Shown: one piece after another, positions 1 through 64,000 of the stretch
Position numbering within the stretch: the first letter of the stretch is position 1
How the letters are laid out: every line of letters starts with the position of its first letter
DNA from: Alcanivorax borkumensis SK2
Lineage (GTDB): Bacteria; Pseudomonadota; Gammaproteobacteria; Pseudomonadales; Alcanivoracaceae
Length of the DNA: 64,000 nt
Direction: 5' to 3'
NCBI RefSeq assembly: GCF_000009365.1
Contig: NC_008260.1
Coordinates: forward strand, 2,019,501 to 2,083,500
Translations under genes and position numbers: made by a program
Notes under the pieces: model-generated
Seen by the model: the letters and a program-made list of their open reading frames with translations, nothing else
Databases searched by the model: none
What the model was told of the DNA's origin: nothing

Positions 1-481
1 TGGTAATAAAGGTTTTAGCTCCATTTACCACATAATGATCACCGTCACGTACCGCTCGAGTTTGCAGGTTGGCCACGTCAGACCCCCCGTTAGGCTCGGT
101 AATCGCCAGCGCCGAAATCTTGTCTCCGTTGATTACCTCCGGAACGACCCGCTGCTTCATGGCCTCGCTGCCCCATTTCCAAACGGGGGGTAGGCCAATA
201 TCCAGTGAGCCCAAGCTCGCGCAAAGGCCGCCGGACGAGCACCGTACCAGCTCCTCGCAGGCAGCAACTTTCATGAAGATATCTTCACCGGTACCACCAA
301 ATTCTTCCGGTGCATTGATGCCAAGAATGCCTGCAGATGCCGCTTTCTTGTACAGCTCACGGGGAAATTCTCCCGCCTCCTCCCAATCGTCTACTTCCGG
401 GAGAATCTCCCGTTCAACGAATTTGCGCACCGTATCGCGCACCATCTGATGGGTTTCATTGAAATAATTCAGGGCACTCAC
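1..481 (-). CDS. acyl-CoA dehydrogenase (N-terminal part, runs off window start)
   Basis: The reverse strand encodes about 160 residues of an acyl-CoA dehydrogenase, a flavoenzyme that introduces the alpha-beta double bond in fatty acyl-CoA oxidation. Visible family signatures are the N-terminal helical domain (MVRDTVRKFVEREILP), the 'PEEFGGTG' segment, and 'ALAITEPNGGSDVANLQT', the FAD/substrate-contacting loop of the family. The C-terminal catalytic domain lies outside the window, so chain-length preference cannot be read. I place the start at GTG 481 because a strong AAGGAGG ribosome site ends four bases upstream; an ATG twelve codons in is less well placed. It is transcribed in the same direction as recR to its right, with about 150 bases between, so it could be a separate unit. 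Family certain, substrate unknown. Confidence 0.9.
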   Translation of the reverse strand, partial: MSALNYFNETHQMVRDTVRKFVEREILPEVDDWEEAGEFPRELYKKAASAGILGINAPEEFGGTGEDIFMKVAACEELVRCSSGGLCASLGSLDIGLPPVWKWGSEAMKQRVVPEVINGDKISALAITEPNGGSDVANLQTRAVRDGDHYVVNGAKTFIT

Positions 482-632
482 AGGGCCTCCTTGGATTTAT
501 TGATTACAAACAACCTAGCGCTTGCTTGGTTTTACCTTACCAGAAAGCCAGAGGAGGAAACCAGACGAATCCAATCGTTTTGATTTATCGATAAAGTGGA
601 AAAATTAGGCGCTCAAGAAAGGGACCGAAACT

Positions 633-1235
633 TCAAGCATCAAAGGGCCTGCGACCTTTCAGAGCCTGTGCTAAGGTGGCGCCATCCACAAACTCCAACT
701 CGCCCCCCATTGGCACCCCTTGAGCGATACGACTCACACCCACCCCGGCATCTTGAGCCAGGCCCAACACATAGTGCGCAGTGGCTTCGCCTTCCACCGT
801 GGTGCCTGTGGCCAGTATCAATTCACTGATTTGCCCTTCATTAAGACGCTGCTCAAGCACATCTAACCCCAGCTCACGGGGGCCTATGCCATCCAGCGGC
901 GACAACTCGCCCATCAGTACAAAATACTGGCCGCGGTATTCGCCTGATTGCTCAAAGGCCAACACATCTCCCGGGGTTGCCACAATACACACCAACGACG
1001 CATCTCGACGCGGATCTTCACACACCGGGCAAAGCGTCGATTGCGCATAATTGCGGCACCGTTCGCAATGCTGAACCCCATCCATAGCCGCATGGAGGGC
1101 ATCGCCCAGGCGACGTCCAGATTCGCGTCCGCGGTCCAGCAACGCATAAGCCATACGCTGGGCCGAACGAGGCCCAACGCCGGGCAAGCAGGTAAAGGCA
1201 TTGATAAGCTGGTCAACCAGCGGCGCGTGTTTCAC
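633..1235 (-). CDS. recR: recombination mediator RecR
   Basis: RecR acts with RecO/RecF to load RecA on SSB-coated gapped DNA. The 200-residue protein has the full family layout: an N-terminal helix-hairpin-helix ([17 protein letters not shown]), a four-cysteine zinc finger at C57, C60, C69 and C72, a Toprim domain ([15 protein letters not shown], then the [11 protein letters not shown] segment) and the C-terminal '[24 protein letters not shown]' Walker B-like region. The length equals the usual 198-201. The start is GTG at 1235 with only a weak purine-rich site before it. It follows ybaB by 24 bases and dnaX upstream of that, the standard dnaX-ybaB-recR operon of gammaproteobacteria. Confidence 0.97.
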
Positions 1236-1259
1236 AGTTTCGGGGTCTCGTCGCTGAAC

Positions 1260-1577
1260 TTAGGGTTTGAAACCCGGTGGGAACGGAAAACCACCCGCCA
1301 TGTTCTGCATGCTATCTTGCTGCTGCTTCTCGATCCGGCGCACCGCATCGTTCACCGCAGCGGCCAGCAAGTCTTCCAGCAATTCCTTGTCTTCACTCAT
1401 TAGGCTTGGATCAATATCCACCCCTTTCACATCATGGCGGCCATTCATGGTGACTTTCACCAAGCCGGCACCGGACTCACCTACCACCTCAGCATTGGCG
1501 GCTTCGTCTTGCATTTTCTTCATTTTCTCTTGCATGGCCTGGGCCTGCTGCATGAGATTGTTAATATCGAAATCCAT
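1260..1577 (-). CDS. ybaB: nucleoid-associated protein YbaB/EbfC
   Basis: This 105-residue protein belongs to the YbaB/EbfC family of small dimeric DNA-binding proteins that coat the nucleoid. It begins [25 protein letters not shown], the typical amphipathic N-terminal helix, and contains '[24 protein letters not shown]', the conserved beta core. The C-terminal tail is the glycine/proline-rich '[13 protein letters not shown]' found in many members. The ATG at 1577 has a GGGAG site six bases upstream. It sits between dnaX and recR in the expected order and is probably cotranscribed with both. Confidence 0.96.
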
Positions 1578-1661
1578 GATTTACTCCCATATAACGCTTC
1601 AAGCAGCATCCAGCACGGACAAACCATGCTTTATCATCTCGCCTGTTGCGTGTCGCGTTCT

Positions 1662-3509
1662 TTATTCCACTCTCTCTTTCGGGGTGACACTCTCATCATC
1701 CAACCGACCGCCAAAGGTGGTGATCAACTGCTGCACCACCGGATCCGAATGCAAAGTGTCTTTAGCTTGGAGCAGCAATTCCTGCCGGCGAGCTTCGGCG
1801 ATGACCTCAGGTGTCGCACCCGGCTGCTGCTCAAATTCCACTTGAACCTGAATACGCCGCTGGAAGTAATTCCCCAGCGCTCCACTCAATTCTTCCAACC
1901 GCTCGCGGTTAACCAAGACCTGATGACCTGGGCTGATGCGCAGCGTCCAGACGCTTTCCTCGCGGCTGATCAGCACCGCATTGCGAGCGATATTGCGCAC
2001 CGTGCCATCTACGTCCAGCCGCAACAACAACGCGGCCCACCAGGTGGCAACTTCCGCCTCATTGGTGGGCTCCGCGAGCGGCGCCAGAGGTTCTACTTCC
2101 TGCGTTGGCGCTTGATTAGGCTCTGGCTCAGCTTGCGGTTCACTCTGCGACGGCGCGACCGCGACAGCAGACGTTGATGGGCCAGGGCTTTCATCCCAAG
2201 GTGGCGCATCGTCCGCTGATGCTGCCTGCTCGGCAGCGGCCGGTGCAGCCCGTGTCGGCGAAGGCTCTGGTGCTGTAACAGGTGCAGAAGCCGATGCAGG
2301 TGTAGGCAGCGAGACCGGGGCCGGCGCAGCGGCAGGCGTTTTGTTCAACAGGGCACGCAAATCTGGCTTGTCGCCGGGCTCCTCCGACGACGCTACCGCT
2401 TTAGGCTTTTTTACTGAGGGGTTATCCCCTTGCACCAATACACCTTTGGGAGTGAACAACACCATGCGCAGCAATAGCATCTCCAAGGCTGCGCGGCTAT
2501 CTGGGGCATCCTGCAGGTCACGGCGGCCACGTAGAGCCACGTCGTAATAAAGCTGAATCTGTTCTGCAGTAAGCGCTGCAGCGAGCTGCTGTTGCGTCTC
2601 ATCGTAACTGCCTGGCACCGCTTGACACACCGCCAGTTGGTGCAGCTGGCTGATCAGCTCATCCAGCAATGCCAACTCACCAGGACAATGCTCGCTCACC
2701 GATGCTAATGCCTGCAGCACCCCACCCGGTTCCTGTTCGGCCAGCGCCACCAGCAGGGTAAGCACATGATTACGGTCCACGGTGCCCAGCATGGCGTTCA
2801 CCGCCTCACTACTAAGCTGCTCACCGCCAAACGCAATAGCCTGATCCGTGAGACTCAACGCATCACGCATAGAGCCTTCAGCCGCCTTGCCCAACGAGAG
2901 CAGTGCAGGCTCATCGTAGCGAATCATTTCCTTGTCGAGCAGCGTTTTCAAATGCCCAGCAATCTGCTCTGCAGGCAAAGCCTTAAGACTAAATTGCAGG
3001 CAGCGGGACAACACCGTCACCGGCAGTTTCTGCGGATCTGTAGTGGCCAGCAGAAACTTCACATGGGGCGGGGGCTCTTCCAAAGTTTTCAGCAACGCAT
3101 TGAAAGAATGGGCGGAAAGCATGTGCACCTCATCAATCAGGTACACTTTGTAGCGCCCTCGGGTCGGCGCGTATTGCACGTTATCCAGCAGTTCGCGGGT
3201 ATCCTCCACCTTAGTGCGGCTGGCCGCATCCACTTCGATCAAGTCAACGAAACGGCCGTCGGTGATTTCCTGACAGGTAGGGCATACACCGCACGGCCGG
3301 GCACTAACACCCTGCTCACAGTTCAGGCATCGGGAAAGGATACGGGCAATAGTGGTTTTGCCCACCCCGCGGGTTCCGGTAAATAGATAGGCATGGTGGA
3401 GACGATCTTGGTCCAAGGCATGCATCAGGGCCCGTGAAACGTGCTCCTGCCCCACCAGTTCATCAAAGGTGCGGGGGCGGTATTTACGGGCAAGAACCTG
3501 GTAACTCAT
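1662..3509 (-). CDS. dnaX: DNA polymerase III subunits tau and gamma
   Basis: DnaX is the ATPase of the clamp loader. The 615-residue tau form shows the Walker A motif GTRGVGKTT (45-53), a zinc module with C61, C64, C73, C76 and C79, the DEVHMLS Walker B region and the 'LLATTDPQKLPVTVLSRC' sensor 1/SRC segment. Domains I-III end near residue 365. A Pro/Ala/Glu-rich linker (roughly 370-470) and a tau C-terminal domain that would bind the polymerase alpha subunit follow. A heptamer A-AAA-AAG lies in frame at codons 367-368 and a -1 slip would end translation two codons later, giving a gamma form of about 369 residues (separate entry). ATG 3509 is preceded by GGAG. Upstream gene of the ybaB-recR operon. 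Confidence 0.97.
   Translation of the reverse strand: MSYQVLARKYRPRTFDELVGQEHVSRALMHALDQDRLHHAYLFTGTRGVGKTTIARILSRCLNCEQGVSARPCGVCPTCQEITDGRFVDLIEVDAASRTKVEDTRELLDNVQYAPTRGRYKVYLIDEVHMLSAHSFNALLKTLEEPPPHVKFLLATTDPQKLPVTVLSRCLQFSLKALPAEQIAGHLKTLLDKEMIRYDEPALLSLGKAAEGSMRDALSLTDQAIAFGGEQLSSEAVNAMLGTVDRNHVLTLLVALAEQEPGGVLQALASVSEHCPGELALLDELISQLHQLAVCQAVPGSYDETQQQLAAALTAEQIQLYYDVALRGRRDLQDAPDSRAALEMLLLRMVLFTPKGVLVQGDNPSVKKPKAVASSEEPGDKPDLRALLNKTPAAAPAPVSLPTPASASAPVTAPEPSPTRAAPAAAEQAASADDAPPWDESPGPSTSAVAVAPSQSEPQAEPEPNQAPTQEVEPLAPLAEPTNEAEVATWWAALLLRLDVDGTVRNIARNAVLISREESVWTLRISPGHQVLVNRERLEELSGALGNYFQRRIQVQVEFEQQPGATPEVIAEARRQELLLQAKDTLHSDPVVQQLITTFGGRLDDESVTPKERVE
2371..2425 (-). promoter_or_regulatory. 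dnaX: predicted -1 programmed frameshift signal in dnaX
   Basis: On the coding strand, the heptamer AAAAAAG occupies 2412 to 2406 and reads GTA-AAA-AAG in frame 0, the same A-AAA-AAG arrangement as in Escherichia coli dnaX. After a -1 slip the next codons are GCC and TAA (stop at 2403-2401), so gamma would end one residue after the slip, again as in E. coli. An AAGGGG purine run lies 13 bases upstream. A 7-bp stem (GUCGUCG with CGGCGAC, one G-U pair, 8-base loop) starts 14 bases downstream, farther than in E. coli. The heptamer and stop are seen directly; efficiency is inferred. Confidence 0.72.
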
Positions 3510-3649
3510 AGCACTCCAGCGGCTTTCTCGACCACGAAGAAAAAAGGATTGGAATCAAAAAGCTTATGCTAACGAAGTTCCCGAAAGGAGGACAGTACAA
3601 GAAGCGTGTTACGTAAAAGCGCGATGGGAGGGAGTACAGGAATTAGAGC

Positions 3650-3759
<110 letters not shown>

Positions 3760-3975
3760 ATAACGCGTTTGCAGCCTAGTAACCAAGTAGCCGCGAAACG
3801 AGCGCGCATTGTGGCGAAAGCCCACCGCTATTGCAAGAGCACGACCGGGGTTGGGCGTTCATCAGGCTAAAGCTTGAGCAGGCTGGCCCCAGTCGAGCCG
3901 CAAGGCTACACTTGAAAAAGCAAAGTAGGGTCCATCAGACTCTATATCTAACCCCAGCGCGAACAGGGAGGCTTC

Positions 3976-4992
3976 ATGGACAGCAATCCGACCATTCGCA
4001 TTGCCATCAACGGTTTCGGCCGTATAGGACGCTGCCTAGTTAGGGCCCTCAGCGAACATCCAGCCCGGGAGCGTTTTGAACTTGTCGCCATCAACGATCT
4101 TGCCGATTTCAATGTACTCGCGCACCTGCTTGCCTTCGATACCACCCATGGTCGCTGGCCTCATCCTGTGCATTATGACGGCCAAACCATGGAAATTAAT
4201 GGTCTCAGCGTGCCCTGCTACGCCATTGCCGATTTGGAAAAATTACCATGGCGTGAACTGGCTCCAGACTTAGTGTTCGAATGCAGCGGCCGCTACAAGC
4301 AACGAGCACAACTTCAACAGCACCTTGATGCTGGCGCTCGCCGGGTACTTGCAAGCTACCCGGTGGGCGACGCCGACGCCATGGTGGTTTATGGCGTCAA
4401 CCACAAGATTCTTGATGACAATCAACGCATCGTTTCCAACGCCTCATGCACCACCAACTGTTTGGCTCCGCTGGTAGATGTACTGGACCGCAACTTCACG
4501 GTGAAACAGGGGCTAATGACCACGATCCACAGCTACACGAACGACCAGAACCTGGTAGACAAGGCCCACGGAGATTTATTGCGCGCCCGCGCCGCGGCAG
4601 TCAATATGATTCCAACCCGCACCGGCGCAGCTCAAGCCGTAGGAAAAGTGCTGCCTCACCTGGCCGGGCGACTGGACGGAATGGCGGTGCGAGTTCCCAC
4701 CCTCAACGTATCATTGGTGGACCTGACATTGCTGCTGGAACAGCCCGCTACGGTGGAGGCGATTCATGACAGCCTGAACAATGCGGCCCACGGTGACTTG
4801 CAGGGGGTATTGGCCATGAACCATCTGGCCCTGGTTTCCAGTGACTTTAACCACCAACCCTACTCTTGCGTGGTCGACACCAACCACACACGGATATTGG
4901 AGCAACAATTAAAAGTGCTGGCCTGGTACGACAACGAGTGGGGCTTCAGCCACCGTATGCTGGATGTTGCGGCGTATTGGATGGAACGCTAG
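3976..4992 (+). CDS. gap: type I glyceraldehyde-3-phosphate dehydrogenase
   Basis: This 338-residue protein is a phosphorylating GAPDH, converting glyceraldehyde 3-phosphate to 1,3-bisphosphoglycerate in the cytosol. It has the Rossmann start RIAINGFGRIGR, the NAD-binding 'AINDLAD', the catalytic SNASCTTNC with Cys158, the catalytic His185 in TTIHSYTNDQ, and the family end 'WYDNEWGFSHRMLD'. The TRTGAAQAVGKVLP loop is GAPDH-like. However, 'HLLAFDTTHGRW', 'LPWREL' and 'SSDFNHQPYS' resemble erythrose-4-phosphate dehydrogenase (Epd), so an Epd role is the main alternative. ATG 3976 has AGGGAGG five bases upstream. It is transcribed away from ffs and converges with hsp20 at a shared terminator. 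Confidence 0.88.
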   Translation: MDSNPTIRIAINGFGRIGRCLVRALSEHPARERFELVAINDLADFNVLAHLLAFDTTHGRWPHPVHYDGQTMEINGLSVPCYAIADLEKLPWRELAPDLVFECSGRYKQRAQLQQHLDAGARRVLASYPVGDADAMVVYGVNHKILDDNQRIVSNASCTTNCLAPLVDVLDRNFTVKQGLMTTIHSYTNDQNLVDKAHGDLLRARAAAVNMIPTRTGAAQAVGKVLPHLAGRLDGMAVRVPTLNVSLVDLTLLLEQPATVEAIHDSLNNAAHGDLQGVLAMNHLALVSSDFNHQPYSCVVDTNHTRILEQQLKVLAWYDNEWGFSHRMLDVAAYWMER

Positions 4993-5132
4993 GCACAGAC
5001 AGAGCCAGCCCCGCATCGCCAAAAAGCAGCAGGCATGATGCGGGGACAGGTGACGGTTTATGGACGAGAGGCCGCGCAAGCCACCCAGCCATTACGCACC
5101 TAAACCATCATATGGTTACCCACATTCAATAA

Positions 5133-5160
5133 AGAAGGGGCTCCTTAGAGCCCCTTTGCC
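5133..5160. terminator. bidirectional terminator between gap and hsp20
   Basis: A perfect 9-bp stem, AAGGGGCTC (5135-5143) with GAGCCCCTT (5148-5156), closes a CTTA loop. It lies between the convergent gap (+) and hsp20 (-) genes. T-rich sequence follows on the minus strand (CTTTATT) and a short T run on the plus strand, so it can serve both. Confidence 0.8.
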
Positions 5161-5192
5161 GTGTCACAAATTTGCGTCGACAATATGGCTGA

Positions 5193-5642
5193 TTAATTAC
5201 TTTTCGCAGGTGGCGACGCGCCCTCAACCGGGATCACACGGGGCTTTTTCTCTTCTGGCACCACGCGGGTCAAGGTCACGGTCAGCAAGCCATCTTCTAA
5301 CCCAGCCGCTTCCACTTCCACGTGGTCAGCCAGCTTGAACGTCCGCTCAAAAGCCCGGCGGGCAATACCACGATGCAGCCAAGTACGTTCGCTATCGTCT
5401 TCCGTTTTCAAGTTACCGCGAATGCGAAGTTCATTTTCTTGCACGGTGATATCCAGGTCATTGCGCGCAAAGCCTGCCATCGCCATAACAATACGGTAGC
5501 GGCCATCGCTTTCACGGATAATATCGTACGGCGGGTAACCATTGGACTGGTCCGCACGCAACGCCGCGTCCAGCAATTCATCGAAACGATCAAAGCCAAC
5601 AGAATGGCGAAACAATGGGGCAAGGGAAAATCCGGTATTCAT
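5193..5642 (-). CDS. small heat shock protein, Hsp20/IbpA type
   Basis: The 149-residue protein is an alpha-crystallin chaperone that holds unfolding proteins in the cytosol. The IbpA-like start NTGFSLAPLFRHSVGFDRFDELLDAAL is followed by 'YPPYDIIRESDGRYRIVMAMAGFARNDLDITVQENELRIRG', then 'WLHRGIARRAFERTFKLADHVEVEAAGLEDGLLTVTLTRVVPEE', which holds the alpha-crystallin core (A-x-x-x-GLL) and the IxV-type tail 'PRVIPV'. I choose ATG 5642 over the overlapping GTG three bases upstream, because GAGGA lies five bases before the ATG and only two before the GTG. A perfect sigma-32 promoter is found about 150 bases upstream, leaving a long 5' leader. Confidence 0.95.
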   Translation of the reverse strand: MNTGFSLAPLFRHSVGFDRFDELLDAALRADQSNGYPPYDIIRESDGRYRIVMAMAGFARNDLDITVQENELRIRGNLKTEDDSERTWLHRGIARRAFERTFKLADHVEVEAAGLEDGLLTVTLTRVVPEEKKPRVIPVEGASPPAKSN

Positions 5643-5788
5643 CACACTATCCTCATTCCAATCTCACCAGCAGACCCCGCAGGCATCCGCTGGAAAACGG
5701 TTTAAAAATGGTTGATGTGACAAGGAGTCAAAAGCAGTCACTAAGACTGTCTGCATTACTCCAACCGGCCAGTTGTCACTGAATGAGA

Positions 5789-5816
5789 AAATGGGGCTCA
5801 GGGAGCCGCTTTCAAG
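5789..5816 (-). promoter_or_regulatory. sigma-32 (RpoH) heat shock promoter of hsp20
   Basis: On the reverse strand, CTTGAAA (5816-5810) is followed after 13 bases by CCCCATTT (5796-5789). This matches the sigma-32 consensus CTTGAAA-N13/14-CCCCATnT at every defined position. The transcript would begin near 5780 and leave a leader of about 135 nt before the hsp20 ATG. Confidence 0.9.
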
Positions 5817-5939
5817 GGGTTGGATGTTTTTTTGGCAAGCAACGCTGAGAAACCAAAACAGTGTCTCTGGCATTGTTATAATAGTGAATCAGGCCCGATG
5901 GCCAAAATGGGTGTCGAGGCGGCAAAAAACATCACGCTA

Positions 5940-6605
5940 TCAACGTGCTGGGTCGAGCCTGTCGGCCGTGGTGTTATTGCAACGGAACCACCCAGCGATA
6001 CTGTAACGTTCTCGAGTAGCTGCCAGGACTTCGTGGGGAATGTTCTCACTTAGGAACGCCACCAGCGTCCCTGCCCGAGGCTCCACTTCCGTGACTACGC
6101 GGTTAGCATTCGCTTTGGGCCAGATACGCAAACGCCCCCCCCACTGACTTTGCCAACCTTCATTGAGATACAGCACCACCGACAAAAGCCGGCCGTTATT
6201 GCCATTAAAGGCATCTACATGTCGCTGATAAAAATCCCCCGGCCCATAGATGGAAAAATGAGACTCCAACTCAAATAACCCCATAAACAACTCACGATTC
6301 ACAGCCAAACGCAGACTTTCCAGCCCTTCAAACAATTGACACTGAGCCAGCGAATCACCTTTTAACCAGCAGGTACGGTCGCTGCGTACCCGGGTGTCCT
6401 TCTGATGTTCTTGGCGACGACCAATGCCGGCAAGACGAAATTCACCATGCTGATCTTTGTAGCGCGCTTCTTCACGAAGAGCCCGCACCAAAGCAGCAGA
6501 AAAATAATTTGGCGCCACCGCATAGCCACGCCTAACCAAACCATCAATCAGGCCGTCTAAAAGGCTACCGCCCACACCACCCAACAAATCCGCATTATCG
6601 TGCAC
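5940..6605 (-). CDS. 2-oxoglutarate/Fe(II)-dependent oxygenase (prolyl 4-hydroxylase-like)
   Basis: The C-terminal half carries the iron-binding facial triad of the 2OG-Fe(II) dioxygenases: H-x-D in 'DFYQRHVDAF', the distal His in 'SENIPHEVL', and the 2-oxoglutarate-binding Arg in 'RERYSIAGWFR'. 'LSVVLYLNEGWQSQWGGRLRIWP' is the conserved jelly-roll segment of the P4Hc/PKHD subgroup. The reading frame extends to a TTG at 6653, but I prefer the GTG at 6605 (221 residues), with AAGAGG nine bases upstream and homology-like sequence starting soon after. It follows the YbjN-like gene closely on the same strand. The substrate is unknown; members hydroxylate proteins or small molecules. Confidence 0.85.
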   Translation of the reverse strand: MHDNADLLGGVGGSLLDGLIDGLVRRGYAVAPNYFSAALVRALREEARYKDQHGEFRLAGIGRRQEHQKDTRVRSDRTCWLKGDSLAQCQLFEGLESLRLAVNRELFMGLFELESHFSIYGPGDFYQRHVDAFNGNNGRLLSVVLYLNEGWQSQWGGRLRIWPKANANRVVTEVEPRAGTLVAFLSENIPHEVLAATRERYSIAGWFRCNNTTADRLDPAR

Positions 6606-6655
6606 CGTCCGTGCCCTCTTAGCGTATGCGCAAACGCCGGGACCCGGCGGCAATG

Positions 6656-7123
6656 TTAATGCAGCGCGCCACTGGCGCCGGATTCAAAGTCATCCGGCCA
6701 CAGCAACCAATCAGATTCCTGGCTTTCATCAAGCAGTTGCAACGTAGCATCCACCGTCGCTTGGACAAAATAAATAAACTGCTCAAAGGTCACCCCTTTG
6801 CGGCCCAACAACAAATCGCAGACCACAAGGCGTGGCAGGGAATCATCATTCACATCCAAAAACACCTTCACCGAGGGGTAAGCCATGTTCAGCCGGCCCA
6901 GCTCCGCCTGCACCGCAAATAAAGCCGCAGGGCGCACTTCCAATTCACTGGTCAACAGAATCCCGTCTTCTTCTACGAACAGGCGCGCGTCCACCACCCC
7001 TTCCCGTTCCTGTAGTTCGGACAAGTGCAGGGCATGACAGTGCTCACAGATATAGTGCTGAATATTGGCCTGCTGCAACCAGCGTTTAACTTGGTCAGCA
7101 TCCGCGTTCACGACGCCTAACAT
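6656..7123 (-). CDS. YbjN-domain protein
   Basis: The 155-residue product resembles the YbjN family, which has a type III secretion chaperone-like fold and poorly known roles. Recognisable parts are 'LLTSELEVRPAALFAVQAELGRLNMAYPSVKVFLDVNDDSLPRLVVCDLLLGRKGVTFEQFIYFVQATVDATLQLLDE', the usual arrangement of a beta sheet followed by the F-x-x-F helix. The C-terminus is acidic and Trp-rich (SDWLLWPDDFE). The frame is open to 7207 but ATG 7123 is preceded by GAGGAG at six bases, so I start there. It ends a few bases before the 2OG oxygenase frame and the two are probably cotranscribed. Function not assigned. Confidence 0.75.
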   Translation of the reverse strand: MLGVVNADADQVKRWLQQANIQHYICEHCHALHLSELQEREGVVDARLFVEEDGILLTSELEVRPAALFAVQAELGRLNMAYPSVKVFLDVNDDSLPRLVVCDLLLGRKGVTFEQFIYFVQATVDATLQLLDESQESDWLLWPDDFESGASGALH

Positions 7124-7207
7124 GACATTCTCCTCAGGCTTACTGATTTGCAAGCCTCTTGACGGTCGCGAATCATCTGCCATTCGCCAAGAAAAATAAA
7201 CAGCCAT

Positions 7208-7806
7208 CGAAACACCACTTCAAGTCATTCACCCCTGCACTTTAGCGGATATGACGACTGTCCTTGGCTCATTGACTGAAAAAAACAACGCCACCGTTAG
7301 CCTTATACTCCAGTGACAACCTGCACCAGCGACCAAAGCCGTTATTCAGCGAGTATGTAAAGGCCGCAAACGCCCGAGGAGTCCAAGCAGATTGAGGTCC
7401 TCATAATTTCTACGGATAAAAACCTAATAAAGCCTCGATTAAAATAACCTAAAAAGATGGCACCCTTCGACAATATTACCAGTAAAACATCTTACCTAGT
7501 ATCGACCGTAACGCCCCGAGATAGATCTAACGCAACATTAGGCTGCTGACGAATATGCATCCGCCAAGCTCTCGCTTGCATAACGTTACATTAAGGCGGA
7601 TATAGAAATACAACATCGTTTTCCTTTATCCGCCATACGACCTACAAGATGCATCTATTTTTATAACAAATACTTACATTTGCTGAAGCCTGTAGAGTAA
7701 CCTCATCAAGTTTTTACAAAACTCCTTATTCAACAGATTGCGCAGCAACTACACAGCTCTCTACTATCAAACGGGTAAGACATCATAAAAAAACGAGGAG
7801 TGAGCC
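7208..7806. other. 600-base AT-rich intergenic region upstream of padR
   Basis: No coding frame with family signatures is seen. The stretch is clearly more AT-rich than the genes on its left. An 8-bp inverted repeat, GGCGGATA (7595-7602) and TATCCGCC (7627-7634), lies about 170 bases before padR, and a further ATCCGCC copy lies near 7559. These could be operator half-sites for PadR or another regulator. No promoter could be fixed with confidence. Confidence 0.45.
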
Positions 7807-8367
7807 GTGTCTTTGCGCCATGCCATACTTGTCCTATTACAAGATCAGGAAGCCAGCGGTTATGACCTCGCTCGCGAATTTGCCAACAGTATCGGGCTAG
7901 TATGGAACGCCACCCACCAGCAGATCTATCTTGAGCTGGGTAAGCTCAACGATCAAAGCATGGTGAAATATCGCCATATTCCCCAAGATGGCAAACCAGA
8001 CAAAAAACTATACCGGATCACGGATGAAGGGCGTGACGAGTTGACTCGTTGGCTTCGTAAACCCGCAGCTCCACCTCGAGTTCGTGACGCTTTTATGGTG
8101 AAGATTGCTGGCGGAAGCATGTCCGACAGCGCCACCATCATTCGAGAGCTAGACGACCAGACGGATCTACGGCGTGAGCGACTGAACACCTTTGAAGCCT
8201 TGGCCGCTAAACTGAATGACACCCATCAGGACCGTGACCTGTTCACTTACCTAACCCTGCGCCGTGGCATTCTGGACCAACAAACTTGGCTACGCTGGGC
8301 CGACGAAGTCCGTAGCGCCCTGGAAAAGCGCGAAGAGCAGGCTTCCTCCGTACCCACATCGGTGTAA
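7807..8367 (+). CDS. PadR-family transcriptional regulator
   Basis: The 186-residue protein is a PadR regulator: a winged helix at the N-terminus (MSLRHAILVLLQDQEASGYDLAREFANSIGLVWNATHQQIYLELGKL, then 'DKKLYRITDEGRDELTRWL', the wing) and a C-terminal helical dimerisation domain of the Vir_act_alpha_C type (RVRDAFMVKIAGG...LTLRRGILDQQTWLRWADEV). The GTG start at 7807 has GAGGAG six bases upstream. Its stop overlaps the start of a DUF1853 gene remnant, so it was probably the first gene of a padR-DUF1853-DUF2804 unit before the island entered. Ligand and targets are unknown. It may bind the inverted repeat upstream of itself. Confidence 0.9.
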   Translation: MSLRHAILVLLQDQEASGYDLAREFANSIGLVWNATHQQIYLELGKLNDQSMVKYRHIPQDGKPDKKLYRITDEGRDELTRWLRKPAAPPRVRDAFMVKIAGGSMSDSATIIRELDDQTDLRRERLNTFEALAAKLNDTHQDRDLFTYLTLRRGILDQQTWLRWADEVRSALEKREEQASSVPTSV

Positions 8368-8555
8368 TGCCCCATAGTGCAACAGAGACGCTCGCCCGCC
8401 AACTGGGCTGGCTAGTACACGCTCCCGCTCTGTTGCGCTGCTCTCCATTTCTGGATGCCAGTATTCTACTGCAGCATGAATTGCAGGCGGACCCGGCATT
8501 ACTACGCGCCGAGCGGCCGAACGATTACACGTTCACGCCGCGCCACGGCGTCTAG
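8367..8555 (+). pseudogene. 5' remnant of a DUF1853 gene
   Basis: The 62-codon frame starts in an ATG overlapping the padR stop (TAATG) and reads '...ETLARQLGWLVHAPALLRCSPFLDA', which resembles the opening of DUF1853 proteins ('RDLAWLLxSPPLL'). It stops at 8553-8555, far short of the roughly 280-330 residues usual for the family. A matching C-terminal part is found 10 kb away at about 18535-18930 on the same strand. I infer that one gene was split, with loss of its middle, when the island between them arrived. The family assignment rests on remembered consensus. Confidence 0.6.
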
Positions 8556-8580
8556 GATTACTCTTTGAGCATTGTAATCC
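8555..8580. repeat. 7-bp inverted repeat at the left island edge
   Basis: GGATTAC (8555-8561) and GTAATCC (8574-8580) form a perfect dyad with a 12-base loop. It starts at the stop codon of the DUF1853 remnant. A C7-T7 run follows, so a weak terminator or the scar of an element end are both possible. Confidence 0.4.
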
Positions 8581-8589
8581 GCCCCCCCT

Positions 8590-8785
8590 TTTTTAACCGC
8601 CCCCATGAGTAGAAGGTTAGCCCACCGGTAGTAGCTGGGTCGGGGGTACTCCGCCGATGACTGAATTCGGCCGTTCGTTATTGTATTGCCACAGCCACTG
8701 GGTCGCCGATATACGCGCTTATGATTTTAGGAGTAGCCTTTCACGTTGCGTAAATACATAAAGCACAGCCCGAATCTCCACTGTA
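8590..8785 (-). mobile_element. internally deleted IS3-family remnant
   Basis: Two transposase fragments are joined here on the reverse strand. 'WRFGLCFMYLRNVKGYS' (8730-8785) matches 'FGLCFLYLRNVKGF' of the degenerate IS3 element at 16.2-18.5 kb, also at nucleotide level. It is followed by 'LWQYNNERPNSVIGGVPPTQLLPVG' (about 8610-8710), the usual 'YNxERPxxALGGxTP' C-terminus of IS3 OrfB. The middle of the gene is missing. No intact open frame or clear terminal repeat remains. Confidence 0.65.
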
Positions 8786-9640
<855 letters not shown>

Positions 9641-9657
9641 CTATGCCACTACAACCC

Positions 9658-10419
9658 TCAATGGCTAGGGAGCACCCAGCTAATGACGGTATTTATCTCC
9701 CTCCTCCAATATACGGTGACGGTATGGGCGTTTAAAAGCTGCGCGGACAAATTAGTTACTAGGCGAAGTTCTAGCTCACAACGCTCAGTATGAATTGACG
9801 ATATTTTTACATCTAGGAAATCAAAATATCGCCCCACCGCTGGGTGCAGTGCTTTAAACAGGGCCTCCTTTGCTGAGAATACCACTGTAAAACCATATTC
9901 TATATTTACAAAGTTTCCGTGAATAAACTCTAAGTCCTCATGACTGAGAATACTTGGGCTCAAGAGGGCTCGATCGTCTGCTGAAATCACTTTTTCGACA
10001 TCAATTCCAGGAGAAACAAGCGGTGCCTGAGCAGGACGAGGCATCATCATACAGAATGCACTGTCTCCATGATGACTGATTGAACCCAACACTGTCGGCG
10101 GCCACTGCGGCTCACGCCGCAAACCAATGCCAATAATCTCTGGCCTTAAATCTAATTGAATAAAAGCATTATGTGCTGCAATGCGTCCAGCAAGAAATTC
10201 GGCTTTGCGTGAGGCTGTCGCATTGCTTAGCGTGGCGGGAAGGGGAGTTTTGTAACGTGCAAAGAGGGCATCATGGTAATGCGCGGCGTCAAAGCGGCAG
10301 TGATAGCAGGTGCCGGTAAAACCGCTGAGTATAACGGTTTTACCAGCAGTAAAAAAATTCGATAGCCCCTGTGTTAATGGCTTAATCACGTCGCCGTAAC
10401 TTGCGTGGATAGCGCTCAA
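9658..10419 (-). CDS. Sfp/EntD-type 4'-phosphopantetheinyl transferase
   Basis: The 253-residue protein should move phosphopantetheine from coenzyme A to the carrier-domain serine of the NRPS in the same operon. It shows the three PPTase signatures: 'RKAEFLAGRIAAHNAF' (71-86) and 'GSISHHGDSAFC' (112-123), the Mg-binding GIDVE (138-142), and FSAKEALFK (181-189). This layout is EntD-like. The start is a TTG at 10419 that overlaps the glycosyltransferase stop (TTGA), implying translational coupling; a GTG ten codons in is the alternative. It is the last gene of the NRPS-GT-PPTase operon, with a decayed IS3 element right after it. Low GC like its operon partners. Confidence 0.92.
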   Translation of the reverse strand: MSAIHASYGDVIKPLTQGLSNFFTAGKTVILSGFTGTCYHCRFDAAHYHDALFARYKTPLPATLSNATASRKAEFLAGRIAAHNAFIQLDLRPEIIGIGLRREPQWPPTVLGSISHHGDSAFCMMMPRPAQAPLVSPGIDVEKVISADDRALLSPSILSHEDLEFIHGNFVNIEYGFTVVFSAKEALFKALHPAVGRYFDFLDVKISSIHTERCELELRLVTNLSAQLLNAHTVTVYWRREINTVISWVLPSH

Positions 10420-11717
10420 GTATCAGCCGATAACGTGTTGGCATTGAGGTCGGAAGAATCGAGTAAGCCCCATTGTGTCAATAGATCTATCGCACATTGA
10501 ACGCCATTTTCCTCGGCCACTTTTACTGCCATTTTAGCGGCGGCGTTTTGCATCTCAGGTACACAAGCCATGTTGATGGCGGCGACTAATTTCTCAGCGG
10601 TGAGGTCTTTGCGTTTAATCATTTTGGGCGCCACACCATTTTGCTCAAGTCGCCAAGCCCAGAACGGTTGATCACCAAAAAATGGAATAACCACCGAAGG
10701 AATGCCCGCGCGAATGGTTGCGGCCGTGGTACCCGCACCGCCATGATGAACCGCGACACAAACCTTGGGAAATAGCCAGTCATGCGGCGCAGCCTCAATA
10801 ACTAAAATATTAGGATTATTATTGAACTTTGCTTTAAGCCCCCCCCATCCCGTCGCAATAATTGCTCTGCGTCCACTTTCTGCAACGGCTTCATAGATGA
10901 GGGCACTAAGATTATCGGTGTCGTCACTTAGCATACTGCCAAAGCCGATATATATTGGTTTGTCGCCAGTAGCGAGAAACTGCTCTAACTCCGCTGATGG
11001 CTGCCACTGTGATTCACCGTTTAAAAACCAATTTCCTGTCACTTGCACACCCGCGGGCCAGTGGCGTGATCGTGGAAGTAAGGCGGGACTGTAGCCGTAA
11101 AGAATCCTGCGGTCTTCTATCTTTTGTTGATAATACGGGCCATACCAAGGTAGTGCCGGCAGTTGAAGGGCTTTACGCACTGGACTGTAAGCTGCACTTA
11201 GCATACGCCATGTAATGACTCGCAAAAGGTGGTAAAGCCATTCGTTAACCCTGCCGTTACGTGGTTTGCTCGGTGGTGTCAGCATCATCGGCGGAATGTC
11301 AGGGCAAGGGGTTACTGGCTGCAAATGCGTTTCTACCGTCGGGATATTCAGTGCTTCGCCCAGAGAGTTCGCTAGCACCGCCATCATGCCATTGCCTAAC
11401 AGTAAATCAGCATCTTTAGCGGCGGCCAACCCTTCTTCAGCCCAGTGTCGACCCATATCCTTAAGATGCTTGCGCGCGGTGTTCATTAAGGCCAAGGGAT
11501 TCAGGCCGCGTTGAATAGCACGCGGATCTTTAGCCATAAGTTCAAAGAAATCTGCGGTCAAGGGCGCATATCTCAGGCCGTGATTTATAACCAAGTCCTT
11601 ACAGGTTTTACCACTGGCGATACAGACCTTATGGCCCGCAGCCTGCAATCCTAAACCCAGAGCGATAAAGGGCCTAACGTCACCCTGAGTGCCGATACTA
11701 AAGATGGTAATATTCAT
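10416..11717 (-). CDS. UGT-type glycosyltransferase (GT1, predicted lipid glucosyltransferase)
   Basis: The 433-residue protein is a GT1/GT-B fold glycosyltransferase, like sterol glucosyltransferases and rhamnosyltransferase RhlB. The N-terminal domain opens MNITIFSIGTQGDVRPFIALGLGLQAAGHKV, the classic acceptor-domain start. The donor-binding C-terminal domain has 'PIYIGFGSM' (254-262), HHGGAGTT (324-331) and 'PFFGDQPFWAWRLEQNGVAP' (345-364), the PSPG-like box, where the DQ pair contacts the sugar. From the operon I infer that it puts glucose on a hydroxyacyl chain in the cytoplasm; UDP-glucose as donor is inference. It lies about 120 bases after the NRPS gene and overlaps the PPTase start. 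No signal peptide or obvious membrane segment. Confidence 0.9.
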   Translation of the reverse strand: MNITIFSIGTQGDVRPFIALGLGLQAAGHKVCIASGKTCKDLVINHGLRYAPLTADFFELMAKDPRAIQRGLNPLALMNTARKHLKDMGRHWAEEGLAAAKDADLLLGNGMMAVLANSLGEALNIPTVETHLQPVTPCPDIPPMMLTPPSKPRNGRVNEWLYHLLRVITWRMLSAAYSPVRKALQLPALPWYGPYYQQKIEDRRILYGYSPALLPRSRHWPAGVQVTGNWFLNGESQWQPSAELEQFLATGDKPIYIGFGSMLSDDTDNLSALIYEAVAESGRRAIIATGWGGLKAKFNNNPNILVIEAAPHDWLFPKVCVAVHHGGAGTTAATIRAGIPSVVIPFFGDQPFWAWRLEQNGVAPKMIKRKDLTAEKLVAAINMACVPEMQNAAAKMAVKVAEENGVQCAIDLLTQWGLLDSSDLNANTLSADT

Positions 11718-11839
11718 TAACAGCCTAAATATGGTAGTGATGTTTAAGCATAATTACTGCTCTTTTACAGCGCTAATAAGTGCCTCGCACTTGACACCTT
11801 GTACTGAGGTTTCACGGTAGTTCATTTGTACGCCACATT

Positions 11840-14800
11840 TTATGGCATAAGTGAGTCAGCGATTAAGGGGCCGGTTTTCGTTAGCGCAGGTGCGTCGAAC
11901 ATATCTTGGTGATGGCAGTCCACGTGATGAATCGTGAGTTTGCCAACATACTCTTGCCAAATATCAGCGCTGTTGTGCAGTACATCGACCATGTCAGTTT
12001 CTACTGTTTCAGTTGCGGCAATAAACAGCATTGCAGCTTTGATTTTCCCTGGCGTGAACTGGCGGGAAATAACAAGATTATTTTCGATAATCAGCCTAAC
12101 GCTCTCTATAATATTGCCATTACTTTGCTGCATTTCTTTCACAAAAGGGAGGTTGTGAATATCATATTCGCGGCACAACAAATCGCTTAAATTGGCCATA
12201 CTTTCTTCGCCTTGAGGCAAAGAGTCCGAGGCCAAACCCATAAAAGTCAATGCACTTTGTACTAATTGTGCTTCGTCTGCTAACTGCGCTGGCTGCTGCA
12301 CATAAGGGTAGGAATCCAACACTGCTAAATAACCTATTTCCTCGCCTTCAGCCTCTAGGAGTCGTGCGATTTCATGTGCCACTAATCCACCTAAGGACCA
12401 GCCCAATAGTTTATACGGCCCTGCTGGCTGCACGCGTCGCAGTTGTTCAATATATTCGCCAGCCATTTCTGTGATGCTTGTAGGTAAACCTAAACCTGCA
12501 GCCCCATGTTGTTGGGGTTCGGTGGCTAAACCTCGGGCTTGCACACCATAAAGCTGTTGTTCTTTATCGAGATAGCGGGTTAAACCGCTGTAGCTCCAAC
12601 TTAAACCAATTACCGGATGGATACAAAACAGCGGGCTTGCGGTGCCAGAGGATTTAAGCGGTAACATCATGTCCAAGGGGTCAACAGATTGATGATGTTC
12701 TAATTGCGCAGCGAGTTCTGCGATTGTGCTGGCTTCAAAGATGGCGGCGAGAGGAATATCCTGAGTAAGCAACTCACGTAAACGCGATACCATTCTTGCA
12801 GCTGTTAGAGAGTCGCCGCCTAGGTCAAAAAAGCTATCGTGAATACCGATTCGTTCACGCCCAAAAATCTCACACCATAAAGCCGCGAGCTGTGTTTCTA
12901 GCGTTGTACGAGGTGCGACATAACCAAGAGAGGCTTGCCAGGTCGGCTCCGGCAGGGCGTTTCGATCTAACTTGCCATTAACGTTGGTGGGCAAGGTATC
13001 GACACACATAAACACCGATGGAATCATATAATCAGGTAAGCTTTGCGCTAAGCGCTTACGCAACACTGCAGTATCAACTATTGCGCTCTCTCCGGTGTCG
13101 AGCCTGCAGGGAACAAAGTGCGCGACTAACCTTTTCTCGCCGTCCGGATTTTCGCGAAGGGTGACAACGGCTTGTTTTACACCCTCGCAACGTTGGATAT
13201 TTGATTCTACATCTTCAGCTTCTATACGAAAACCACGGATTTTAATTTGAAAATCATTACGGCCCAAATAATCTAATACACCGTCTGCGCGCCAACGAAC
13301 TAAATCACCGGTTTTATATAAGCGACCAGCCCCAAAGGGGTTTTCGATAAAACGCTCTGCGGTAAGTTCAGGCCGATGTAAATAGCCTTTTGCTAAACCA
13401 ACACCGCCAATATACAGTTCCCCAATCGCTCCTAAGGGCACTGGCTGCATCTCTTGATCTAACACATATACTGTCGTGTTTTGGATCGGACGACCAATCG
13501 GCGGCGCGTCTAAATCGTCGCCATCTAACTTCATGATGGTAGACCAAATCGTAGTTTCAGTTGGGCCATAGAGATTAATAATAGGATGGCCTAATTTGCG
13601 CATTTTATGGGCGAGTTGCGCAGGCAATGCTTCCCCCCCCACCAAGGGCCGTACATTGCTAATTTGATCGGCATAATCTGCCAATAATGCTTGCCAGTGG
13701 GAAGGTGTCGCCTGCATTAGGTTAATTTTTTCATCGGCAATAAGCGCTGCAAGCTTTTCGGGATCTTTTGCAATCTCGCGACTTGCGATCACCACCTCAG
13801 CACCACTGATCAATGGCAAATATAATTCAAGCGCGGCAATATCAAATGCGACGGTCGTTAAAGCTAATAATTTATCATTGGCATGAACTTGCAGTTCATC
13901 CTGCATAGCTAACAAAAAATTCAATAACGCCCGGTGGCTGATTTCAACCCCTTTAGGGCGCCCAGTTGATCCAGATGTATATATAACATAGGCACTGGTG
14001 TTGCCGTGAATAGGTGCAGGGTTAATACTTGTTTCAGCTAAGCCAGTATCGACAGTATCTAAATTAAGTACAGCGACATCGTCTTTAAATAATGCACGGC
14101 TAATAGACGACGCAGATAAGATCAGCGTAGGCTTACCCTCACCCAATACCAATGCCAAGCGCTCTGCAGGCGCCGTCGGATCTAACGGCAAATAGGCGGC
14201 ACCAGTTCTCATTATGGCGAGAAGAGCGATTGGCATAGATTCATCGCGGGGAAGAGCAACTGCAACAATGTCGCCGCTGCCAATGCCACGCTGGATTAAG
14301 GCGTGGCTTAACCTAACGACTTCACTCTGTAGTTGCTGGTAAGTGAGTTTTTTGTCACCACTTGTAAGAGCTATCGAATCCGGCGTTTTTATCGCTTGGC
14401 TATCAAATAGCGCCAGCAAATTAGTGTCTGGTAATGGCTTCTCAGTTTTATTCCAGTCATCTAAGATGCATTTTCTTTCAAATTCAGACAACAGGCTTAT
14501 GTTTCCGATTGGTGCGCTAGGATCGTTAACAACCGAACTAATTAGCCGCACAAAACGGTCTCTGTGAGTATCTAAATCATGTTGAGAATACAGGGCGGGG
14601 TTAGCATCCAAATCAATACGCAAGCCCGCATGAGCACCACGATCATAGATAAACACCGTTAAATCTTCGACGGTGCCGTTGGAAATATTATGGGCGAGGC
14701 ACTGATGACCGCCAAATCGCAGGTCATAATCGAAGGGCTCTATATTCACGCCGACCCAAGAAATTTGCTGTCCTTGGCCTAGCAAGCCTAGCTCACGGCG

Positions 14801-15925
14801 CAAATCCTCATAGCGAAACATCTGATGTCGCAAAGCCTGCCTGACAGCTTTAGATACTTGCGCTGTTAAAGTGCTTAAATTGAGCTCAGCATTCATCGCC
14901 AAACGAATCGATACTGCATTGGCCATCATGCTCGGAATACTGCGCATATCACGATTGGGGCGAGCAGATACGGGCATACCAAATACCAAATCATCTGCGC
15001 CTGTCATCCGATATATATAGGCCGAAAACAAACCAATTAGTATCTGAGGCAAACTCGCCTTAGTGTCTTTTCCTAAATTACGCAGTGTATTGCTAGTGTC
15101 TATAGATAACTGAGCGGTGCTCCTGCGCATTCCCCCCGCGCGCACTGCATTGTGTCGGGTAAGCGACACCGGATCGGGTAATCCGCTAAGTTGATTTATC
15201 CAGTAATTACGATCACGCTCATACCGTGCAGACTCACGGTAGCGCTGCTCTTGCTCATGCTGAATGCGCAAAGGTAGAAATGGACTAGGACCAATGTCTC
15301 GATGCTCAAGTAAAGCATTATAAATCTCGGCGCATCGCCGTGAAATAATGCCGGCACTAAAACCATCAAGCACTAGGTGATGGCTACGTTGATACCAAAA
15401 ATAACACTGCTCACTAATTTTAAAGAGTGCGCAAAACCACAGCGGGTCACAGGCATGATCAACAGGCCGATGGAGCTCATCCATCATCCATTTCTCTGCT
15501 TCAGACCTAGGATCAGTGGCCCCGCTCAAGTCTATCACCGGAAACTCGCTTTTATAGCGATCTAGAATAATTTGCTTAGGACCGTCTGCTGTGTCGTGAA
15601 TCTCGACTCGAGTAGTCTCAGCCTCTTGGGTAATTTGCTTAAGCGCGGCAATGAAAATATCGACTTTAATTTCACCAAGAATTTCACAATATTCCGCTAT
15701 ATTATATACCGCATCTTTAGGCCCAATTTGCTCACCAAACCATAAACCACGCTGTGCGCTGGCCAAAGGGAGGGATTTGATTTCCGGCGAGATAGATCCA
15801 CCAAGGTTTGTGCAATCCTGTTGCTCATTGAACTTGTCTTCAGGCTGGGTGCCCCGTAATGAACCATTTGATGAATTAACAAGCGCTACCGTTGAGCTTG
15901 ATTGAGCGGCTATACGTTTTTTCAT
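11840..15925 (-). CDS. single-module NRPS, C-A-T-TE, predicted to load glycine
   Basis: This 1361-residue enzyme has the EntF layout. Condensation domain (about 50-480): HHLVLDG at 182-188 with the catalytic second His. Adenylation domain (about 500-990): YTSGSTGRPKG, 'NLYGPTE', 'YKTGDLVRW', 'GRNDFQIKIRGFRIE', NGK with Lys985. Carrier domain: LGGDSL with Ser1039 for phosphopantetheine. Thioesterase (about 1095-1361): GWSLGG with Ser1177, Asp1204 and probable His1339. The pocket positions, aligned to GrsA, read D695, I696, L699, Q738, L761, G763, L785, I793, W794, K985, i.e. DILQLGLIWK, the glycine code. I infer that the C domain joins a 3-hydroxyacyl donor to carrier-bound glycine and the TE releases the N-acylglycine. 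First gene of the operon; GC lower than the flanking core genes. The start has only a weak ribosome site. Confidence 0.95.
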   Translation of the reverse strand: MKKRIAAQSSSTVALVNSSNGSLRGTQPEDKFNEQQDCTNLGGSISPEIKSLPLASAQRGLWFGEQIGPKDAVYNIAEYCEILGEIKVDIFIAALKQITQEAETTRVEIHDTADGPKQIILDRYKSEFPVIDLSGATDPRSEAEKWMMDELHRPVDHACDPLWFCALFKISEQCYFWYQRSHHLVLDGFSAGIISRRCAEIYNALLEHRDIGPSPFLPLRIQHEQEQRYRESARYERDRNYWINQLSGLPDPVSLTRHNAVRAGGMRRSTAQLSIDTSNTLRNLGKDTKASLPQILIGLFSAYIYRMTGADDLVFGMPVSARPNRDMRSIPSMMANAVSIRLAMNAELNLSTLTAQVSKAVRQALRHQMFRYEDLRRELGLLGQGQQISWVGVNIEPFDYDLRFGGHQCLAHNISNGTVEDLTVFIYDRGAHAGLRIDLDANPALYSQHDLDTHRDRFVRLISSVVNDPSAPIGNISLLSEFERKCILDDWNKTEKPLPDTNLLALFDSQAIKTPDSIALTSGDKKLTYQQLQSEVVRLSHALIQRGIGSGDIVAVALPRDESMPIALLAIMRTGAAYLPLDPTAPAERLALVLGEGKPTLILSASSISRALFKDDVAVLNLDTVDTGLAETSINPAPIHGNTSAYVIYTSGSTGRPKGVEISHRALLNFLLAMQDELQVHANDKLLALTTVAFDIAALELYLPLISGAEVVIASREIAKDPEKLAALIADEKINLMQATPSHWQALLADYADQISNVRPLVGGEALPAQLAHKMRKLGHPIINLYGPTETTIWSTIMKLDGDDLDAPPIGRPIQNTTVYVLDQEMQPVPLGAIGELYIGGVGLAKGYLHRPELTAERFIENPFGAGRLYKTGDLVRWRADGVLDYLGRNDFQIKIRGFRIEAEDVESNIQRCEGVKQAVVTLRENPDGEKRLVAHFVPCRLDTGESAIVDTAVLRKRLAQSLPDYMIPSVFMCVDTLPTNVNGKLDRNALPEPTWQASLGYVAPRTTLETQLAALWCEIFGRERIGIHDSFFDLGGDSLTAARMVSRLRELLTQDIPLAAIFEASTIAELAAQLEHHQSVDPLDMMLPLKSSGTASPLFCIHPVIGLSWSYSGLTRYLDKEQQLYGVQARGLATEPQQHGAAGLGLPTSITEMAGEYIEQLRRVQPAGPYKLLGWSLGGLVAHEIARLLEAEGEEIGYLAVLDSYPYVQQPAQLADEAQLVQSALTFMGLASDSLPQGEESMANLSDLLCREYDIHNLPFVKEMQQSNGNIIESVRLIIENNLVISRQFTPGKIKAAMLFIAATETVETDMVDVLHNSADIWQEYVGKLTIHHVDCHHQDMFDAPALTKTGPLIADSLMP

Positions 15926-16189
15926 TGACGTTGGTCTCGATAGCTGAGTATTTTCAATCGCAGATTCAAATCAGAAGCACACCACCCTTTAAGTGGCAAT
16001 GACCTTGATATGCTCTCTCATTAAATCCGGTGGGGTTTTATAATTCAATATAATTCTGAATCTTCGATTAAATCTTCTGCGTTCTTTAGCCGCTTTTTTT
16101 TTATTTTTTAACGTCCGTACTTTTTGGCCAGAACCGCCTCTTTAATTCGTTCGAATTTCATTCAAATGTAATAACCTCCCATTTTAACT
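15926..16189. other. AT-rich leader region of the NRPS operon
   Basis: About 260 bases separate the NRPS start from the IS debris. The stretch is very AT-rich (for example around 16020-16110) and must hold the operon promoter unless transcription enters from the IS side. I could not find a -35/-10 pair with acceptable spacing, nor an inverted repeat that would suggest an operator. Confidence 0.4.
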
Positions 16190-16896
16190 GGAGCTAAAAG
16201 TAGAGGTATGGGCCAAGGACCATATTTTCCATTCATGGTTGTAAAGCCATCGCCACTGAGTTGCACAATCCTGAACATCAATAATTGAGTGGAAACTGTA
16301 GCGGCTTACCTGGCTGAATAAATGACAGTGTGATGCCATTCTTATCAGTCTAGGCTGCGAGTACACCACGGAGATATTCCCACCCATTGTCGCCACGCAA
16401 TCGCTTGAGCTTACCTCGGCATTCAATCAGCCGATCCCGTGTTCTGATAACCCCCTCAGCGGACAAGGAGAAATCCACCTCTATACTCTGGCCTTATCGA
16501 TTACATTCATCGGTCACGTTGAGAAACCGGTAACTGCGGCCATAGCCCAACTGGTCATGCATGAAGTTCGCCGACCGATGCTCAGCCGGTACCGACAGTT
16601 CCTCAAGTTTCTCACGCTTGAGCCGCTTCTTAGGCTTGATTCGAAGGTTAAGCTCCAGCTCTCGGCAAATGCGGTACACCCGCTTGTGATTCCATGGAAA
16701 ACCCTTCACGTTGCGCAAGTACAAGAAACATAGACCGAAGTTCCTGTTGCGCTGGTTGCGAGTTAACCGCAGCAGCCAATCGGCGATGGCGGCATTTTCG
16801 TCGCTGAATCTGGCCTGATAACGGTAACTGCGTTCACTCATACTATAGGCCTCGCAGGCCACTGATCTTCCCCCGACAAAATAGACACGCTTCATT

Positions 16897-17785
16897 TCAC
16901 GCTGCCATTCTCTCGTATTCTGCCGGGGCCACGTAGCCAATGCCAGAGTGTAACCTTTTCTGGTTATAAAACTGGTTGATGTAGCCACTCAGAACCGCTC
17001 GCAACTCTTGCTCATCCTTAAACGATACGCCATGGATCACTTCAGCTTTCATACTATGCAAGAACGATTCCATATGCGCATTGTCCGTGCAGTGTTTAGG
17101 CCGATTCATACTGGGTCTGATGCCGTGCCTGCCTAGCTCGTTCTGGATCAAGTACGCGCCATACTCCACTCCACGATCCGTATGGAATATTAGACCGGAA
17201 CACGGCATTCGCACCCGTAAAGCATGGCGCAAGGCCCTCAGAGTCAGATTAGCTGTCTTCCTGTCCCCCAGCGACCAGCCAATCACCTTCCTCGAATAGA
17301 CATCCAACACGACCGCCAGGTACTGCCATTGCCGGTTAACCTTGATATAAGTGAGATCCGCTACCCACTGCTGATTTACCCCGGTTGGAGCGGGCCTATT
17401 CAGGCGCAGGTTCTTGTGGCGTTGATAGAATCGCTCCACCCCCGGCACCCTGCGGTACAGCTTTGCCACACGCCCCACCAGCGAAGCCTCCCTCATCAGC
17501 CTCTCAACACGCTTACGGGCCAATCCGGACGCCTTCGTGACGCAAGGCCTGATGCACTCTCGGGCTGCCATAGACGCCCCGGCAATCCCCATGGATCCGG
17601 CGCACTTTCTTCAGCAAGCATCTATCTTCTCGGGCTCGTGGCGGCTCCTTGCGTTTGCACCACGCATAGTAGCCACTCCTCGACACACCCAACCAATTGC
17701 ACAGGTACCTGACGCCTAGTCTTCGTCCGTGTTCCTGGATGAATCCAAATCGCTCTGATGTCGATCCGACAGATACCGTTGCCAC
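16897..17785 (-). pseudogene. IS3 OrfB transposase, broken by a single-base frameshift
   Basis: OrfB supplies the DDE integrase core. The N-terminal part (17785-17513) reads 'FGFIQEHGRRLGVRYLCNWLGVSRSGYYAWCKR...YGSPRVHQALRHEGVRIG'. The frame then shifts and continues as 'RKRVERLMREASLVGRVAKLYRR...NQQWVADLTYIKVNRQWQYLAVVLDVYSRKVIGWSLGDRKTANL...FHTDRGVEYG...NAHMESFLHSMKAEV' to 16897. One extra base in the GGGC run near 17517 accounts for the shift, so the enzyme is probably dead unless this is a sequencing error. OrfB starts at the G of the A-AAA-AAG heptamer (17791-17785) in OrfA, the usual -1 frameshift site that makes the OrfAB fusion. Confidence 0.85.
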
Positions 17786-18090
17786 TTTTTTAGAAGGTCA
17801 TTTTCCTTCTGCAAGCGGGTGTTTTCCCGTTTGAGCTTATCGAGCTCTTTCAACTCCTCGCCGGAGGGAGCTTTCTTTTCTTTCATCACACCAACACGCT
17901 TTCGGCCATCTGGCTTGATCTTTCCTTCACGGTATTCCTTGCGCCACCTCGAAAGCATCATCGGGTGGATATCCAACCCAGCTGCCACTTGCTGAACCTG
18001 AATGCCTTCCTGACAGCTAAGCTCAACGGCCTTTACTTTAAAGTCTGTCGAATACCGCCAAGTCTTTCTCGGATTGTTGTATCGGGGCAT
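17716..18090 (-). CDS. IS3 OrfA (transposase DNA-binding subunit)
   Basis: The 124-residue protein begins MPRYNNPRKTWRYSTDFKVKAVELSCQEGIQVQQVAAGLDIHPMMLSRWRKEY, the helix-turn-helix of IS3 OrfA. It ends with a leucine-zipper-like segment (ELDKLKRENTRLQKENDLLKKWQ) used for OrfA/OrfAB oligomerisation. The frame runs past a slippery A-AAA-AAG heptamer at 17791-17785, where a -1 shift would enter OrfB. ATG 18090 has GAGGAGGT just upstream. It appears intact. Confidence 0.9.
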   Translation of the reverse strand: MPRYNNPRKTWRYSTDFKVKAVELSCQEGIQVQQVAAGLDIHPMMLSRWRKEYREGKIKPDGRKRVGVMKEKKAPSGEELKELDKLKRENTRLQKENDLLKKWQRYLSDRHQSDLDSSRNTDED

Positions 18091-18534
18091 ATGCCACCTC
18101 CTCTGATTAAGAGAAGGTGTCCACTAAAGCGGGGGAACTACACACCCGCATACTGACGCCCTGTTAACCAACCGCTGCTTTAGAAAGCTCGCGCCTTTGG
18201 CAGGGCTTATCACTTTTTTCGACGGCTTCCTTACGTAGCTCAGACTTGAGGCGCTCCTCAGCGTACATCTTTTTCAGCCGCCGATTCTCTATCTTCAAGC
18301 TCCTTCAGGCTAGCCATTATTGAGGCATCCGTGCCACCGTATTTGCTGCGCTACTTGTAAATTTAGCACTGCTCAGCTATTCCCGGCACAGCTCAGGTAC
18401 CGGAACACCGCCTTCGGTTTGCTTGAGAATAGCCATGACTTGGTTGTCAGTAAATTTTAATCGTTTAATGCAAAACCTTCTGCGCATAGAGCACGAGAAT
18501 ACTCTAATTTTGGCTCCTGCTAATTCCTGGGGGA

Positions 18535-18930
18535 TTATGCCGATATCAATCAGAGATTGCCCGCGCTCAGCGAGTAAAACAAGGCGGGGAAGAAAACGGC
18601 CAGCCCCTGCTAACACGCGGCAGCCTCTTCTATCACTGCGACACTCCCAGCGAAGGGGAAATGCTGGCCGCTGGCCACGAGCACGGATGGTGGCGAACCA
18701 TACATGAGTTGGATGAGGGTACTAGGTCCATCATTGATCGTCCGTTCTGGACGCCCCCGTTTATGTCGGACAAAGAGCCCACTTTCGTTGATCCCCCTTC
18801 ATTGATTGACTATGTTGGATCAAACTCTCGCCCCTCATGGTCACAAACCCTCTCCATGACCAACCGGGCTTCATTATACCTGTCAGCTGGCCGACCCTAT
18901 GAAATCACAACAACCGCCGGCCTTAGTTAA
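18535..18930 (+). pseudogene. 3' remnant of the DUF1853 gene
   Basis: The frame reads 'RYQSEIARAQRVKQGGEENGQPLLTRGSLFYHCDTPSEGEMLAAGHEHGWWRTIHELDE...PFWTPPF', ending at 18930. The LxRGxLFY and GWW-x5-EL elements match the C-terminal half of DUF1853 as I remember it. Upstream stops at 18487 and 18500 and the neighbouring IS debris show that the gene has no start here. The 5' part lies at 8367-8555 in the same orientation. The end overlaps the DUF2804 start by about 30 bases, fitting a former padR-DUF1853-DUF2804 operon. The exact break point on this side is uncertain by tens of bases. Confidence 0.6.
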
Positions 18931-19933
18931 TGATCAAGGCCAGGTCGCTTTCGGCGTATTCCCGCACACTGTTGCTACCATCAACGGTCGTGAAGCGGAT
19001 TATCGCACCCCCATGGGCAAGCCGGCGTCGTCTTTTACTCGGCATTTTCATTACAAGCAGTTCCAGTACTTCGGCATTATCAGCGATGAACTTCTAGCCG
19101 GTTGCGCATTTGCCCACACGGCCTACTTGGGCATGGCTTTTTTCTATCTTTTTGAGCCGCAAACCGGCGTTCTCCACCAGTATACTTGGCGCTCACCATT
19201 AGGCAAAGGGTTGCACATGTCGCCTTCTCCACGACAAGGAGAAAGCGTATTTCAGCAAAAGAATGTGGTTATCCGCCTCGGTTACCAGCAGGATAGTGTA
19301 GGTGCTCTCAGCAAAAGTCTATCAGTGAAGTTAGACGACCTAACCCTCCATGCCCAGATGGACGAAGGCACAGATTTTCAACCCATGTCTTTGTGCACCC
19401 GCACCGGTATTAATGGTTGGGTGTATGCCAATAAAGTGGCAGGCAAAGCCGTCACCGGATCACTGCAGCGCCAAGGCAAGCATACTGACCTGACTGCCTT
19501 AGATGCCAGCGGGCACCATGATTTTTCCGCCGGCTATATGCGCCGTGAAACCTTTTGGAATTGGGCCTGCCTGTCCACCCGGGTGGGCGACACTCGCGTC
19601 GGACTGAACCTATCCTGCGGTGTCAATGAGACAACCTTTTCCGAAAACTGCTTGTGGATTGATAATGTCATGGTCCCTACCGGCGGGGTGCTATTTGATT
19701 ACAATCGTGATGATCTGATGCAACCTTGGGATATCCATAGCCTCTGCGGGCGTGTAAACCTGCAGTTCACTCCCAACGGGAACCACAAAGAGCGCCTTAA
19801 TTTGGGCCTCTTTGCCAGCAACTTTAATCAGCTGTTTGGCCACTTCGATGGCGAACTTCGCCTGGATGACGGGCGCCGACTTTGCATCAAACGCCACTAC
19901 GGTTTTGTCGAGGAGCAATACGCAAAATGGTAG
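18899..19933 (+). CDS. DUF2804 family protein
   Basis: The 344-residue protein belongs to DUF2804, whose members look like lipocalin-type or carotenoid 1,2-hydratase-like beta structures and have no settled role. Visible features are 'FHYKQFQYFGIISDELLAGCAFAHTAYLGMAFFYLFEPQTG', 'NKVAGKAVTGSL', 'DASGHHDFSAGYMRRETFWNWACLS' and 'GVNETTFSENCLWIDN', which recur in the family. No signal peptide or membrane helix is evident. ATG 18899 lies inside the DUF1853 remnant end. Its stop overlaps the start of the DUF4282 gene, so the pair is probably cotranslated. Since the island removed the upstream gene body, its present promoter may differ from the ancestral one. Confidence 0.8.
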   Translation: MKSQQPPALVNDQGQVAFGVFPHTVATINGREADYRTPMGKPASSFTRHFHYKQFQYFGIISDELLAGCAFAHTAYLGMAFFYLFEPQTGVLHQYTWRSPLGKGLHMSPSPRQGESVFQQKNVVIRLGYQQDSVGALSKSLSVKLDDLTLHAQMDEGTDFQPMSLCTRTGINGWVYANKVAGKAVTGSLQRQGKHTDLTALDASGHHDFSAGYMRRETFWNWACLSTRVGDTRVGLNLSCGVNETTFSENCLWIDNVMVPTGGVLFDYNRDDLMQPWDIHSLCGRVNLQFTPNGNHKERLNLGLFASNFNQLFGHFDGELRLDDGRRLCIKRHYGFVEEQYAKW

Positions 19934-20463
19934 ATCAAAAACGCGACACCGATGAAAGTACCGACCAACAAACTTCCACACCGGCAACCTTCAATGAAAA
20001 AATCCGCCGGGGTTACTTCTGGATGGTGCAATACTGGCGCGAACTATTTAACTTCAAGTTCGATAAATACATGATCATTCAGGTCCTACCGGGTGTGTAT
20101 GGTATCGCTCTGGCCGCCATTGCCTTGGTTCTGATTTATTTGTGTGTGGACGCGTTTATGACGTCCACTTGGCGCGGCCTTTTTTACTTTTTCATTGGCG
20201 CGCCACTCACTTTCCTAGTAACCGCATCAGTATTACGCGCCCTGCTGGAATTTTACATGGTGATGTTCAAGATTGCTGCTCACGTGGATGAACTGGTGGG
20301 GTTACGCGACACGGTTGATCGCTTGTCCGGCATTAGCGACAGCGTCGACGAAATGGTTTCGGTGACCCGTCGCATTCCTTTCTGGCGCACCCTTTCCAGT
20401 AGCGACCGTCCCCGCCCGGGCCGAAAAATCAACCCGGAAAACAAAAAGAACGATAACAAGTAA
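19927..20463 (+). CDS. DUF4282 membrane protein
   Basis: This 178-residue protein has two strong membrane segments, 'IIQVLPGVYGIALAAIALVLIYLCVDAF' and 'LFYFFIGAPLTFLVTASVLRALLEFYMVMFKI', with a polar N-terminal stretch, 'YFWMVQYWRELFNFKFDKYM' before the first helix, and a basic, coil-forming C-terminus (VDELVGLRDTVDRLSGISDSVDEM). This agrees with DUF4282. I start at ATG 19927 rather than an upstream ATG at 19882, because it overlaps the DUF2804 stop (ATGGTAG) and GAGGAG lies about eleven bases before it. Inner-membrane protein of unknown role, probably coupled to DUF2804. Confidence 0.75.
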   Translation: MVDQKRDTDESTDQQTSTPATFNEKIRRGYFWMVQYWRELFNFKFDKYMIIQVLPGVYGIALAAIALVLIYLCVDAFMTSTWRGLFYFFIGAPLTFLVTASVLRALLEFYMVMFKIAAHVDELVGLRDTVDRLSGISDSVDEMVSVTRRIPFWRTLSSSDRPRPGRKINPENKKNDNK

Positions 20464-20476
20464 CGCCTTCGCCAAC

Positions 20477-20507
20477 AGGGGTTAAGGCAGCGCTCTCTGC
20501 CGCCCCT
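20477..20507 (+). terminator. possible terminator after the DUF4282 gene
   Basis: AGGGG (20477-20481) pairs with CCCCT (20503-20507) around an inner GGCAG/CTGCC stem. It lies 14 bases after the DUF4282 stop and before the convergent CoA-transferase gene. No T tract follows, so the call is tentative. Confidence 0.4.
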
Positions 20508-20547
20508 GCCTAGACACCCAACAGACTAGTGGAAAGCTTGTATAAAC

Positions 20548-22704
20548 CTAGTTTTCCTGTGTGGCCTCCAGCGCAGTCAGCAACAAGCGCTGGAAAATAT
20601 GTTCTCGAACCCCTTCCGGCTTGTTAAGTTCCATACGTTTCAATTGCGCAGCAAACTCGGACGGGCTGCCATCGTGGAATAACGCCCTGCGTCCCAATTT
20701 CAGGTACTCCTTGTGACTCACTTTTTCTTTCAACCAAGTTAACGCTGTCAACAAGCGTTGCTCGACCTCAGTGAAGTCCGTACCCAGCGGAAACAATGGA
20801 AAGCTATCCTTACCGCACCGTTCTGCTATTTCGTGCAGGTGTTCGGGATTATTACGACGATGCACTTCAGGTATTTGGTAATCCTCACGCAATTTACCTG
20901 CTGCCTGAGCTTGCTCCATCAGCTCTATCTGAAAACGGCTATCGGCCACGTTTAGCATGGCCATCACCACTTCCTCATCGGTCTTACCACGAAGGTCGGC
21001 AACCCCATATTCTGTGATCACTATATCGCGCAAGTGTCGAGGAATGGTGTTATGGCCATAACTGAACACTATATTGCTCATGACCTCGCCAGCGCGTTCT
21101 CGCCAGGCTCGTACCATTAAAATAGAACGGGCACCTTCCAGCTCATGGGCCTGGCTGACAAAGTTATACTGCCCGCCTACCCCGCTAAGTACCCTGCCGT
21201 TTTCAATTTGATCCGAAGCCACCGCGCCAAGCAAGGTGACGGTGAAAGCGGTATTCACAAAACGGGCATCTTGACGCTGTAACCGTTTGAGGATTTCATC
21301 ACCATACAAGTGATTGATGAAACTGATCCGGGTCATGTTAATTTGGGCGTGCTCTTGCTTACTCATCTCCAGCAGGCGCGCATAAAAATCACGGGGGCCC
21401 AGGAAAAAGCCACCATGCATGACTACCCCCCCAACCAAACGGTCACCGAACACCGCTTTCAGAGCCTCACGGGTGGTGCGATCATCCAGATCATTGGGTA
21501 CCGTCACCCCATTGGGCAACTGTAATTCATCCCCGTGCTTATCAATTTCATTACGAAAAATGCCAAACCGCTTCAGCGTACGCAATTGCTCCTTATCCAG
21601 CCGCCGACTAATTGCTGACTGTTCTCGCAAAGCATCCAGCAGTGCCAGCCCCGGGGTGGTCGGGTTATGCATTTCCAACCGTTGCAATGGCGCCCAGTCA
21701 TACACAGGGCGGCGAATGATGCCGTCATCAATCAGCGTCAACAGCCCATGGGTCATCATTTCGCTACAACCATAAACGCCCTCACGGAAAACACCGGTTC
21801 CCCCTTCTTGTTCAATCAGCGCCTCATGCTCCGGTGGCACTGCCCAGGCTTTTACTGCCTTCAAGTAACGGGGGTTATCCTGATCTCGCAAGCGCAAATG
21901 GTGCACCAGCGCATCACCCAATGCTCCAATACCGATTTGCAACGTACCGCCATCGCGCACCAAAGTGCTGGCGTGCAGCCCAACGAAATGGTCCTGAATA
22001 TTCACCGGCATGTTCGGTGTACTGAACAAACGGGTATGTCCTTGCGGATCATCTACCAGTAGATCCATTTCGGGCAGCCACTCCTCCACCCGAGCATCGT
22101 TCTCCATAAACGGCAGATCCCGATGCACCTGGCCCACGGCCAAAATGGTTTCACCGGCTTCACGGCGCGCCTTTAACAGCGGCATAAGGTCGAGAGTGAC
22201 TTCTGGATTGCAGGAAAAACTGTATTCATCGTTGCCGTCTACCTGGCGATGCGCCAACAACTGTGCCACCACATTCACGCCCCGAGCATTGAGGTCTCGC
22301 GCCACATGAGTGTAGTTACTGCTAATGTAATGTTGTTGCGCCACATCATTGCCCAGTATGCTGCCTGGCTGCACAAAAAACTCGAATACACGAATATTGG
22401 CAGGCAGGTTTCCACGTTTCTGCGCGGCCAAATAGGTTAACTCTTCGTAGTCAGCAAAAAGCCGATCGGCAAACGGATTCAGAAAACGCTTTTCCAAATC
22501 GCTGCCAGCACTGGGCTTGCTCAGAGATAAAGCCGTATAGATATCAAGGCTCAAGCGTGTGTCCGCCTCCACACGGGCGTAGAGCGCATTCACAAACCGG
22601 TTAGGCTTACCCAGCCCAAGCGGCATGGCTAGGCGAATTTCGCCACCAGTGGCCTCAATAACCCGATCCACCGCCAGCTCTACCTGATTAATTCGATCCG
22701 TCAC
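20548..22704 (-). CDS. acetyl-CoA hydrolase/transferase family protein
   Basis: The 718-residue protein ends in a typical acetyl-CoA hydrolase/transferase C-terminal domain: 'GRVLSGVGGQYNFVSQAHELEGARSILMVRAWRERAG' followed by 'RDIVITEYGVADLRGKTDEEVVMAMLNVADSRF', whose ITEYGVADLRGK segment contains the conserved Glu/Gly elements of class I CoA transferases. Its middle also fits (GGTLQIGIGALGDALVHHL). It is longer than the common 430-640 residues; the extra length is in an insertion near 330-420 and in a C-terminal extension. Start GTG 22704 with AAGGAG five bases before. It may move CoA between acetyl-CoA and other acids; the true substrate pair cannot be read from sequence. Confidence 0.85.
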   Translation of the reverse strand: MTDRINQVELAVDRVIEATGGEIRLAMPLGLGKPNRFVNALYARVEADTRLSLDIYTALSLSKPSAGSDLEKRFLNPFADRLFADYEELTYLAAQKRGNLPANIRVFEFFVQPGSILGNDVAQQHYISSNYTHVARDLNARGVNVVAQLLAHRQVDGNDEYSFSCNPEVTLDLMPLLKARREAGETILAVGQVHRDLPFMENDARVEEWLPEMDLLVDDPQGHTRLFSTPNMPVNIQDHFVGLHASTLVRDGGTLQIGIGALGDALVHHLRLRDQDNPRYLKAVKAWAVPPEHEALIEQEGGTGVFREGVYGCSEMMTHGLLTLIDDGIIRRPVYDWAPLQRLEMHNPTTPGLALLDALREQSAISRRLDKEQLRTLKRFGIFRNEIDKHGDELQLPNGVTVPNDLDDRTTREALKAVFGDRLVGGVVMHGGFFLGPRDFYARLLEMSKQEHAQINMTRISFINHLYGDEILKRLQRQDARFVNTAFTVTLLGAVASDQIENGRVLSGVGGQYNFVSQAHELEGARSILMVRAWRERAGEVMSNIVFSYGHNTIPRHLRDIVITEYGVADLRGKTDEEVVMAMLNVADSRFQIELMEQAQAAGKLREDYQIPEVHRRNNPEHLHEIAERCGKDSFPLFPLGTDFTEVEQRLLTALTWLKEKVSHKEYLKLGRRALFHDGSPSEFAAQLKRMELNKPEGVREHIFQRLLLTALEATQEN

Positions 22705-22745
22705 AACATCTCCTTGTTTTTAATCGGCTTACTGACTCAACGTGC

Positions 22746-23075
22746 TCAATGGCTGGCCGTATTAGAGACCAGCGTGACCAACACCACGCCCGTAATAATA
22801 CAACCCATACCCACCATGGCAGGCACGTCAGGGAGCTGCTTGAAAAACACCGCTCCCACCAACGCAATCAATACGATACCCACTCCTGCCCAAACCGCAT
22901 AGGCGATACCCATAGGAATAGTGCGCAAGGCTAGGGACAGGGCATAAAAAGCAATGGTATAGCCCACTACGGTGGTCACCGAGGGCCACAACCGGGTAAA
23001 GCCCTGAGAGGCATTCAATGCCGACGTGGCCACGACTTCCGCCACAATGGCTAGGGACAAATAGAGGTAACCCAT
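22746..23075 (-). CDS. small multidrug resistance (SMR) family transporter
   Basis: The product of about 109 residues is a four-helix SMR proton antiporter of the EmrE/SugE type. Helix 1 carries the essential Glu in 'YLSLAIVAEVVATSAL', and 'PMGIAYAVWAGVGIVLIALVG' matches the signature around helix 3, with the conserved Trp. I choose ATG 23075, which gives MGYLYLSLAIVAEV and the EmrE-like length; the frame could start five codons earlier at a TTG. It would export quaternary ammonium or related cations, or guanidinium in the Gdx subgroup; the sequence alone does not separate these with confidence. Downstream of the COG0523 gene on the same strand. Confidence 0.92.
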   Translation of the reverse strand: MGYLYLSLAIVAEVVATSALNASQGFTRLWPSVTTVVGYTIAFYALSLALRTIPMGIAYAVWAGVGIVLIALVGAVFFKQLPDVPAMVGMGCIITGVVLVTLVSNTASH

Positions 23076-23119
23076 AAAACTCTGCCGCAATGAAAGGCGC
23101 TTTCGTTAGGGCTGGCGGT

Positions 23120-24151
23120 TCACGCCGAAGTCGTCAGCAACTGATCCAACAATGCCTGCCAGTGTGCCAGTTGTTCGCCCGCAAAGTCAGCCTGATTATG
23201 TCTCACAATCAGCACCAGTCGCGAGTCACCGTCTTGGTCAGGCCAATCATTCAATGGTGTCATCTCCGGAGCTTGCCCCGCCACCCACTGCACCAGCAAA
23301 GGGCCATCCAAGCCGCTTACCTGCAGCAACCCTTTCACCCGCACCAACGCTTCGCCGCATTGCTCTTGTAACTGCTGCAGAGCAGCTTGCCACAGCGCCC
23401 AACTCAATCCATAGGGCCAGCGCAAGGAAGCACTAAATAAGTTATGACGCCCCTGGCTCTGTACCGGGCGACTCACCAAACCGGATACCGCAGGCGTAGC
23501 AGGATCAACCACCAGCGAAAACAGACCCGTCACCCGGCAGCGTCGCTCAAAAACGTTATCCAGCAATTGCGAACCGGGATCATCGTTGTCCAATCGATAT
23601 TGCCGTGCTGTCGCATTCAGCTCCCGCAACTGCGACTGCAACCCTTGTAGTGAAGCCTCATCGACCTGCTCTGCCTTGGAAAGCAACAACACATCTGCAG
23701 CGTGGATTTGCTCGAGCACTTCGGGGTGGCGGTCAAGCGCATCGGTACCGGCCAGGGTATCCACCACAGTCAGTACAGACTGACAAAAAAAGCGTTTTTT
23801 TAACCAGAGATCCTGCTCCAGTGGTGAAATCACACCAAAGGGGTCCGCCGCCCCCGTAGTTTCAATCACCACAGTTTCAAAAGCAGGAATGTCTCCGCTC
23901 TTGCGAGCCATCAACAGGTTGCGCAATGTGGTGGACAAGGAGCCCTGAATCACGCAGCACAAGCAGCCCCCAGCCAGTAGCGACACCGGCACATCTCGGC
24001 GACCGGTAAGGTACTGGTCGATGCCAATATCACCCAGTTCATTGATGATCAAGGCAACGTTCTTTCGTTCGCGTAACCAACGATTAAGCAGTGTGGTTTT
24101 ACCGCTACCCAGAAAGCCAGTCAGCACTACAACCGGAATGCGTGGTTCCAT
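23120..24151 (-). CDS. COG0523/CobW-family GTPase (putative metallochaperone)
   Basis: The protein (about 343 residues) has the G3E GTPase signatures: Walker A 'TGFLGSGKTTLLNRWL', the zinc-binding C-x-C-C in 'LLAGGCLCCVIQGSL', 'VVIETTGAADP' and the 'LLSKAEQVDE' base-recognition region, followed by a CobW C-terminal-like domain. Such proteins deliver metals, often zinc, to client enzymes. I start at ATG 24151, just after the pyrC stop; a TTG nine bases earlier overlaps that stop. Its position next to pyrC, a zinc amidohydrolase, suggests PyrC as a client (inference). No Zur-like operator was recognised upstream. Confidence 0.9.
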   Translation of the reverse strand: MEPRIPVVVLTGFLGSGKTTLLNRWLRERKNVALIINELGDIGIDQYLTGRRDVPVSLLAGGCLCCVIQGSLSTTLRNLLMARKSGDIPAFETVVIETTGAADPFGVISPLEQDLWLKKRFFCQSVLTVVDTLAGTDALDRHPEVLEQIHAADVLLLSKAEQVDEASLQGLQSQLRELNATARQYRLDNDDPGSQLLDNVFERRCRVTGLFSLVVDPATPAVSGLVSRPVQSQGRHNLFSASLRWPYGLSWALWQAALQQLQEQCGEALVRVKGLLQVSGLDGPLLVQWVAGQAPEMTPLNDWPDQDGDSRLVLIVRHNQADFAGEQLAHWQALLDQLLTTSA

Positions 24152-24156
24152 GGCGA

Positions 24157-25191
24157 TCAACCCAGCGACCAGGGCAGCTGCTCGCCGGCAAAGAAAGGCA
24201 CCACCGGCTCACCTGCTGCATCGATTACTGTAGGCACAGCCCAAGGTTTACGCACCAAGGTTACGGTATCAGTGTGGCGAGGCAGGCGATAAAAATCCGC
24301 ACCGAAGTGACTGGCAAACCCTTCCAGCTTGTCCAGCGCATTGTGTTGCTCTAGGAAGGTCGCATAGAGCGGCAATGCCGCACGAGCTGAATAACAACCG
24401 GCACAACCGCAGGCGGCTTCTTTCTTAGTGCGTGCATGGGGTGCAGAATCAGTGCCCAGGAAGAAACGGCTATTGCCTTCAATCACCGCTTTCTGAATAG
24501 CTTCTTGATGCTGGCGACGCTTGAGAATCGGCAGACAGTAATTGTGCGGGCGCACGCCTCCCACCAGTAAATCATTGCGGTTCATCAAAAGATGCTGAGG
24601 TGTGACCGTCGCCGCTGTAAGCGCATTCGCCTCGCGCACAAAGTTAACGCCTTCTGCCGTGGTCACATGCTCAAAAACAATGCGCAATGCTGGAAATTGG
24701 TCACGGATATCCGCTAGGTATCGGTCGATGAATACTCGCTCCCGATCAAAAATATCGACCTCCGCATCGGTGACCTCACCATGCACCAGCAGCGGCACAT
24801 CGTGCTTCTCCATCGCTTCGTAGAGATGCGTAATTTTGCCCGGGTCGGTCACCCCGCTGTCGGAGTTGGTGGTGGCCCCCGCTGGATAGAGTTTGAGCGC
24901 ATGGACAAAATCACTGTTCGCAGCGCGCTCTACTTCCTGCACCGGAGTGCTATCCGTGAGGTACAACACCATCAACGGCTCAAAGTTCACCCCAGCCGGC
25001 ACCTGCGCCAGAATCCGCTCACGATACTCGGCGGCCTCGGCCACGGTATTTACCGGCGGTGTCAGATTAGGCATAACAATGGCCCGGCCAAATACATTTG
25101 CCGTGGCAGGCACTGTCTCCGCTAACAAATCGCCGTCGCGAAAGTGCAAGTGCCAATCGTCAGGGCGAGCAATAGTCAGGGAGTCGGTCAT
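24157..25191 (-). CDS. pyrC: dihydroorotase (class II, PyrC)
   Basis: PyrC closes N-carbamoyl-aspartate to dihydroorotate in pyrimidine synthesis. The 344-residue protein starts MTDSLTIARPDDWHLHFRDGDLL, where HLHFRDG holds two zinc-binding histidines. 'FVHALKLYPAGATTNSDSGV' has the lysine that is carboxylated to bridge the two metals, and 'LLVHGEV', 'IVFEHVTTAEGV' and 'FLGTDSAPHARTKKE' supply the other metal ligands. ATG 25191 has AAAGGTGA four bases upstream; an in-frame ATG at 25209 lacks such a site. It is followed directly by the COG0523 GTPase gene, and both are probably expressed together. Confidence 0.96.
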   Translation of the reverse strand: MTDSLTIARPDDWHLHFRDGDLLAETVPATANVFGRAIVMPNLTPPVNTVAEAAEYRERILAQVPAGVNFEPLMVLYLTDSTPVQEVERAANSDFVHALKLYPAGATTNSDSGVTDPGKITHLYEAMEKHDVPLLVHGEVTDAEVDIFDRERVFIDRYLADIRDQFPALRIVFEHVTTAEGVNFVREANALTAATVTPQHLLMNRNDLLVGGVRPHNYCLPILKRRQHQEAIQKAVIEGNSRFFLGTDSAPHARTKKEAACGCAGCYSARAALPLYATFLEQHNALDKLEGFASHFGADFYRLPRHTDTVTLVRKPWAVPTVIDAAGEPVVPFFAGEQLPWSLG

Positions 25192-25315
25192 GGGATCACC
25201 TTTTACCATGGAAATGGGGACAGCGGTTCGGGAGCGTAGTGTAGCGCAAGTTCAGGGCTAGGCGGAGTTAGGAAAGCCAATGCTGCGCAGAAGCAGCGCC
25301 AGCGGAAACAATACA

Positions 25316-25345
25316 AAAAAAGCCCCGCATTGCGGGGCTTTTTTG
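25316..25345 (-). terminator. terminator downstream of tRNA-Ser
   Basis: An AGCCCCGC/GCGGGGCT stem with an AAT loop (25321-25339) lies just after the tRNA-Ser 3' end. It is followed by seven T on the minus strand, and there is a T6 run on the plus strand too. The symmetry also allows it to stop plus-strand transcription. Confidence 0.88.
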
Positions 25346-25349
25346 AATA

Positions 25350-25439
25350 TGGCGGAGAGGGCGGGATTCGAACCCGCGATACAGTTTCCCGTATGGCTCC
25401 TTAGCAGGGAGCTGGTTTCAGCCACTCACCCACCTCTCC
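25350..25439 (-). tRNA. tRNA-Ser (GCU)
   Basis: The reverse strand folds as a class II tRNA: GGAGAGG acceptor with CCTCTCC, D arm GTGAGTGGCTGAAACC, anticodon loop CTGCTAA giving GCU, a long variable arm (CATACGGGAAACTGTATC) and the T arm GGGTTCGAATCCC. Discriminator G and an encoded CCA follow (CCA at 25352-25350). The long variable arm and anticodon identify serine, reading AGC/AGU. A strong terminator follows. Confidence 0.97.
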
Positions 25440-25545
25440 GGAATGCGGTACTGCTTGTGGTCTGGTGGTGAACGCTCTTAATCGGCCCTGTCACCAAACT
25501 CGCCGCGCATGATAACGACTTTGCGAACAAAATACAGCTCAAAAA

Positions 25546-25734
25546 TCAGGCAGACTCGCCATCTGATGATTTTTCGTGCTGAATTCGCTGATAAATTTCT
25601 TCACGGTGCACGGCAACTTCTTTTGGCGCATTCACACCAATACGAACTTGATTGCCTTTTACTCCCAGCACAGTAACAGTGACTTCGTCACCCACCATCA
25701 AGGTCTCACCAACTCGACGCGTAAGAATTAACAT
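25546..25734 (-). CDS. csrA: carbon storage regulator CsrA/RsmA
   Basis: This 62-residue RNA-binding protein starts [51 protein letters not shown], the conserved CsrA fold with the N-terminal LTRR and the second RNA-contact region VHREEI. It binds GGA motifs in mRNA leaders to control translation and is sequestered by RNAs such as RsmZ; an RsmZ-like RNA is found at 43.7 kb in this window. AGGAGGG precedes ATG 25734. It lies between lysC and tRNA-Ser in the alaS-lysC-csrA-tRNA order common in gammaproteobacteria. Confidence 0.98.
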
Positions 25735-25944
25735 ATGATCCCTCCTGGGGTCCTTTCATTTCCGTGAGCGCTTTCCGTACCTAAGGCTCGCGGGTTGCCG
25801 TCCTTGACGACTCCTTGGTGTAGAGACCTTTACCCACCCCTGGCACGGGGCCGATAGTATGCCTGAATCACATTCTCAAGTCTTGCCGTGAAAGGGGGCT
25901 AGACCGACCGGTCGTCGCCCCACACCTACCTGATGGTATGTCGC

Positions 25945-27171
25945 TCAGACGCCGGGCTGATCCAGCTCGAAGGCGGAGTGCAGGGCACGGACTGCCAGCT
26001 CCAGATACTTCTCGGCGATGACCACTGACACTTTGATCTCAGAGGTGGAAATCATTTCGATATTGACACCTTCGGTAGCGAGCGCTTGAAACATTTTGGA
26101 CGCCACGCCAGCATGAGAACGCATGCCCACGCCCACCAAAGAGACTTTGGCAATCTTGTCATCGCCGATGATTTCCGGGTTACCCAGCTCTTCAGACGCA
26201 TTACGCAGGGCTTCCTGAGCGCGGGCAAAATCGTTGCGATGCACAGTAAAAGTGAAATCGGCAGCACCGTCTTTACCTACGTTCTGTACGATCATGTCCA
26301 CTTCAATGTTTTCTGCACTCACCGGGCCGAGGATTTTGTAGGCAATACCCGGGGTATCCGGGGCGCCACGCACGATAATCTTGGCTTCATCACGGGTAAA
26401 GGCAATTCCGGAGATTACCGGCTTTTCCATATCAACCTCGTCTTCGACGGTAATAAGTGTCCCAGGGCCATCCTGGAAACTGGACAAAACACGCAGCGGC
26501 ACATTGTATTTGCCGGCGAATTCCACAGAACGGATCTGCAGAACCTTGGAACCCTGGCTAGCCATTTCCAACATTTCCTCGAAGGTAATGCTGTCTAGGC
26601 GGCGGGCGTTATCCACTACTCGTGGGTCGGTGGTGTACACACCATCCACATCGGTGTAAATCTGGCACTCATCCGCCTTCAGCGCAGCAGCCAACGCTAC
26701 CGCGGTGGTATCGGAGCCACCACGGCCCAGCGTAGTAATGTTGCCGTCATTATCAACACCTTGGAAACCCGCCACCACTACCACACTGCCACCATCCAGA
26801 TCGGCGCGAACCTTCTTGTCGTCGATCTCTTCGATGCGGGCCTTGGAGTAGGTATTGTCGGTGCGCAGAGGAATCTGGCTGCCGGTGTAGGAGCGGGCAT
26901 TGAGGCCTTGCTTCTGCAGCGCCATGGATAACAGGGCGATAGTGACCTGTTCGCCGGTAGAGACCAGCACGTCCATTTCCCGTGGAGAGGGTTTGTCGGT
27001 AACGCCGTTGGCCAGCTCGATGAGCCGGTTGGTTTCCCCGCTCATTGCGGAGACCACGACGACCACTTGGTCACCCCGTTTGTGAAAGCCCGCTACCTTC
27101 TCGGCAACGGCCTGGATACGTTCGACTGTACCTACCGAGGTACCGCCGTATTTCTGCACGATAAGAGCCAT
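25945..27171 (-). CDS. lysC: aspartate kinase
   Basis: LysC phosphorylates aspartate, the first step to lysine, threonine and methionine. The 408-residue protein opens MALIVQKYGGTSVGTVERI, the KYGG signature, and has 'TLGRGGSDTTAVALAAALKADECQIYTDVDGVYTTDPR' of the kinase domain. Two C-terminal ACT domains follow, with 'DTPGIAYKILGPVSAENIEVDMIVQN' and 'VGVGMRSHAGVASKMFQALATEGVNIEMISTSEIKVSVVI', so feedback control by lysine and/or threonine is expected. Internal Met codons before the ACT region (VDMEKPVISGIA) could allow a separate small subunit as in some Bacillus enzymes; I see no strong ribosome site there. No lysine riboswitch was recognised upstream. Confidence 0.97.
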   Translation of the reverse strand: MALIVQKYGGTSVGTVERIQAVAEKVAGFHKRGDQVVVVVSAMSGETNRLIELANGVTDKPSPREMDVLVSTGEQVTIALLSMALQKQGLNARSYTGSQIPLRTDNTYSKARIEEIDDKKVRADLDGGSVVVVAGFQGVDNDGNITTLGRGGSDTTAVALAAALKADECQIYTDVDGVYTTDPRVVDNARRLDSITFEEMLEMASQGSKVLQIRSVEFAGKYNVPLRVLSSFQDGPGTLITVEDEVDMEKPVISGIAFTRDEAKIIVRGAPDTPGIAYKILGPVSAENIEVDMIVQNVGKDGAADFTFTVHRNDFARAQEALRNASEELGNPEIIGDDKIAKVSLVGVGMRSHAGVASKMFQALATEGVNIEMISTSEIKVSVVIAEKYLELAVRALHSAFELDQPGV

Positions 27172-27327
27172 AAAGTCGCTTTTTCTGCAAAAAGGAGCGC
27201 GAAACTATACCAGAGACGCGCCACCATTTCATGTTGAGGTGGTGTGGAGGAATGAATTTGAGCCTCATTCCGCCACCAAAGTGGGTTTTCTTGGCCAAAA
27301 ATACCCCGTATTAGTGGCCCAGCTGCC

Positions 27328-29919
27328 CTACTCGGCCACCCAGGCCTTTACACTTTCCAGCGCCCCGGGCAGCGCAGCGGGATTATTACCGCCACCCTGG
27401 GCCATGTCCGGGCGACCACCGCCGCGACCATCAACTTGTTCGGCCACGAACTTGAGCAGATCACCCGCTTTGTATTTGGTGGTCAGGTCCTTAGTAACAC
27501 CGGCCACCAAAGCCACTTTTTCGCCTTCCACTGCTGCCAACACAATCACCGCGGAACCCAACTTGTCTTTCAGCTTGTCCATAGTGACCCGCAAGGTTTT
27601 ACCATCGGCACCATCAATCTGCGTCGCCAACACCTTCACACCATTAATATCCTGTACTTCACTGGTCAAGTCACCACCGGCGCCGCTGGCCAATTTCTGC
27701 TTGAGACGCTCGATCTCTTTTTCCAGTTCACGGACTTTCTGTGCCTGGCTACGCACGCGATCAGCAGCATTATCCAGCGAGCTTTTCACCGTGGCCGCAA
27801 TCTCGCTGAGCGCGCGCTCCTGTCGGCGCATCACCGCTAGCGCATGCTCACCGGTGACCGCTTCAATACGCCGCACACCTGCCGCTGCGGAGGCTTCCAG
27901 AGTAATGCGGAATAATCCAATATCACCGGTGCGGTTTACGTGGGTGCCGCCACACAATTCTTTGGAAAAACCGTCACTGCCCATACTCAGCACACGCACC
28001 TGATCATCGTATTTCTCACCAAACAGTGCCATGGCACCGGCTTCACGGGCGGACTCAATATCCATCAACTCCGTAGTTACCGCAGTGTTAGCGAGGATCT
28101 GACGATTCACCAGAATTTCAATCTCTTCACGCTGGGCTTCGCTGACCGCTTCTCCATGGGAGAAATCAAACCGCAGATAGTCCGCCGATACTAACGATCC
28201 TTTCTGCTGTACATGCTCGCCCAACACGTTACGCAGGGCGGCGTGCATAAGGTGGGTTGCGGAATGATTACGCATCACCGCAAGACGACGATCCACATCC
28301 ACACAGGCCGACACCTTGCCACCAATGGTCAAGCTGCCGCTTACCTGCTTGCCCACATGCACATGTGCTGCCTGACGCTTACGGGTATCGGTGACCATGA
28401 AGCGGGCTTCATCCGCAATTAGAGCACCGGTATCACCCACCTGCCCACCAGATTCCGCATAGAACGGCGTACGATCCAGCACCACCATGCCTTCTTCGCC
28501 GGCATTGAGGGTGTCCACAGCGGCGCCGTCCTTGTATAAAGCAACCACCGTATTGTCATCGGCCAATTTCTCGTAACCGGAAAAATCGGTTATCGCATCG
28601 ATATTCAGGCGATCGCTGTAATCATTGGCAAAGCTACCGGCACCACGGGCCCGCTCTCGCTGGGCAGCCATGGCGGCCTCAAACCCGTCCATATCCACGC
28701 TCAAATCGCGCTCACGGGCTACATCCGCGGTCAGATCCGGTGGAAAGCCATGGGTATCGTAGAGGTTAAACAGCACGTCACCGGGCAACACCCTACCATC
28801 AAGCTGCTCAATGGCACTTTCCAGTACTTTCATGCCCGCAGCCAAAGTGCGGCCAAATTGCTCTTCTTCCGCCAGTAGGGCCTTTTCAATTCTCGCCTGT
28901 TCCCGGCCCAGCTCCGGGTAGGCCTCACCCATCTCCGCCACCAGTGCGGCCACCAAGGTGGAAAAGAACGGTTTGTCCTGCCCTAGCTTGTGGCCATGAC
29001 GCAGGGCGCGACGAATGATGCGGCGCAATACATAGCCACGACCTTCGTTGGAAGGAATCACCCCATCACAAATCAAAAAACTGGCTGAACGAATATGGTC
29101 TGCGATCACGCGCAGTGATTTCTCTTCCAGATCAGTACAGCCCGTGGCCTTGGCCGCAGCTTGCAACAATGCCTGAAACAGATCGATCTCGTAGTTGGAA
29201 TGTACGCCCTGCAGCACTGCGGCAATGCGCTCCAGGCCCATGCCGGTATCAACACTGGGCTTAGGCAGAGGCTGCAGTTCCCCATCTGGCTGGCGGTCAT
29301 ACTGCATGAACACCAGGTTCCATATCTCGATATAGCGATCCAGATCCTCATCTGCAGAACCCGGTGGGCCACCGGGCACATCGGCGCCGTGATCATAAAA
29401 AATTTCAGAGCTCGGGCCGCATGGGCCGGTATCGCCCATTTGCCAAAAATTGTCTTCGTCCAACCGTGAAAAGCGCTCGGCACTGACTCCCATTTCTTTT
29501 AGCCAGATATCAGCGGCTTCATCGTCGGAAACATGCACAGTAACCCACAGCCGCTCTTCCGGTAGCCCCAAGGTGCCAGTGAGGAACTCCCAGGCAAACT
29601 TGATCGCTTCGCGCTTGAAATAGTCCCCGAAGCTGAAGTTGCCCAGCATCTCGAAGAAGGTGTGATGCCGCGCCGTATAACCCACGTTTTCCAGGTCATT
29701 GTGCTTACCGCCGGCGCGGACACAGCGCTGGGAGCTTGTAGCACGCGTGTAATCCCGGGACTCACGTCCCAGAAAAACATCCTTGAACTGGTTCATGCCC
29801 GCGTTAGTAAACAACAGTGTCGGGTCATTAGCAGGTACCAGTGAGGAGGACGACACCTTGGTGTGCCCCTGGCTGGCAAAATAGTCCAGAAAGGCCTGGC
29901 GTAATTCAGCACTTTTCAT
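27328..29919 (-). CDS. alaS: alanine--tRNA ligase
   Basis: AlaS charges tRNA-Ala and edits mischarged serine and glycine. The chosen start gives [51 protein letters not shown], the invariant beginning; the frame is open for 37 more codons upstream but these look non-native. At 863 residues it is near the E. coli length (876). Present are the class II catalytic domain, the editing domain with [11 protein letters not shown] and CGGTHV, a coiled coil ([15 protein letters not shown]) and the C-Ala domain ending '[14 protein letters not shown]'. It sits upstream of lysC and csrA on the same strand. The ribosome site at ATG 29919 is weak. Confidence 0.97.
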
Positions 29920-30153
29920 AAGAGAAACGTTTTCTTGGCTGGCGGTCAGAGGCGCCGAGTATACCGCCCTCAAGGCGTGGTTGCGATGGTGACAAGTTAA
30001 CCTGAAGCAACAAACCCCAAGCGGCAACAAAGAAGCATCACCTGTAAAGCTGACAGACCCTGGCCACGTACAAACCTGAGAGGAAAAATACGGTCATAAG
30101 CGCTCCCCGCTCACCCTCTTTCTTCTCGCACCTTATGGGGTATGGTTTGAAGC

Positions 30154-30921
30154 TCACCCCTTGATTGCCGCGGCTAGGCATACTGCCAACACCATCACCA
30201 GCAAAATACGCTTGAGCACACGTGGGGACACGGCGTGAGCAAAGCTGACCCCAAGCCGAACGCCAATCAGACTACCCGCCGCAACCACCAGCCCAGGCAA
30301 CCAGGCCACCTGCCCCCGGGCCACAAAGATAGCCAGCGCTAATATGGTGAAGCTGCCCGTGATAGCCAGTTTCAACGCATTACTGCGTAGCAGGTCGTAG
30401 CGTAACTGCCCGGCAAGCACCGCCAGTAACACGAAGCCCACGCCCGCTTGAACAAAACCACCATAGGCTCCAGCGAAAAACAGCCCTATCCAGCCCGACA
30501 GGCTGGTATTAGGAGACAATGGCACTGAGTTCGGGTCCGGTGACATCTGCGACGGGCGCAGCACCATTAGTAACGCGACCACCACCAGCGTAATTAGAAG
30601 CACAGGCTTAAGAATAGTTTCGGGAAGAAAGGCTGCTGCCAGCGCCCCCACCAATGTTCCCAGCAAGCTCGGCACCAATATCGCGGGCAGATCGGCAAAG
30701 GGCATAGAGCCACGTTTATTGAATTGGCGCACCGCTTCCGCGCTTTGAATCAACACTGCAACGCGCATGGTACCGTTGGCCAGGGCCGCACTCATGCCGC
30801 TGAGCATTAACAGTGGCAAGATCAGCAAACCGCCGCCTCCTGCCAGAGTATTGATAAAACCTGCCAACACACCAGCGCCTAGCATGGCAGCCACCAGCCA
30901 AGGATCAGACAGGTATTCCAT
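30154..30921 (-). CDS. TauE/SafE-family membrane transporter
   Basis: The protein (255 residues from ATG 30921) is an 8-helix TauE/SafE permease. 'MLGAGVLAGFINTLAGGGGLLILPLLMLSGMSAALANGTMRVAVL' matches the first family repeat (GxxAGxxxTxxGGGG). The second repeat is 'LFFAGAYGGFVQAGVGFVLLAVLAGQLRYDLLRSNALKLAITG'. Such proteins export or import sulfonates, sulfite or other organic anions. The frame extends to 31053 but the added residues are Cys-rich and unlike the family. It lies between recX and alaS, which are normally adjacent, so it is an insertion into the recA-recX-alaS block. Confidence 0.88.
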   Translation of the reverse strand: MEYLSDPWLVAAMLGAGVLAGFINTLAGGGGLLILPLLMLSGMSAALANGTMRVAVLIQSAEAVRQFNKRGSMPFADLPAILVPSLLGTLVGALAAAFLPETILKPVLLITLVVVALLMVLRPSQMSPDPNSVPLSPNTSLSGWIGLFFAGAYGGFVQAGVGFVLLAVLAGQLRYDLLRSNALKLAITGSFTILALAIFVARGQVAWLPGLVVAAGSLIGVRLGVSFAHAVSPRVLKRILLVMVLAVCLAAAIKG

Positions 30922-31172
30922 GAAAAATCTCACACACGCATTAAAAACGCAGAATACGCCGCCAAGAAGATGCTCACCAGAGCACAACACATATACTCCC
31001 GCCCAATCGCATTCCCGCGCTAAGAGCATGAGCAACGCTAGCGGCGCGCTCACCTAAGGGCATCTCTATCTGTCCTGTGCGCTCTGGGGCGAAAGTGCTT
31101 TTGGTCCTGGCTTGAATTTCGCCGCCAGCAACGCAACGGGGGAGCACTTGAAAGCACAAGAAAACAGCAGAT

Positions 31173-31637
31173 TTAATCCAGTTCAGCGTCCTGCATATCC
31201 AGCGCAGCGAAGCTCTGTTCCGCATTAAAGCCGCGACTTTGCAGAAAACGTAGCTGCTTGGCTTTTTCTTTCTGGTCTTGGGGGTACTGCCGGAAACGGC
31301 GGGCACGAACGTCTTTCGCCAGCGCGAACCAATCTACCTCGGCATTCTCTAGCGCTTCAGCAATCCAGTCATTCTCAACGCCTTTTAGCTGCAGTTCCTG
31401 ACGAATCCGCAACATCCCCTGCCCTCGCTCAATACGCGCGCGCACAAAAAAACCGGCAAAGCGCCGGTCATCGATAAAATCGTGCTCCTCACACCAGGCT
31501 AGCACCGCCTCCAGCGCCGGCTGATCCCCCAGGCGCTGTTGCAGCTTGGTGACAAGCTCACGGCGGGAGTGATCGCGCCGGGCCAGCAGGGCAACTGCCC
31601 GCTGGCGCAACTCGGCTTCGGTCAGCGGCTCACTCAT
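31173..31637 (-). CDS. recX: RecA regulator RecX
   Basis: RecX caps RecA filaments and limits recombination. The 154-residue protein has the three-helix repeats: '[27 protein letters not shown]', '[56 protein letters not shown]', and a C-terminal '[32 protein letters not shown]'. The ATG at 31637 overlaps the recA stop by 8 bases (GATGAGTGA), so translation is coupled to recA. A longer frame upstream is just recA in another reading frame. Confidence 0.96.
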
Positions 31638-32664
31638 CGTCAGCGGGGGCGGCCTCTTCTGCCGGGGCTTCAGCTGTAGGGTCCGGCAACAGGCGGGCCC
31701 GGATTTCGGTTTCAATTTCTTCGGCAATGGCCGGGTTTTCTCGCAGGTACTCGCAGGCGTTCTGCTTACCTTGGCCAATCTTGTCGCCTTTGTAGGCATA
31801 CCAGGCGCCAGATTTGTCCACCAACCCCTGTTGAACACCCAAGTCCAACACTTCTCCCAGCTGATTAATACCCTGGCCGTAGAGAATCTGGAACTCAGCC
31901 TGACGGAACGGCGGCGACACCTTGTTTTTCACCACCTTCACCCGGGTTTCGTTACCGGTTACTTCGTCGCCCTGCTTCACCGCACCAATACGGCGGATAT
32001 CCAAGCGTACAGAGGAGTAGAACTTCAGGGCATTACCACCGGTGGTGGTTTCCGGGTTACCAAACATCACACCAATTTTCATGCGAATCTGGTTAATGAA
32101 GACCACCAGTGTATTGGCGTTTTTCACATTACCGGTAATTTTACGCAGCGCCTGGCTCATCAGACGAGCCTGCAACCCCACGTGGGTGTCACCCATTTCC
32201 CCTTCGATTTCAGCTTTCGGCACCAGCGCAGCCACAGAATCGACGATGACCACATCCACCGCGCCGGATCGCACCAGCATATCGGTGATTTCCAGTGCCT
32301 GCTCTCCGGTGTCTGGCTGGGAAACAATCAGGTCGTCCACGTTTACGCCCAGCTTTTCTGCGTAATCCGGGTCTAGCGCATGCTCAGCATCCACGAAGGC
32401 ACAGGTGGCACCTTTTTTTTGAGCTTGGGCAATCACGCTCAATGTCAGGGTGGTTTTTCCGGAGGATTCAGGGCCATAAATCTCGACAATACGGCCCTTG
32501 GGCAGACCGCCAATACCCAAGGCAACATCCAGCCCCAGTGAGCCGGTCGAGATGGAGGGCATGCGCTCACGCTTGCGATCGCCCATGCGCATGACAGAAC
32601 CTTTGCCAAATTGGCGCTCAATCTGTGACAGCGCAGCGGACAGCGCCTTACTTTTATCGCTCAT
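31630..32664 (-). CDS. recA: recombinase RecA
   Basis: The 344-residue protein begins [29 protein letters not shown] and has Walker A ([14 protein letters not shown]), the L1/L2 DNA-binding loops ([42 protein letters not shown]) and the acidic C-terminal tail (EEAAPADDE). RecA forms filaments on single-stranded DNA, promotes strand exchange, and triggers LexA cleavage. I start at ATG 32664, which has GAGAGGGG upstream, rather than the open frame to 32694. A LexA-like box and a promoter lie about 90-140 bases upstream. recX overlaps its end. Confidence 0.99.
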
Positions 32665-32755
32665 TGTGACCCCTCTCCGTGTTCGGCGCGTCATTCATTG
32701 ACGCTAACCGTATCTAACCGTATCCGACCCGCCTTATCTGACCTTTCGGCCAGCA

Positions 32756-32802
32756 CTGGCGTTATGGACAGTATTATGACCAACATTGGCTGTGCATTGC
32801 AA
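32756..32802 (-). promoter_or_regulatory. recA promoter with LexA-like SOS box
   Basis: Read toward recA, TTGCAA (32802-32797) and CATAAT (32778-32773) make a -35/-10 pair with 18-base spacing. Immediately downstream at 32771-32756 is CTGT-N8-CCAG, one mismatch from the gammaproteobacterial LexA consensus CTGT-N8-ACAG, placed over the expected start site where LexA would block transcription. The pairing is inferred from position and similarity. Confidence 0.6.
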
Positions 32803-32867
32803 CCTTCCAGATCGTTGTCTGGTCTGCCCCGCCTCAGCAGGGCTGAAAAGGAATAGCCTGATTGTGG

Positions 32868-33356
32868 CTACTTGAGACGGGCATTCAAGCCCAGAATGGC
32901 GTGCAGGATGCTCTGCTGACGGACGGCATCGCGATCCCCGTCGAATTGGAAACAGCGAGCTTCTGCATAACCCAGCTTCTGCCCCCAGGCAATCCAGACG
33001 GTGCCCACCGGCTTATCTGGCGTGCCGCCATCCGGCCCGGCGATACCCGTCACCGCCACGCTCACATGGGCACGGGAATGGCTAATAGCGCCCCGCGCCA
33101 TGTCCAGTGCCGTTGCTTCACTAACCGCGCCCGAGGTCGCCAACGTGGAGGCCTGCACGCCAAGCATCTCTTGCTTAGCCTCATTAGAATAGGTGACAAA
33201 ACCCCGATCGAACCAAGTGGATGCGCCGGACAGGCTGGTGAGCGTCTGGGCAATGCCCCCCCCGGTACAGGACTCCGCAGTGGCCAACAGCAAACGTTGT
33301 TTTTGCAGGGCACCGGCCAGTGCGACGGCGGCGACGAGGATGTCGTTATCCAGCAC
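32868..33356 (-). CDS. pncC: nicotinamide-nucleotide amidase (CinA C-terminal type, PncC)
   Basis: The 162-residue single-domain protein removes the amide from NMN to give nicotinate mononucleotide in NAD recycling. Signature segments are 'LLATAESCTGGGIAQTLTSLSGASTWFDRGFVTYSNEAKQEMLGV', with the catalytic Ser/Thr region SCTGG, and 'VTGIAGPDGGTPDKPVGTVWIAW'. It lacks the N-terminal molybdopterin-like domain of full CinA. Start GTG 33356 has GGAG eight bases upstream. It precedes recA on the same strand, the usual pncC/cinA-recA neighbourhood. Confidence 0.95.
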   Translation of the reverse strand: MLDNDILVAAVALAGALQKQRLLLATAESCTGGGIAQTLTSLSGASTWFDRGFVTYSNEAKQEMLGVQASTLATSGAVSEATALDMARGAISHSRAHVSVAVTGIAGPDGGTPDKPVGTVWIAWGQKLGYAEARCFQFDGDRDAVRQQSILHAILGLNARLK

Positions 33357-33397
33357 AGGGCATTCTCCGTTGCGGATTGACGATTGCAGGACTGGAA

Positions 33398-34123
33398 TCA
33401 GCCCAGATCCACGTTGTGATAGACGTTCTGAACGTCATCCAAATCATTCAACATGGCCATGAATTTATCGAACATGTCCATGTCTTCGGCGCTGATGGTG
33501 GTGTAACTCTGCGGAATAAACTGAATTTCATCCACCTCGAATTCCAATTCCCCGAAGGCCTCGACCAGCGCCTGCTTAGCCTTGAAATACTCGGTGTTAG
33601 GCGTGAACACCGTCAGCATACCGTTATCGTTTTCTATTTCGCTGACATCCACATCCGCATCCATCAGGGCTTCGAGCACCGCATCTTCATCTTCGTGGGC
33701 AAAAACGAAAATCGCCACGTGATCGAACATGTGGCTCACCGTACCCTGGGTACCGATCTTACATTTGGTCTTGGTAAAGGCCATACGCACATCACCAAAG
33801 GTACGATTCGGGTTATCAGTGAGGCATTCAATCAGTGCCATGCTGCCACCAGGGCCATAGCCTTCATAGCGGGCCGGGGAGTAATCCTCACCGCCACCCC
33901 CTTTAGCCTTGTCGAGGGCTTTATCAATCACATGACCGGGCACCTGATCTTTTTTGGCGCGTTCAATCAGGCTGCGTAATGCCAGATTCGCAGTAGGGTC
34001 CACACCACCGGATTTCGCGCTAACGTAGATTTCCCGACCATAGCGGCTGTACACCTTGGCTTTCATGTCCGAGGTTTTCGCCATGGATTCTTTGCGGTTT
34101 TGGTAGGCGCGGCCCATAGACAT
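33398..34123 (-). CDS. YebC/PmpR-family protein, YeeN subtype
   Basis: The 241-residue protein belongs to the YebC/TACO1 family, whose members assist translation of difficult motifs or regulate transcription. The N-terminus '[74 protein letters not shown]' is the YeeN type, with the ribosome-binding basic region differing from canonical YebC. '[29 protein letters not shown]' and the two acidic alpha/beta domains follow. The first ATG (34123) has GGAG at four bases; the second, two codons later, is the family-like start. It is not part of a ruvC-ruvAB cluster here. Confidence 0.92.
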
Positions 34124-34433
34124 CTTGCTCCAGAGGAATTAGTTGCCCGGTATTTTAAGGGAAGATGCAGGCGAGAAGAACAAAAGAGCGGTTGGGAGTG
34201 GCAATTTAACGTACGCCTCATAAACCTTCGATTACATCGATACACCTACTCCACCAGAACTCAGCCCCCTGAGGGATGCAGCAGCATGGGTTCCATACGC
34301 GAACCCGTTAGCATGCCGGCAATGTGTGGTTAAGGGGAAAAACATACAGCAGAAATGCGCGTTGATTATCGACTCAATCACCAAGCTGCAATGTTGTTAG
34401 GGAGCCTCTATACATCAAGTCACCATTACCGAA
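34124..34433. other. 310-base intergenic region between the YeeN and WS/DGAT genes
   Basis: Both flanking genes are on the minus strand, so this should contain the promoter of the YeeN-type gene and any 3' end of the WS/DGAT transcript. No open frame with family resemblance, clear hairpin plus T tract, or strong promoter was recognised. Confidence 0.35.
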
Positions 34434-35789
34434 TCAAGGCTCCAGCTCCACCAGCGATTCTTCGAGATAAACCAGAAAACGCTGAATATGAGGCAACGTG
34501 TCACGGCAACCGATCACGCCAAACTCAAGGCTATTCTTGTAGCTCACCACAGTGATATTTAGGGCGTAACCATGCAGAACCAATGACACCGGATAGGTAG
34601 CCAACATCTCCGCACCATTGAGATGAAGCGTTTCCTTCGGCCCCGGCACATTGGAAATCACTAGGTTAAACATGGGGCTTACGCGCCCGGACAGGCCCGT
34701 GACCTGCCCCAAAGACAGCGGCATATTGGTCAGCACCGTATAAACATCGATCTCGGACTTCTGCATATCACCAAGCCGAGATTTCACCGCTTTCATGGAA
34801 TCCTGGATTGCGGCCAGCCGATTCAGCGGCTGAGCAATATGCGTACCCAGGCTTACCTGAACCGTAGTAATGGCATTGCCACCCTCACCAGCCTGATCCG
34901 CACTACGCAAGGCTACTGGCACCTGGGCTACCAACGGCTGATCGGACAAGGCATCCTGACTGAGCAGATAGCGACGCAGCGCGCCGCCACACATGGCAAG
35001 GAAAATATCATTCACCGTACCGCCATGCTGTTTGCCCGCGGCTTTAATCCGCGACAGCGACCACGACTGGGCAGCAAAGCGTCGCGCGCCCGTCACCCGG
35101 CGGTTTAGCTGGGTTTTCGGCGCCCGATAGATAGTCTTTACGTTGCCATCCTTGGGCTGTCGCAGCAGGTCCACAAGCTGACCACCACCTCGGCGCAGGT
35201 TATTCATTGTTCCTTTCATACCGGCATTCGCCGCTGCAGCGCCACGGCTCTTTCTCGGTTTCTTCTCTGCATCCCACTCGCCAGACCAAGGGGCGGGTAA
35301 ACGGTCTTCCGCACAAGTAGCTAGGCGAGACTGCATTAGGTGCATCCCTGCCACCCCATCCACCATGGAGTGATGCATCTTGGTATAAAGAGCGAAACGG
35401 TTTCCCTCCAACCCCTCGATCAAATAGCTCTCCCACAACGGGCGGCTAGGATCCAAACGCTGGGCGTGCAACCGCGATACTAACGCCAACAGCTCACGCA
35501 CCCGTCCCGGCCGAGGCAAGGCAGAATGCCGTACGTGGTAGTCAATATCGAAATTTTTGTCTTCCACCCAAGTAGCATCTAAGTACAGGGGCAAATGAGA
35601 CTGAATCTTTTGGTTAAATGGGCGGCAGATGCTATCCACATCCACCAGGTATCGATAGATACTTTCCACATAATCCTCAGGAGCACCTTCTGGAATGGCA
35701 AACAACGCCAACCCCCCCACATGCATAGGGGTTTCCCGGGTCTCCATCATTAACCAGCCGGAATCCATAATAGACAATTTACGGGCCAT
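34434..35789 (-). CDS. atfA2: wax ester synthase/diacylglycerol acyltransferase, AtfA2-like
   Basis: The 451-residue enzyme joins acyl-CoA to fatty alcohols or diacylglycerol, making the wax ester and triacylglycerol inclusions with which Alcanivorax stores carbon. The catalytic motif is HHSMVDG (139-145) in 'TKMHHSMVDGVAGMHLMQ'; 'NDIFLAMCGGALRRYL' and 'MFNLVISNVPGPKETLHLNGAEML' are the other conserved blocks. The length and neighbourhood agree with AtfA2 of A. borkumensis, as I recall it, the minor of its two main isoenzymes. ATG 35789 has AAGGAG eight bases upstream. It sits two genes from an acyl-CoA ligase, which could supply its acyl-CoA substrate. Confidence 0.93.
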   Translation of the reverse strand: MARKLSIMDSGWLMMETRETPMHVGGLALFAIPEGAPEDYVESIYRYLVDVDSICRPFNQKIQSHLPLYLDATWVEDKNFDIDYHVRHSALPRPGRVRELLALVSRLHAQRLDPSRPLWESYLIEGLEGNRFALYTKMHHSMVDGVAGMHLMQSRLATCAEDRLPAPWSGEWDAEKKPRKSRGAAAANAGMKGTMNNLRRGGGQLVDLLRQPKDGNVKTIYRAPKTQLNRRVTGARRFAAQSWSLSRIKAAGKQHGGTVNDIFLAMCGGALRRYLLSQDALSDQPLVAQVPVALRSADQAGEGGNAITTVQVSLGTHIAQPLNRLAAIQDSMKAVKSRLGDMQKSEIDVYTVLTNMPLSLGQVTGLSGRVSPMFNLVISNVPGPKETLHLNGAEMLATYPVSLVLHGYALNITVVSYKNSLEFGVIGCRDTLPHIQRFLVYLEESLVELEP

Positions 35790-35966
35790 ACTTGCTGCTC
35801 CTTATTGTTATCCGTATCGCAGTGGCCTGACACCTAGGGTAGGCTCGAACGTCCTATCATCCGGATTTTTAACCCCAGAGCATTAGCAAAATCGTTGCGT
35901 TTGGTTATCAACAGTCAGCCAAAGATATCCATTGCCGCGCCTATCAGCGCTCGGAAGTCTCTGATA

Positions 35967-36443
35967 TCACTTTAATAGCAACGCATCTCCTATCGGATGA
36001 AACACCGAGGCACTATCAATCAACGAACGCGCAGTCAGCGGCTCAACACCATACACTTCCGTACGAACCCCCGGATTAGCGCCAACTCGCGTTAGTAACA
36101 CATCAAAATCTCCGTCCCCGGAAAGCAACACCACCGTATCCACCTCTGGAGCCAGCGTCATCACATCCACCGCAATGCCCACATCCCAGTCACCCTTGCT
36201 GGAACCGTCACTGCGCTGAATATAGGGTTTGAGTTTAACCGTGAAGCCAATGTGTTTAAGCGCATCCTGAAATTTCGTCTGCCCGTCGTCGCCACGGTGA
36301 GTGGCATAGGCCAATGCGTGAACTATTTCGCCCTGCGCCGACAGCAGCTGCCAAAGCGCCCGATAATTGAAAGGCCGCCCAAAAGCTTGGCGGGTGGTGT
36401 AATAAATATTCTGGACGTCAGCAAAGACGGCGATGCGAGGCAT
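35967..36443 (-). CDS. NYN-domain (LabA/DUF88) putative ribonuclease
   Basis: The 158-residue protein has a NYN (PIN-like) fold: 'RIAVFADVQNIYYTTRQAFGRPFNYRALWQLL' with the first acidic residue, 'KGDWDVGIAVDVMTLAPEVDTVVLLSGDGDFDVLLTRVGANPGVRTEVYG' with the D-x-x-I-x-x-D and SGDGDFD acidic cluster that would bind Mg. Related proteins cleave RNA. It is a single domain without the OST-HTH or Zn-ribbon partners found in longer members. The second Met (36443) is the family-like start; the first lies two codons before. The target is unknown. Confidence 0.88.
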   Translation of the reverse strand: MPRIAVFADVQNIYYTTRQAFGRPFNYRALWQLLSAQGEIVHALAYATHRGDDGQTKFQDALKHIGFTVKLKPYIQRSDGSSKGDWDVGIAVDVMTLAPEVDTVVLLSGDGDFDVLLTRVGANPGVRTEVYGVEPLTARSLIDSASVFHPIGDALLLK

Positions 36444-36449
36444 ATACAT

Positions 36450-36770
36450 TCCGGTTAGCGAGACTTTTTGAATGCGCTTCGGTGGAGATCCCCGCCCTTT
36501 CCAAAGCGGCCCATTGCGGCTCTTTACCGTAACTTACTACAGCAACATGCCCTCAGCATCTACACCCATGCCGCCACTTACACCAAGAAATACAATATTA
36601 GCAATGCCAGCAAAATGATCGAGACGTTCAAACCCGTCCTAGAAAAATAAGTATCACTGGCGGATAGTGTCGAAGCACTACTGGCAGGAAGTGGTCCCGA
36701 GTGTCGACGTCAACCATCATCGCTTCCAATTGGATGGCAACAACAATAACCGTCACAGGAGAATTAATTC
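36450..36770. other. 320-base intergenic region, divergent promoters expected
   Basis: The region separates the divergent NYN gene and acyl-CoA ligase gene, so it should hold both promoters. A 60-codon plus-strand frame (36468-36650) has no ribosome site and no recognised relatives, so I do not call it. No clear operator or terminator seen. Confidence 0.35.
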
Positions 36771-38390
36771 ATGATTTTGCACAAACCTGAACTGGTTGAG
36801 AAATATACGAACATGGGGCACTGGGGGGACAAGACCCTGCTCCAGCGCGCGGCCGCCAATTGTATCGCCCACCCAGAGCGAGAAGCGGTGGTGGATCCCC
36901 CCAACCGGAACGAGCTGGTGGGCACCCCCGCCCAGCGCCTCACCTGGGCAGAGTTCGGCCAGGCAGTGGATGCTACGGCAGCAGAATTGTCGCGCCGCGG
37001 CTTTGGTAAGGACGACGTATTAGTGGCCCAGTTACCCAACGTGTGGGAGCTGGCCATGTTGTACCTAGCCGCAGCAAAGGCCGGCGGCTTGCTTTCTGCA
37101 CTGCCTATGCAATGGCGAAGCAAGGATGTGGGTTATGTGAAAAAAATGACCGAGGCCCGCTTCTACGCGTCGGCTGAGAGCTTTCACGGCTTTGATTACC
37201 AAGCTCTAGGCCAGGAGTTGGGTTTCGAGCACTACATCGGCCTGAAAGAACTGACCGATATTGCCCGCAGCAAACCCAGCCAGGGACCTGAGGTGCCAGT
37301 AGAAGCCAATGATATTTTTACGCTGTGCTGGACATCTGGCACTGAGGCAGACCCTAAAGGCTGCCCCATGAGCCACAACAACTGGGAGTACATGATTAAC
37401 CTCGTGTTCACCACCTGTGGCTTGCAGCAGGGCGACCGGATTCTATGCGTGGCGCCCCTGGTAAACATGACAGCGGTGGGGGTGAACTACGTACCTTGGC
37501 TAGCGACAGCAGGGACCCTAGTGCTGCACCATCCCATCACGCCGGAGATCTTGCTGCGCCAGCTTACCGAAGAGCGCATTCAATATACCATCCTAGTACC
37601 GGCGATGCTGAACATGATCGCCAAACTGCCCAACGTGGACCAGCTCGATCTGTCCAGCGTGCGGACCATCACCACCGGGTCAGCACCGCCTTCTGCCTGG
37701 TCCATGCAGGAGTTCAAGCGCCGCTGGGATATCGACATCGTCAATATCTGGGGCCAGAACGAAGGCTCCTGCCTAGTGGCCGGCCCCGCCGACGTACCGG
37801 ACCTGGCTATGCGGGTGGATCATCTACCCTGGTGGGGCAGAGAAAGCGTCGAATGGCCCTCCGGCATCAATGGCATTGAAGTGAAGATTCTCGGCGACCA
37901 AGATGAAGAGATCACCGAGCCCGGAGGCATCGGAGAGCTTTGCTACCGAAGCCCGGGGGTCTTTGCCGGTTACTTCCAACGCCCGGACATCACCGAGCAG
38001 TCTTTCACCGCTGACGGTTTCTTCCGCACCGGAGACCTGTTCATTGTGCAAAATGCCAACCACGTAGGCTTTTACGATCGCAAGAAAGACATGGTGATCC
38101 GCGGAGGCTTCAACATCTCCAGTGTCGAGGTGGAAAACGCCGTGCTTGGCTTTGATAAGGTGCAAGACGTTGCCGTCATACCCCACCCGGACGAAATCAT
38201 GGGGGAGCGTGTCTGCATTTGCGTGGTGCCTGCGGATGAGAGCCATCCGCCAGCGTTAGAGGAAATCAATGACTACCTGAAGAGTCAGGGTATGAGTGTT
38301 TACAAGCTTCCCGAAAAGATGAGGCTAGTAGATGTCATTCCCCGCAATCCGATAGGTAAGATCATGAAGAAAGAATTGCGGGCTCAGTAA
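36771..38390 (+). CDS. AMP-dependent acyl-CoA synthetase/ligase (ANL superfamily)
   Basis: The 539-residue protein activates a carboxylic acid with ATP and joins it to CoA. Motifs: the phosphate loop 'FTLCWTSGTEADPKGCPMSH' (an unusual TSGTEADPKG in place of the common TSGTTGxPKG), 'VNIWGQNEGS' (A5-like), 'FFRTGDLF', 'GFYDRKKDMVIRGGFNISSVEVENAV' (hinge) and the catalytic lysine region 'VIPRNPIGKIMKKEL'. The substrate is not readable; a medium/long-chain or aromatic acid is possible. ATG 36771 has AGGAG about nine bases upstream. The gene ends at a strong terminator and stands as its own unit, divergent from the NYN gene. Confidence 0.92.
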   Translation: MILHKPELVEKYTNMGHWGDKTLLQRAAANCIAHPEREAVVDPPNRNELVGTPAQRLTWAEFGQAVDATAAELSRRGFGKDDVLVAQLPNVWELAMLYLAAAKAGGLLSALPMQWRSKDVGYVKKMTEARFYASAESFHGFDYQALGQELGFEHYIGLKELTDIARSKPSQGPEVPVEANDIFTLCWTSGTEADPKGCPMSHNNWEYMINLVFTTCGLQQGDRILCVAPLVNMTAVGVNYVPWLATAGTLVLHHPITPEILLRQLTEERIQYTILVPAMLNMIAKLPNVDQLDLSSVRTITTGSAPPSAWSMQEFKRRWDIDIVNIWGQNEGSCLVAGPADVPDLAMRVDHLPWWGRESVEWPSGINGIEVKILGDQDEEITEPGGIGELCYRSPGVFAGYFQRPDITEQSFTADGFFRTGDLFIVQNANHVGFYDRKKDMVIRGGFNISSVEVENAVLGFDKVQDVAVIPHPDEIMGERVCICVVPADESHPPALEEINDYLKSQGMSVYKLPEKMRLVDVIPRNPIGKIMKKELRAQ

Positions 38391-38395
38391 CGCAA

Positions 38396-38428
38396 AAGGG
38401 CCGGAATCTTGTCTTCCGGCCCTTTTTA
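38396..38428 (+). terminator. rho-independent terminator of the acyl-CoA ligase gene
   Basis: GGGCCGGAA (38398-38406) pairs perfectly with TTCCGGCCC (38414-38422) around a 7-base loop, followed by TTTTTATT. It starts 8 bases after the stop codon. Confidence 0.93.
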
Positions 38429-38518
38429 TTGCACTTCTATATCCATTTTTACAGGCTGTACTCATCGGGGACACGCACAAAATCAAGACAGAAATAATCC
38501 GGTTACCTGACTCAAACA

Positions 38519-38698
38519 CTAGTTGTTCACTCCCCCTTCTGTTGAGCACAGGTTCTCATTGATTTCGGCCAGGGGCAGCTCATTGTTGATGAAGGAAAAG
38601 GAAGCAAGGATCGAGTCACTGTACTTTCCAGCCGTTGACATGGGTGACGGAAGCTTCAGATCGATCTGGCCACCAGCTATTACAAGCAGTGATAATTT
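38519..38698 (-). pseudogene. possible 3' remnant of an unidentified gene
   Basis: The reverse strand reads 'KLSLLVIAGGQIDLKLPSPMSTAGKYSDSILASFSFINNELPLAEINENLCSTEGGVNN' then TAG at 38521-38519. It looks protein-like in composition and contrasts with the poor frames around it. It has no start: upstream it runs into a 12-bp inverted repeat (38697-38740). I could not identify the family. The alternative is a chance open frame. Confidence 0.35.
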
Positions 38699-38740
38699 CG
38701 GGGGCAGAGTCGGAAACTCAAGAGGGTATCTGCCCCCGAA
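38697..38740. repeat. 12-bp perfect inverted repeat
   Basis: TTCGGGGGCAGA (38697-38708) and TCTGCCCCCGAA (38729-38740) face each other across 20 bases. There is no T tract on either side. The TTCGGGG-CAGA arms resemble ends I associate with IS200-like/RAYT-linked short elements in gammaproteobacteria (memory-based). Confidence 0.6.
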
Positions 38741-38796
38741 TCACGGTCCCACACTGCACCCCTCTCATGAACAGAAAACTCTGTCCACAAAAGTGG

Positions 38797-38982
38797 TTAC
38801 AGATCAGCGCGCATTTTGCGTCCGCGGCCTTGCCTGGTTAAGTGGCGACACACCAACGCCTCTACTGGCACGATGTGAGCCTGCGAACCAAACTGAATTA
38901 TGGCACCCGCAAGAACGAAGACTTTGCAGCCACCCCCAACAATGAATGTGGCCGCCCAAAACGAACGGGGCAACCAAGCCAC
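38797..38982 (-). CDS. small hydrophobic ORF after attC site (doubtful)
   Basis: A 61-codon minus-strand frame beginning GTG GCT TGG reads 'AWLPRSFWAATFIVGGGCKVFVLAGAIIQFGSQAHIVPVEALVCRHLTRQGRGRK'. It has one hydrophobic stretch and a basic tail, with AAGAGG two bases before the GTG. Its position, about 80 bases past an attC-like site in the same orientation, would fit a second gene cassette, but no following attC was found. No known relatives recognised, and it may be a chance frame. Confidence 0.25.
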   Translation of the reverse strand: MAWLPRSFWAATFIVGGGCKVFVLAGAIIQFGSQAHIVPVEALVCRHLTRQGRGRKMRADL

Positions 38983-39064
38983 AACCTCTTATTTTTCTAA
39001 CGGCACACAAACGCTCGCTATAGCACCGACTCAGAATCTTGCGCTGCAACAATAAAGCAGAGCC

Positions 39065-39169
39065 ATTTAACGCCGTTCCTCAGCGGCAAAAGCGTAGTGG
39101 CGGGGATTTTGCAAATTTTGCAAAAGACATGACACTATGATTTTGTCCGACTGCAGGACCTTGTTAGGT
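39065..39169 (-). repeat. attC-like integron recombination site (3' of the HEPN gene)
   Basis: Read on the minus strand the 105-base segment begins ACCTAAC (39169-39163) and ends GTTAAAT (39071-39065), matching RYYYAAC and GTTRRRY exactly. The inner arms are imperfectly complementary (GTCCTGCAGTCGG against the complement of CCGCTGAGGAAC), as expected for a folded bottom-strand attC. It lies 21 bases after the HEPN gene stop, the usual place in a cassette. Confidence 0.7.
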
Positions 39170-39190
39170 TTTTCATATACACATTCAAAT

Positions 39191-39775
39191 TCAAGACATT
39201 GACTCCGAAAAATCATTCACCCCAGTAAGAAGCACATCAAACACCTTCTCAAGCTGCTCAGCATCGAAACAAATCATGGGTCTAAGAGACACAAGATCTG
39301 AATTTTGTAGCCGACCGTAGAGCTTGGAGTGCTCACCGGAATCATTGAAGCTAGGACCGTAGTGAACCAAGTGATTTCTGACGGAGCCTAGAAGCTCTAG
39401 CGTTACCCAGGGTTTCTTATTGGTATCAATAGCAGCAGAAAGCGCCTTTTGCGCATACTTTATTGAACGCGCTATCCCTCGATCTTTCAGGTCGTTTGGT
39501 TTCAACAAACACGCTAATTTTTCACGCTTCATATTGCATAGCTCATCAAGATTCTGCTCAAAGCATGCATATGCACTTATAAAGATGGATCTGTAAAGAC
39601 TTTGTCTAGTCGCGTTTATATTCCCTAATTGATTCTGGTCTGGCGCGTTGCCAGCTTCTCGAGCCTGAACCTCAAAAACTTCTTCAGCAATTTTCACAGC
39701 TTCATTGAGATAACCCAGGTCTATGAAGGCTAGAAATCGTGGAACTCCGAACGTTGTTTTCTCAACAGGTATCAA
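39191..39775 (-). CDS. HEPN-motif protein carried as an integron cassette
   Basis: I do not know a named family for this 194-residue protein. Its C-terminal half has 'LLGSVRNHLVHYG', an R-N-x-x-x-H motif (R133, N134, H138) typical of HEPN ribonucleases. It is preceded by helices with 'SIFISAYACFEQNLDELCNM', as in HEPN proteins of abortive-infection and toxin systems and in plain HEPN/apea-type ORFs. The start is TTG 39775 with AAGGTGA ahead. AT-rich compared with mutS or atfA2. Directly upstream and downstream are attC-like sites in matching orientation, so the gene is probably a mobile cassette without its own promoter. Toxin or anti-phage activity is inference; no antitoxin gene is adjacent. 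Confidence 0.7.
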   Translation of the reverse strand: MIPVEKTTFGVPRFLAFIDLGYLNEAVKIAEEVFEVQAREAGNAPDQNQLGNINATRQSLYRSIFISAYACFEQNLDELCNMKREKLACLLKPNDLKDRGIARSIKYAQKALSAAIDTNKKPWVTLELLGSVRNHLVHYGPSFNDSGEHSKLYGRLQNSDLVSLRPMICFDAEQLEKVFDVLLTGVNDFSESMS

Positions 39776-39790
39776 TTTAGTTCACCTTAA

Positions 39791-39869
39791 ACCTAACGCC
39801 TGCCAGCAGGGGCCGAAAAACCAGAGCGAAGCGGCGGTTTTTTGGTCCCTCTGGCTGGCTTTGTTATGC
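39791..39869 (-). repeat. attC-like integron recombination site (5' of the HEPN gene)
   Basis: The minus strand runs from GCATAAC (39869-39863, one mismatch to RYYYAAC) to GTTAGGT (39797-39791, exact GTTRRRY). Between them GCCAGC...GCTGGC and the GGTTTTT/AAAAACC arms form a long imperfect palindrome with a GCTTCGC turn, very like known attC hairpins. The cassette start (TTAGGT) is 16 bases before the HEPN start codon. Confidence 0.75.
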
Positions 39870-39921
39870 ATGGCTACCATCCGGTAACTTCACCTCTAAC
39901 TGTGCATTGAATTCTGCCGGT

Positions 39922-40371
39922 TGAATCGCCACCAGTTTGCTACACCTTTCAGCCATCCAAAATGGCAATCAGAGAGGTACCCATGAGCAGCAAACGCTAT
40001 CCCGAAGAATTCAAGATTGAGGCGGTTCGTCAGGTGACGGATCGTGGTCACAGCGTAGCCCAAGTGGCTGATCGACCCGGTGCCACTACCCACAGTTTGT
40101 ACGCCTGGATCAGGAAATTTGGCCCGGATTCCGAGCAGCATCAGGCTAAGACCGATGACCTGGCAGAGATCCGCCAGCTCCAGAAAGAGCTTAACCGCGT
40201 TACCGAAGAGCGTGACATCCTAAAAAAAGCCGCGGCGTACTTTGCTAGTCAGTCCGATTGAGGTACACCTTTATAAAGAAACATAGCGAGCGATGCTTCC
40301 TGTTGGACGTTCACCCCAGCGGCTTTTATGCCTGGCAACGGCAACCTCGTTTAGATCGCGGGGCAGCATGA
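39922..40371 (+). mobile_element. truncated IS3-family element
   Basis: An end-like sequence, TGAATCGCCACCAGTTTG, starts at 39922 and resembles IS3-family terminal repeats. OrfA (39983-40261) is intact; of OrfB only 'FIKKHSERCFLLDVHPSGFYAWQRQPRLDRGAA' remains (about 40270-40371), ending in a stop. The rest of OrfB and the right end are missing before mutS. An A-rich slippery run precedes the OrfA end. The element abuts the integron-like cassette. Confidence 0.75.
39983..40261 (+). CDS. IS3 OrfA (transposase DNA-binding subunit)
   Basis: The 92-residue protein from ATG 39983 reads MSSKRYPEEFKIEAVRQVTDRGHSVAQVADRPGATTHSLYAWIRKFG, a helix-turn-helix OrfA, then 'RQLQKELNRVTEERDILKKAAAYFA', a leucine-zipper segment. 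GAGAGG lies upstream. Without OrfB it cannot move DNA but could still bind IS ends. Confidence 0.88.
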   Translation: MSSKRYPEEFKIEAVRQVTDRGHSVAQVADRPGATTHSLYAWIRKFGPDSEQHQAKTDDLAEIRQLQKELNRVTEERDILKKAAAYFASQSD

Positions 40372-40541
40372 ATGATGCCCTCCGTGCAAGCCAAACGGCC
40401 TCACCCGGCCTGCATATAAACTCGGTAATGGGCAGACAGAGATAGTCCCTCCTAAAAACCATCCAGATCTCCCCATGAATCCTCTCCCATATCGCTATAT
40501 CATGACCGCCCACTGATTCATTACCGCCCCATGGAGGACCT

Positions 40542-43121
40542 GTGACCGCGGACCTAAGCCAACATACGCCGATGATGCAGCAATACCTCGGCATTAAGGC
40601 CGAACACCCGGACCAGCTGGTGTTCTACCGCATGGGGGATTTCTATGAGTTGTTCTTTGGCGATGCGCAGAAAGCGGCGCGACTGCTGGATATCACGCTG
40701 ACCCAACGCGGTCAAAGTGCCGGCAAGCCGATTCCCATGGCCGGCATTCCCTACCACGCGGCGGAGAACTACCTGGCGCGGCTGGTGAAGCTGGGCGAAT
40801 CCGTGGCCATTGCCGAACAAATCGGTGACCCGGCGCTGGCCAAGGGGCCGGTGGAGCGCAAGGTGGTTCGCATCGTCACGCCCGGTACGGTGAGCGATGA
40901 GGCCTTACTGGAAGAGCGTCGGGATAATTTATTGTGCGCGGTTTTCGACCATAATAATCAATACGGTTGCGCCAGCCTGGATTTGGCCGCCGGGCGTTTT
41001 CTCGTCACTCAAGTAGAAGGTGCCGAGCAATTACAGGCCTTGCTGGAGCGTTGGTCGCCAGCGGAATTGTTGATCAGTGAAGAGCATGGTCTGCCGGGGC
41101 GCTGGTCCGATCGACCGGGTACTCGTAAACGTCCGAGCTGGGAGTTTGATGAAGACGCTGCCCGTCGCCAGCTGTGCCAACAGTTCCAGGTGCAGGATCT
41201 GGCCGGCTTTGGTGAGCCATCTCCCGTGGCGGTTTCCGCCGCTGGCGCACTGCTTGGCTATGCCAAGGAAACCCAGCGCGGCGAACTCCCACATATCACC
41301 GGCCTAACAGTAGAAAGCTTTGATGATGCGGTCGCCATGGATGCAGCCACCCGCCGTAACTTGGAGCTGACTGAAACCCTGGATGGCCAGGAGCAACACA
41401 CCCTGGCCTGGGTGCTGGACAGCACCAAAACTGCCATGGGCGCGCGCTTACTTAAACGCTGGGTACACCAGCCATTGCGCAACCGCACCACGCTCACCCA
41501 GCGGCAGGACCAGATCGACGCCCTGCGTCAGGGCTGGTGCTTTGAGTCCGCCCGCGATGTGCTTAACGACATCGGCGACATGGAACGCATTCTCGGCCGG
41601 GTGGCGTTACGTTCTGCTCGCCCTCGGGACCTGACGCGCCTGCACGCCAGCCTCAAAGCGCTGCCGCCTCTAATCGGCACCCTACCCGCCGCCGATTGTT
41701 TTTGCGAATTGATTGAGCGCATCGGCCAGTTTCCGAACCAGGTGGAATTGCTGGGCACGGCGGTGATCGAGAATCCGCCCATGCTGATACGCGACGGCGG
41801 CGTCATTGCTCCCGGTTACAGTGAAGAGCTGGATGAGCTGCGTTCCATCAGCGAAAACGCCGGTGCGATTTTAGTGGATATCGAAACCCGCGAGCGCGAA
41901 CGAACCCAGCTTTCCACCCTGCGCGTGAAGTACAACCGCGTGCATGGCTATTACATTGAGCTGTCGCGACGCGAGTCCGATCAGGCGCCGACAGATTATC
42001 AACGCCGTCAAACACTGAAAAATGCTGAACGGTTTATCACTCCCGAACTGAAAGAATTTGAGGACAAGGCCCTGTCCGCGTCCAGCAAAGCTCTAGCGCT
42101 GGAGAAACGCCTCTACGAAGCACTACTGGAAAAAGTGGCCGCCGACCTGCACGCCCTTCAGCGCAGTGCTGCCGCCGTGGCCGAGCTCGATGTGCTGGCA
42201 TCGCTGGCCGAACGGGCCGAAGCACTCAACTGGGTGCTCCCACAGTTAGTAGATGACGAAGCGATCATCGAAATTGTGGATGGCCGTCACCCGGTGGTGG
42301 AACAGGTGCTAGACGACGCGTTCGTTCCTAACAGCCTGCACTTAGACAATGCCCGCCGTATGGTGATCATTACCGGCCCCAACATGGGCGGTAAATCCAC
42401 CTACATGCGCCAAACCGCCCTGATCGCGCTGCTCGCTCACCTTGGCAGCTGTGTGCCGGCGGCCAGTGCCCGCATCGGTAGCCTGGACCGGATCTTCACC
42501 CGCATTGGCTCGTCCGATGATCTGGCCGGTGGCCGCTCCACCTTTATGGTGGAAATGTCAGAAACCGCCAACATCCTCAACAACGCCACCGCCCAAAGCC
42601 TAGTACTGATGGACGAGATTGGCCGCGGCACCAGCACTTTTGATGGCCTTAGCCTGGCCTGGGCTGCCGCCGAGCACCTAGCGCGCAATCTCAAGTCGTT
42701 TACCCTGTTCGCCACACACTACTTCGAGTTGACTCAACTACCAGAGCAACTGCCGGGCATCTACAACGCACACCTGACCGCCAGCGAACACGATAACCGC
42801 ATTGTCTTTCTGCACCGAGTACAAGAAGGACCGGCCAGTCGCAGTTACGGTCTTCAGGTAGCCCAACTGGCGGGAGTGCCGAGCAGCGTGATCCATAGAG
42901 CCGGTGAGAAATTACGCGAGTTGGAACAAAGCAAACCGCTGGCGCCTTCAGCCACTCCCCCCAGCAGCTATGCCGCCCCATCACCGGCGGCGGCTCCGGC
43001 CCAGGCCTCACTATTCAACGAACCCAATGCGATCGAGCTAGCGTTGACCGATCTAGACCCAGACGAGCTGACACCAAAGCAAGCCCTGGAGGCGCTATAT
43101 ACATTGAAAAAGCTGACTTAA
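40542..43121 (+). CDS. mutS: DNA mismatch repair protein MutS
   Basis: MutS recognises mispairs and small loops and recruits MutL. The 859-residue protein has the N-terminal mismatch-binding domain with the Phe-x-Glu motif in '[16 protein letters not shown]', connector and lever domains, and the C-terminal ATPase with '[19 protein letters not shown]' (about 611-629), '[14 protein letters not shown]' and '[22 protein letters not shown]'. A Pro/Ala linker leads to a C-terminal '[21 protein letters not shown]' helix-turn-helix used for dimer/tetramer assembly. GTG 40542 has GGAGGACC upstream. It is divergent from the pncC-recA block, from which it is separated here by storage-lipid and accessory genes. 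Confidence 0.98.
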
Positions 43122-43279
43122 GCCCTCTTAGAGACGCTGCAGAGCAACCTAAGTGGGCGCGAGCTGCCGGCGCGCATAGAAAGAGTGTTGGCGCTATAAC
43201 CTTATATCAACACTCCGTTTGCCTGCCTCAGGGCATATCGCTAGACTAGCGCCACCCCAAGCGAGACCGTGCCCGTTGC

Positions 43280-43288
43280 TGTTATAAT
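43280..43288 (+). promoter_or_regulatory. extended -10 promoter of fdxA
   Basis: TGTTATAAT at 43280-43288 is a perfect extended -10 element (TGnTATAAT), about 47 bases before the fdxA start codon. No good -35 hexamer is seen 17 bases upstream, which fits extended -10 promoters. Confidence 0.55.
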
Positions 43289-43335
43289 CAGTCACTGGCG
43301 CTGTATAAATTGAAGACACCTGGCGAGGACAGGAT

Positions 43336-43659
43336 ATGACGTTCGTAGTAGGTGAGAACTGCATTAACTGCAAACACACCGATTGTGTGGAAGTGTGCCC
43401 GGTAGATTGTTTCTACGAAGGCGAGAATTTTCTGGTCATCCACCCGGACGAGTGTATCGACTGTGCACTATGCGAGCCGGAGTGCCCGGTAAACGCGATT
43501 TTTTCGGAAGATGAGCTGCCAGACGACCAGCAAGATTTCCTAGAGATCAATGCGGATCTGGCAGAGAAGTGGCCGAACATTACCGAAATGAAAGATGCGC
43601 CGGACGACGCTGAAGAGTGGGACGGTGTGCCCAACAAGCGGGAGAAACTGATCCGCTAA
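43336..43659 (+). CDS. fdxA: 7Fe ferredoxin FdxA
   Basis: The 107-residue electron carrier holds a [3Fe-4S] and a [4Fe-4S] cluster. The cysteines are C9, C12, C17, C21 and C25 in '[21 protein letters not shown]', then C40, C43, C46 and C50 in '[17 protein letters not shown]'. The C-terminal extension '[43 protein letters not shown]' is the Azotobacter FdI/Pseudomonas FdxA type. An AGGAT site precedes ATG 43336. It follows mutS and ends at a terminator that also ends the RsmZ-like RNA from the other strand. Confidence 0.97.
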
Positions 43660-43682
43660 GCGGATCCTTTTTCTCTGGGCAA

Positions 43683-43801
43683 AATAAAAGGGCGGCATCC
43701 TGCCGCCCTTTTTGCGTCGAGTCATCCTGACTCTTTTGCGCTCACCGCAACATCCTTGTACTGCAATCCCTGCAAATCCTTGTGCCCAACTCCCTGAACA
43801 C
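43683..43801 (-). ncRNA. rsmZ: RsmZ/CsrB-type CsrA-sequestering small RNA
   Basis: The minus strand between fdxA and the AT-rich region holds six GGA motifs in about 120 nt (CAGGGAG, AAGGAT, CAGGGAT, AAGGAT, CAGGAT, CAGGAT). Two are displayed in hairpin loops: GAGTCA-GGA-TGACTC and the terminator stem GGGCGGCA-GGA-TGCCGCCC followed by TTTTATTTT. A -10 box TATAGT (43813-43808) puts the 5' end near 43801, giving about 119 nt, the size of Pseudomonas RsmZ. A perfect GacA-type upstream box lies about 180 bases before the start. Location beside fdxA also matches Pseudomonas. The RNA should titrate the CsrA encoded at 25.6 kb. Confidence 0.85.
43687..43713. terminator. shared terminator of fdxA (+) and RsmZ-like RNA (-)
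   Basis: AAAGGGCGGCA (43687-43697) pairs with TGCCGCCCTTT (43701-43711) across TCC. T-rich sequence follows on both strands. On the minus strand the loop is GGA, so the terminator hairpin also serves as a CsrA site. Confidence 0.92.
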
Positions 43802-43960
43802 GCAAATACTATATCAACCGGATTTTGCTCTGTGGGTAAAATAAATATTAAAAGTCTGGACGAAAATCACACAAAAAATAAATAACCATTAAAAACAAAT
43901 ACTTAATGATATTTCTCTGCGTTTCAATCCTAAAATCTTGCCAAAAACACCAGTTTATCC
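43802..43960. other. AT-rich linker between Gac box and rsmZ promoter
   Basis: No gene is seen in this stretch, which is strikingly AT-rich (long T runs on the minus strand around 43840-43920). It separates the GacA box from the -10 element at 43808-43813. The layout recalls the rsmZ upstream region in pseudomonads, where IHF-type bending is thought to bring the distal box to the promoter. Confidence 0.5.
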
Positions 43961-43966
43961 TACAGT

Positions 43967-43988
43967 CTTGTAAGAGATTGCTTACAAG
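43967..43988. promoter_or_regulatory. GacA-type upstream activating sequence
   Basis: TGTAAG-AGATTG-CTTACA at 43969-43986 matches the GacA box TGTAAGNNATNNCTTACA at every defined base, and the dyad extends to CTTGTAAG/CTTACAAG (43967-43988). It lies about 180 bases upstream of the RsmZ-like RNA start on the minus strand. Being palindromic, it could also serve the plus-strand candidate RNA. Confidence 0.88.
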
Positions 43989-44039
43989 ATACCTCACCCA
44001 ATAACCAGTGCTCGGAGCAAAATGGCTACATCTCGAAGC

Positions 44040-44228
44040 CAAAAGCCACTCAAACTCTTACATTTCCTCACCGCTCTTTACAGCAAGAGGAAGCACTTCT
44101 CGGTAGCATTATTTCCATAGAAACGTGGTGCTACAAGGCACCATAGATCGACCAGTATCCCCCCAAGGCGCTAGCAATAGCGCTCACAACACCCCTCTTC
44201 CACCCAATTTCGGAAGAGGGTTTTTTTT
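44040..44228 (+). ncRNA. candidate small RNA ending at an orphan terminator
   Basis: No coding gene precedes the strong plus-strand terminator at 44193-44228. The upstream 150 bases contain clean hairpins: TGGTGC-TACAAG-GCACCA (44126-44143) and GCGCTA-GCAA-TAGCGC (44168-44183), the latter with a GNRA-type tetraloop. I infer a structured sRNA of roughly 190 nt; the 5' end is a guess from the distance to the Gac box at 43967-43988. Only two GGA motifs occur, so it is not an obvious CsrA sponge. No named RNA family recognised. Confidence 0.45.
44193..44228 (+). terminator. strong rho-independent terminator without an upstream gene
   Basis: CCCTCTTCC (44193-44201) pairs perfectly with GGAAGAGGG (44212-44220) over a 10-base loop and is followed by eight T (44221-44228). 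The T tract sets the plus orientation. The nearest plus-strand gene, fdxA, already has its own terminator 500 bases upstream. Confidence 0.92.
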
Positions 44229-44259
44229 GCCTAAAATCCGACCAGCCCTGACGATCTTT

Positions 44260-44604
44260 TTACGCTAGGCAGGCCTGCAGTGCCGTGCAGGCCTGCCTGA
44301 ATTGCTGTTTCAAACATTCAAGCAAAACGGGAACATTGGCTAACTCACGATTAGACACCGCTAACTCCAGTGCCACGCACACATCTACGACACGGACAGC
44401 ACCAAGGTTGCTGCTGCTACCTTTGAGGCTGTGCGCCTGGCGGCGAAGAGCCTCTTTATCCTCTGCTTTCAGCGCCTTTTCCATGGCGGCCAGACGTTGC
44501 TCACCATCACGCCGGAAGGACTCAACCAGCATCTGGAAATTCTGGCCCATTATCTCCTGCAATTCGGAAACGAGCTCAGCATCGAGGAGCGATCCATCTT
44601 GCAT
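44260..44604 (-). CDS. histidine phosphotransfer (HPt) domain protein
   Basis: This 114-residue protein is a stand-alone HPt module that passes phosphate between hybrid sensor kinases and response regulators. The phospho-accepting His is in 'LRRQAHSLKGSSSNLGA', the typical AHxLKGxSxxxGA motif, within a four-helix bundle. I use ATG 44604; a TTG lies one codon earlier. It is next to the Gac/Rsm RNA region, and an HPt such as HptB is known to feed into Gac/Rsm output in Pseudomonas, so a functional link is possible but unproven. No kinase or regulator gene is adjacent. Confidence 0.92.
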   Translation of the reverse strand: MQDGSLLDAELVSELQEIMGQNFQMLVESFRRDGEQRLAAMEKALKAEDKEALRRQAHSLKGSSSNLGAVRVVDVCVALELAVSNRELANVPVLLECLKQQFRQACTALQACLA

Positions 44605-44683
44605 CAACCTACCCCGTGATCCTTTACCGCCGCTACCACAGCCACGACAGAAACTCTGTTTGTGTTACAGGCTAGAAATTTAA

Positions 44684-45340
44684 TCAAGTCCAACCCTTCC
44701 TCGCACCCACCAACTCAGGACAAGCGACAGGCGGTAAAAGTCCGGACGAGCGGGCCCTGGCAACATCACTCGCTTCATCCACATCCCATAGCGGCGGCAA
44801 CACCACTATTTGTTCCGGAGCAAAACAGGCACAACTATCCTGCAGTGCATGGTGACCACCAAAGCGGACACCGTTAAAACGAGCGGCAGACCAGAGCGAT
44901 GCCTGACTGCTACCCAGAAGCACATAGCCACCATCTTCACTGGCACCAAACACTACAGGCGCGTGCGCGAGTGTATGCAGTGCCTGTTCGAAGTAGGGGC
45001 GACCTAGCAGCAAGCAATCACTACCTATCAGCAAAACCCGAGAGAAGTGATCCAATCCATGTGAGAGCGCCCTGGCCATCCGTTCACCAAGATCGCCATC
45101 CGACTGTAAATGACAAGACCAGCCACGCACTGTTGCTTCAGCCTTCAACGCCGCATCTGGCTTATCCAGCCACAACTGCACATCGCCAGGAAACTCCTGC
45201 GCGGCAGAAAAGGTACGCCACAGCAACTGCTTATAAATCTGCATGGCCCCTTCGGCACCAAAGTTCGGGATCAGCCGTGTTTTTACCTGCCCTGCCTGCA
45301 AAGCTCGGGCGAAAATGATCAGCAATGGCGTGTCCGTCAA
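44684..45340 (-). CDS. TIGR04282-type glycosyltransferase (DUF2064)
   Basis: The 218-residue protein has a GT-A-like nucleotide-sugar fold of the DUF2064/TIGR04282 group: 'LLIIFARALQAGQVKTRLIPNFGAEGAMQIYKQLL', resembling MobA/CofC, 'GDLGERMARAL', 'VLLIGSDCLLLGRPYFEQAL' with a metal-binding Asp, and 'VVFGASEDGGYVLLG'. Members are found in arsenosugar clusters with ArsS and a TIGR04283 glycosyltransferase, as here. Start TTG 45340 overlaps the upstream stop (TTGA), implying coupling. It is the last gene of the three-gene operon. Confidence 0.88.
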   Translation of the reverse strand: MTDTPLLIIFARALQAGQVKTRLIPNFGAEGAMQIYKQLLWRTFSAAQEFPGDVQLWLDKPDAALKAEATVRGWSCHLQSDGDLGERMARALSHGLDHFSRVLLIGSDCLLLGRPYFEQALHTLAHAPVVFGASEDGGYVLLGSSQASLWSAARFNGVRFGGHHALQDSCACFAPEQIVVLPPLWDVDEASDVARARSSGLLPPVACPELVGARKGWT

Positions 45341-46023
45341 CCCGCATCCCCCCGGTAATAATCCCGATACAAAACATCTGGGCTAGCACCACGCCAGTAT
45401 CGAAAACGCAACGTCCACATAAGCCAAATAGTGTGCCAGGGGCCGTTGGCTTCCCACCGCCGGCTACTGGTAATTAACGGTGGACGCAAACACAGTGGCC
45501 GAGACTGCGCACGCAACCTGCGTGACAGGGCAATATCTTCCATTAATGGCTGGGCGGGAAATCCACCCTGCTCCCAGAATACATCCCGGCGCACAAAGAT
45601 GGCCTGGTCGCCGGTGGCGATGCCAGTGAGGCGAGAACGCCAGTTCATCATGAAAGCGATTATGCGAAACAGAAAACGCGGCTGACTCAAGCGCACATCG
45701 AAACGCCCCCATTGCCCTTTCGGCTGCGCCTCATCCAAGGCCTCACGGTGACGCGAGTCGAGCACGGTATCCGCGTGCACGAACCACAGCCATACGCCAG
45801 TGGCACACTTCGCACCGGCATTCATTTGGGCACTACGGCCCGGCTCACTGGTTAGCACCGTATCGGCAATCTGCCGGGCAATACCAACACTATCATCAGT
45901 ACTGCCGCCATCCACCACAATCAGTTCGTCACCTGCATGCAATGCAGCGCGCACTCTCGCCAGTGACTCGGCCAACACATCGGCCTCATTGAGCACAGGG
46001 ATGATAACGCTCACCCGACTCAT
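45337..46023 (-). CDS. TIGR04283-type family 2 glycosyltransferase
   Basis: From ATG 46023 the 228-residue protein opens MSRVSVIIPVLNEADVLAESL, a GT2 start, followed by 'ELIVVDGGSTDDSVGIARQIADTVLTSEPGRSAQMNAGAKCATGVWLWFVHADTVLD', with the metal-binding D-x-D-like 'HADT'. 'GDQAIFVRRDVFWEQGGFPAQPLMEDIALSRRLR' follows, with the ED acceptor motif. This is the TIGR04283 group, which accompanies ArsS in arsenosugar formation. The ATG overlaps the ArsS stop by 4 bases (ATGA). A hydrophobic stretch near the C-terminus may associate with the membrane. Confidence 0.9.
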   Translation of the reverse strand: MSRVSVIIPVLNEADVLAESLARVRAALHAGDELIVVDGGSTDDSVGIARQIADTVLTSEPGRSAQMNAGAKCATGVWLWFVHADTVLDSRHREALDEAQPKGQWGRFDVRLSQPRFLFRIIAFMMNWRSRLTGIATGDQAIFVRRDVFWEQGGFPAQPLMEDIALSRRLRAQSRPLCLRPPLITSSRRWEANGPWHTIWLMWTLRFRYWRGASPDVLYRDYYRGDAG

Positions 46024-46976
46024 CCCAGCGCGCCACCGCAACTGCTTCCGGCACCGGCGGTGCAGCCAAAGCAATGATCTGCCACATAAATCGGCTCGCC
46101 TTCAATATCCTCATCCAGCAGGCTCGACAGATGCTGATGGTTTTCATGATGACCTTGCGGCATATCCAGCATCTGGTTGAAATCACAATCGTAGAGATAC
46201 CCCTGATAATCCACACTGACCATGGAACGGCACATCAATGCCGGCAAAGTCTCGCGGTTATAACTGTCACGCAGCAGTTGCATGTAGTCGTTGAACTGAT
46301 TATGGGCCAACAACACCGCGCCGAAACGGCTAATCGGCATATTAGTAATCGTCAACAAATGATTAAAACGCAGACCAAAATGCTCCATCAGCTCGCGCTT
46401 GTAATCGGCTTCCAGGGCCTGCTGGGGAGGCGGCAGGGAGGCTCCGGTGGGGTTATAGACAAGATCCAATACTCGATCCTCTCCGTAGCCTTTTTCGTTA
46501 AGCCGCCGAATCGCCTCTAGGCTCCCCTGAAACACCCCTTTTCCGCGTTGCTTATTCACGTTCTCTTCGGAATAACACGGCAAAGAAGCCACCACATGCA
46601 CATGGTGATCGGCCAGAAACTGTGGCAAGTCCTCATAGCCGGGTTCGAGCAGGATGGTGAGGTTACAGCGATCGATAACCTCCACACCGAGTGCATGGCA
46701 TTCACGCACTAGGTAACGAAAATGCGGGTTCATCTCCGGCGCGCCGCCGGTAAGGTCGATGACCTTGATATCCCGCTTGCGGATCACCTGAAGAACCAGG
46801 TCGATAGTGGCCTTATCCATCAGCTCGGTGCGCGTGGGGCCAGCATTCACGTGGCAGTGCACACAACTCAGGTTACACAGATAACCCAAGTTCACTTGCA
46901 ACACGGACGTTCCATAGCGACGTAGTGACGGAAAATCTGTGCTGCTGCGCACCAATAAATCGTGGGTGTCCTGCAT
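46020..46976 (-). CDS. arsS: arsenosugar biosynthesis radical SAM protein ArsS
   Basis: The 318-residue protein has the radical SAM motif C-x3-C-x2-C (C34, C38, C41) in 'LGYLCNLSCVHCHVNAGPTRTELM', 'VIDLTGGAPEMNPHFRYLV' and an SPASM-like C-terminus, 'GYLYDCDFNQMLDMP...YVADHCFGCTAGAGSSCGGALG'. ArsS is known to move the 5'-deoxyadenosyl group of SAM to dimethylarsenite, the precursor of oxo-arsenosugars. ATG 46976 has AAGGTG four bases before it. It heads an operon with two glycosyltransferases. No ArsM methyltransferase is seen nearby, so methylated arsenic must come from elsewhere or from the environment. Confidence 0.9.
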   Translation of the reverse strand: MQDTHDLLVRSSTDFPSLRRYGTSVLQVNLGYLCNLSCVHCHVNAGPTRTELMDKATIDLVLQVIRKRDIKVIDLTGGAPEMNPHFRYLVRECHALGVEVIDRCNLTILLEPGYEDLPQFLADHHVHVVASLPCYSEENVNKQRGKGVFQGSLEAIRRLNEKGYGEDRVLDLVYNPTGASLPPPQQALEADYKRELMEHFGLRFNHLLTITNMPISRFGAVLLAHNQFNDYMQLLRDSYNRETLPALMCRSMVSVDYQGYLYDCDFNQMLDMPQGHHENHQHLSSLLDEDIEGEPIYVADHCFGCTAGAGSSCGGALG

Positions 46977-47122
46977 ACTTCACCTTTTTCAATTTCTTTA
47001 ATGCTATCAATTAGATGCAGGCTTGTCGCAAACGTTACGTGAAAGCTTCAAGCAATAGCGGAATGGGCGGAGCGCTACATGTCTCACAACATCACCCAAA
47101 GTCGTCGCAACATTAGCCACCA

Positions 47123-47558
47123 TCCCCCGGAACTGGCGCCGCGCGGCAAAATCCTTACAATCTTCACCTCTTTAAGCCCCGGTAGCTCAGTTGGGTGAGT
47201 GCGGGGGGGGCCAAAGCGTGCTTTGGCCGAACGAACGCGAAGCGGATACCGCCGCTTTGCCGGCGCCCGCAGGGCGAGTAAGCGCCGATAAAATAGCCAC
47301 TTGCTCCCCCATAACTGGCACCGCGCAGCAAAATCCTTACAATCGTCACCTCTTTAAGCCCCGGTAGATCAGTTGGGTGAGTGCGGGGGGGGCCAAAGCG
47401 TGCTTTGGCCGAACGAACGCGAAGCGGATACCGCCGCTTTGCCGGCGCCCGCAGGGCGAGTAAGCGCCGATAAAATAGCCGCTTGCTCCCCCCATAACTG
47501 GCACCGCGCAGCAAAATCCTTACAATCGTCACCTCTTTCAGCCCCGGTAGCTCAGTTG
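47123..47558 (+). repeat. 183-bp tandem direct repeats with tRNA-Arg 5' fragments
   Basis: A unit of about 183 bp starts near 47123 and again near 47304, with a third partial copy that runs into the intact tRNA-Arg. Each contains '...CAAAATCCTTACAATC(T/G)TCACCTCTTT' and then GCCCCGGTAG(C/A)TCAGTTGG, the first 19 bases of the tRNA (47176 and 47358). In the first two copies the tRNA sequence changes after that to GTGAGTGCGGGG and a perfect hairpin GGCCAAAGC-GT-GCTTTGGCC (first copy 47209-47228). These are decayed tRNA duplications; the minus-strand long frame across them is an artefact. Confidence 0.88.
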
Positions 47559-47617
47559 GATAGAGCAAGCGCCTCCTAAGCGCTAGGTCGGACGTTCGAA
47601 TCGTCTCCGGGGCACCA
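47541..47617 (+). tRNA. tRNA-Arg (CCU)
   Basis: The sequence folds as a tRNA: acceptor GCCCCGG with CCGGGGC, D arm AGCTCAGTTGGATAGAGCA, anticodon stem GCGCC/AAGCGC-side with loop CTCCTAA giving CCU, T arm GGACGTTCGAATCGTCT, discriminator A and encoded CCA (47615-47617). CCU reads AGG arginine codons. Two truncated 5' copies lie upstream. The region of the tRNA 3' end shows no integrase gene. Confidence 0.96.
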
Positions 47618-47878
47618 CCTTTCCTTTTCCTCTGCATCACTTTTTTTATGATCATTCGGATCAGCAGCCTTTTCTGTTGGCCGACCTGCTGGTGAGCATT
47701 GTGTTTCTGGAGCCGGCCTGTCGGTGATAGCCCTGTTCTATAAGGGTCTGATGCTGATCACTAGACAAAACTATGGGGCGAGCGCCCGCAATCTTGACCC
47801 GGTTTTACACCTCAGAGATTTACCCTTTCCACCAAGTCCTCTAAATTGAAGGCTCACGTTGGATAAAAAGGAATGTCG

Positions 47879-48055
47879 ATGAAATTACTGGGACTGTTAC
47901 AACTGGCCGTGGCGATCTACGCCATCGTAATGATTCTCCAATCCTCCGCTGAAACCGGCGCCAAAGTATTGTGGGTATTATTGGTACTGATTGTGCCGCT
48001 GATTGGCTTAATTATCTGGGCACTGATGGGACCAGGGTCCCCCCTGAAGCGCTAA
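47879..48055 (+). CDS. small PLDc_N-like membrane protein
   Basis: The 58-residue protein, MKLLGLLQLAVAIYAIVMILQSSAETGAKVLWVLLVLIVPLIGLIIWALMGPGSPLKR, has two membrane helices and the 'KVLWVLLVLxxPxxGLIIWxxxGP' pattern of PLDc_N (phospholipase D N-terminal) domains, here alone. ATG 47879 has AAGGA six bases upstream; an ATG two codons earlier is too close to that site. It lies near a full cardiolipin synthase whose own N-terminus has the same type of helices. Role unknown. Confidence 0.8.
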   Translation: MKLLGLLQLAVAIYAIVMILQSSAETGAKVLWVLLVLIVPLIGLIIWALMGPGSPLKR

Positions 48056-48418
48056 CTTTTTTCGGGGGTCACCGCGGCCACCGCTCGATTCCCTGCGGAT
48101 TGCTGCCAGGCACCCAGTGTCTGCAAGTAGCCGTGAGGTAATCCCGTGTGGCCCGCTGGGCTCCTGGGTAACAGGCTCTCGCACAGGGGCATCCGGTTTT
48201 TACTGGCCAAAAGGGGGGATGACTTAGATAACCAATGCACAGCCCCATGTATGCATATACATCCATCCCCACCGCGTCATAGTCACCCAGACAAACGCTG
48301 GGCAGGCTCACAACCATCAACACTAGCAATAGCGCAAATGTGCCCCTTCAATCCGGCAGTGCGCGATCAAGACCACACAAATAATCACGCTTTTCTCTAA
48401 GCGCTAACTAACCCCCTT
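48056..48418. other. 360-base intergenic region, convergent genes
   Basis: It lies between the PLDc_N-like gene (+) and cardiolipin synthase (-). Several short frames cross it but none has a ribosome site or family features. No perfect hairpin with a T tract was found, so terminators remain unidentified. Confidence 0.35.
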
Positions 48419-49870
48419 TTATAAATAGGGCTCCAGCATATGCGCGAGTGCATTACGGACCCGTCGCCAAGGTGCCAACTGCTCAAAACCCACTTGGTCG
48501 AACCGCTGAGACAACGCAATACGTTCATCCAGCATTTCATCAATCTGCCCAGCTAACGCCTCCCCATAGCATTCCAGGTCAAACTCAAAATTCAATCGCA
48601 GGCTGCGCGCATCCCAGTTTCCCGAGCCCAACATGACCCAGTGCCGGTCCACCGTCATCACCTTGCTGTGGTCGAATGGCGGCGGTGACAGGTACAGCTC
48701 CGCGCCTTCCGATACCAACCAGCGCAAAGCATGCAGGCTGGCCCAGTGCACCAGCCGCAGATTATTCTTGCGAGGAATCACAATCTCCACCTGCACGCCT
48801 TTAAGCAGCGCCAGTTGCAATGTGGCCAGCAGAGTCAGGTCCGGCACAAAATACGGGGTAACAATGCGAATTCGGGATTCAGCGCTGCCAATGGCCGCGA
48901 GCAACGTCATCCGACGTTTATCGAAATCCGCATCCGGCCCAGCACTGATACCCCGGGACTGCACTGCGCCCAGCCAAGCTGGGCCGCAATAACAGGTGTC
49001 CAGCAATTCACCACTAGTGAAATACCAATCAGCAGCAAAAGTGCGCAGTAACTGCCCTACTACTGGGCCTTCAATACGGGCATGCAAATCCGTGATCTTT
49101 GGCGGCTGCTGTATATAGCCCGCCCGGATATTCATCCCCCCGGTAAACCCATAGCGACGGTCCACCACCATAAATTTGCGATGATTGCGCAGATTCAAAT
49201 ACGGCATGCGCCACGGAGCCAGGGAATACAGAAAACGCTCCACAGGCACCTTGCCACGGCGCAAGCGCCAGACTATCGAAGGCAAGGAATACAGGGCGCC
49301 GGCGCCGTCCACCAACACCCGCACCTTGACCCCGCGCGCCACCGCCGCCGAAAGCGCATCCGCCAGCGGCTTGCCGGCAGCATCATTGCCGAAAATGTAG
49401 GTCGCCAGATAAATGCTTTCCGTGGCGCTATCGATGGCATCCATCATTGCCTGATAAGCGATGGGCGCATCCAGCAGGGTAATATGATTGCCATCAGTAA
49501 GCGGCAGATGTGTCAGCCGCCCCACCAGACGACTAAGGACCTTCAGGTGTTCAAGATCCGGTTCAGGTTCGGCAGCGATACGCCAGCCATCGTTACTGTC
49601 GATCAACCCACCGGTTAGCTGACGAGCCCGCCGACGAATGCGATTGACCCCCAGCATGTAATACAGCACAGCACCCAGCACCGGCACCAGCCAGACCAAA
49701 CCGGTCCACGCCGCCACCGCCCGAGCATCACGTTTGTTCTGAGCGACATGCACGGTCACTGTTACCGCCAACCCGATACTAATGACGGCTGCCACGTAGG
49801 GCCAATAGGGTTCCAGCATTATCAATAATGCATCAATCTCAGCGGTCCAGTAAGTGGCATCCAAAGGCAT
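48419..49870 (-). CDS. cls: cardiolipin synthase (phospholipase D family)
   Basis: The 483-residue inner-membrane enzyme joins phosphatidylglycerol units into cardiolipin. It has two N-terminal helices (YWPYVAAVISIGLAVTVTVHVA and AWTGLVWLVPVLGAVLYYMLGVNRIRRRA) and two HKD motifs: 'NHRKFMVVDRRYGFTGGMNI' and 'DHSKVMTVDRHWVMLGSGNWDARSL'. The C-terminal 'DEMLDERIALSQRF...ALAHMLEPYL' is typical. I start at ATG 49870, with GGA eight bases upstream; the frame is open to 49912. Whether it is ClsA, ClsB or ClsC type is not settled, though the transmembrane start suggests ClsA. Confidence 0.93.
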   Translation of the reverse strand: MPLDATYWTAEIDALLIMLEPYWPYVAAVISIGLAVTVTVHVAQNKRDARAVAAWTGLVWLVPVLGAVLYYMLGVNRIRRRARQLTGGLIDSNDGWRIAAEPEPDLEHLKVLSRLVGRLTHLPLTDGNHITLLDAPIAYQAMMDAIDSATESIYLATYIFGNDAAGKPLADALSAAVARGVKVRVLVDGAGALYSLPSIVWRLRRGKVPVERFLYSLAPWRMPYLNLRNHRKFMVVDRRYGFTGGMNIRAGYIQQPPKITDLHARIEGPVVGQLLRTFAADWYFTSGELLDTCYCGPAWLGAVQSRGISAGPDADFDKRRMTLLAAIGSAESRIRIVTPYFVPDLTLLATLQLALLKGVQVEIVIPRKNNLRLVHWASLHALRWLVSEGAELYLSPPPFDHSKVMTVDRHWVMLGSGNWDARSLRLNFEFDLECYGEALAGQIDEMLDERIALSQRFDQVGFEQLAPWRRVRNALAHMLEPYL

Positions 49871-50034
49871 CAAGTTCCGTCCCTGAAGCGGGTATCGGCC
49901 CAACGATAGCATAACCGGCTAGGCCCGAGGCGGTGGGGCTTTGCGCTTTGCTCGTTGGTTCCTTAGAATACGCCCTCTTTTGGAGCACCGGTCAGCTGGC
50001 GCCAGTTAAGCCGCGTACAGATAACGACCACTCT

Positions 50035-50047
50035 CCCCCCCCCCCCC
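50035..50047. repeat. 13-base C homopolymer upstream of kamA
   Basis: A run of 13 C lies in the 370-base region between the divergent cls and kamA genes, about 195 bases before the kamA start. A G6 run follows 14 bases later (GGGGGG). Tracts of this length slip during replication and can change promoter spacing, though no promoter was mapped here. Confidence 0.9.
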
Positions 50048-50242
50048 GATATGGCTGGGGGGCAATCCGTTCCAAGTCCTCTGCGTTGCCACGCCGACGC
50101 ACGTAAAACGGGCTAACAAGCCCAGCTTAGCGCCAGCCGCCGCTGGCCATCAGTAGTCACGATTATTCCACTGGTTTAGATAACCAGTGTACCGGTGTTG
50201 ACGGCGTTTACGTCATGCCGGCGCATGATGAGGAGCAATACC

Positions 50243-51631
50243 ATGCCCGAAACCAATACCGTTATTCCGTTGCACCAGGACATCCAAGAAAGCACCGCCA
50301 CGTTGGCCCATACTTTCGACCACGCCTACGACGAGCCCCGTCGCTTCAAGGTCTACACCGCGCGCCAGCTGGACAAAATCGAACCACTACAGCGCCTGGA
50401 CGACGAGACCCGATTTGCCATGGACGTGGTGGCCAATGTTCTGCCGTTTCGGGTCAACGAATATGTGATCAACGAACTGATCAACTGGGATAATGTGCCC
50501 AATGATCCCATCTACCAGCTCACCTTTCCCCAGAAAGGCATGCTGGCCCCGGAACACTTCGACAAGGTCGCCGATGCCATGCGTGGCGGCGACAAAACCG
50601 CCATTAAAACCGCTATCGCCGAAGTGCGTGAAGCGCTGAACCCGCACCCTGCGGGGCAGATGGAACACAACATCCCAGAAGTGGACGGCGAGAAGATCGA
50701 AGGCATCCAACACAAGTACAACGAGACTGTGCTGTTTTTCCCCAGCCAGGGTCAGGTCTGCCACAGCTACTGCACCTTCTGTTTCCGTTGGGCCCAGTTC
50801 ATCGGCGACAACGACCTGAAAATCGCTACCAAGGAAGCCGGCCAGCTGAAGAAGTACATTCAAGCCCACCCGGAAATTTCCGATGTCTTGATTACCGGCG
50901 GTGATCCGCTGGTGATGAAAACCAAGAACCTGCGAGCTCATATCGAGCCGCTGCTGGAACTGGAACAGATCCGCACCATCCGTATCGGCTCCAAGGCACT
51001 CACCTTCTGGCCCCAGCGAGTGGTCTCCGATGCCGACGCCAAGGATCTGCTACACCTGTTCGAAGAGGTGATCGCCAGCGGCAAACACCTTGCGCTGATG
51101 GCCCACTACAACCACTGGCAGGAACTGCAAACCAACATCGCCCGTGAAGCGGTGAAACGGGTCCGCGCCACAGGTGCCGTGATCCGTGCCCAGGGGCCGC
51201 TGCTGGCGCACATTAATGACAACGCCGACGACTGGGCGCGCCTGTGGCAAACCCAGGTCGAGCTGGGCATCATTCCTTATTACATGTTCGTAGAGCGAGA
51301 CACCGGCGCCCGCCATTACTTTGAAGTGCCGCTGGCCAAGGCCTGGAACATCTATCGCGATGCCATGAAACAGGTCTCCGGCATCGCTCGCACCGCGCGC
51401 GGCCCCAGCATGTCCAGCCACCCGGGCAAGGTGGAAATCCAGGGCGTTACCGAAATCAACGGCGAGAAAGTTTTCGCCCTGCGTTTCATTCAAGGCCGCA
51501 ACCACGATTGGGTCCAGCGCCCCTTCTTCGCCAAATACAACGAAGAAGCCACCTGGCTCAATCATCTGGAACCGGCCTTCGGCGAAGAGAAATTCTTCTT
51601 TGAAGATGAGCTGGCAGAAATGGAAAGCTAA
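50243..51631 (+). CDS. KamA-family radical SAM protein (lysine 2,3-aminomutase-like)
   Basis: From ATG 50243 (GAGGAG seven bases upstream) the 462-residue protein has the radical SAM cysteines C173, C177 and C180 in 'GQVCHSYCTFCFRWAQF', then 'ISDVLITGGDPLVM', 'TIRIGSKALTFWPQRVV' and 'LMAHYNHWQEL', the KamA aminomutase core, and 'HPGKVEIQG' near the end. The cluster motif and flanks differ from both true lysine 2,3-aminomutase and EpmB, which usually read CRxC with basic residues, so the substrate may not be lysine. PLP binding is likely, but the exact lysine is not assigned. Stand-alone gene with its own terminator. Confidence 0.85.
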   Translation: MPETNTVIPLHQDIQESTATLAHTFDHAYDEPRRFKVYTARQLDKIEPLQRLDDETRFAMDVVANVLPFRVNEYVINELINWDNVPNDPIYQLTFPQKGMLAPEHFDKVADAMRGGDKTAIKTAIAEVREALNPHPAGQMEHNIPEVDGEKIEGIQHKYNETVLFFPSQGQVCHSYCTFCFRWAQFIGDNDLKIATKEAGQLKKYIQAHPEISDVLITGGDPLVMKTKNLRAHIEPLLELEQIRTIRIGSKALTFWPQRVVSDADAKDLLHLFEEVIASGKHLALMAHYNHWQELQTNIAREAVKRVRATGAVIRAQGPLLAHINDNADDWARLWQTQVELGIIPYYMFVERDTGARHYFEVPLAKAWNIYRDAMKQVSGIARTARGPSMSSHPGKVEIQGVTEINGEKVFALRFIQGRNHDWVQRPFFAKYNEEATWLNHLEPAFGEEKFFFEDELAEMES

Positions 51632-51650
51632 CAGCAACGGACAGCCAGCA

Positions 51651-51687
51651 TGAAAACGCCCCGCCGATGCGGGGTGTTTTCATTTTG
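51651..51687 (+). terminator. rho-independent terminator after the KamA-family gene
   Basis: TGAAAACGCCCCGC (51651-51664) pairs with GCGGGGTGTTTTCA (51669-51682), one G-T pair, followed by TTTTG. It begins 20 bases after the stop. Confidence 0.9.
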
Positions 51688-51847
51688 CCAACAACCTAAA
51701 GCCTGAAGAGAATGAAGCACCCATTATTCCAGCATCCGATTATTTAAATACTCTCGCGTGTAAGGAGCGGCTCTTTTGTGGCACCAAGCCGCGCTCTCCC
51801 TTAATCTAACTCCTTTCGCATACACACAAGTCAGGCAAGGAATATCC

Positions 51848-54800
51848 ATGCAAAACGGGCTGATGGTGCTGCACGGCAACCGTCTGGAAACCCTCACCGA
51901 GCTGGTGGCCGACTGGTTGCAGCGCGAACCACTGTCACCGCTGGAAACGGAAACCTTTCTGGTGCAGTCCAACGGCATGGCGCAGTGGCTGAAACTGCAG
52001 CTGGCGGATGCACTCGGCATCAGCGCCGGTTTCCAGTTCCAGATGCCAGCCCGATTCCTGTGGGGGGCCTATCGCACCGTGCTGGGTGAAGACCAGGTAC
52101 CGCGCACATCCCCTTTCGACAAATCCCGCCTGCTGTGGCGGTTGTACCGGTTGCTGCCCACCCTGCTCAATAGCGAACACTTCGGCCCGCTACGCCACTT
52201 TCTTGCCGACGATGTGGATGGCCGCAAACGCCACCAACTGGCCGAGCGACTGGCGGATTTGTTCGATGCCTATCAAATGTACCGGGCAGATTGGTTGGAC
52301 GACTGGGAAAACGGCAACGACCGCCTGCGCAAAACCCAGGATCGCGACACCTTCGATGATTTTCCCGCCAGCCAGTTATGGCAAGCTCACTTGTGGCGTG
52401 CCTTGCTGGCGGACATGGATGACAGCAAACAAGGCCTCAGCCGCAGCGCCATCCACCGGGATTTCATGGCTGCACTCACTCAACAACAGGAACAGGGCAC
52501 GCCACCGCCGAGGCTACCACGCCGGCTGATCATCTTCGGTATCAGCGCCCTGCCCCAGCAGGCCCTGGAAGCACTGGCCGCACTGAGCCAGCATTGCCAA
52601 ATACTGATGCTGGTACAAAACCCCTGTCAGCATTACTGGGCAGATATCGTCGAAGACAAACAACTGCTGCGCCGCCAGCTGGACAACCGCAAACGTCACC
52701 TGACCGCCCTGCCGGAAAACCGGGTCAATCCGCTGCTGGCGGCCTGGGGCAAACAGGGCCGGGACTTTATCGGCCTGCTCTACGACCACGACGACCCGGA
52801 CAGTTATCGCAGCGCCTTCCAAAACCAGATTGATCTGTTTGAAAACCGCGAGCCGCATACCCTGTTGCAACAGTTGCAGCAGGACATTCTCGATCTGGAA
52901 CCGCTGCCCGAACCGAACCGGCGCCTGCCTCTGGAAATGGACAGCTCTCTTCAGTTCCGTATCGGCCACAGCGCCCAGCGGGAAGTGGAAATCCTCCAGG
53001 ACGAACTGCTGGACCGTTTCAGCAACGATCCTACCCTGCAGCCCCGCGATGTGATCGTGATGGTGCCAGACATCGAAGCCTACGCGCCGCACATTGATGC
53101 GGTATTCGGCCGACTGGAACGGGACGATCCACGCTACCTGCCCTACACCCTCAGCGACCGCAGTGCCGGCGCCGCCTCGCCGCTGGCCCAAGCAGTGGAA
53201 TCCTTGCTGCACCTGCCGCAATGGCGCTTCACCGCCACCGATATTCTCGACCTGCTGGATGTGCCCGCGGTGCGCGAGCGCTTCGGCATCGACGAAGGCG
53301 ACCTGCCGCAACTGGCCCGCTGGATCGACCAGGCGCGCATTCGCTGGGGCCTGAACAGCCCACAACGCAAAACCCTGGACGTGCCCGGCTTTGAACAAAA
53401 TAGCTGGGCCTTCGGCCTGAAACGGATGCTGGCCGGCTACCTGCTCGGCGACGGCCCGGCCTGGATGGGCATCGAGCCGCTGGACGAAGTAGCCGGCCTG
53501 GGCGCGGAGCTGGCCGGACGACTGTCGCGCCTGCTCGACACCCTGGAGCAGCACTGGCAGCAAAGCCGTACGGACGCCAGCGCCCGACAGTGGCAACAAC
53601 GCTTTACCCAACTGCTGGATGACCTGTTCGCCCCCGTGGACGAAGCAGACCAGACTCTGGACGCAGGCCTGCGCGATGCCCTTAACGACTGGCTGGCCGC
53701 TTGCGCCGAAGCCGACTTCGACAGCCTCCTGCCTCTCACCGTGGCCCGCCGCCCCCTGCTCGATGCCCTCAATGCCGAGAGCATGTCACAGCGCTTCATG
53801 GCCGGGCGTATTAACATCTGCACCCTGATGCCCATGCGCGCCATTCCCTTTCGCCATGTCTGTCTGCTGGGAATGAAAGACGGCGACTACCCGCGCCAAC
53901 AGCAACCCATGGACTTTGATTTAATGCGGCAATGGGGTAACTACCGCCCAGGGGATCGTTCCCGCCGCGACGACGACCGCTACCTGTTTCTGGAAGCCCT
54001 GCTCAGTGCCCGCGACAGCCTCTACATTAGCTGGACAGGCCGCAACGTCCGCGACAACAGTGAACGCCCGCCCTCGGTACTGGTGGCACAACTACGCGAT
54101 CACATTAATCAACGTTGGCACACCGATCAGGGCGAACCGGTGGACGCCCTCACCGTGTCGCATCCGCTGCAACCGTTCAGCGCCCGTTATTTTTATTCGG
54201 CCAACGACGCCAGTGCAGCCAACAACGCCGACGCCCACATCCTGCACACCTACGCCAACGAATGGCGCGCCCTCCACGAGGAGCAAACGCACAGGGTCGA
54301 CAATGATCAGCCCTTGCCGCCACTGGAAAATAACGAGCCCATTTCCTGCGCCGCCCTGGGGCGTTTTCTCAAACAACCCGTGGCCCATTTTTTCGAGCAG
54401 CGCTTAAAGGCGCGCCTGAAACAACAGCGCCAAGTGCTGGATGACAGCGAACCGTTTTCATTCGATGGACTGCAACGTTTCCAGTTACAGGATCAGTTGC
54501 TTAATGAAGCGCTGCGCGCCGGCCCGGAACATGCCAATGACGCCATGCGCGTAGCCATGGACCGTCTCGCTGGCAGCGGCGACCTACCCCTGGCGCCCTT
54601 TGACGAGGGCAACCGCGACAGCCTGTTGTTGCCGCTCGCGCAGCCACTGGAACACTACTTTACGCTGCTGGCCGACAGCGGAACCTTGCAACCACAGCAG
54701 GAAATTCGCCTCACCGCCGGCCCCTTACAAATCGAAGATTGGCTCACTGATTTGCGTGGCTCTAGCGCCAACGCCCAACGGTTGGTGCTGCACACCGGCA

Positions 54801-55264
54801 AGTTAAAAGAGCGATTCGACAAACTGACTCGGGACTGGACCTTGCACCTGGCCGCCTGCGCCGCCGGGCTGCCGTTGACCACGCATATTCAAGGTCAGGA
54901 CGGGCGCTTTAGCCTGCCCCACATTCATCGCAGCGACGCCCAGCAATGCCTGGATCAGCTAGGTTACGCCTGGCAGAAGGCGTTATGCGAACCCCTGCCC
55001 GTGGCCTGCGCCACCGCCTTCGCCTGGCTAAAAGGGGAAGAAAAAGACAACGGTGAGAACGAAGCACGCAAGGTGTTTGAGTCCGGTTTTATGCATACCG
55101 GCGAACAGGAAAAAGAACCGGCCATTGCCCGCGCCTGGGCCGACTTCGACACCTTACTGGCCGCCTCCCATGGCGATGCCAACGCCTTCGAATACTGGAC
55201 TGAACAACTCTATGCCCCGCTCTACCAGCATGCCCAGTGGCTCGAACCGGGGGATGACGCATGA
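51848..55264 (+). CDS. recC: exonuclease V subunit RecC
   Basis: RecC is the subunit of RecBCD that channels DNA strands and recognises Chi. From ATG 51848 (AAGGA six bases upstream) it has 1138 residues, near the E. coli 1122. It opens MQNGLMVLHGNRLETLTELVADWLQREPLSPLETETFLVQSNGMAQWLKLQLAD, the family start, and contains 'IFGISALPQQALEALAALS', 'INICTLMPMRAIPFRHVCLLGMKDGDYPRQQQPMDFDLM', and a degenerate nuclease-like C-terminus. Its stop overlaps the recB start by 4 bases (ATGA). The order recC-recB-recD without ptrA matches Pseudomonas and differs from E. coli. Confidence 0.97.
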   Translation: MQNGLMVLHGNRLETLTELVADWLQREPLSPLETETFLVQSNGMAQWLKLQLADALGISAGFQFQMPARFLWGAYRTVLGEDQVPRTSPFDKSRLLWRLYRLLPTLLNSEHFGPLRHFLADDVDGRKRHQLAERLADLFDAYQMYRADWLDDWENGNDRLRKTQDRDTFDDFPASQLWQAHLWRALLADMDDSKQGLSRSAIHRDFMAALTQQQEQGTPPPRLPRRLIIFGISALPQQALEALAALSQHCQILMLVQNPCQHYWADIVEDKQLLRRQLDNRKRHLTALPENRVNPLLAAWGKQGRDFIGLLYDHDDPDSYRSAFQNQIDLFENREPHTLLQQLQQDILDLEPLPEPNRRLPLEMDSSLQFRIGHSAQREVEILQDELLDRFSNDPTLQPRDVIVMVPDIEAYAPHIDAVFGRLERDDPRYLPYTLSDRSAGAASPLAQAVESLLHLPQWRFTATDILDLLDVPAVRERFGIDEGDLPQLARWIDQARIRWGLNSPQRKTLDVPGFEQNSWAFGLKRMLAGYLLGDGPAWMGIEPLDEVAGLGAELAGRLSRLLDTLEQHWQQSRTDASARQWQQRFTQLLDDLFAPVDEADQTLDAGLRDALNDWLAACAEADFDSLLPLTVARRPLLDALNAESMSQRFMAGRINICTLMPMRAIPFRHVCLLGMKDGDYPRQQQPMDFDLMRQWGNYRPGDRSRRDDDRYLFLEALLSARDSLYISWTGRNVRDNSERPPSVLVAQLRDHINQRWHTDQGEPVDALTVSHPLQPFSARYFYSANDASAANNADAHILHTYANEWRALHEEQTHRVDNDQPLPPLENNEPISCAALGRFLKQPVAHFFEQRLKARLKQQRQVLDDSEPFSFDGLQRFQLQDQLLNEALRAGPEHANDAMRVAMDRLAGSGDLPLAPFDEGNRDSLLLPLAQPLEHYFTLLADSGTLQPQQEIRLTAGPLQIEDWLTDLRGSSANAQRLVLHTGKLKERFDKLTRDWTLHLAACAAGLPLTTHIQGQDGRFSLPHIHRSDAQQCLDQLGYAWQKALCEPLPVACATAFAWLKGEEKDNGENEARKVFESGFMHTGEQEKEPAIARAWADFDTLLAASHGDANAFEYWTEQLYAPLYQHAQWLEPGDDA

Positions 55265-58200
55265 ACATTGAACGTCCGCTTCCGATTACCTTTCCACTGC
55301 ACGGCACCCGGCTGATCGAAGCCAGTGCGGGCACCGGCAAAACCTTTACCTTGGCCGCTCTTTATCTGCGCCTAGTACTGGGCCATGGAGGCGAAAACGG
55401 GTTTTCACGTCCGCTGCTGCCGCCGGAAATTCTGGTGGTCACATTCACCGAAGCCGCCACCGAAGAACTACGCGAACGCATCCGCGACCGCTTGGCTGAT
55501 GCCGCGCGCATTTTTGCCGACCCCCACGCTGAAGCCGACGATCCAGTGCTGGCGGCACTGCTTAGCGATTACAGTGAAAACGAACAACGCACCAGCTGCG
55601 CCCAGCGCCTGGATGCCGCCGCCCAGTGGATGGACGAAGCCGCCATCTACACCATCCACGGCTTCTGCAACCGCATGCTCAAACAGCACGCCTTCGACTC
55701 GGGCAGCTTGTTCAGCCTGGAATTGCAGGAAGACGCCAGCGAAGAGCAGCAACTGGCTGCTCGAGATTACTGGCGCTCGGTGATTAGCCAATTTCCAGTA
55801 AGCGCGGCCAATGCCCTGCAAAACGAGAACTTGGGCAACCCGGACGCCTTGCTGGGAGCCTGTCGGCCGTTACTGGGATTGAAAGAAGCCGACCCGTCAG
55901 CGTTACCGCAAAGCGTGGCTCACTGGCTGAACCAAACCGGCCCGCAAGAGGAACGGGACCAGCAGGCCCGCCAGCAACTGGCCCACGAACTGCCGGACTT
56001 TCTTGAATGGGTACGCGCCGCTCGCGACAACAAATGGCTAAACGGCAATAGCTACCGCACCACCAGCCTGCCCGGCATGCTGCATACGCTGCAGCGCTAT
56101 GCCAATGGCGAACGGCTCAACGGCAAGGCCTATGACACCCTGGCCAAGTTTTCCCACGAAGGCATGAAGCTCACCAAGGCTGGTCAAGAGCACCGCCCGA
56201 GCTTTGCCTTTTGCCAACAACTGGATGCGGTAATGGAAGGCCGGGCGAACAGCGCACTGCCCCGCACCGAGCTGCTCACCCATGCCGCCGCCTGGATCGA
56301 CCAGCGCGTGGATCAAGTACGCCGGCAAACCGCCACCATGGGCTTCGACGATATGCTCAGCCGCCTTCACGACGCCTTGAAGGGCGGTAATGGCGAACGG
56401 CTTGCCCAGGTCATCCGCGATCAATTTCCGGTGGCATTGATCGACGAATTTCAGGATACCGACCCGACCCAGTACGGCATTTTTTCCGCCCTTTATGAAG
56501 AGCAGCAAAGCACCGGCTGGTTTATGATCGGCGACCCCAAGCAAGCCATCTATGCCTTCCGAGGCGCCGACGTTTTCACCTACCTGAAAGCGCGCCAGGC
56601 CACCGAAGGCAACCACTACACGCTGGACACCAACTTCCGCTCTTCTCGCACTATGGTGAAGGCGGTGAACCATCTATTCCACTACAGCCAGAGCACCTTT
56701 GGCGATGTGTTCATGATGGACAACGCCATCCCCTTCAACGCCGTGAAAGCCAATGGCCGCAAGGATGTTCTGTTGATCGACAAGACAGAACAATCCGGCA
56801 TTACCCTGTGGGTAGACGACAAGGAAAAGCCCGTCAGTGCCGGCCAGTACCGTGACGAACAGGCCGCACGCTGCGCCAGTGAAATTACGCACCTGCTTAA
56901 TGGTGCGGTCAACGGCGTTACCGGATTTCAGAAAGGCGACACCTTCCGGCCCTTGCACCCCAACGACATCGCCATTCTGGTGCGCGACCGCACCGAAGCC
57001 AAAGCCATCCGCGATGCGTTAATGCAACGCAATGTGCGCAGCGTTTATCTGTCCGATCAGGATTCCGTTTTCGCCCAGCCCGAAGCCCATGATCTGCTGC
57101 TGATTCTGCACGCCTGCGCGGCCCCGGAATCCGACACTCGAGTACGCAGTGCCCTTGCCTGCGCCGTGCTGGATCTGGCCTACGCGGAGCTGGATGCCCT
57201 CAACCAGGATGAAGTGCGCTGGGAAGAAACCGTAGAGCAGTTCCACGGCTACCGGCAGCAATGGCAAAACCAGGGCGTGCTGCCCATGTTGCGCAGCCTG
57301 CTGATGGATTTCCATGTGCCCGCCCGGCTTAGCCAAAACCTGGACGGTGAGCGTGCCCTGACTAACCTGCTGCACCTGGCCGAACTGTTACAGCAAGCCG
57401 CTACCCAATTGGATGGCGAGCAATCCTTGATTCGTTATCTTGAAGACACTGTAGAAAGTACGGTTGAAGCAGGCCGTGGCAGCAGCAAGGAAAGCATACT
57501 GCGCTTGGAAAGTGACAACGACCGGGTAAAGGTCATCACCATTCACAAATCTAAAGGGCTGGAATACCCGCTGGTGTATCTGCCTTTTATTTGTAGCTTC
57601 CGCCCGGCGGACAAAAACAAACCACCCCTGCGTTACCACGAGAACGATCATCTCAATGTATCGCTGGAACCGGACGACACAATACAAGGCAAGGCGGATC
57701 ACGAGCGCCTCGCCGAAGACATGCGCCTGCTCTATGTGGCACTGACCCGCGCCTGCCACCGCTGCACGCTGGGGCTGGCCCCCTATATCAAAGGCCGGGG
57801 TAAACAGAACCAATTGGAAAAAAGCGCCATCGGCCGGTTACTGTTCGGCAACGGCGTGGCCAACGATGGCTTGAGCGCCGCCCTTGCACCCGTCGCAAAC
57901 GATGCCGTCAACATCATTAAGGCACCGCACAGCAACACCGAATCGTATCAGCCTCAAGCGCAATCACAGACCCTGCGCCCGCCCTTGATACCTGCGCCCC
58001 GCCAACGGCAACCCTGGTGGATTGCCAGCTACAGCGCGCTCAAACAGGTGCAGGAAACCTTGGCACCCGCGGACCCGCGCGGGGATCAATTGGCAGAACA
58101 ACAGGACGAACAACCCGCCGCGGATGTGGAACCGTTAGCCGATACCATCCACGCTTTCCCACGCGGCGCAGCGCCGGGCACGCTGCTGCATGATGTGCTT

Positions 58201-58881
58201 GAGCAGGCCGCCAACCAGCGCTTCCAACAAACCCTGGCCGACCCCATGGACTTTGAAACCAGCGTGGAAGAAAAACTCCAGGCCCGGGGCTGGCAGGATT
58301 ACACCGATGTCATCCGCCATTGGTGGAAGCAGGCGGTCACCACTGCGCTGCCATTAAGCGAAGGAACCGTCTCTCTCGATACCCTGCACACCTATGTGCC
58401 GGAGCTGGAATTCCTGTTTCCTGCCCATCGAGTCAACGTGGCCGACATGGACACCCTAATCCGCCAGCACGTTCACCCACAACATATTGCCCCGCACTAC
58501 CCGCGCCCAAAACTGGAAGCCGACACCCTCAATGGCATGCTCAAGGGCTTTATCGACCTGGTGTTCGAACACGAGGGCAAATACTACGTGCTCGACTACA
58601 AATCCAACTGGCTGGGCGTAGACGACAGCGCCTATACCCTGGATGCCATGACCGCCGCGGTGCTGGAAAAACGCTACGAAGTGCAATACGTGCTTTATCT
58701 GCTGGCCCTGCATCGCCTGCTAAAAAGCCGCCTACCGAATTACCACCCGGACCAGCACCTGGGCGGCGCGGTTTATGTGTTTCTGCGTGGTTTACAAGGC
58801 CCGGCGGCGGGTACCGTATTCGATCGACCGGATAGCGAACTGATCGAAGCGCTGGATGTCATGTTTGGGGGTGAGGAATGA
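55261..58881 (+). CDS. recB: exonuclease V subunit RecB
   Basis: RecB is the 3'-5' helicase and nuclease subunit. The 1206-residue protein shows Walker A (EASAGTGKTFTLAALYLRL), 'ILVVTFTEAATEELRERIRDRLADA', 'VALIDEFQDTDPTQYGIFSALY' (Walker B), 'FMIGDPKQAIYAFRGADVFTYL', 'VKVITIHKSKGLEYPLVYLPF' and 'LLYVALTRACHRCTLGL' of an SF1A helicase. The C-terminal nuclease has 'LKGFIDLVFEHEGKYYVLDYKSNWLG', with the catalytic D-x-K. It overlaps recC and precedes recD by 171 bases, a larger gap than usual. Confidence 0.98.
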   Translation: MNIERPLPITFPLHGTRLIEASAGTGKTFTLAALYLRLVLGHGGENGFSRPLLPPEILVVTFTEAATEELRERIRDRLADAARIFADPHAEADDPVLAALLSDYSENEQRTSCAQRLDAAAQWMDEAAIYTIHGFCNRMLKQHAFDSGSLFSLELQEDASEEQQLAARDYWRSVISQFPVSAANALQNENLGNPDALLGACRPLLGLKEADPSALPQSVAHWLNQTGPQEERDQQARQQLAHELPDFLEWVRAARDNKWLNGNSYRTTSLPGMLHTLQRYANGERLNGKAYDTLAKFSHEGMKLTKAGQEHRPSFAFCQQLDAVMEGRANSALPRTELLTHAAAWIDQRVDQVRRQTATMGFDDMLSRLHDALKGGNGERLAQVIRDQFPVALIDEFQDTDPTQYGIFSALYEEQQSTGWFMIGDPKQAIYAFRGADVFTYLKARQATEGNHYTLDTNFRSSRTMVKAVNHLFHYSQSTFGDVFMMDNAIPFNAVKANGRKDVLLIDKTEQSGITLWVDDKEKPVSAGQYRDEQAARCASEITHLLNGAVNGVTGFQKGDTFRPLHPNDIAILVRDRTEAKAIRDALMQRNVRSVYLSDQDSVFAQPEAHDLLLILHACAAPESDTRVRSALACAVLDLAYAELDALNQDEVRWEETVEQFHGYRQQWQNQGVLPMLRSLLMDFHVPARLSQNLDGERALTNLLHLAELLQQAATQLDGEQSLIRYLEDTVESTVEAGRGSSKESILRLESDNDRVKVITIHKSKGLEYPLVYLPFICSFRPADKNKPPLRYHENDHLNVSLEPDDTIQGKADHERLAEDMRLLYVALTRACHRCTLGLAPYIKGRGKQNQLEKSAIGRLLFGNGVANDGLSAALAPVANDAVNIIKAPHSNTESYQPQAQSQTLRPPLIPAPRQRQPWWIASYSALKQVQETLAPADPRGDQLAEQQDEQPAADVEPLADTIHAFPRGAAPGTLLHDVLEQAANQRFQQTLADPMDFETSVEEKLQARGWQDYTDVIRHWWKQAVTTALPLSEGTVSLDTLHTYVPELEFLFPAHRVNVADMDTLIRQHVHPQHIAPHYPRPKLEADTLNGMLKGFIDLVFEHEGKYYVLDYKSNWLGVDDSAYTLDAMTAAVLEKRYEVQYVLYLLALHRLLKSRLPNYHPDQHLGGAVYVFLRGLQGPAAGTVFDRPDSELIEALDVMFGGEE

Positions 58882-58889
58882 GGGAAAAG

Positions 58890-59052
58890 TTGAAAGTTCA
58901 ACGTTCAGAAATGCGAACGCTCTCTGCTGTCACTGCAATGCCGTGCCCGCGCACCACACACAAATCGCAACATAGAGCCTGCTCGACAGGCTCGAGCCCT
59001 TCTCGCGTTCCAACGATCAACGTTCAACCTCCCACCGGGTTGGAGGCATCCT
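58890..59052. repeat. recB-recD spacer with CAACGTT repeats
   Basis: This 170-base spacer contains TTCAACGTTCA (58897-58907) and ATCAACGTTCAAC (59016-59028). The inverted form TAACGTTGAAA follows recD at 60996-61006. A palindrome GCCTG-CTCGA-CAGGC (58979-58993) lies in the middle. The pattern suggests a short dispersed repeat bracketing recD. No gene is seen in it. Confidence 0.5.
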
Positions 59053-60990
59053 ATGCAAGCTGACCTGTTCTCCGCCCTCACCTGGGAAGACGCGCTAATC
59101 CTGCTGCGCGACAACAATTTGCTGCGCGATCTGGACGTGGCCATTGCCCGTTTCCTGAAACAACAATGCCCGCAAGCAAGCTACGAGGTGTTATTACTCG
59201 CCGCCTTCACCAGCAACCAGCAAGCCAGTGGCCACCTGTGTCTGGATCTAAAAAACCGCGCGTTAGCCACCCAGCTTTGGGGCACCAACCCGCCGCCGGA
59301 GCTGGTCGCCCTGTTACCCGGCGAGCCCAATAACTGGCTCCATGAACTGCAGCAAAGCACCTTGGTCAGCCAAAACGGCAGCACACCATTGGTACTGGAC
59401 GGCAGCCGCCTTTACCTGCGCCGCAACTGGGCCCGGGAAGTGGCCGTGGCCGACGCCATCGAGCAAAAACTGGCCACCGCCAATCCACTGCCTGAAGCCC
59501 CCCTGCGCGAAGCCCTGGCCAAATTATTTCCCGGTTCCAACAACCACACCGACTGGCAACAGGTGGCTTGTGCTTTGGCCAGCCGCAGCGGGATCAGCAT
59601 CATTACCGGCGGCCCCGGCACCGGCAAAACCACCACAGTGGTACGCTTGTTAGGCCTGCTGCAAAGCCTGGCAATGGCCGATAACCAGCGCCTGCGTATT
59701 CGTCTCGCCGCTCCCACCGGCAAGGCTGCGGCACGGCTCACCGAATCCATCGGTGAGCAGGTAGGAAAACTCCACGTGGACGCCACCGTGCGCGATGCCA
59801 TTCCCACCGAAGTGACCACACTGCACCGCCTGCTCGGCACCCGGCCAGACAGCCGTCACTTTCGCCATCATGGGGATAATCCACTGCACGCAGATCTGGT
59901 GGTGGTGGATGAAGCCAGCATGATCGACATGGACATGATGGCTTGCCTGTTGGAAGCCCTGAGCCCACACACCCGGTTGATTCTACTCGGCGATAAGGAC
60001 CAACTGGCCAGCGTGGAAGCCGGTGCGGTGATGGGTGACTTGTGCCGTCATGCCCACGAAGGTCGCTACAAGCAACGTACTATCGAATTCGTTAACAATA
60101 CCTGTGGCGCGGATATCAGTGACTATCAGGAGACAGACCAGAACCCAGGCAACGCCCTAGCGCAACAAACCGCCATGTTGCGCACCAACTGGCGCTCCAA
60201 GGACAGCCCCGGCATCGGCGAACTGGCGCGGGCAGTAAACGAAGAAAACCTGCCGCAGGTGCGCGAGAGCTTTCAACGCTACCCGGACAGCCTGTACCGC
60301 CAACACCTGAGCAGCGATAGCCAGCAACTGGAAACCCTGCTGCTCAACGGCAGTAATGGTCACACAGGCCTACGGGCACTGTTTAGCGCGGTGGCAACAC
60401 CACCTGCACAGCGACACGATTTCGATGATTGGGCCGCCGGCCTGCTCAAACAGCTCACCCACCAGCAACTGCTCAGCGGCCTGCGCAGCGGTCCTTTCGG
60501 GGTAGAACAACTCAATCAACGCATCACCCACCACCTACAACAACAGGACCTGGCGCCGGAACGGGAATGGTACCCCGGTCGCCCGGTGATGATGACGCGC
60601 AACGATTATCAGCTAGGGTTAATGAATGGCGATGTGGGACTGACGCTGCCCTTACTTGAGACCAGGAAGGGTACCGCGGAGCTGCTGTTAAGAGTGGCGT
60701 TCCAGTTGCCGGACGGGCGCATCAAGTGGGTATTACCCAGCCGCCTGGACGGGGTAGAAACCGTCTACGCCATGACCGTACACAAATCCCAAGGCTCGGA
60801 ATTCAAGCATACCCTGCTGGTATTACCCGATGCCCCCCACCCCCTGCTTACCCGAGAGTTAATCTACACTGCCGTCACCCGGGCTCGGGATCGCTTCACC
60901 TTGCTGGAATTCGGCAAATCGGCCGTGCTGGACAGTGCGGTGAAAAAGCGGACTTGGCGGGCATCGGGGTTAGCAGAGAGGTTGAGTTAA
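59053..60990 (+). CDS. recD: exonuclease V subunit RecD
   Basis: RecD is the 5'-3' SF1B helicase of RecBCD. The 645-residue protein has Walker A 'ISIITGGPGTGKTTTVVRLLGLL', 'IRLAAPTGKAAARLTESI', 'HADLVVVDEASMIDMDMMACLLEAL' (Walker B), 'RLILLGDKDQLASVEAGAVMGDL', and the late motifs 'TVHKSQGSEFKHTLLVLP' and 'LIYTAVTRARDRFTLL'. The N-terminal domain that contacts RecC is present. ATG 59053 has GGAGG six bases upstream. It ends before a region with a hairpin and AT-rich sequence that faces the ydb operon from the other strand. Confidence 0.97.
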   Translation: MQADLFSALTWEDALILLRDNNLLRDLDVAIARFLKQQCPQASYEVLLLAAFTSNQQASGHLCLDLKNRALATQLWGTNPPPELVALLPGEPNNWLHELQQSTLVSQNGSTPLVLDGSRLYLRRNWAREVAVADAIEQKLATANPLPEAPLREALAKLFPGSNNHTDWQQVACALASRSGISIITGGPGTGKTTTVVRLLGLLQSLAMADNQRLRIRLAAPTGKAAARLTESIGEQVGKLHVDATVRDAIPTEVTTLHRLLGTRPDSRHFRHHGDNPLHADLVVVDEASMIDMDMMACLLEALSPHTRLILLGDKDQLASVEAGAVMGDLCRHAHEGRYKQRTIEFVNNTCGADISDYQETDQNPGNALAQQTAMLRTNWRSKDSPGIGELARAVNEENLPQVRESFQRYPDSLYRQHLSSDSQQLETLLLNGSNGHTGLRALFSAVATPPAQRHDFDDWAAGLLKQLTHQQLLSGLRSGPFGVEQLNQRITHHLQQQDLAPEREWYPGRPVMMTRNDYQLGLMNGDVGLTLPLLETRKGTAELLLRVAFQLPDGRIKWVLPSRLDGVETVYAMTVHKSQGSEFKHTLLVLPDAPHPLLTRELIYTAVTRARDRFTLLEFGKSAVLDSAVKKRTWRASGLAERLS

Positions 60991-61309
60991 AAGTGTAACG
61001 TTGAAAAGCGCGAAATAGAGGCCTACCACACGGCGGGCGTGTACCGATGTACCCGCACTGGCCAGAGAGATTTTCTCCGGCCAGAGCAAAGGGCCTAATC
61101 AGCAGCCGCATGGCAACCGCAATACCCCATTTTTTATGACAATATTCTTTCGTTTCACGTCCAAATTTTTGCGATATCCAAACATAAAAAAGAAAAAATC
61201 GGCCATAAAAATCGTTATTTCACACAGGGTTTATTGAAGCATATCCTGCGTGATCACTGCCTTACACACTAATGACACCTAATCATTATTTGGATAATTT
61301 TCATGAAAA
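60991..61309. other. 320-base convergent intergenic region after recD
   Basis: It separates recD (+) and ydbL (-). A hairpin CTGGCC...GGCCAG (61058-61084) with inner GAGA/TCTC pairing is present but lacks a T tract. Bases 61135-61230 are very AT-rich. No coding frame is supported. Confidence 0.4.
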
Positions 61310-61633
61310 TTATTTTTCTACCCACTGTCCATCGGGTGTTTTTACGTATTGCCCTGGTCTCGTTTTATCGATGGCTTTTTGCCCTGCCAGCCTCGCCACC
61401 TGATCTAGGGTAATGCCGTTCTTTTTGGCAATTCGCTCGTAGGCATTTCTGCGTTTCTGATTGATATCCGCGGCCAATTCCACCGCAGCCGGTGTAGCTT
61501 TAACGACTCCCAGATAACCATCCGTTTGTTCACCCACCAGCCCCTGGCTTTTCGCCTCACCTAGGTCCAGCGCAAACGCGGCCATGCTCATCAATAATGC
61601 CACCATGGCCAATGCAGGTTTTAACATTTTCAT
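61310..61633 (-). CDS. ydbL: YdbL family protein (DUF1318)
   Basis: The 107-residue protein has a signal peptide (MKMLKPALAMVALLMSMAAFA, cleaved after about residue 21) and the DUF1318 core 'LGEAKSQGLVGEQTDGYLGVVKATPAAVELAADINQKRRNAYERIAKKNGITLDQVARLAGQKAIDKTRPGQYVKTPDGQWVEK'. It acts in the periplasm. In E. coli, YdbL works with YnbE and YdbH in envelope lipid transport, and this three-gene order is kept here. It is the last gene of the operon, 9 bases after ynbE. Confidence 0.93.
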   Translation of the reverse strand: MKMLKPALAMVALLMSMAAFALDLGEAKSQGLVGEQTDGYLGVVKATPAAVELAADINQKRRNAYERIAKKNGITLDQVARLAGQKAIDKTRPGQYVKTPDGQWVEK

Positions 61634-61642
61634 AACCCCTCC

Positions 61643-61837
61643 TTAGAACAGGTCGCTATCTTCGCTAAACAACTGATCAATATCCTTTTCCACCTTCAGG
61701 CGGATTTCATGATCAATTTTCACATTCAAGTTAATGGTGATGGGTTCTTCCGGCGCTTTCAGGGCCACCGTAGGCGTGCAAGCCGCCAACAGACACCCGG
61801 CCAACAACACCGTGCCCAGCCCGACTTGTTTCATCAT
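61643..61837 (-). CDS. ynbE: YnbE family outer-membrane lipoprotein
   Basis: The 64-residue protein has a lipoprotein signal peptide with lipobox LLAAC (Cys about 20), then 'LKAPEEPITINLNVKIDHEIRLKVEKDIDQLFSEDSDLF', the conserved YnbE strand and tail. YnbE is reported to join YdbH at the outer membrane to complete a hydrophobic bridge. Its start overlaps the ydbH stop by 4 bases. Size and context match E. coli ynbE (61 residues). Confidence 0.92.
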   Translation of the reverse strand: MMKQVGLGTVLLAGCLLAACTPTVALKAPEEPITINLNVKIDHEIRLKVEKDIDQLFSEDSDLF

Positions 61838-64000
61838 TGATTCTCCGTGCGCAGTTGTTCGGTGATTTCATCGCCGATACGCAAGCTACGCATCAGCGCT
61901 AACATGTTTTCTTGGTGCGTGTAGTTAAACACCACCGGCAGATTATTTCTCTGTGGGTTTTCGCCTTTGATGGTAATCTTCGCATCCAGCCAACCGGCTT
62001 TATTCATCGCCATGCGAGCCTGAAAATCGCTAATCAGCAAGGTACTAAGGCTATCCAGCGCCAGCTTCACCGCCTGATTCGACTCCGCCATGCTTTGTAC
62101 GCTGGACGAATCAGGAATGATCAACGACAGCGGCCCCTCGTTGGCCAGCCGCCCCTGCTCGATAACCATAAAATCCTCACCCAGTTGCAGCGGAACATAT
62201 CCCCCTACTCGCCCGGCCAGCAACACTGGCGACGGGTTCTGCAGCGCCGCGACCTGGGCTAGATCAATGCGACTGATCACTACCGGCTGAGGCCGAGCGG
62301 AGGGCCAGTCCAGCGACGGAGAGCGCAAATAACCACCGAGCAGATTCGCGCGAAGATCGGTAACATTCCACTGTGACAGGTCACTCTTCACGGTTAACGC
62401 CAGGTCGGTCATTGGCGTACCGATATCCAGAGTGTGCACCGTCACCGGCCCCGTGCTGCTGATCTGAATATCACCGTCATGGTATTCACCATGGATCTCA
62501 GCGGCAGCACCACGAGCGGTGACGCTGCCCCAGTCTAAGTCTGTCTCGGTGAGAGTAATATCGCCGCTGGCTTTCAGCGTTTTCCCCCATTGCCAATGAC
62601 CACGCCCTTCCAGCTGCCCTTGCCGTGGCGTGACGTCCAAGCCGACGCCCATGGCAGGGGTCAGCGCGCTACGCAGCGCCATCGCCCCTTTCGCCCCCCC
62701 GTTACCATCAAGCGTGGCGTTGGCCCACAGGTCACTTTGCCACTCGCTAACCGTTAACCGGCTCTGAATCTGGTCGCCTTCCACCGTCGCGGTTCCCGAT
62801 ATCGGCGGCAAACGCCAGCGTGCCGCCAGCAAGCCCTCACTGTGGATGGCCAGGTCGCCGCTGATGCCCTGTTCATTGATCCGCAACGGCCCCGTTGCAC
62901 TCAACGATAAAGGCCGGATCAAGACCTGCCCGATCAAACCTTCAGAGATTGATGCCTGGCTCCCCGCCGCCACGCTGACAGTGCCATCCACCAGCGACCA
63001 AGGCGCCTTGACCGCCACCTGCCCACCCTGTTCAAACTGCGGCAAGACGGTGTTTGCCTGCAAGGTGCCGGCCCAACCGGCACCAGACTGGGCAAACGCC
63101 AGGTTACCCTCTAGCGGGTAACCGGACAGACTACCAGCCACGCTAGCCTCGGCACCGTATGGTGCCTGTTGCAAGGTATCCACGGGCAACCGAAAGGTCA
63201 GCTGGTCACTCCCTTGTCGTGCGCTCAGCGTGAGTGGAACCCCCTCCAGGCCGTGGCTACCGACCACGCCTTGCCAGGCCCCTTGCCACTGGTATCCCTG
63301 CCATTGGCCATGCAAGGCCACATCGCCAGCCCACTGCCACTCTATCGCTGCCAGCGCATCGTCGTCTGCCAGTGCCCACTGAACCTCACTGGCACCGGTG
63401 GTTACTTTCAATCCTTGGTAGCCCAACGCCAACGGCAACGCTGTGAACCCAGAACGAGCCATGGGTATCTGCAAGGGCTCCTGCCACTGGGCAGTGACTG
63501 CTTGCGGCAAAGTCAGGGAGGCGGGCTCAAGCACCAGCAGCCGATCCTGCCAGTAAAATGCCACTTCTCCCTCCAGGCTTTCGCCCTGCAATCGCAGCGT
63601 TCCCCGCCCCTGTTCAATCGCCTGAGGGGAGTCTGCGGCAGCTTTTGGTTCACAGTTTTCGGGCGGCGCGCAGTGAGTGGCTGCCTGCAACGTCACGGTG
63701 CCAAGCGGGCCGGCCAACGCCAGCGCCACTTTTGCCCGAGCTAATGCCACGCCATTGCCGGAAACACTAAGAGGCTCTGCTGCCGTCAGCTGCCAGTCAC
63801 TATTCAGCGCTAACGGCTGGGACAGGTCCGCCTCCAACTGCCACTGGGCACCTTGAAACTGAGCCTGCGCCAACAGGTCCGCCCGTTGTGCTTGCGACAC
63901 TGGCCCGGCCGAATCAAGATCCAGCTGTATTTCCCCAGCGGATTCGCCCTGCCAAGCCCCTTGGCCACGCCATTGCCAGTGGCCCTGCCAGTCCGGTAAT
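61834..64000 (-). CDS. ydbH: AsmA-like envelope lipid-transport protein YdbH (N-terminus beyond window)
   Basis: At least 721 residues of a large beta-rich protein are encoded; the frame stays open to the right edge, so the N-terminus, expected to hold a membrane anchor, is missing. The sequence is built of repeated short strands (for example 'LQANTVLPQFEQGGQVAVKAPWSLVDGTVSVAAG') and ends 'VAALQNPSPVLLAGRVGGYVPLQLGEDFMVIEQGRLANEGPLSLIIP...AMNKAGWLDAKITIKGENPQRNNLPVVFNYTHQENMLALMRSLRIGDEITEQL', the DUF748/YdbH C-terminus. YdbH, TamB and YhdP are partly redundant phospholipid bridges from inner to outer membrane. It overlaps ynbE. Confidence 0.9.
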   Translation of the reverse strand, partial: LPDWQGHWQWRGQGAWQGESAGEIQLDLDSAGPVSQAQRADLLAQAQFQGAQWQLEADLSQPLALNSDWQLTAAEPLSVSGNGVALARAKVALALAGPLGTVTLQAATHCAPPENCEPKAAADSPQAIEQGRGTLRLQGESLEGEVAFYWQDRLLVLEPASLTLPQAVTAQWQEPLQIPMARSGFTALPLALGYQGLKVTTGASEVQWALADDDALAAIEWQWAGDVALHGQWQGYQWQGAWQGVVGSHGLEGVPLTLSARQGSDQLTFRLPVDTLQQAPYGAEASVAGSLSGYPLEGNLAFAQSGAGWAGTLQANTVLPQFEQGGQVAVKAPWSLVDGTVSVAAGSQASISEGLIGQVLIRPLSLSATGPLRINEQGISGDLAIHSEGLLAARWRLPPISGTATVEGDQIQSRLTVSEWQSDLWANATLDGNGGAKGAMALRSALTPAMGVGLDVTPRQGQLEGRGHWQWGKTLKASGDITLTETDLDWGSVTARGAAAEIHGEYHDGDIQISSTGPVTVHTLDIGTPMTDLALTVKSDLSQWNVTDLRANLLGGYLRSPSLDWPSARPQPVVISRIDLAQVAALQNPSPVLLAGRVGGYVPLQLGEDFMVIEQGRLANEGPLSLIIPDSSSVQSMAESNQAVKLALDSLSTLLISDFQARMAMNKAGWLDAKITIKGENPQRNNLPVVFNYTHQENMLALMRSLRIGDEITEQLRTENQ

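What the first reader, a model, noticed from the sequence alone, without database searches (positions are those of the whole stretch)
9658..15925. Glycine-loading NRPS, glucosyltransferase and PPTase operon: likely glycine-glucolipid biosurfactant pathway
The sequence shows a compact minus-strand operon of a C-A-T-TE NRPS, a GT1 glycosyltransferase and a Sfp/EntD-type PPTase. The A-domain pocket reads DILQLGLIWK by alignment to GrsA, which is the glycine code. Alcanivorax borkumensis is known to make an anionic glucose lipid whose hydroxyacyl chain is linked to glycine, and I recall a report tying a cluster of this type to it. Together the three genes give glycine loading, glucosylation and carrier activation.
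Basis: partly seen in the sequence, partly recalled or inferred. Interest (0 to 1): 0.9.

Follow-up and report, generated by a model that had tools for sequence, protein, structure and literature searches.

The report
Horizontally acquired glycine-glucolipid gene cluster
An oil-eating marine bacterium carries a three-gene set, apparently acquired from another marine bacterium, that probably builds its glycine- and glucose-bearing surfactant, whose genes were still unproven in the papers we could read.

Summary
Confirmed: a minus-strand C-A-T-TE NRPS (11840-15925), GT1 glycosyltransferase (10416-11717) and Sfp/EntD-type PPTase (9658-10419); A-domain code DILQLGLIWK. The genome is one 3,120,143-bp contig, recalled as Alcanivorax borkumensis SK2. 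The genes fit ABO_1784/1783/1782, described in 2013 as a 'short NRPS' of unknown function (PMC3849588).

The glycine-glucolipid reading is well supported but unproven. The C domain is nearest to lipo-initiating C domains, the GT to sterol glucosyltransferases, and published congeners (Gly, traces proposed as Ala) fit one Gly module. No mutant or assay was found.

Added here: (1) The operon lies in a ~10-kb low-GC island with transposase remnants; in 16 of 16 other genomes of the genus the two flanking genes lie ~0.82 kb apart, too close to hold it, and the GT is in 1 of 46 family genomes. (2) The NRPS falls inside a Zhongshania clade (83% identical). (3) NRPS-GT pairs occur in 31 of 80 GT loci, from Proteobacteria to Acidobacteriota; 19 of 29 readable codes are close to the window's. 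(4) Ten of ten Zhongshania/Spongiibacter/Neomelitea/Microbulbifer loci have a sulfotransferase upstream that the island lacks, predicting sulfated relatives. How four hydroxyacyl units are joined remains open.

The parts
11840..15925 (-). Mono-modular NRPS, 1361 aa, C-A-T-TE; fits ABO_1784 of PMC3849588
   Evidence: ORF; Pfam domains; gene order as in PMC3849588
14465..15775 (-). Condensation domain (residues 51-487), starter/lipo-initiating type, motif HHLVLDG
   Evidence: Pfam; motif; best solved relatives RzmA-Cs 291 bits and CdaPS1-Cs 203 bits, then ObiF1 181, EntF 161, all others 110 or less
13379..14407 (-). Adenylation domain core (residues 507-849); holds the first nine positions of the code DILQLGLIWK
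   Evidence: Pfam; extraction; EntF control
12971..13210 (-). Adenylation C-terminal subdomain (residues 906-985), ends at code residue K985
   Evidence: Pfam
12704..12892 (-). Thiolation (PCP) domain (residues 1012-1074), LGGDSLT
   Evidence: Pfam; motif
11894..12634 (-). Thioesterase domain (residues 1098-1344); S1177, D1204, H1339, taken as the triad, invariant in 30 of 30 aligned rows
   Evidence: Pfam; column count
10416..11717 (-). GT1-type glycosyltransferase, 433 aa, predicted glucosyltransferase (fits ABO_1783)
   Evidence: Pfam; nearest solved relatives sterol 3-beta-glucosyltransferase, 199 bits
9658..10419 (-). Sfp/EntD-type 4'-phosphopantetheinyl transferase, 253 aa, TTG start overlapping the GT stop by 4 bp (fits ABO_1782)
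   Evidence: ORF; 4PPT_N and ACPS; EntD-like, below cut-off
8575..18546 (.). Inserted island: no alignment to sister genome G007, which has about 250 unaligned bases of its own there; against G009 the alignment stops at 8503 and resumes at 18549
   Evidence: blastn; flanking genes 817-832 bp apart in 16 of 16 other genus genomes
8857..9640 (-). Decayed transposase pieces left of the operon (weak HTH_Tnp_1, rve, rve_3 matches)
   Evidence: E 0.003, 0.0058, 0.00063, all below the curated cut-offs; a fourth left piece, 8727-9041, matched nothing; tblastx to the right-hand remnants, E 4e-17
16494..18090 (-). Transposase pieces right of (upstream of) the operon, IS3-like by their domains (my inference)
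   Evidence: rve and HTH_Tnp_1 above cut-off, HTH_21 below it
7807..8367 (+). PadR-family regulator, left flank of the insertion site; conserved in the genus, not part of the island
   Evidence: Pfam; 17 of 17 genus genomes
18899..19933 (+). DUF2804 gene, right flank of the insertion site; conserved in the genus
   Evidence: Pfam; 17 of 17 genus genomes

Best explanation
The three genes are the biosynthetic cluster of the glycine-glucolipid of Alcanivorax borkumensis (the stated confidence is for this). The PPTase arms the carrier domain (inferred from family). The A domain loads glycine (code shown, activity inferred). The starter C domain N-acylates it with a 3-hydroxyacyl group (type shown, substrate inferred) and, about as likely as not, goes on to join further 3-hydroxyacyl units by ester bonds on the carrier-bound chain up to four (inferred, weakest step). 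The TE releases the free glycine carboxylate (triad residues shown, hydrolysis inferred). The GT then adds glucose from UDP-glucose to the terminal hydroxyl (family shown, donor and acceptor inferred). The operon is a horizontally acquired island most closely related to Zhongshania clusters.
For: ORFs and domains. Code DILQLGLIWK with EntF control. C domain nearest RzmA-Cs and CdaPS1-Cs, both lipo-initiating (identities from PMC7804268, passages). GT nearest sterol 3-beta-glucosyltransferase, 199 bits, against 27 bits for the only listed chain named rhamnosyltransferase. TE triad residues invariant in 30 of 30 rows. Product chemistry, PMC10684412 passages: Gly as main amino acid, traces proposed as Ala and Gly2, glucose-free tetramers and a trimer-Gly, no glycine-free form found; its authors propose stepwise attachment starting on glycine, glucose last. 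The only other locus with C-A-T matches in the whole-genome search reads Orn/Orn/Ser/Orn-like, so no other Gly-loading NRPS module was seen. Island and origin.
Against: No mutant, expression or enzyme result was found in the papers listed (one search listed only 25 of 589). The ester-chain builder is unidentified and iterative use of the C domain has no direct support. An older report, as cited in PMC6669457, found glycine-free glucolipid in supernatants, which would not fit a chain grown on glycine; PMC10684412 did not confirm it. 10 of 29 relatives have departing codes. An RhlA homologue was not looked for, and the other candidate GT, ABO_2215, was not tested. Glycine meaning of the code and the species name rest partly on recall.
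Confidence: 0.85

Rival explanations
1. Chain-first (a variant within the same cluster-to-product assignment): another enzyme (RhlA-like, PHA-type or TesB-type) makes the tetrameric 3-hydroxyacyl ester as a CoA or ACP thioester, and the NRPS only caps it with glycine in one condensation; the GT then glucosylates.
For: Starter C domains are described as acylating the first amino acid from an acyl-CoA or acyl-ACP (PMC7804268, passages). The operon itself holds no dedicated polymerising enzyme. An older report of glycine-free glucolipid, cited in PMC6669457, would fit.
Against: The trimer-glycine congener led the authors of PMC10684412 to propose growth on glycine, and they found no glycine-free form, although a preformed trimer could also be capped. 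In the clustered flanks no further gene family recurs across the phyla beside NRPS and GT.
Confidence: 0.4
2. The cluster makes a different, so far unseen glycosylated N-acyl-glycine, and the known glycine-glucolipid comes from other genes (for example ABO_2215 as the GT).
For: No genetic proof was found. ABO_2215 was also named as a candidate in the 2006 genome paper, as cited in PMC6223728 and PMC10710537.
Against: The domains predict the amino acid, linkage type and sugar of the known main product. The only other NRPS locus seen in the genome has no Gly code.
Confidence: 0.1
3. Serrawettin/enterobactin-like mono-modular NRPS (Ser-loading, cyclising TE) with a chance neighbouring GT.
For: Same C-A-T-TE architecture; EntF is a near full-length solved relative.
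Against: Code differs: relatives L010-L012 (37-38% identical) read the Ser code DVWHFSLVDK and show no GT match in the roughly 1-1.5 kb of flank held. NRPS-GT adjacency recurs in 31 of 80 GT loci across phyla.
Confidence: 0.03
4. The operon is ancestral in the genus and was lost from the other species, rather than gained by A. borkumensis.
For: Only one genome per species was searchable; loss cannot be excluded in principle.
Against: GT in 1 of 46 family genomes (E <= 1e-50); same short flank spacing in 16 of 16 other genus genomes; NRPS nested among Zhongshania; GC 0.468 against 0.467 for Zhongshania locus L014 and 0.545 for the window; transposase remnants on both sides, weak on the left.
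Confidence: 0.05

Closest known systems
ABO_1782-1784 'short NRPS' of A. borkumensis SK2 and XALc_0364/0365, XALc_1145/1144 of Xanthomonas albilineans (PMC3849588, one section read)
   Same: Same architecture and gene order; starter-type C domains and a Gly signature (XALc_0364) reported for the Xanthomonas genes; the window genes fit the Alcanivorax example itself
   Different: The section leaves function unknown and makes no link to the glucolipid; it describes short NRPS and GT as overlapping, here they are 122 bp apart
Zhongshania aliphaticivorans / Z. marina loci (L014, L015)
   Same: NRPS 83/81%, GT 88/85%, PPTase 70/62% identical by tblastn, same order, same code
   Different: They carry a sulfotransferase gene upstream and other neighbours; DNA similarity to the window stops about 20-30 bp upstream of the NRPS
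RzmA (rhizomide) and CdaPS1 (CDA) starter condensation domains
   Same: Best solved relatives of the C domain
   Different: They start multi-module lipopeptides (recalled); here one module is the whole line
EntF / serrawettin-type C-A-T-TE synthetases
   Same: One-module architecture with TE
   Different: Serine code in EntF and in L010-L012; no GT match in the flanks of L010-L012; serrawettin comparison is recalled, not tested
RhlAB rhamnolipid pathway
   Same: A GT puts a sugar on a hydroxyacyl ester lipid; ABO_1783 is called RhlB-like in print
   Different: GT here is nearest sterol glucosyltransferases among solved chains; RhlA not looked for; no amino acid or NRPS in rhamnolipids (recalled)
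Rouxiella badensis glucoselipid operon glcABC (PMC12299268, passages read)
   Same: Makes a glucose lipid
   Different: Operon of an acetyltransferase, an acyltransferase and a phosphatase

Membership tests
Mono-modular NRPS with TE | C, A, T and TE domains in one chain with intact motifs | tested here: met
Starter (lipo-initiating) condensation domain | Closest sequence kinship to Cs domains rather than LCL/DCL domains | tested here: met
   RzmA-Cs 291, CdaPS1-Cs 203, ObiF1 181, EntF 161 bits, all others 110 or less. My own C-domain tree did not support it: the first C domain of the genome's other NRPS fell apart from this family, with long branches meeting
Glycine-activating A domain | Gly specificity code | tested here: met
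   DILQLGLIWK, reading control EntF; meaning of the code recalled
Glycine-activating A domain | ATP-PPi exchange with glycine | not testable with these tools
   Needs purified protein
GT1 UDP-glucose-dependent glucosyltransferase | Kinship to proven glucosyltransferases | tested here: met
   Sterol 3-beta-glucosyltransferase 199 bits, GtfA/GtfB/GtfD 95-117 bits; donor not shown
Sfp-type PPTase | 4PPT_N plus ACPS domains | tested here: met
Glycine-glucolipid cluster of A. borkumensis | Loss of product on gene deletion | not testable with these tools
   No published mutant seen in searches or in the 25 listed of 589
Rhamnolipid-type RhlAB pathway | RhlA acyltransferase | not tested
   No RhlA query was sent to any tool
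EntF/serrawettin-type Ser synthetase | Serine code | tested here: not met
   DILQLGLIWK against DVWHFSLVDK
Horizontally acquired island | Empty site in relatives, foreign composition, discordant tree, mobile-element remnants | tested here: met
   left remnants are weak, and no target-site duplication was sought

The most novel reading that the evidence does not exclude
A single starter-C/A/T/TE module works iteratively as both amide and ester synthase, building a four-unit hydroxyacyl chain on carrier-bound glycine. With its glucosyltransferase it forms a portable two-gene surfactant machine found from Proteobacteria to Acidobacteriota. A. borkumensis gained it from a Zhongshania-like donor without the sulfotransferase, so Zhongshania, Spongiibacter and Microbulbifer should make sulfated glycine-glucolipids and other Alcanivorax species should make none.
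Probability: 0.3. Interest if true: 0.8.

Novelty: new variant of a known kind. Interest (0 to 1): 0.55.

Why it matters
The A. borkumensis surfactant was discovered in 1992 (abstract of PMC10684412), and in 2023 its complete pathway was still called not elucidated (PMC10710537). A three-gene prediction makes it directly testable by deletion or heterologous expression. The island result says that a trait tied to a leading oil-degrading bacterium is a gain of that species: the GT was found in none of the 45 other family genomes searched (E <= 1e-50). The wider family gives named organisms in which to look for sulfated or otherwise altered glycine glucolipids.

Tried and rejected
Rejected: RhlB-like rhamnosyltransferase reading of the GT; Ser-loading EntF/serrawettin reading; ancestral gene with many losses.

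Led nowhere: promoter and terminator scan, counts below the shuffled means (11 against 11.9, 6 against 7.2); Rfam scan at gathering thresholds, two tRNAs and SRP RNA only, outside the island; a C-domain tree with EntF and the genome's other NRPS, where long branches met; a search for remnants of the sulfotransferase in the island, best E 0.45; paper search for Zhongshania and glycolipid, two papers, seen only as a listing; the Pseudosulfitobacter plasmid NRPS, 38% identical, whose neighbours in the annotated stretch include no GT.

Results against or weakening: 10 of 29 relatives with a fully read code depart from DILQLG[L/F][I/V]WK (Dyella DILWLGLVLK x4, two Lysobacter DIFQLTLVWK, two Granulicella DILQMGFIWK, Microbulbifer DVLQLGLVLK, Piscinibacter DVMQLGLVCK), so glycine may not be universal. 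L035 lacked the tenth position and L037 was cut by its contig end; both were left out of the count of 29, the 30-row counts and the trees. A PPTase match beside the pair was found in only 9 of 31 loci. 49 of the 80 kept GT loci show no NRPS match in the DNA held, some of them on short contigs; 280 relatives were reported, only the best 80 kept. The NRPS tree flags skewed composition in seven rows, four of them Zhongshania, and leaves the order within the window's closest three open. The empty answer carries the tool's warning that without a genome known to match it shows nothing.
Full report
What is there. Three minus-strand ORFs fill 9658-15925: a 1361-aa NRPS (11840-15925), a 433-aa glycosyltransferase (10416-11717) and a 253-aa PPTase (9658-10419). 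Pfam finds Condensation, AMP-binding, AMP-binding_C, PP-binding and Thioesterase in the first, GT28/UDPGT-type domains in the second, and 4PPT_N plus ACPS in the third. GT and PPTase overlap by 4 bp; NRPS and GT are 122 bp apart. The window is part of a single-contig genome of 3,120,143 bp, the size I recall for Alcanivorax borkumensis SK2. PMC3849588 (one section read in full) describes this order for SK2: short NRPS ABO_1784, GT ABO_1783, PPTase ABO_1782, function unknown; it reports starter-type C domains for the two Xanthomonas counterparts.

A-domain code. Aligning the NRPS with its relatives and reading the ten specificity positions gives DILQLGLIWK. As controls the same procedure gave DVWHFSLVDK for E. 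coli EntF, annotated as the serine-activating enzyme, and an Orn-like, Orn-like, Ser-like, Orn-like series for the genome's other NRPS locus at 2.384-2.400 Mb; that series fits an amphibactin-type siderophore (recalled). That DILQLGLIWK stands for glycine is recalled; the string was found in no held paper.

C domain, TE, GT. The C domain alone matches RzmA-Cs best (291 bits), then CdaPS1-Cs (203), ObiF1 (181) and EntF (161); everything else has 110 bits or less. PMC7804268 (passages) names 7C1H as RzmA-Cs, lists 7C1K with it, and treats CdaPS1-Cs as another lipo-initiating domain. S1177, D1204 and H1339, which I take as the TE triad, are invariant in 30 of 30 aligned rows. The GT's nearest solved relative is sterol 3-beta-glucosyltransferase (199 bits); the only listed chain named rhamnosyltransferase scores 27 bits. 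This speaks against the RhlB-like label that two papers take from the 2006 genome paper (passages), though RhlB itself was not compared.

Fit to the product. PMC10684412 (passages) reports glucose-(3-hydroxyacyl)4-glycine, minor congeners proposed as alanine and Gly2, glucose-free tetramers and a trimer-glycine, and no glycine-free form; its authors suggest growth on glycine with glucose last. An older report of glycine-free lipid in supernatants, cited in PMC6669457, is against that. A starter C domain, a Gly A domain, a releasing TE and a glucosyltransferase account for all parts except the three ester bonds. I propose that the C domain acts repeatedly, but a separate chain builder is almost as likely. 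PMC10710537 (passages) stated in 2023 that the complete pathway had not been elucidated. Searches (11, 1, 4, 8 and 5 papers; 589 papers, 25 listed) showed no paper, by listing, on a mutant of these genes; I opened passages of seven papers in all. Subscription papers are mostly not held, among them a 2022 paper on this lipid, so a published proof may exist.

Island. The GT is found in 1 of 17 genus genomes (E <= 1e-20) and 1 of 46 family genomes (E <= 1e-50); the NRPS in 1 of 17 (E <= 1e-200). In each case the one is the window's own genome. The PadR gene left of the operon and the DUF2804 gene right of it match in 17 of 17 genus genomes. From the coordinates the two matches lie 817-832 bp apart on one contig in 16 of 16 other genomes, and 10,534 bp apart here. 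Against G007, window 8575-18546 has no counterpart; G007 has about 250 unaligned bases there. Transposase pieces lie on both sides: clear on the right, weak on the left (3 of 4 left pieces matched, below cut-offs). GC is 0.468 for the NRPS and 0.467 for the Zhongshania locus L014, against 0.545 for the window; GC3 is 0.42-0.48 for the three genes against 0.57-0.64 for three genes outside the island. The NRPS tree puts the window with Z. aliphaticivorans and Z. marina (support 100/100), inside a clade of six Zhongshania rows plus the window (100/100); the order within the closest three is open, the root is a midpoint, and seven rows are flagged for composition. A gain from a Zhongshania-like donor is the simplest reading; a third party cannot be excluded, and no second A. 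borkumensis strain was examined.

The wider family. A scan of genome contigs with the GT reported 280 relatives and kept 80. In 31 of these 80 a C-A-T-TE NRPS match lies directly upstream (one cut by a contig end, one in two pieces): Zhongshania, Spongiibacter, Neomelitea, Microbulbifer, Nitrospirillum, Telmatospirillum, Piscinibacter, Lysobacter, Dyella, an alphaproteobacterial MAG and Acidobacteriota. Of 29 relatives with a full code, 9 read DILQLGLIWK and 19, these nine included, read DILQLG[L/F][I/V]WK; the other 10 differ. In 10 of 10 loci L014-L023 a sulfotransferase-family gene lies upstream of the NRPS on the same strand (clustering; sequences; three of the ten tested against Pfam, all PF13469). 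In L016 and L019 a short unassigned open frame lies between the two. A search of the window's genome with the L014 copy gave nothing at E <= 0.001 (which warns that it had no positive control), although two other PF13469 matches exist, and no remnant is seen in the island. I therefore predict sulfated products in those genera. Seven acidobacterial loci instead carry condensation-like proteins downstream, mostly in runs (family 4; one tested). As an outgroup, L010-L012 (37-38% identical, from 5 hits in 369 class genomes at E <= 1e-190) read the Ser code and show no GT match in the flanks held; L013, part of a 2242-aa frame, reads DILQLGLVWK with no GT match there.

Verdict. The cluster is known in print as genes but not, in what I could read, as the glycine-glucolipid cluster. 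The island, the Zhongshania kinship and the sulfotransferase-bearing relatives are additions made here; I did not search the literature for those points beyond.

Noticed in passing
G000:C1:2383876-2399734 (L129): A second NRPS locus with four A domains whose codes read Orn-like, Orn-like, Ser-like, Orn-like, as expected for an amphibactin-type siderophore (recalled).
   Followed up: partly
L014:688-1761 and the counterparts in L015-L023: A sulfotransferase-family gene lies upstream of the NRPS in 10 of 10 of these loci but not in the window.
   Followed up: partly
L033, L038, L044, L047, L052, L059, L073 downstream of the GT: Acidobacterial loci carry condensation-like proteins, often several in a row, perhaps acyltransferases that decorate the sugar.
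   Followed up: partly
L029, L030, L032, L034; L031, L036: Dyella (DILWLGLVLK) and two Lysobacter (DIFQLTLVWK) clusters have altered A-domain codes and may use another amino acid.
   Followed up: no
L039-L041: Agrobacterium vitis / Allorhizobium GT relatives at 45-46% identity without an NRPS match nearby; their acceptor is unknown.
   Followed up: no
G000:C1:1183941-1184582 and 1054136-1054435: Two PF13469 sulfotransferase-family matches elsewhere in the window's genome, far from the cluster.
   Followed up: no
L013: A 2242-aa open frame with a Gly-like code (DILQLGLVWK) but no GT match in the flank held.
   Followed up: no
window 3655-3751, 25353-25439, 47541-47614: Small SRP RNA and two tRNA genes, none at the island borders.
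   Followed up: no
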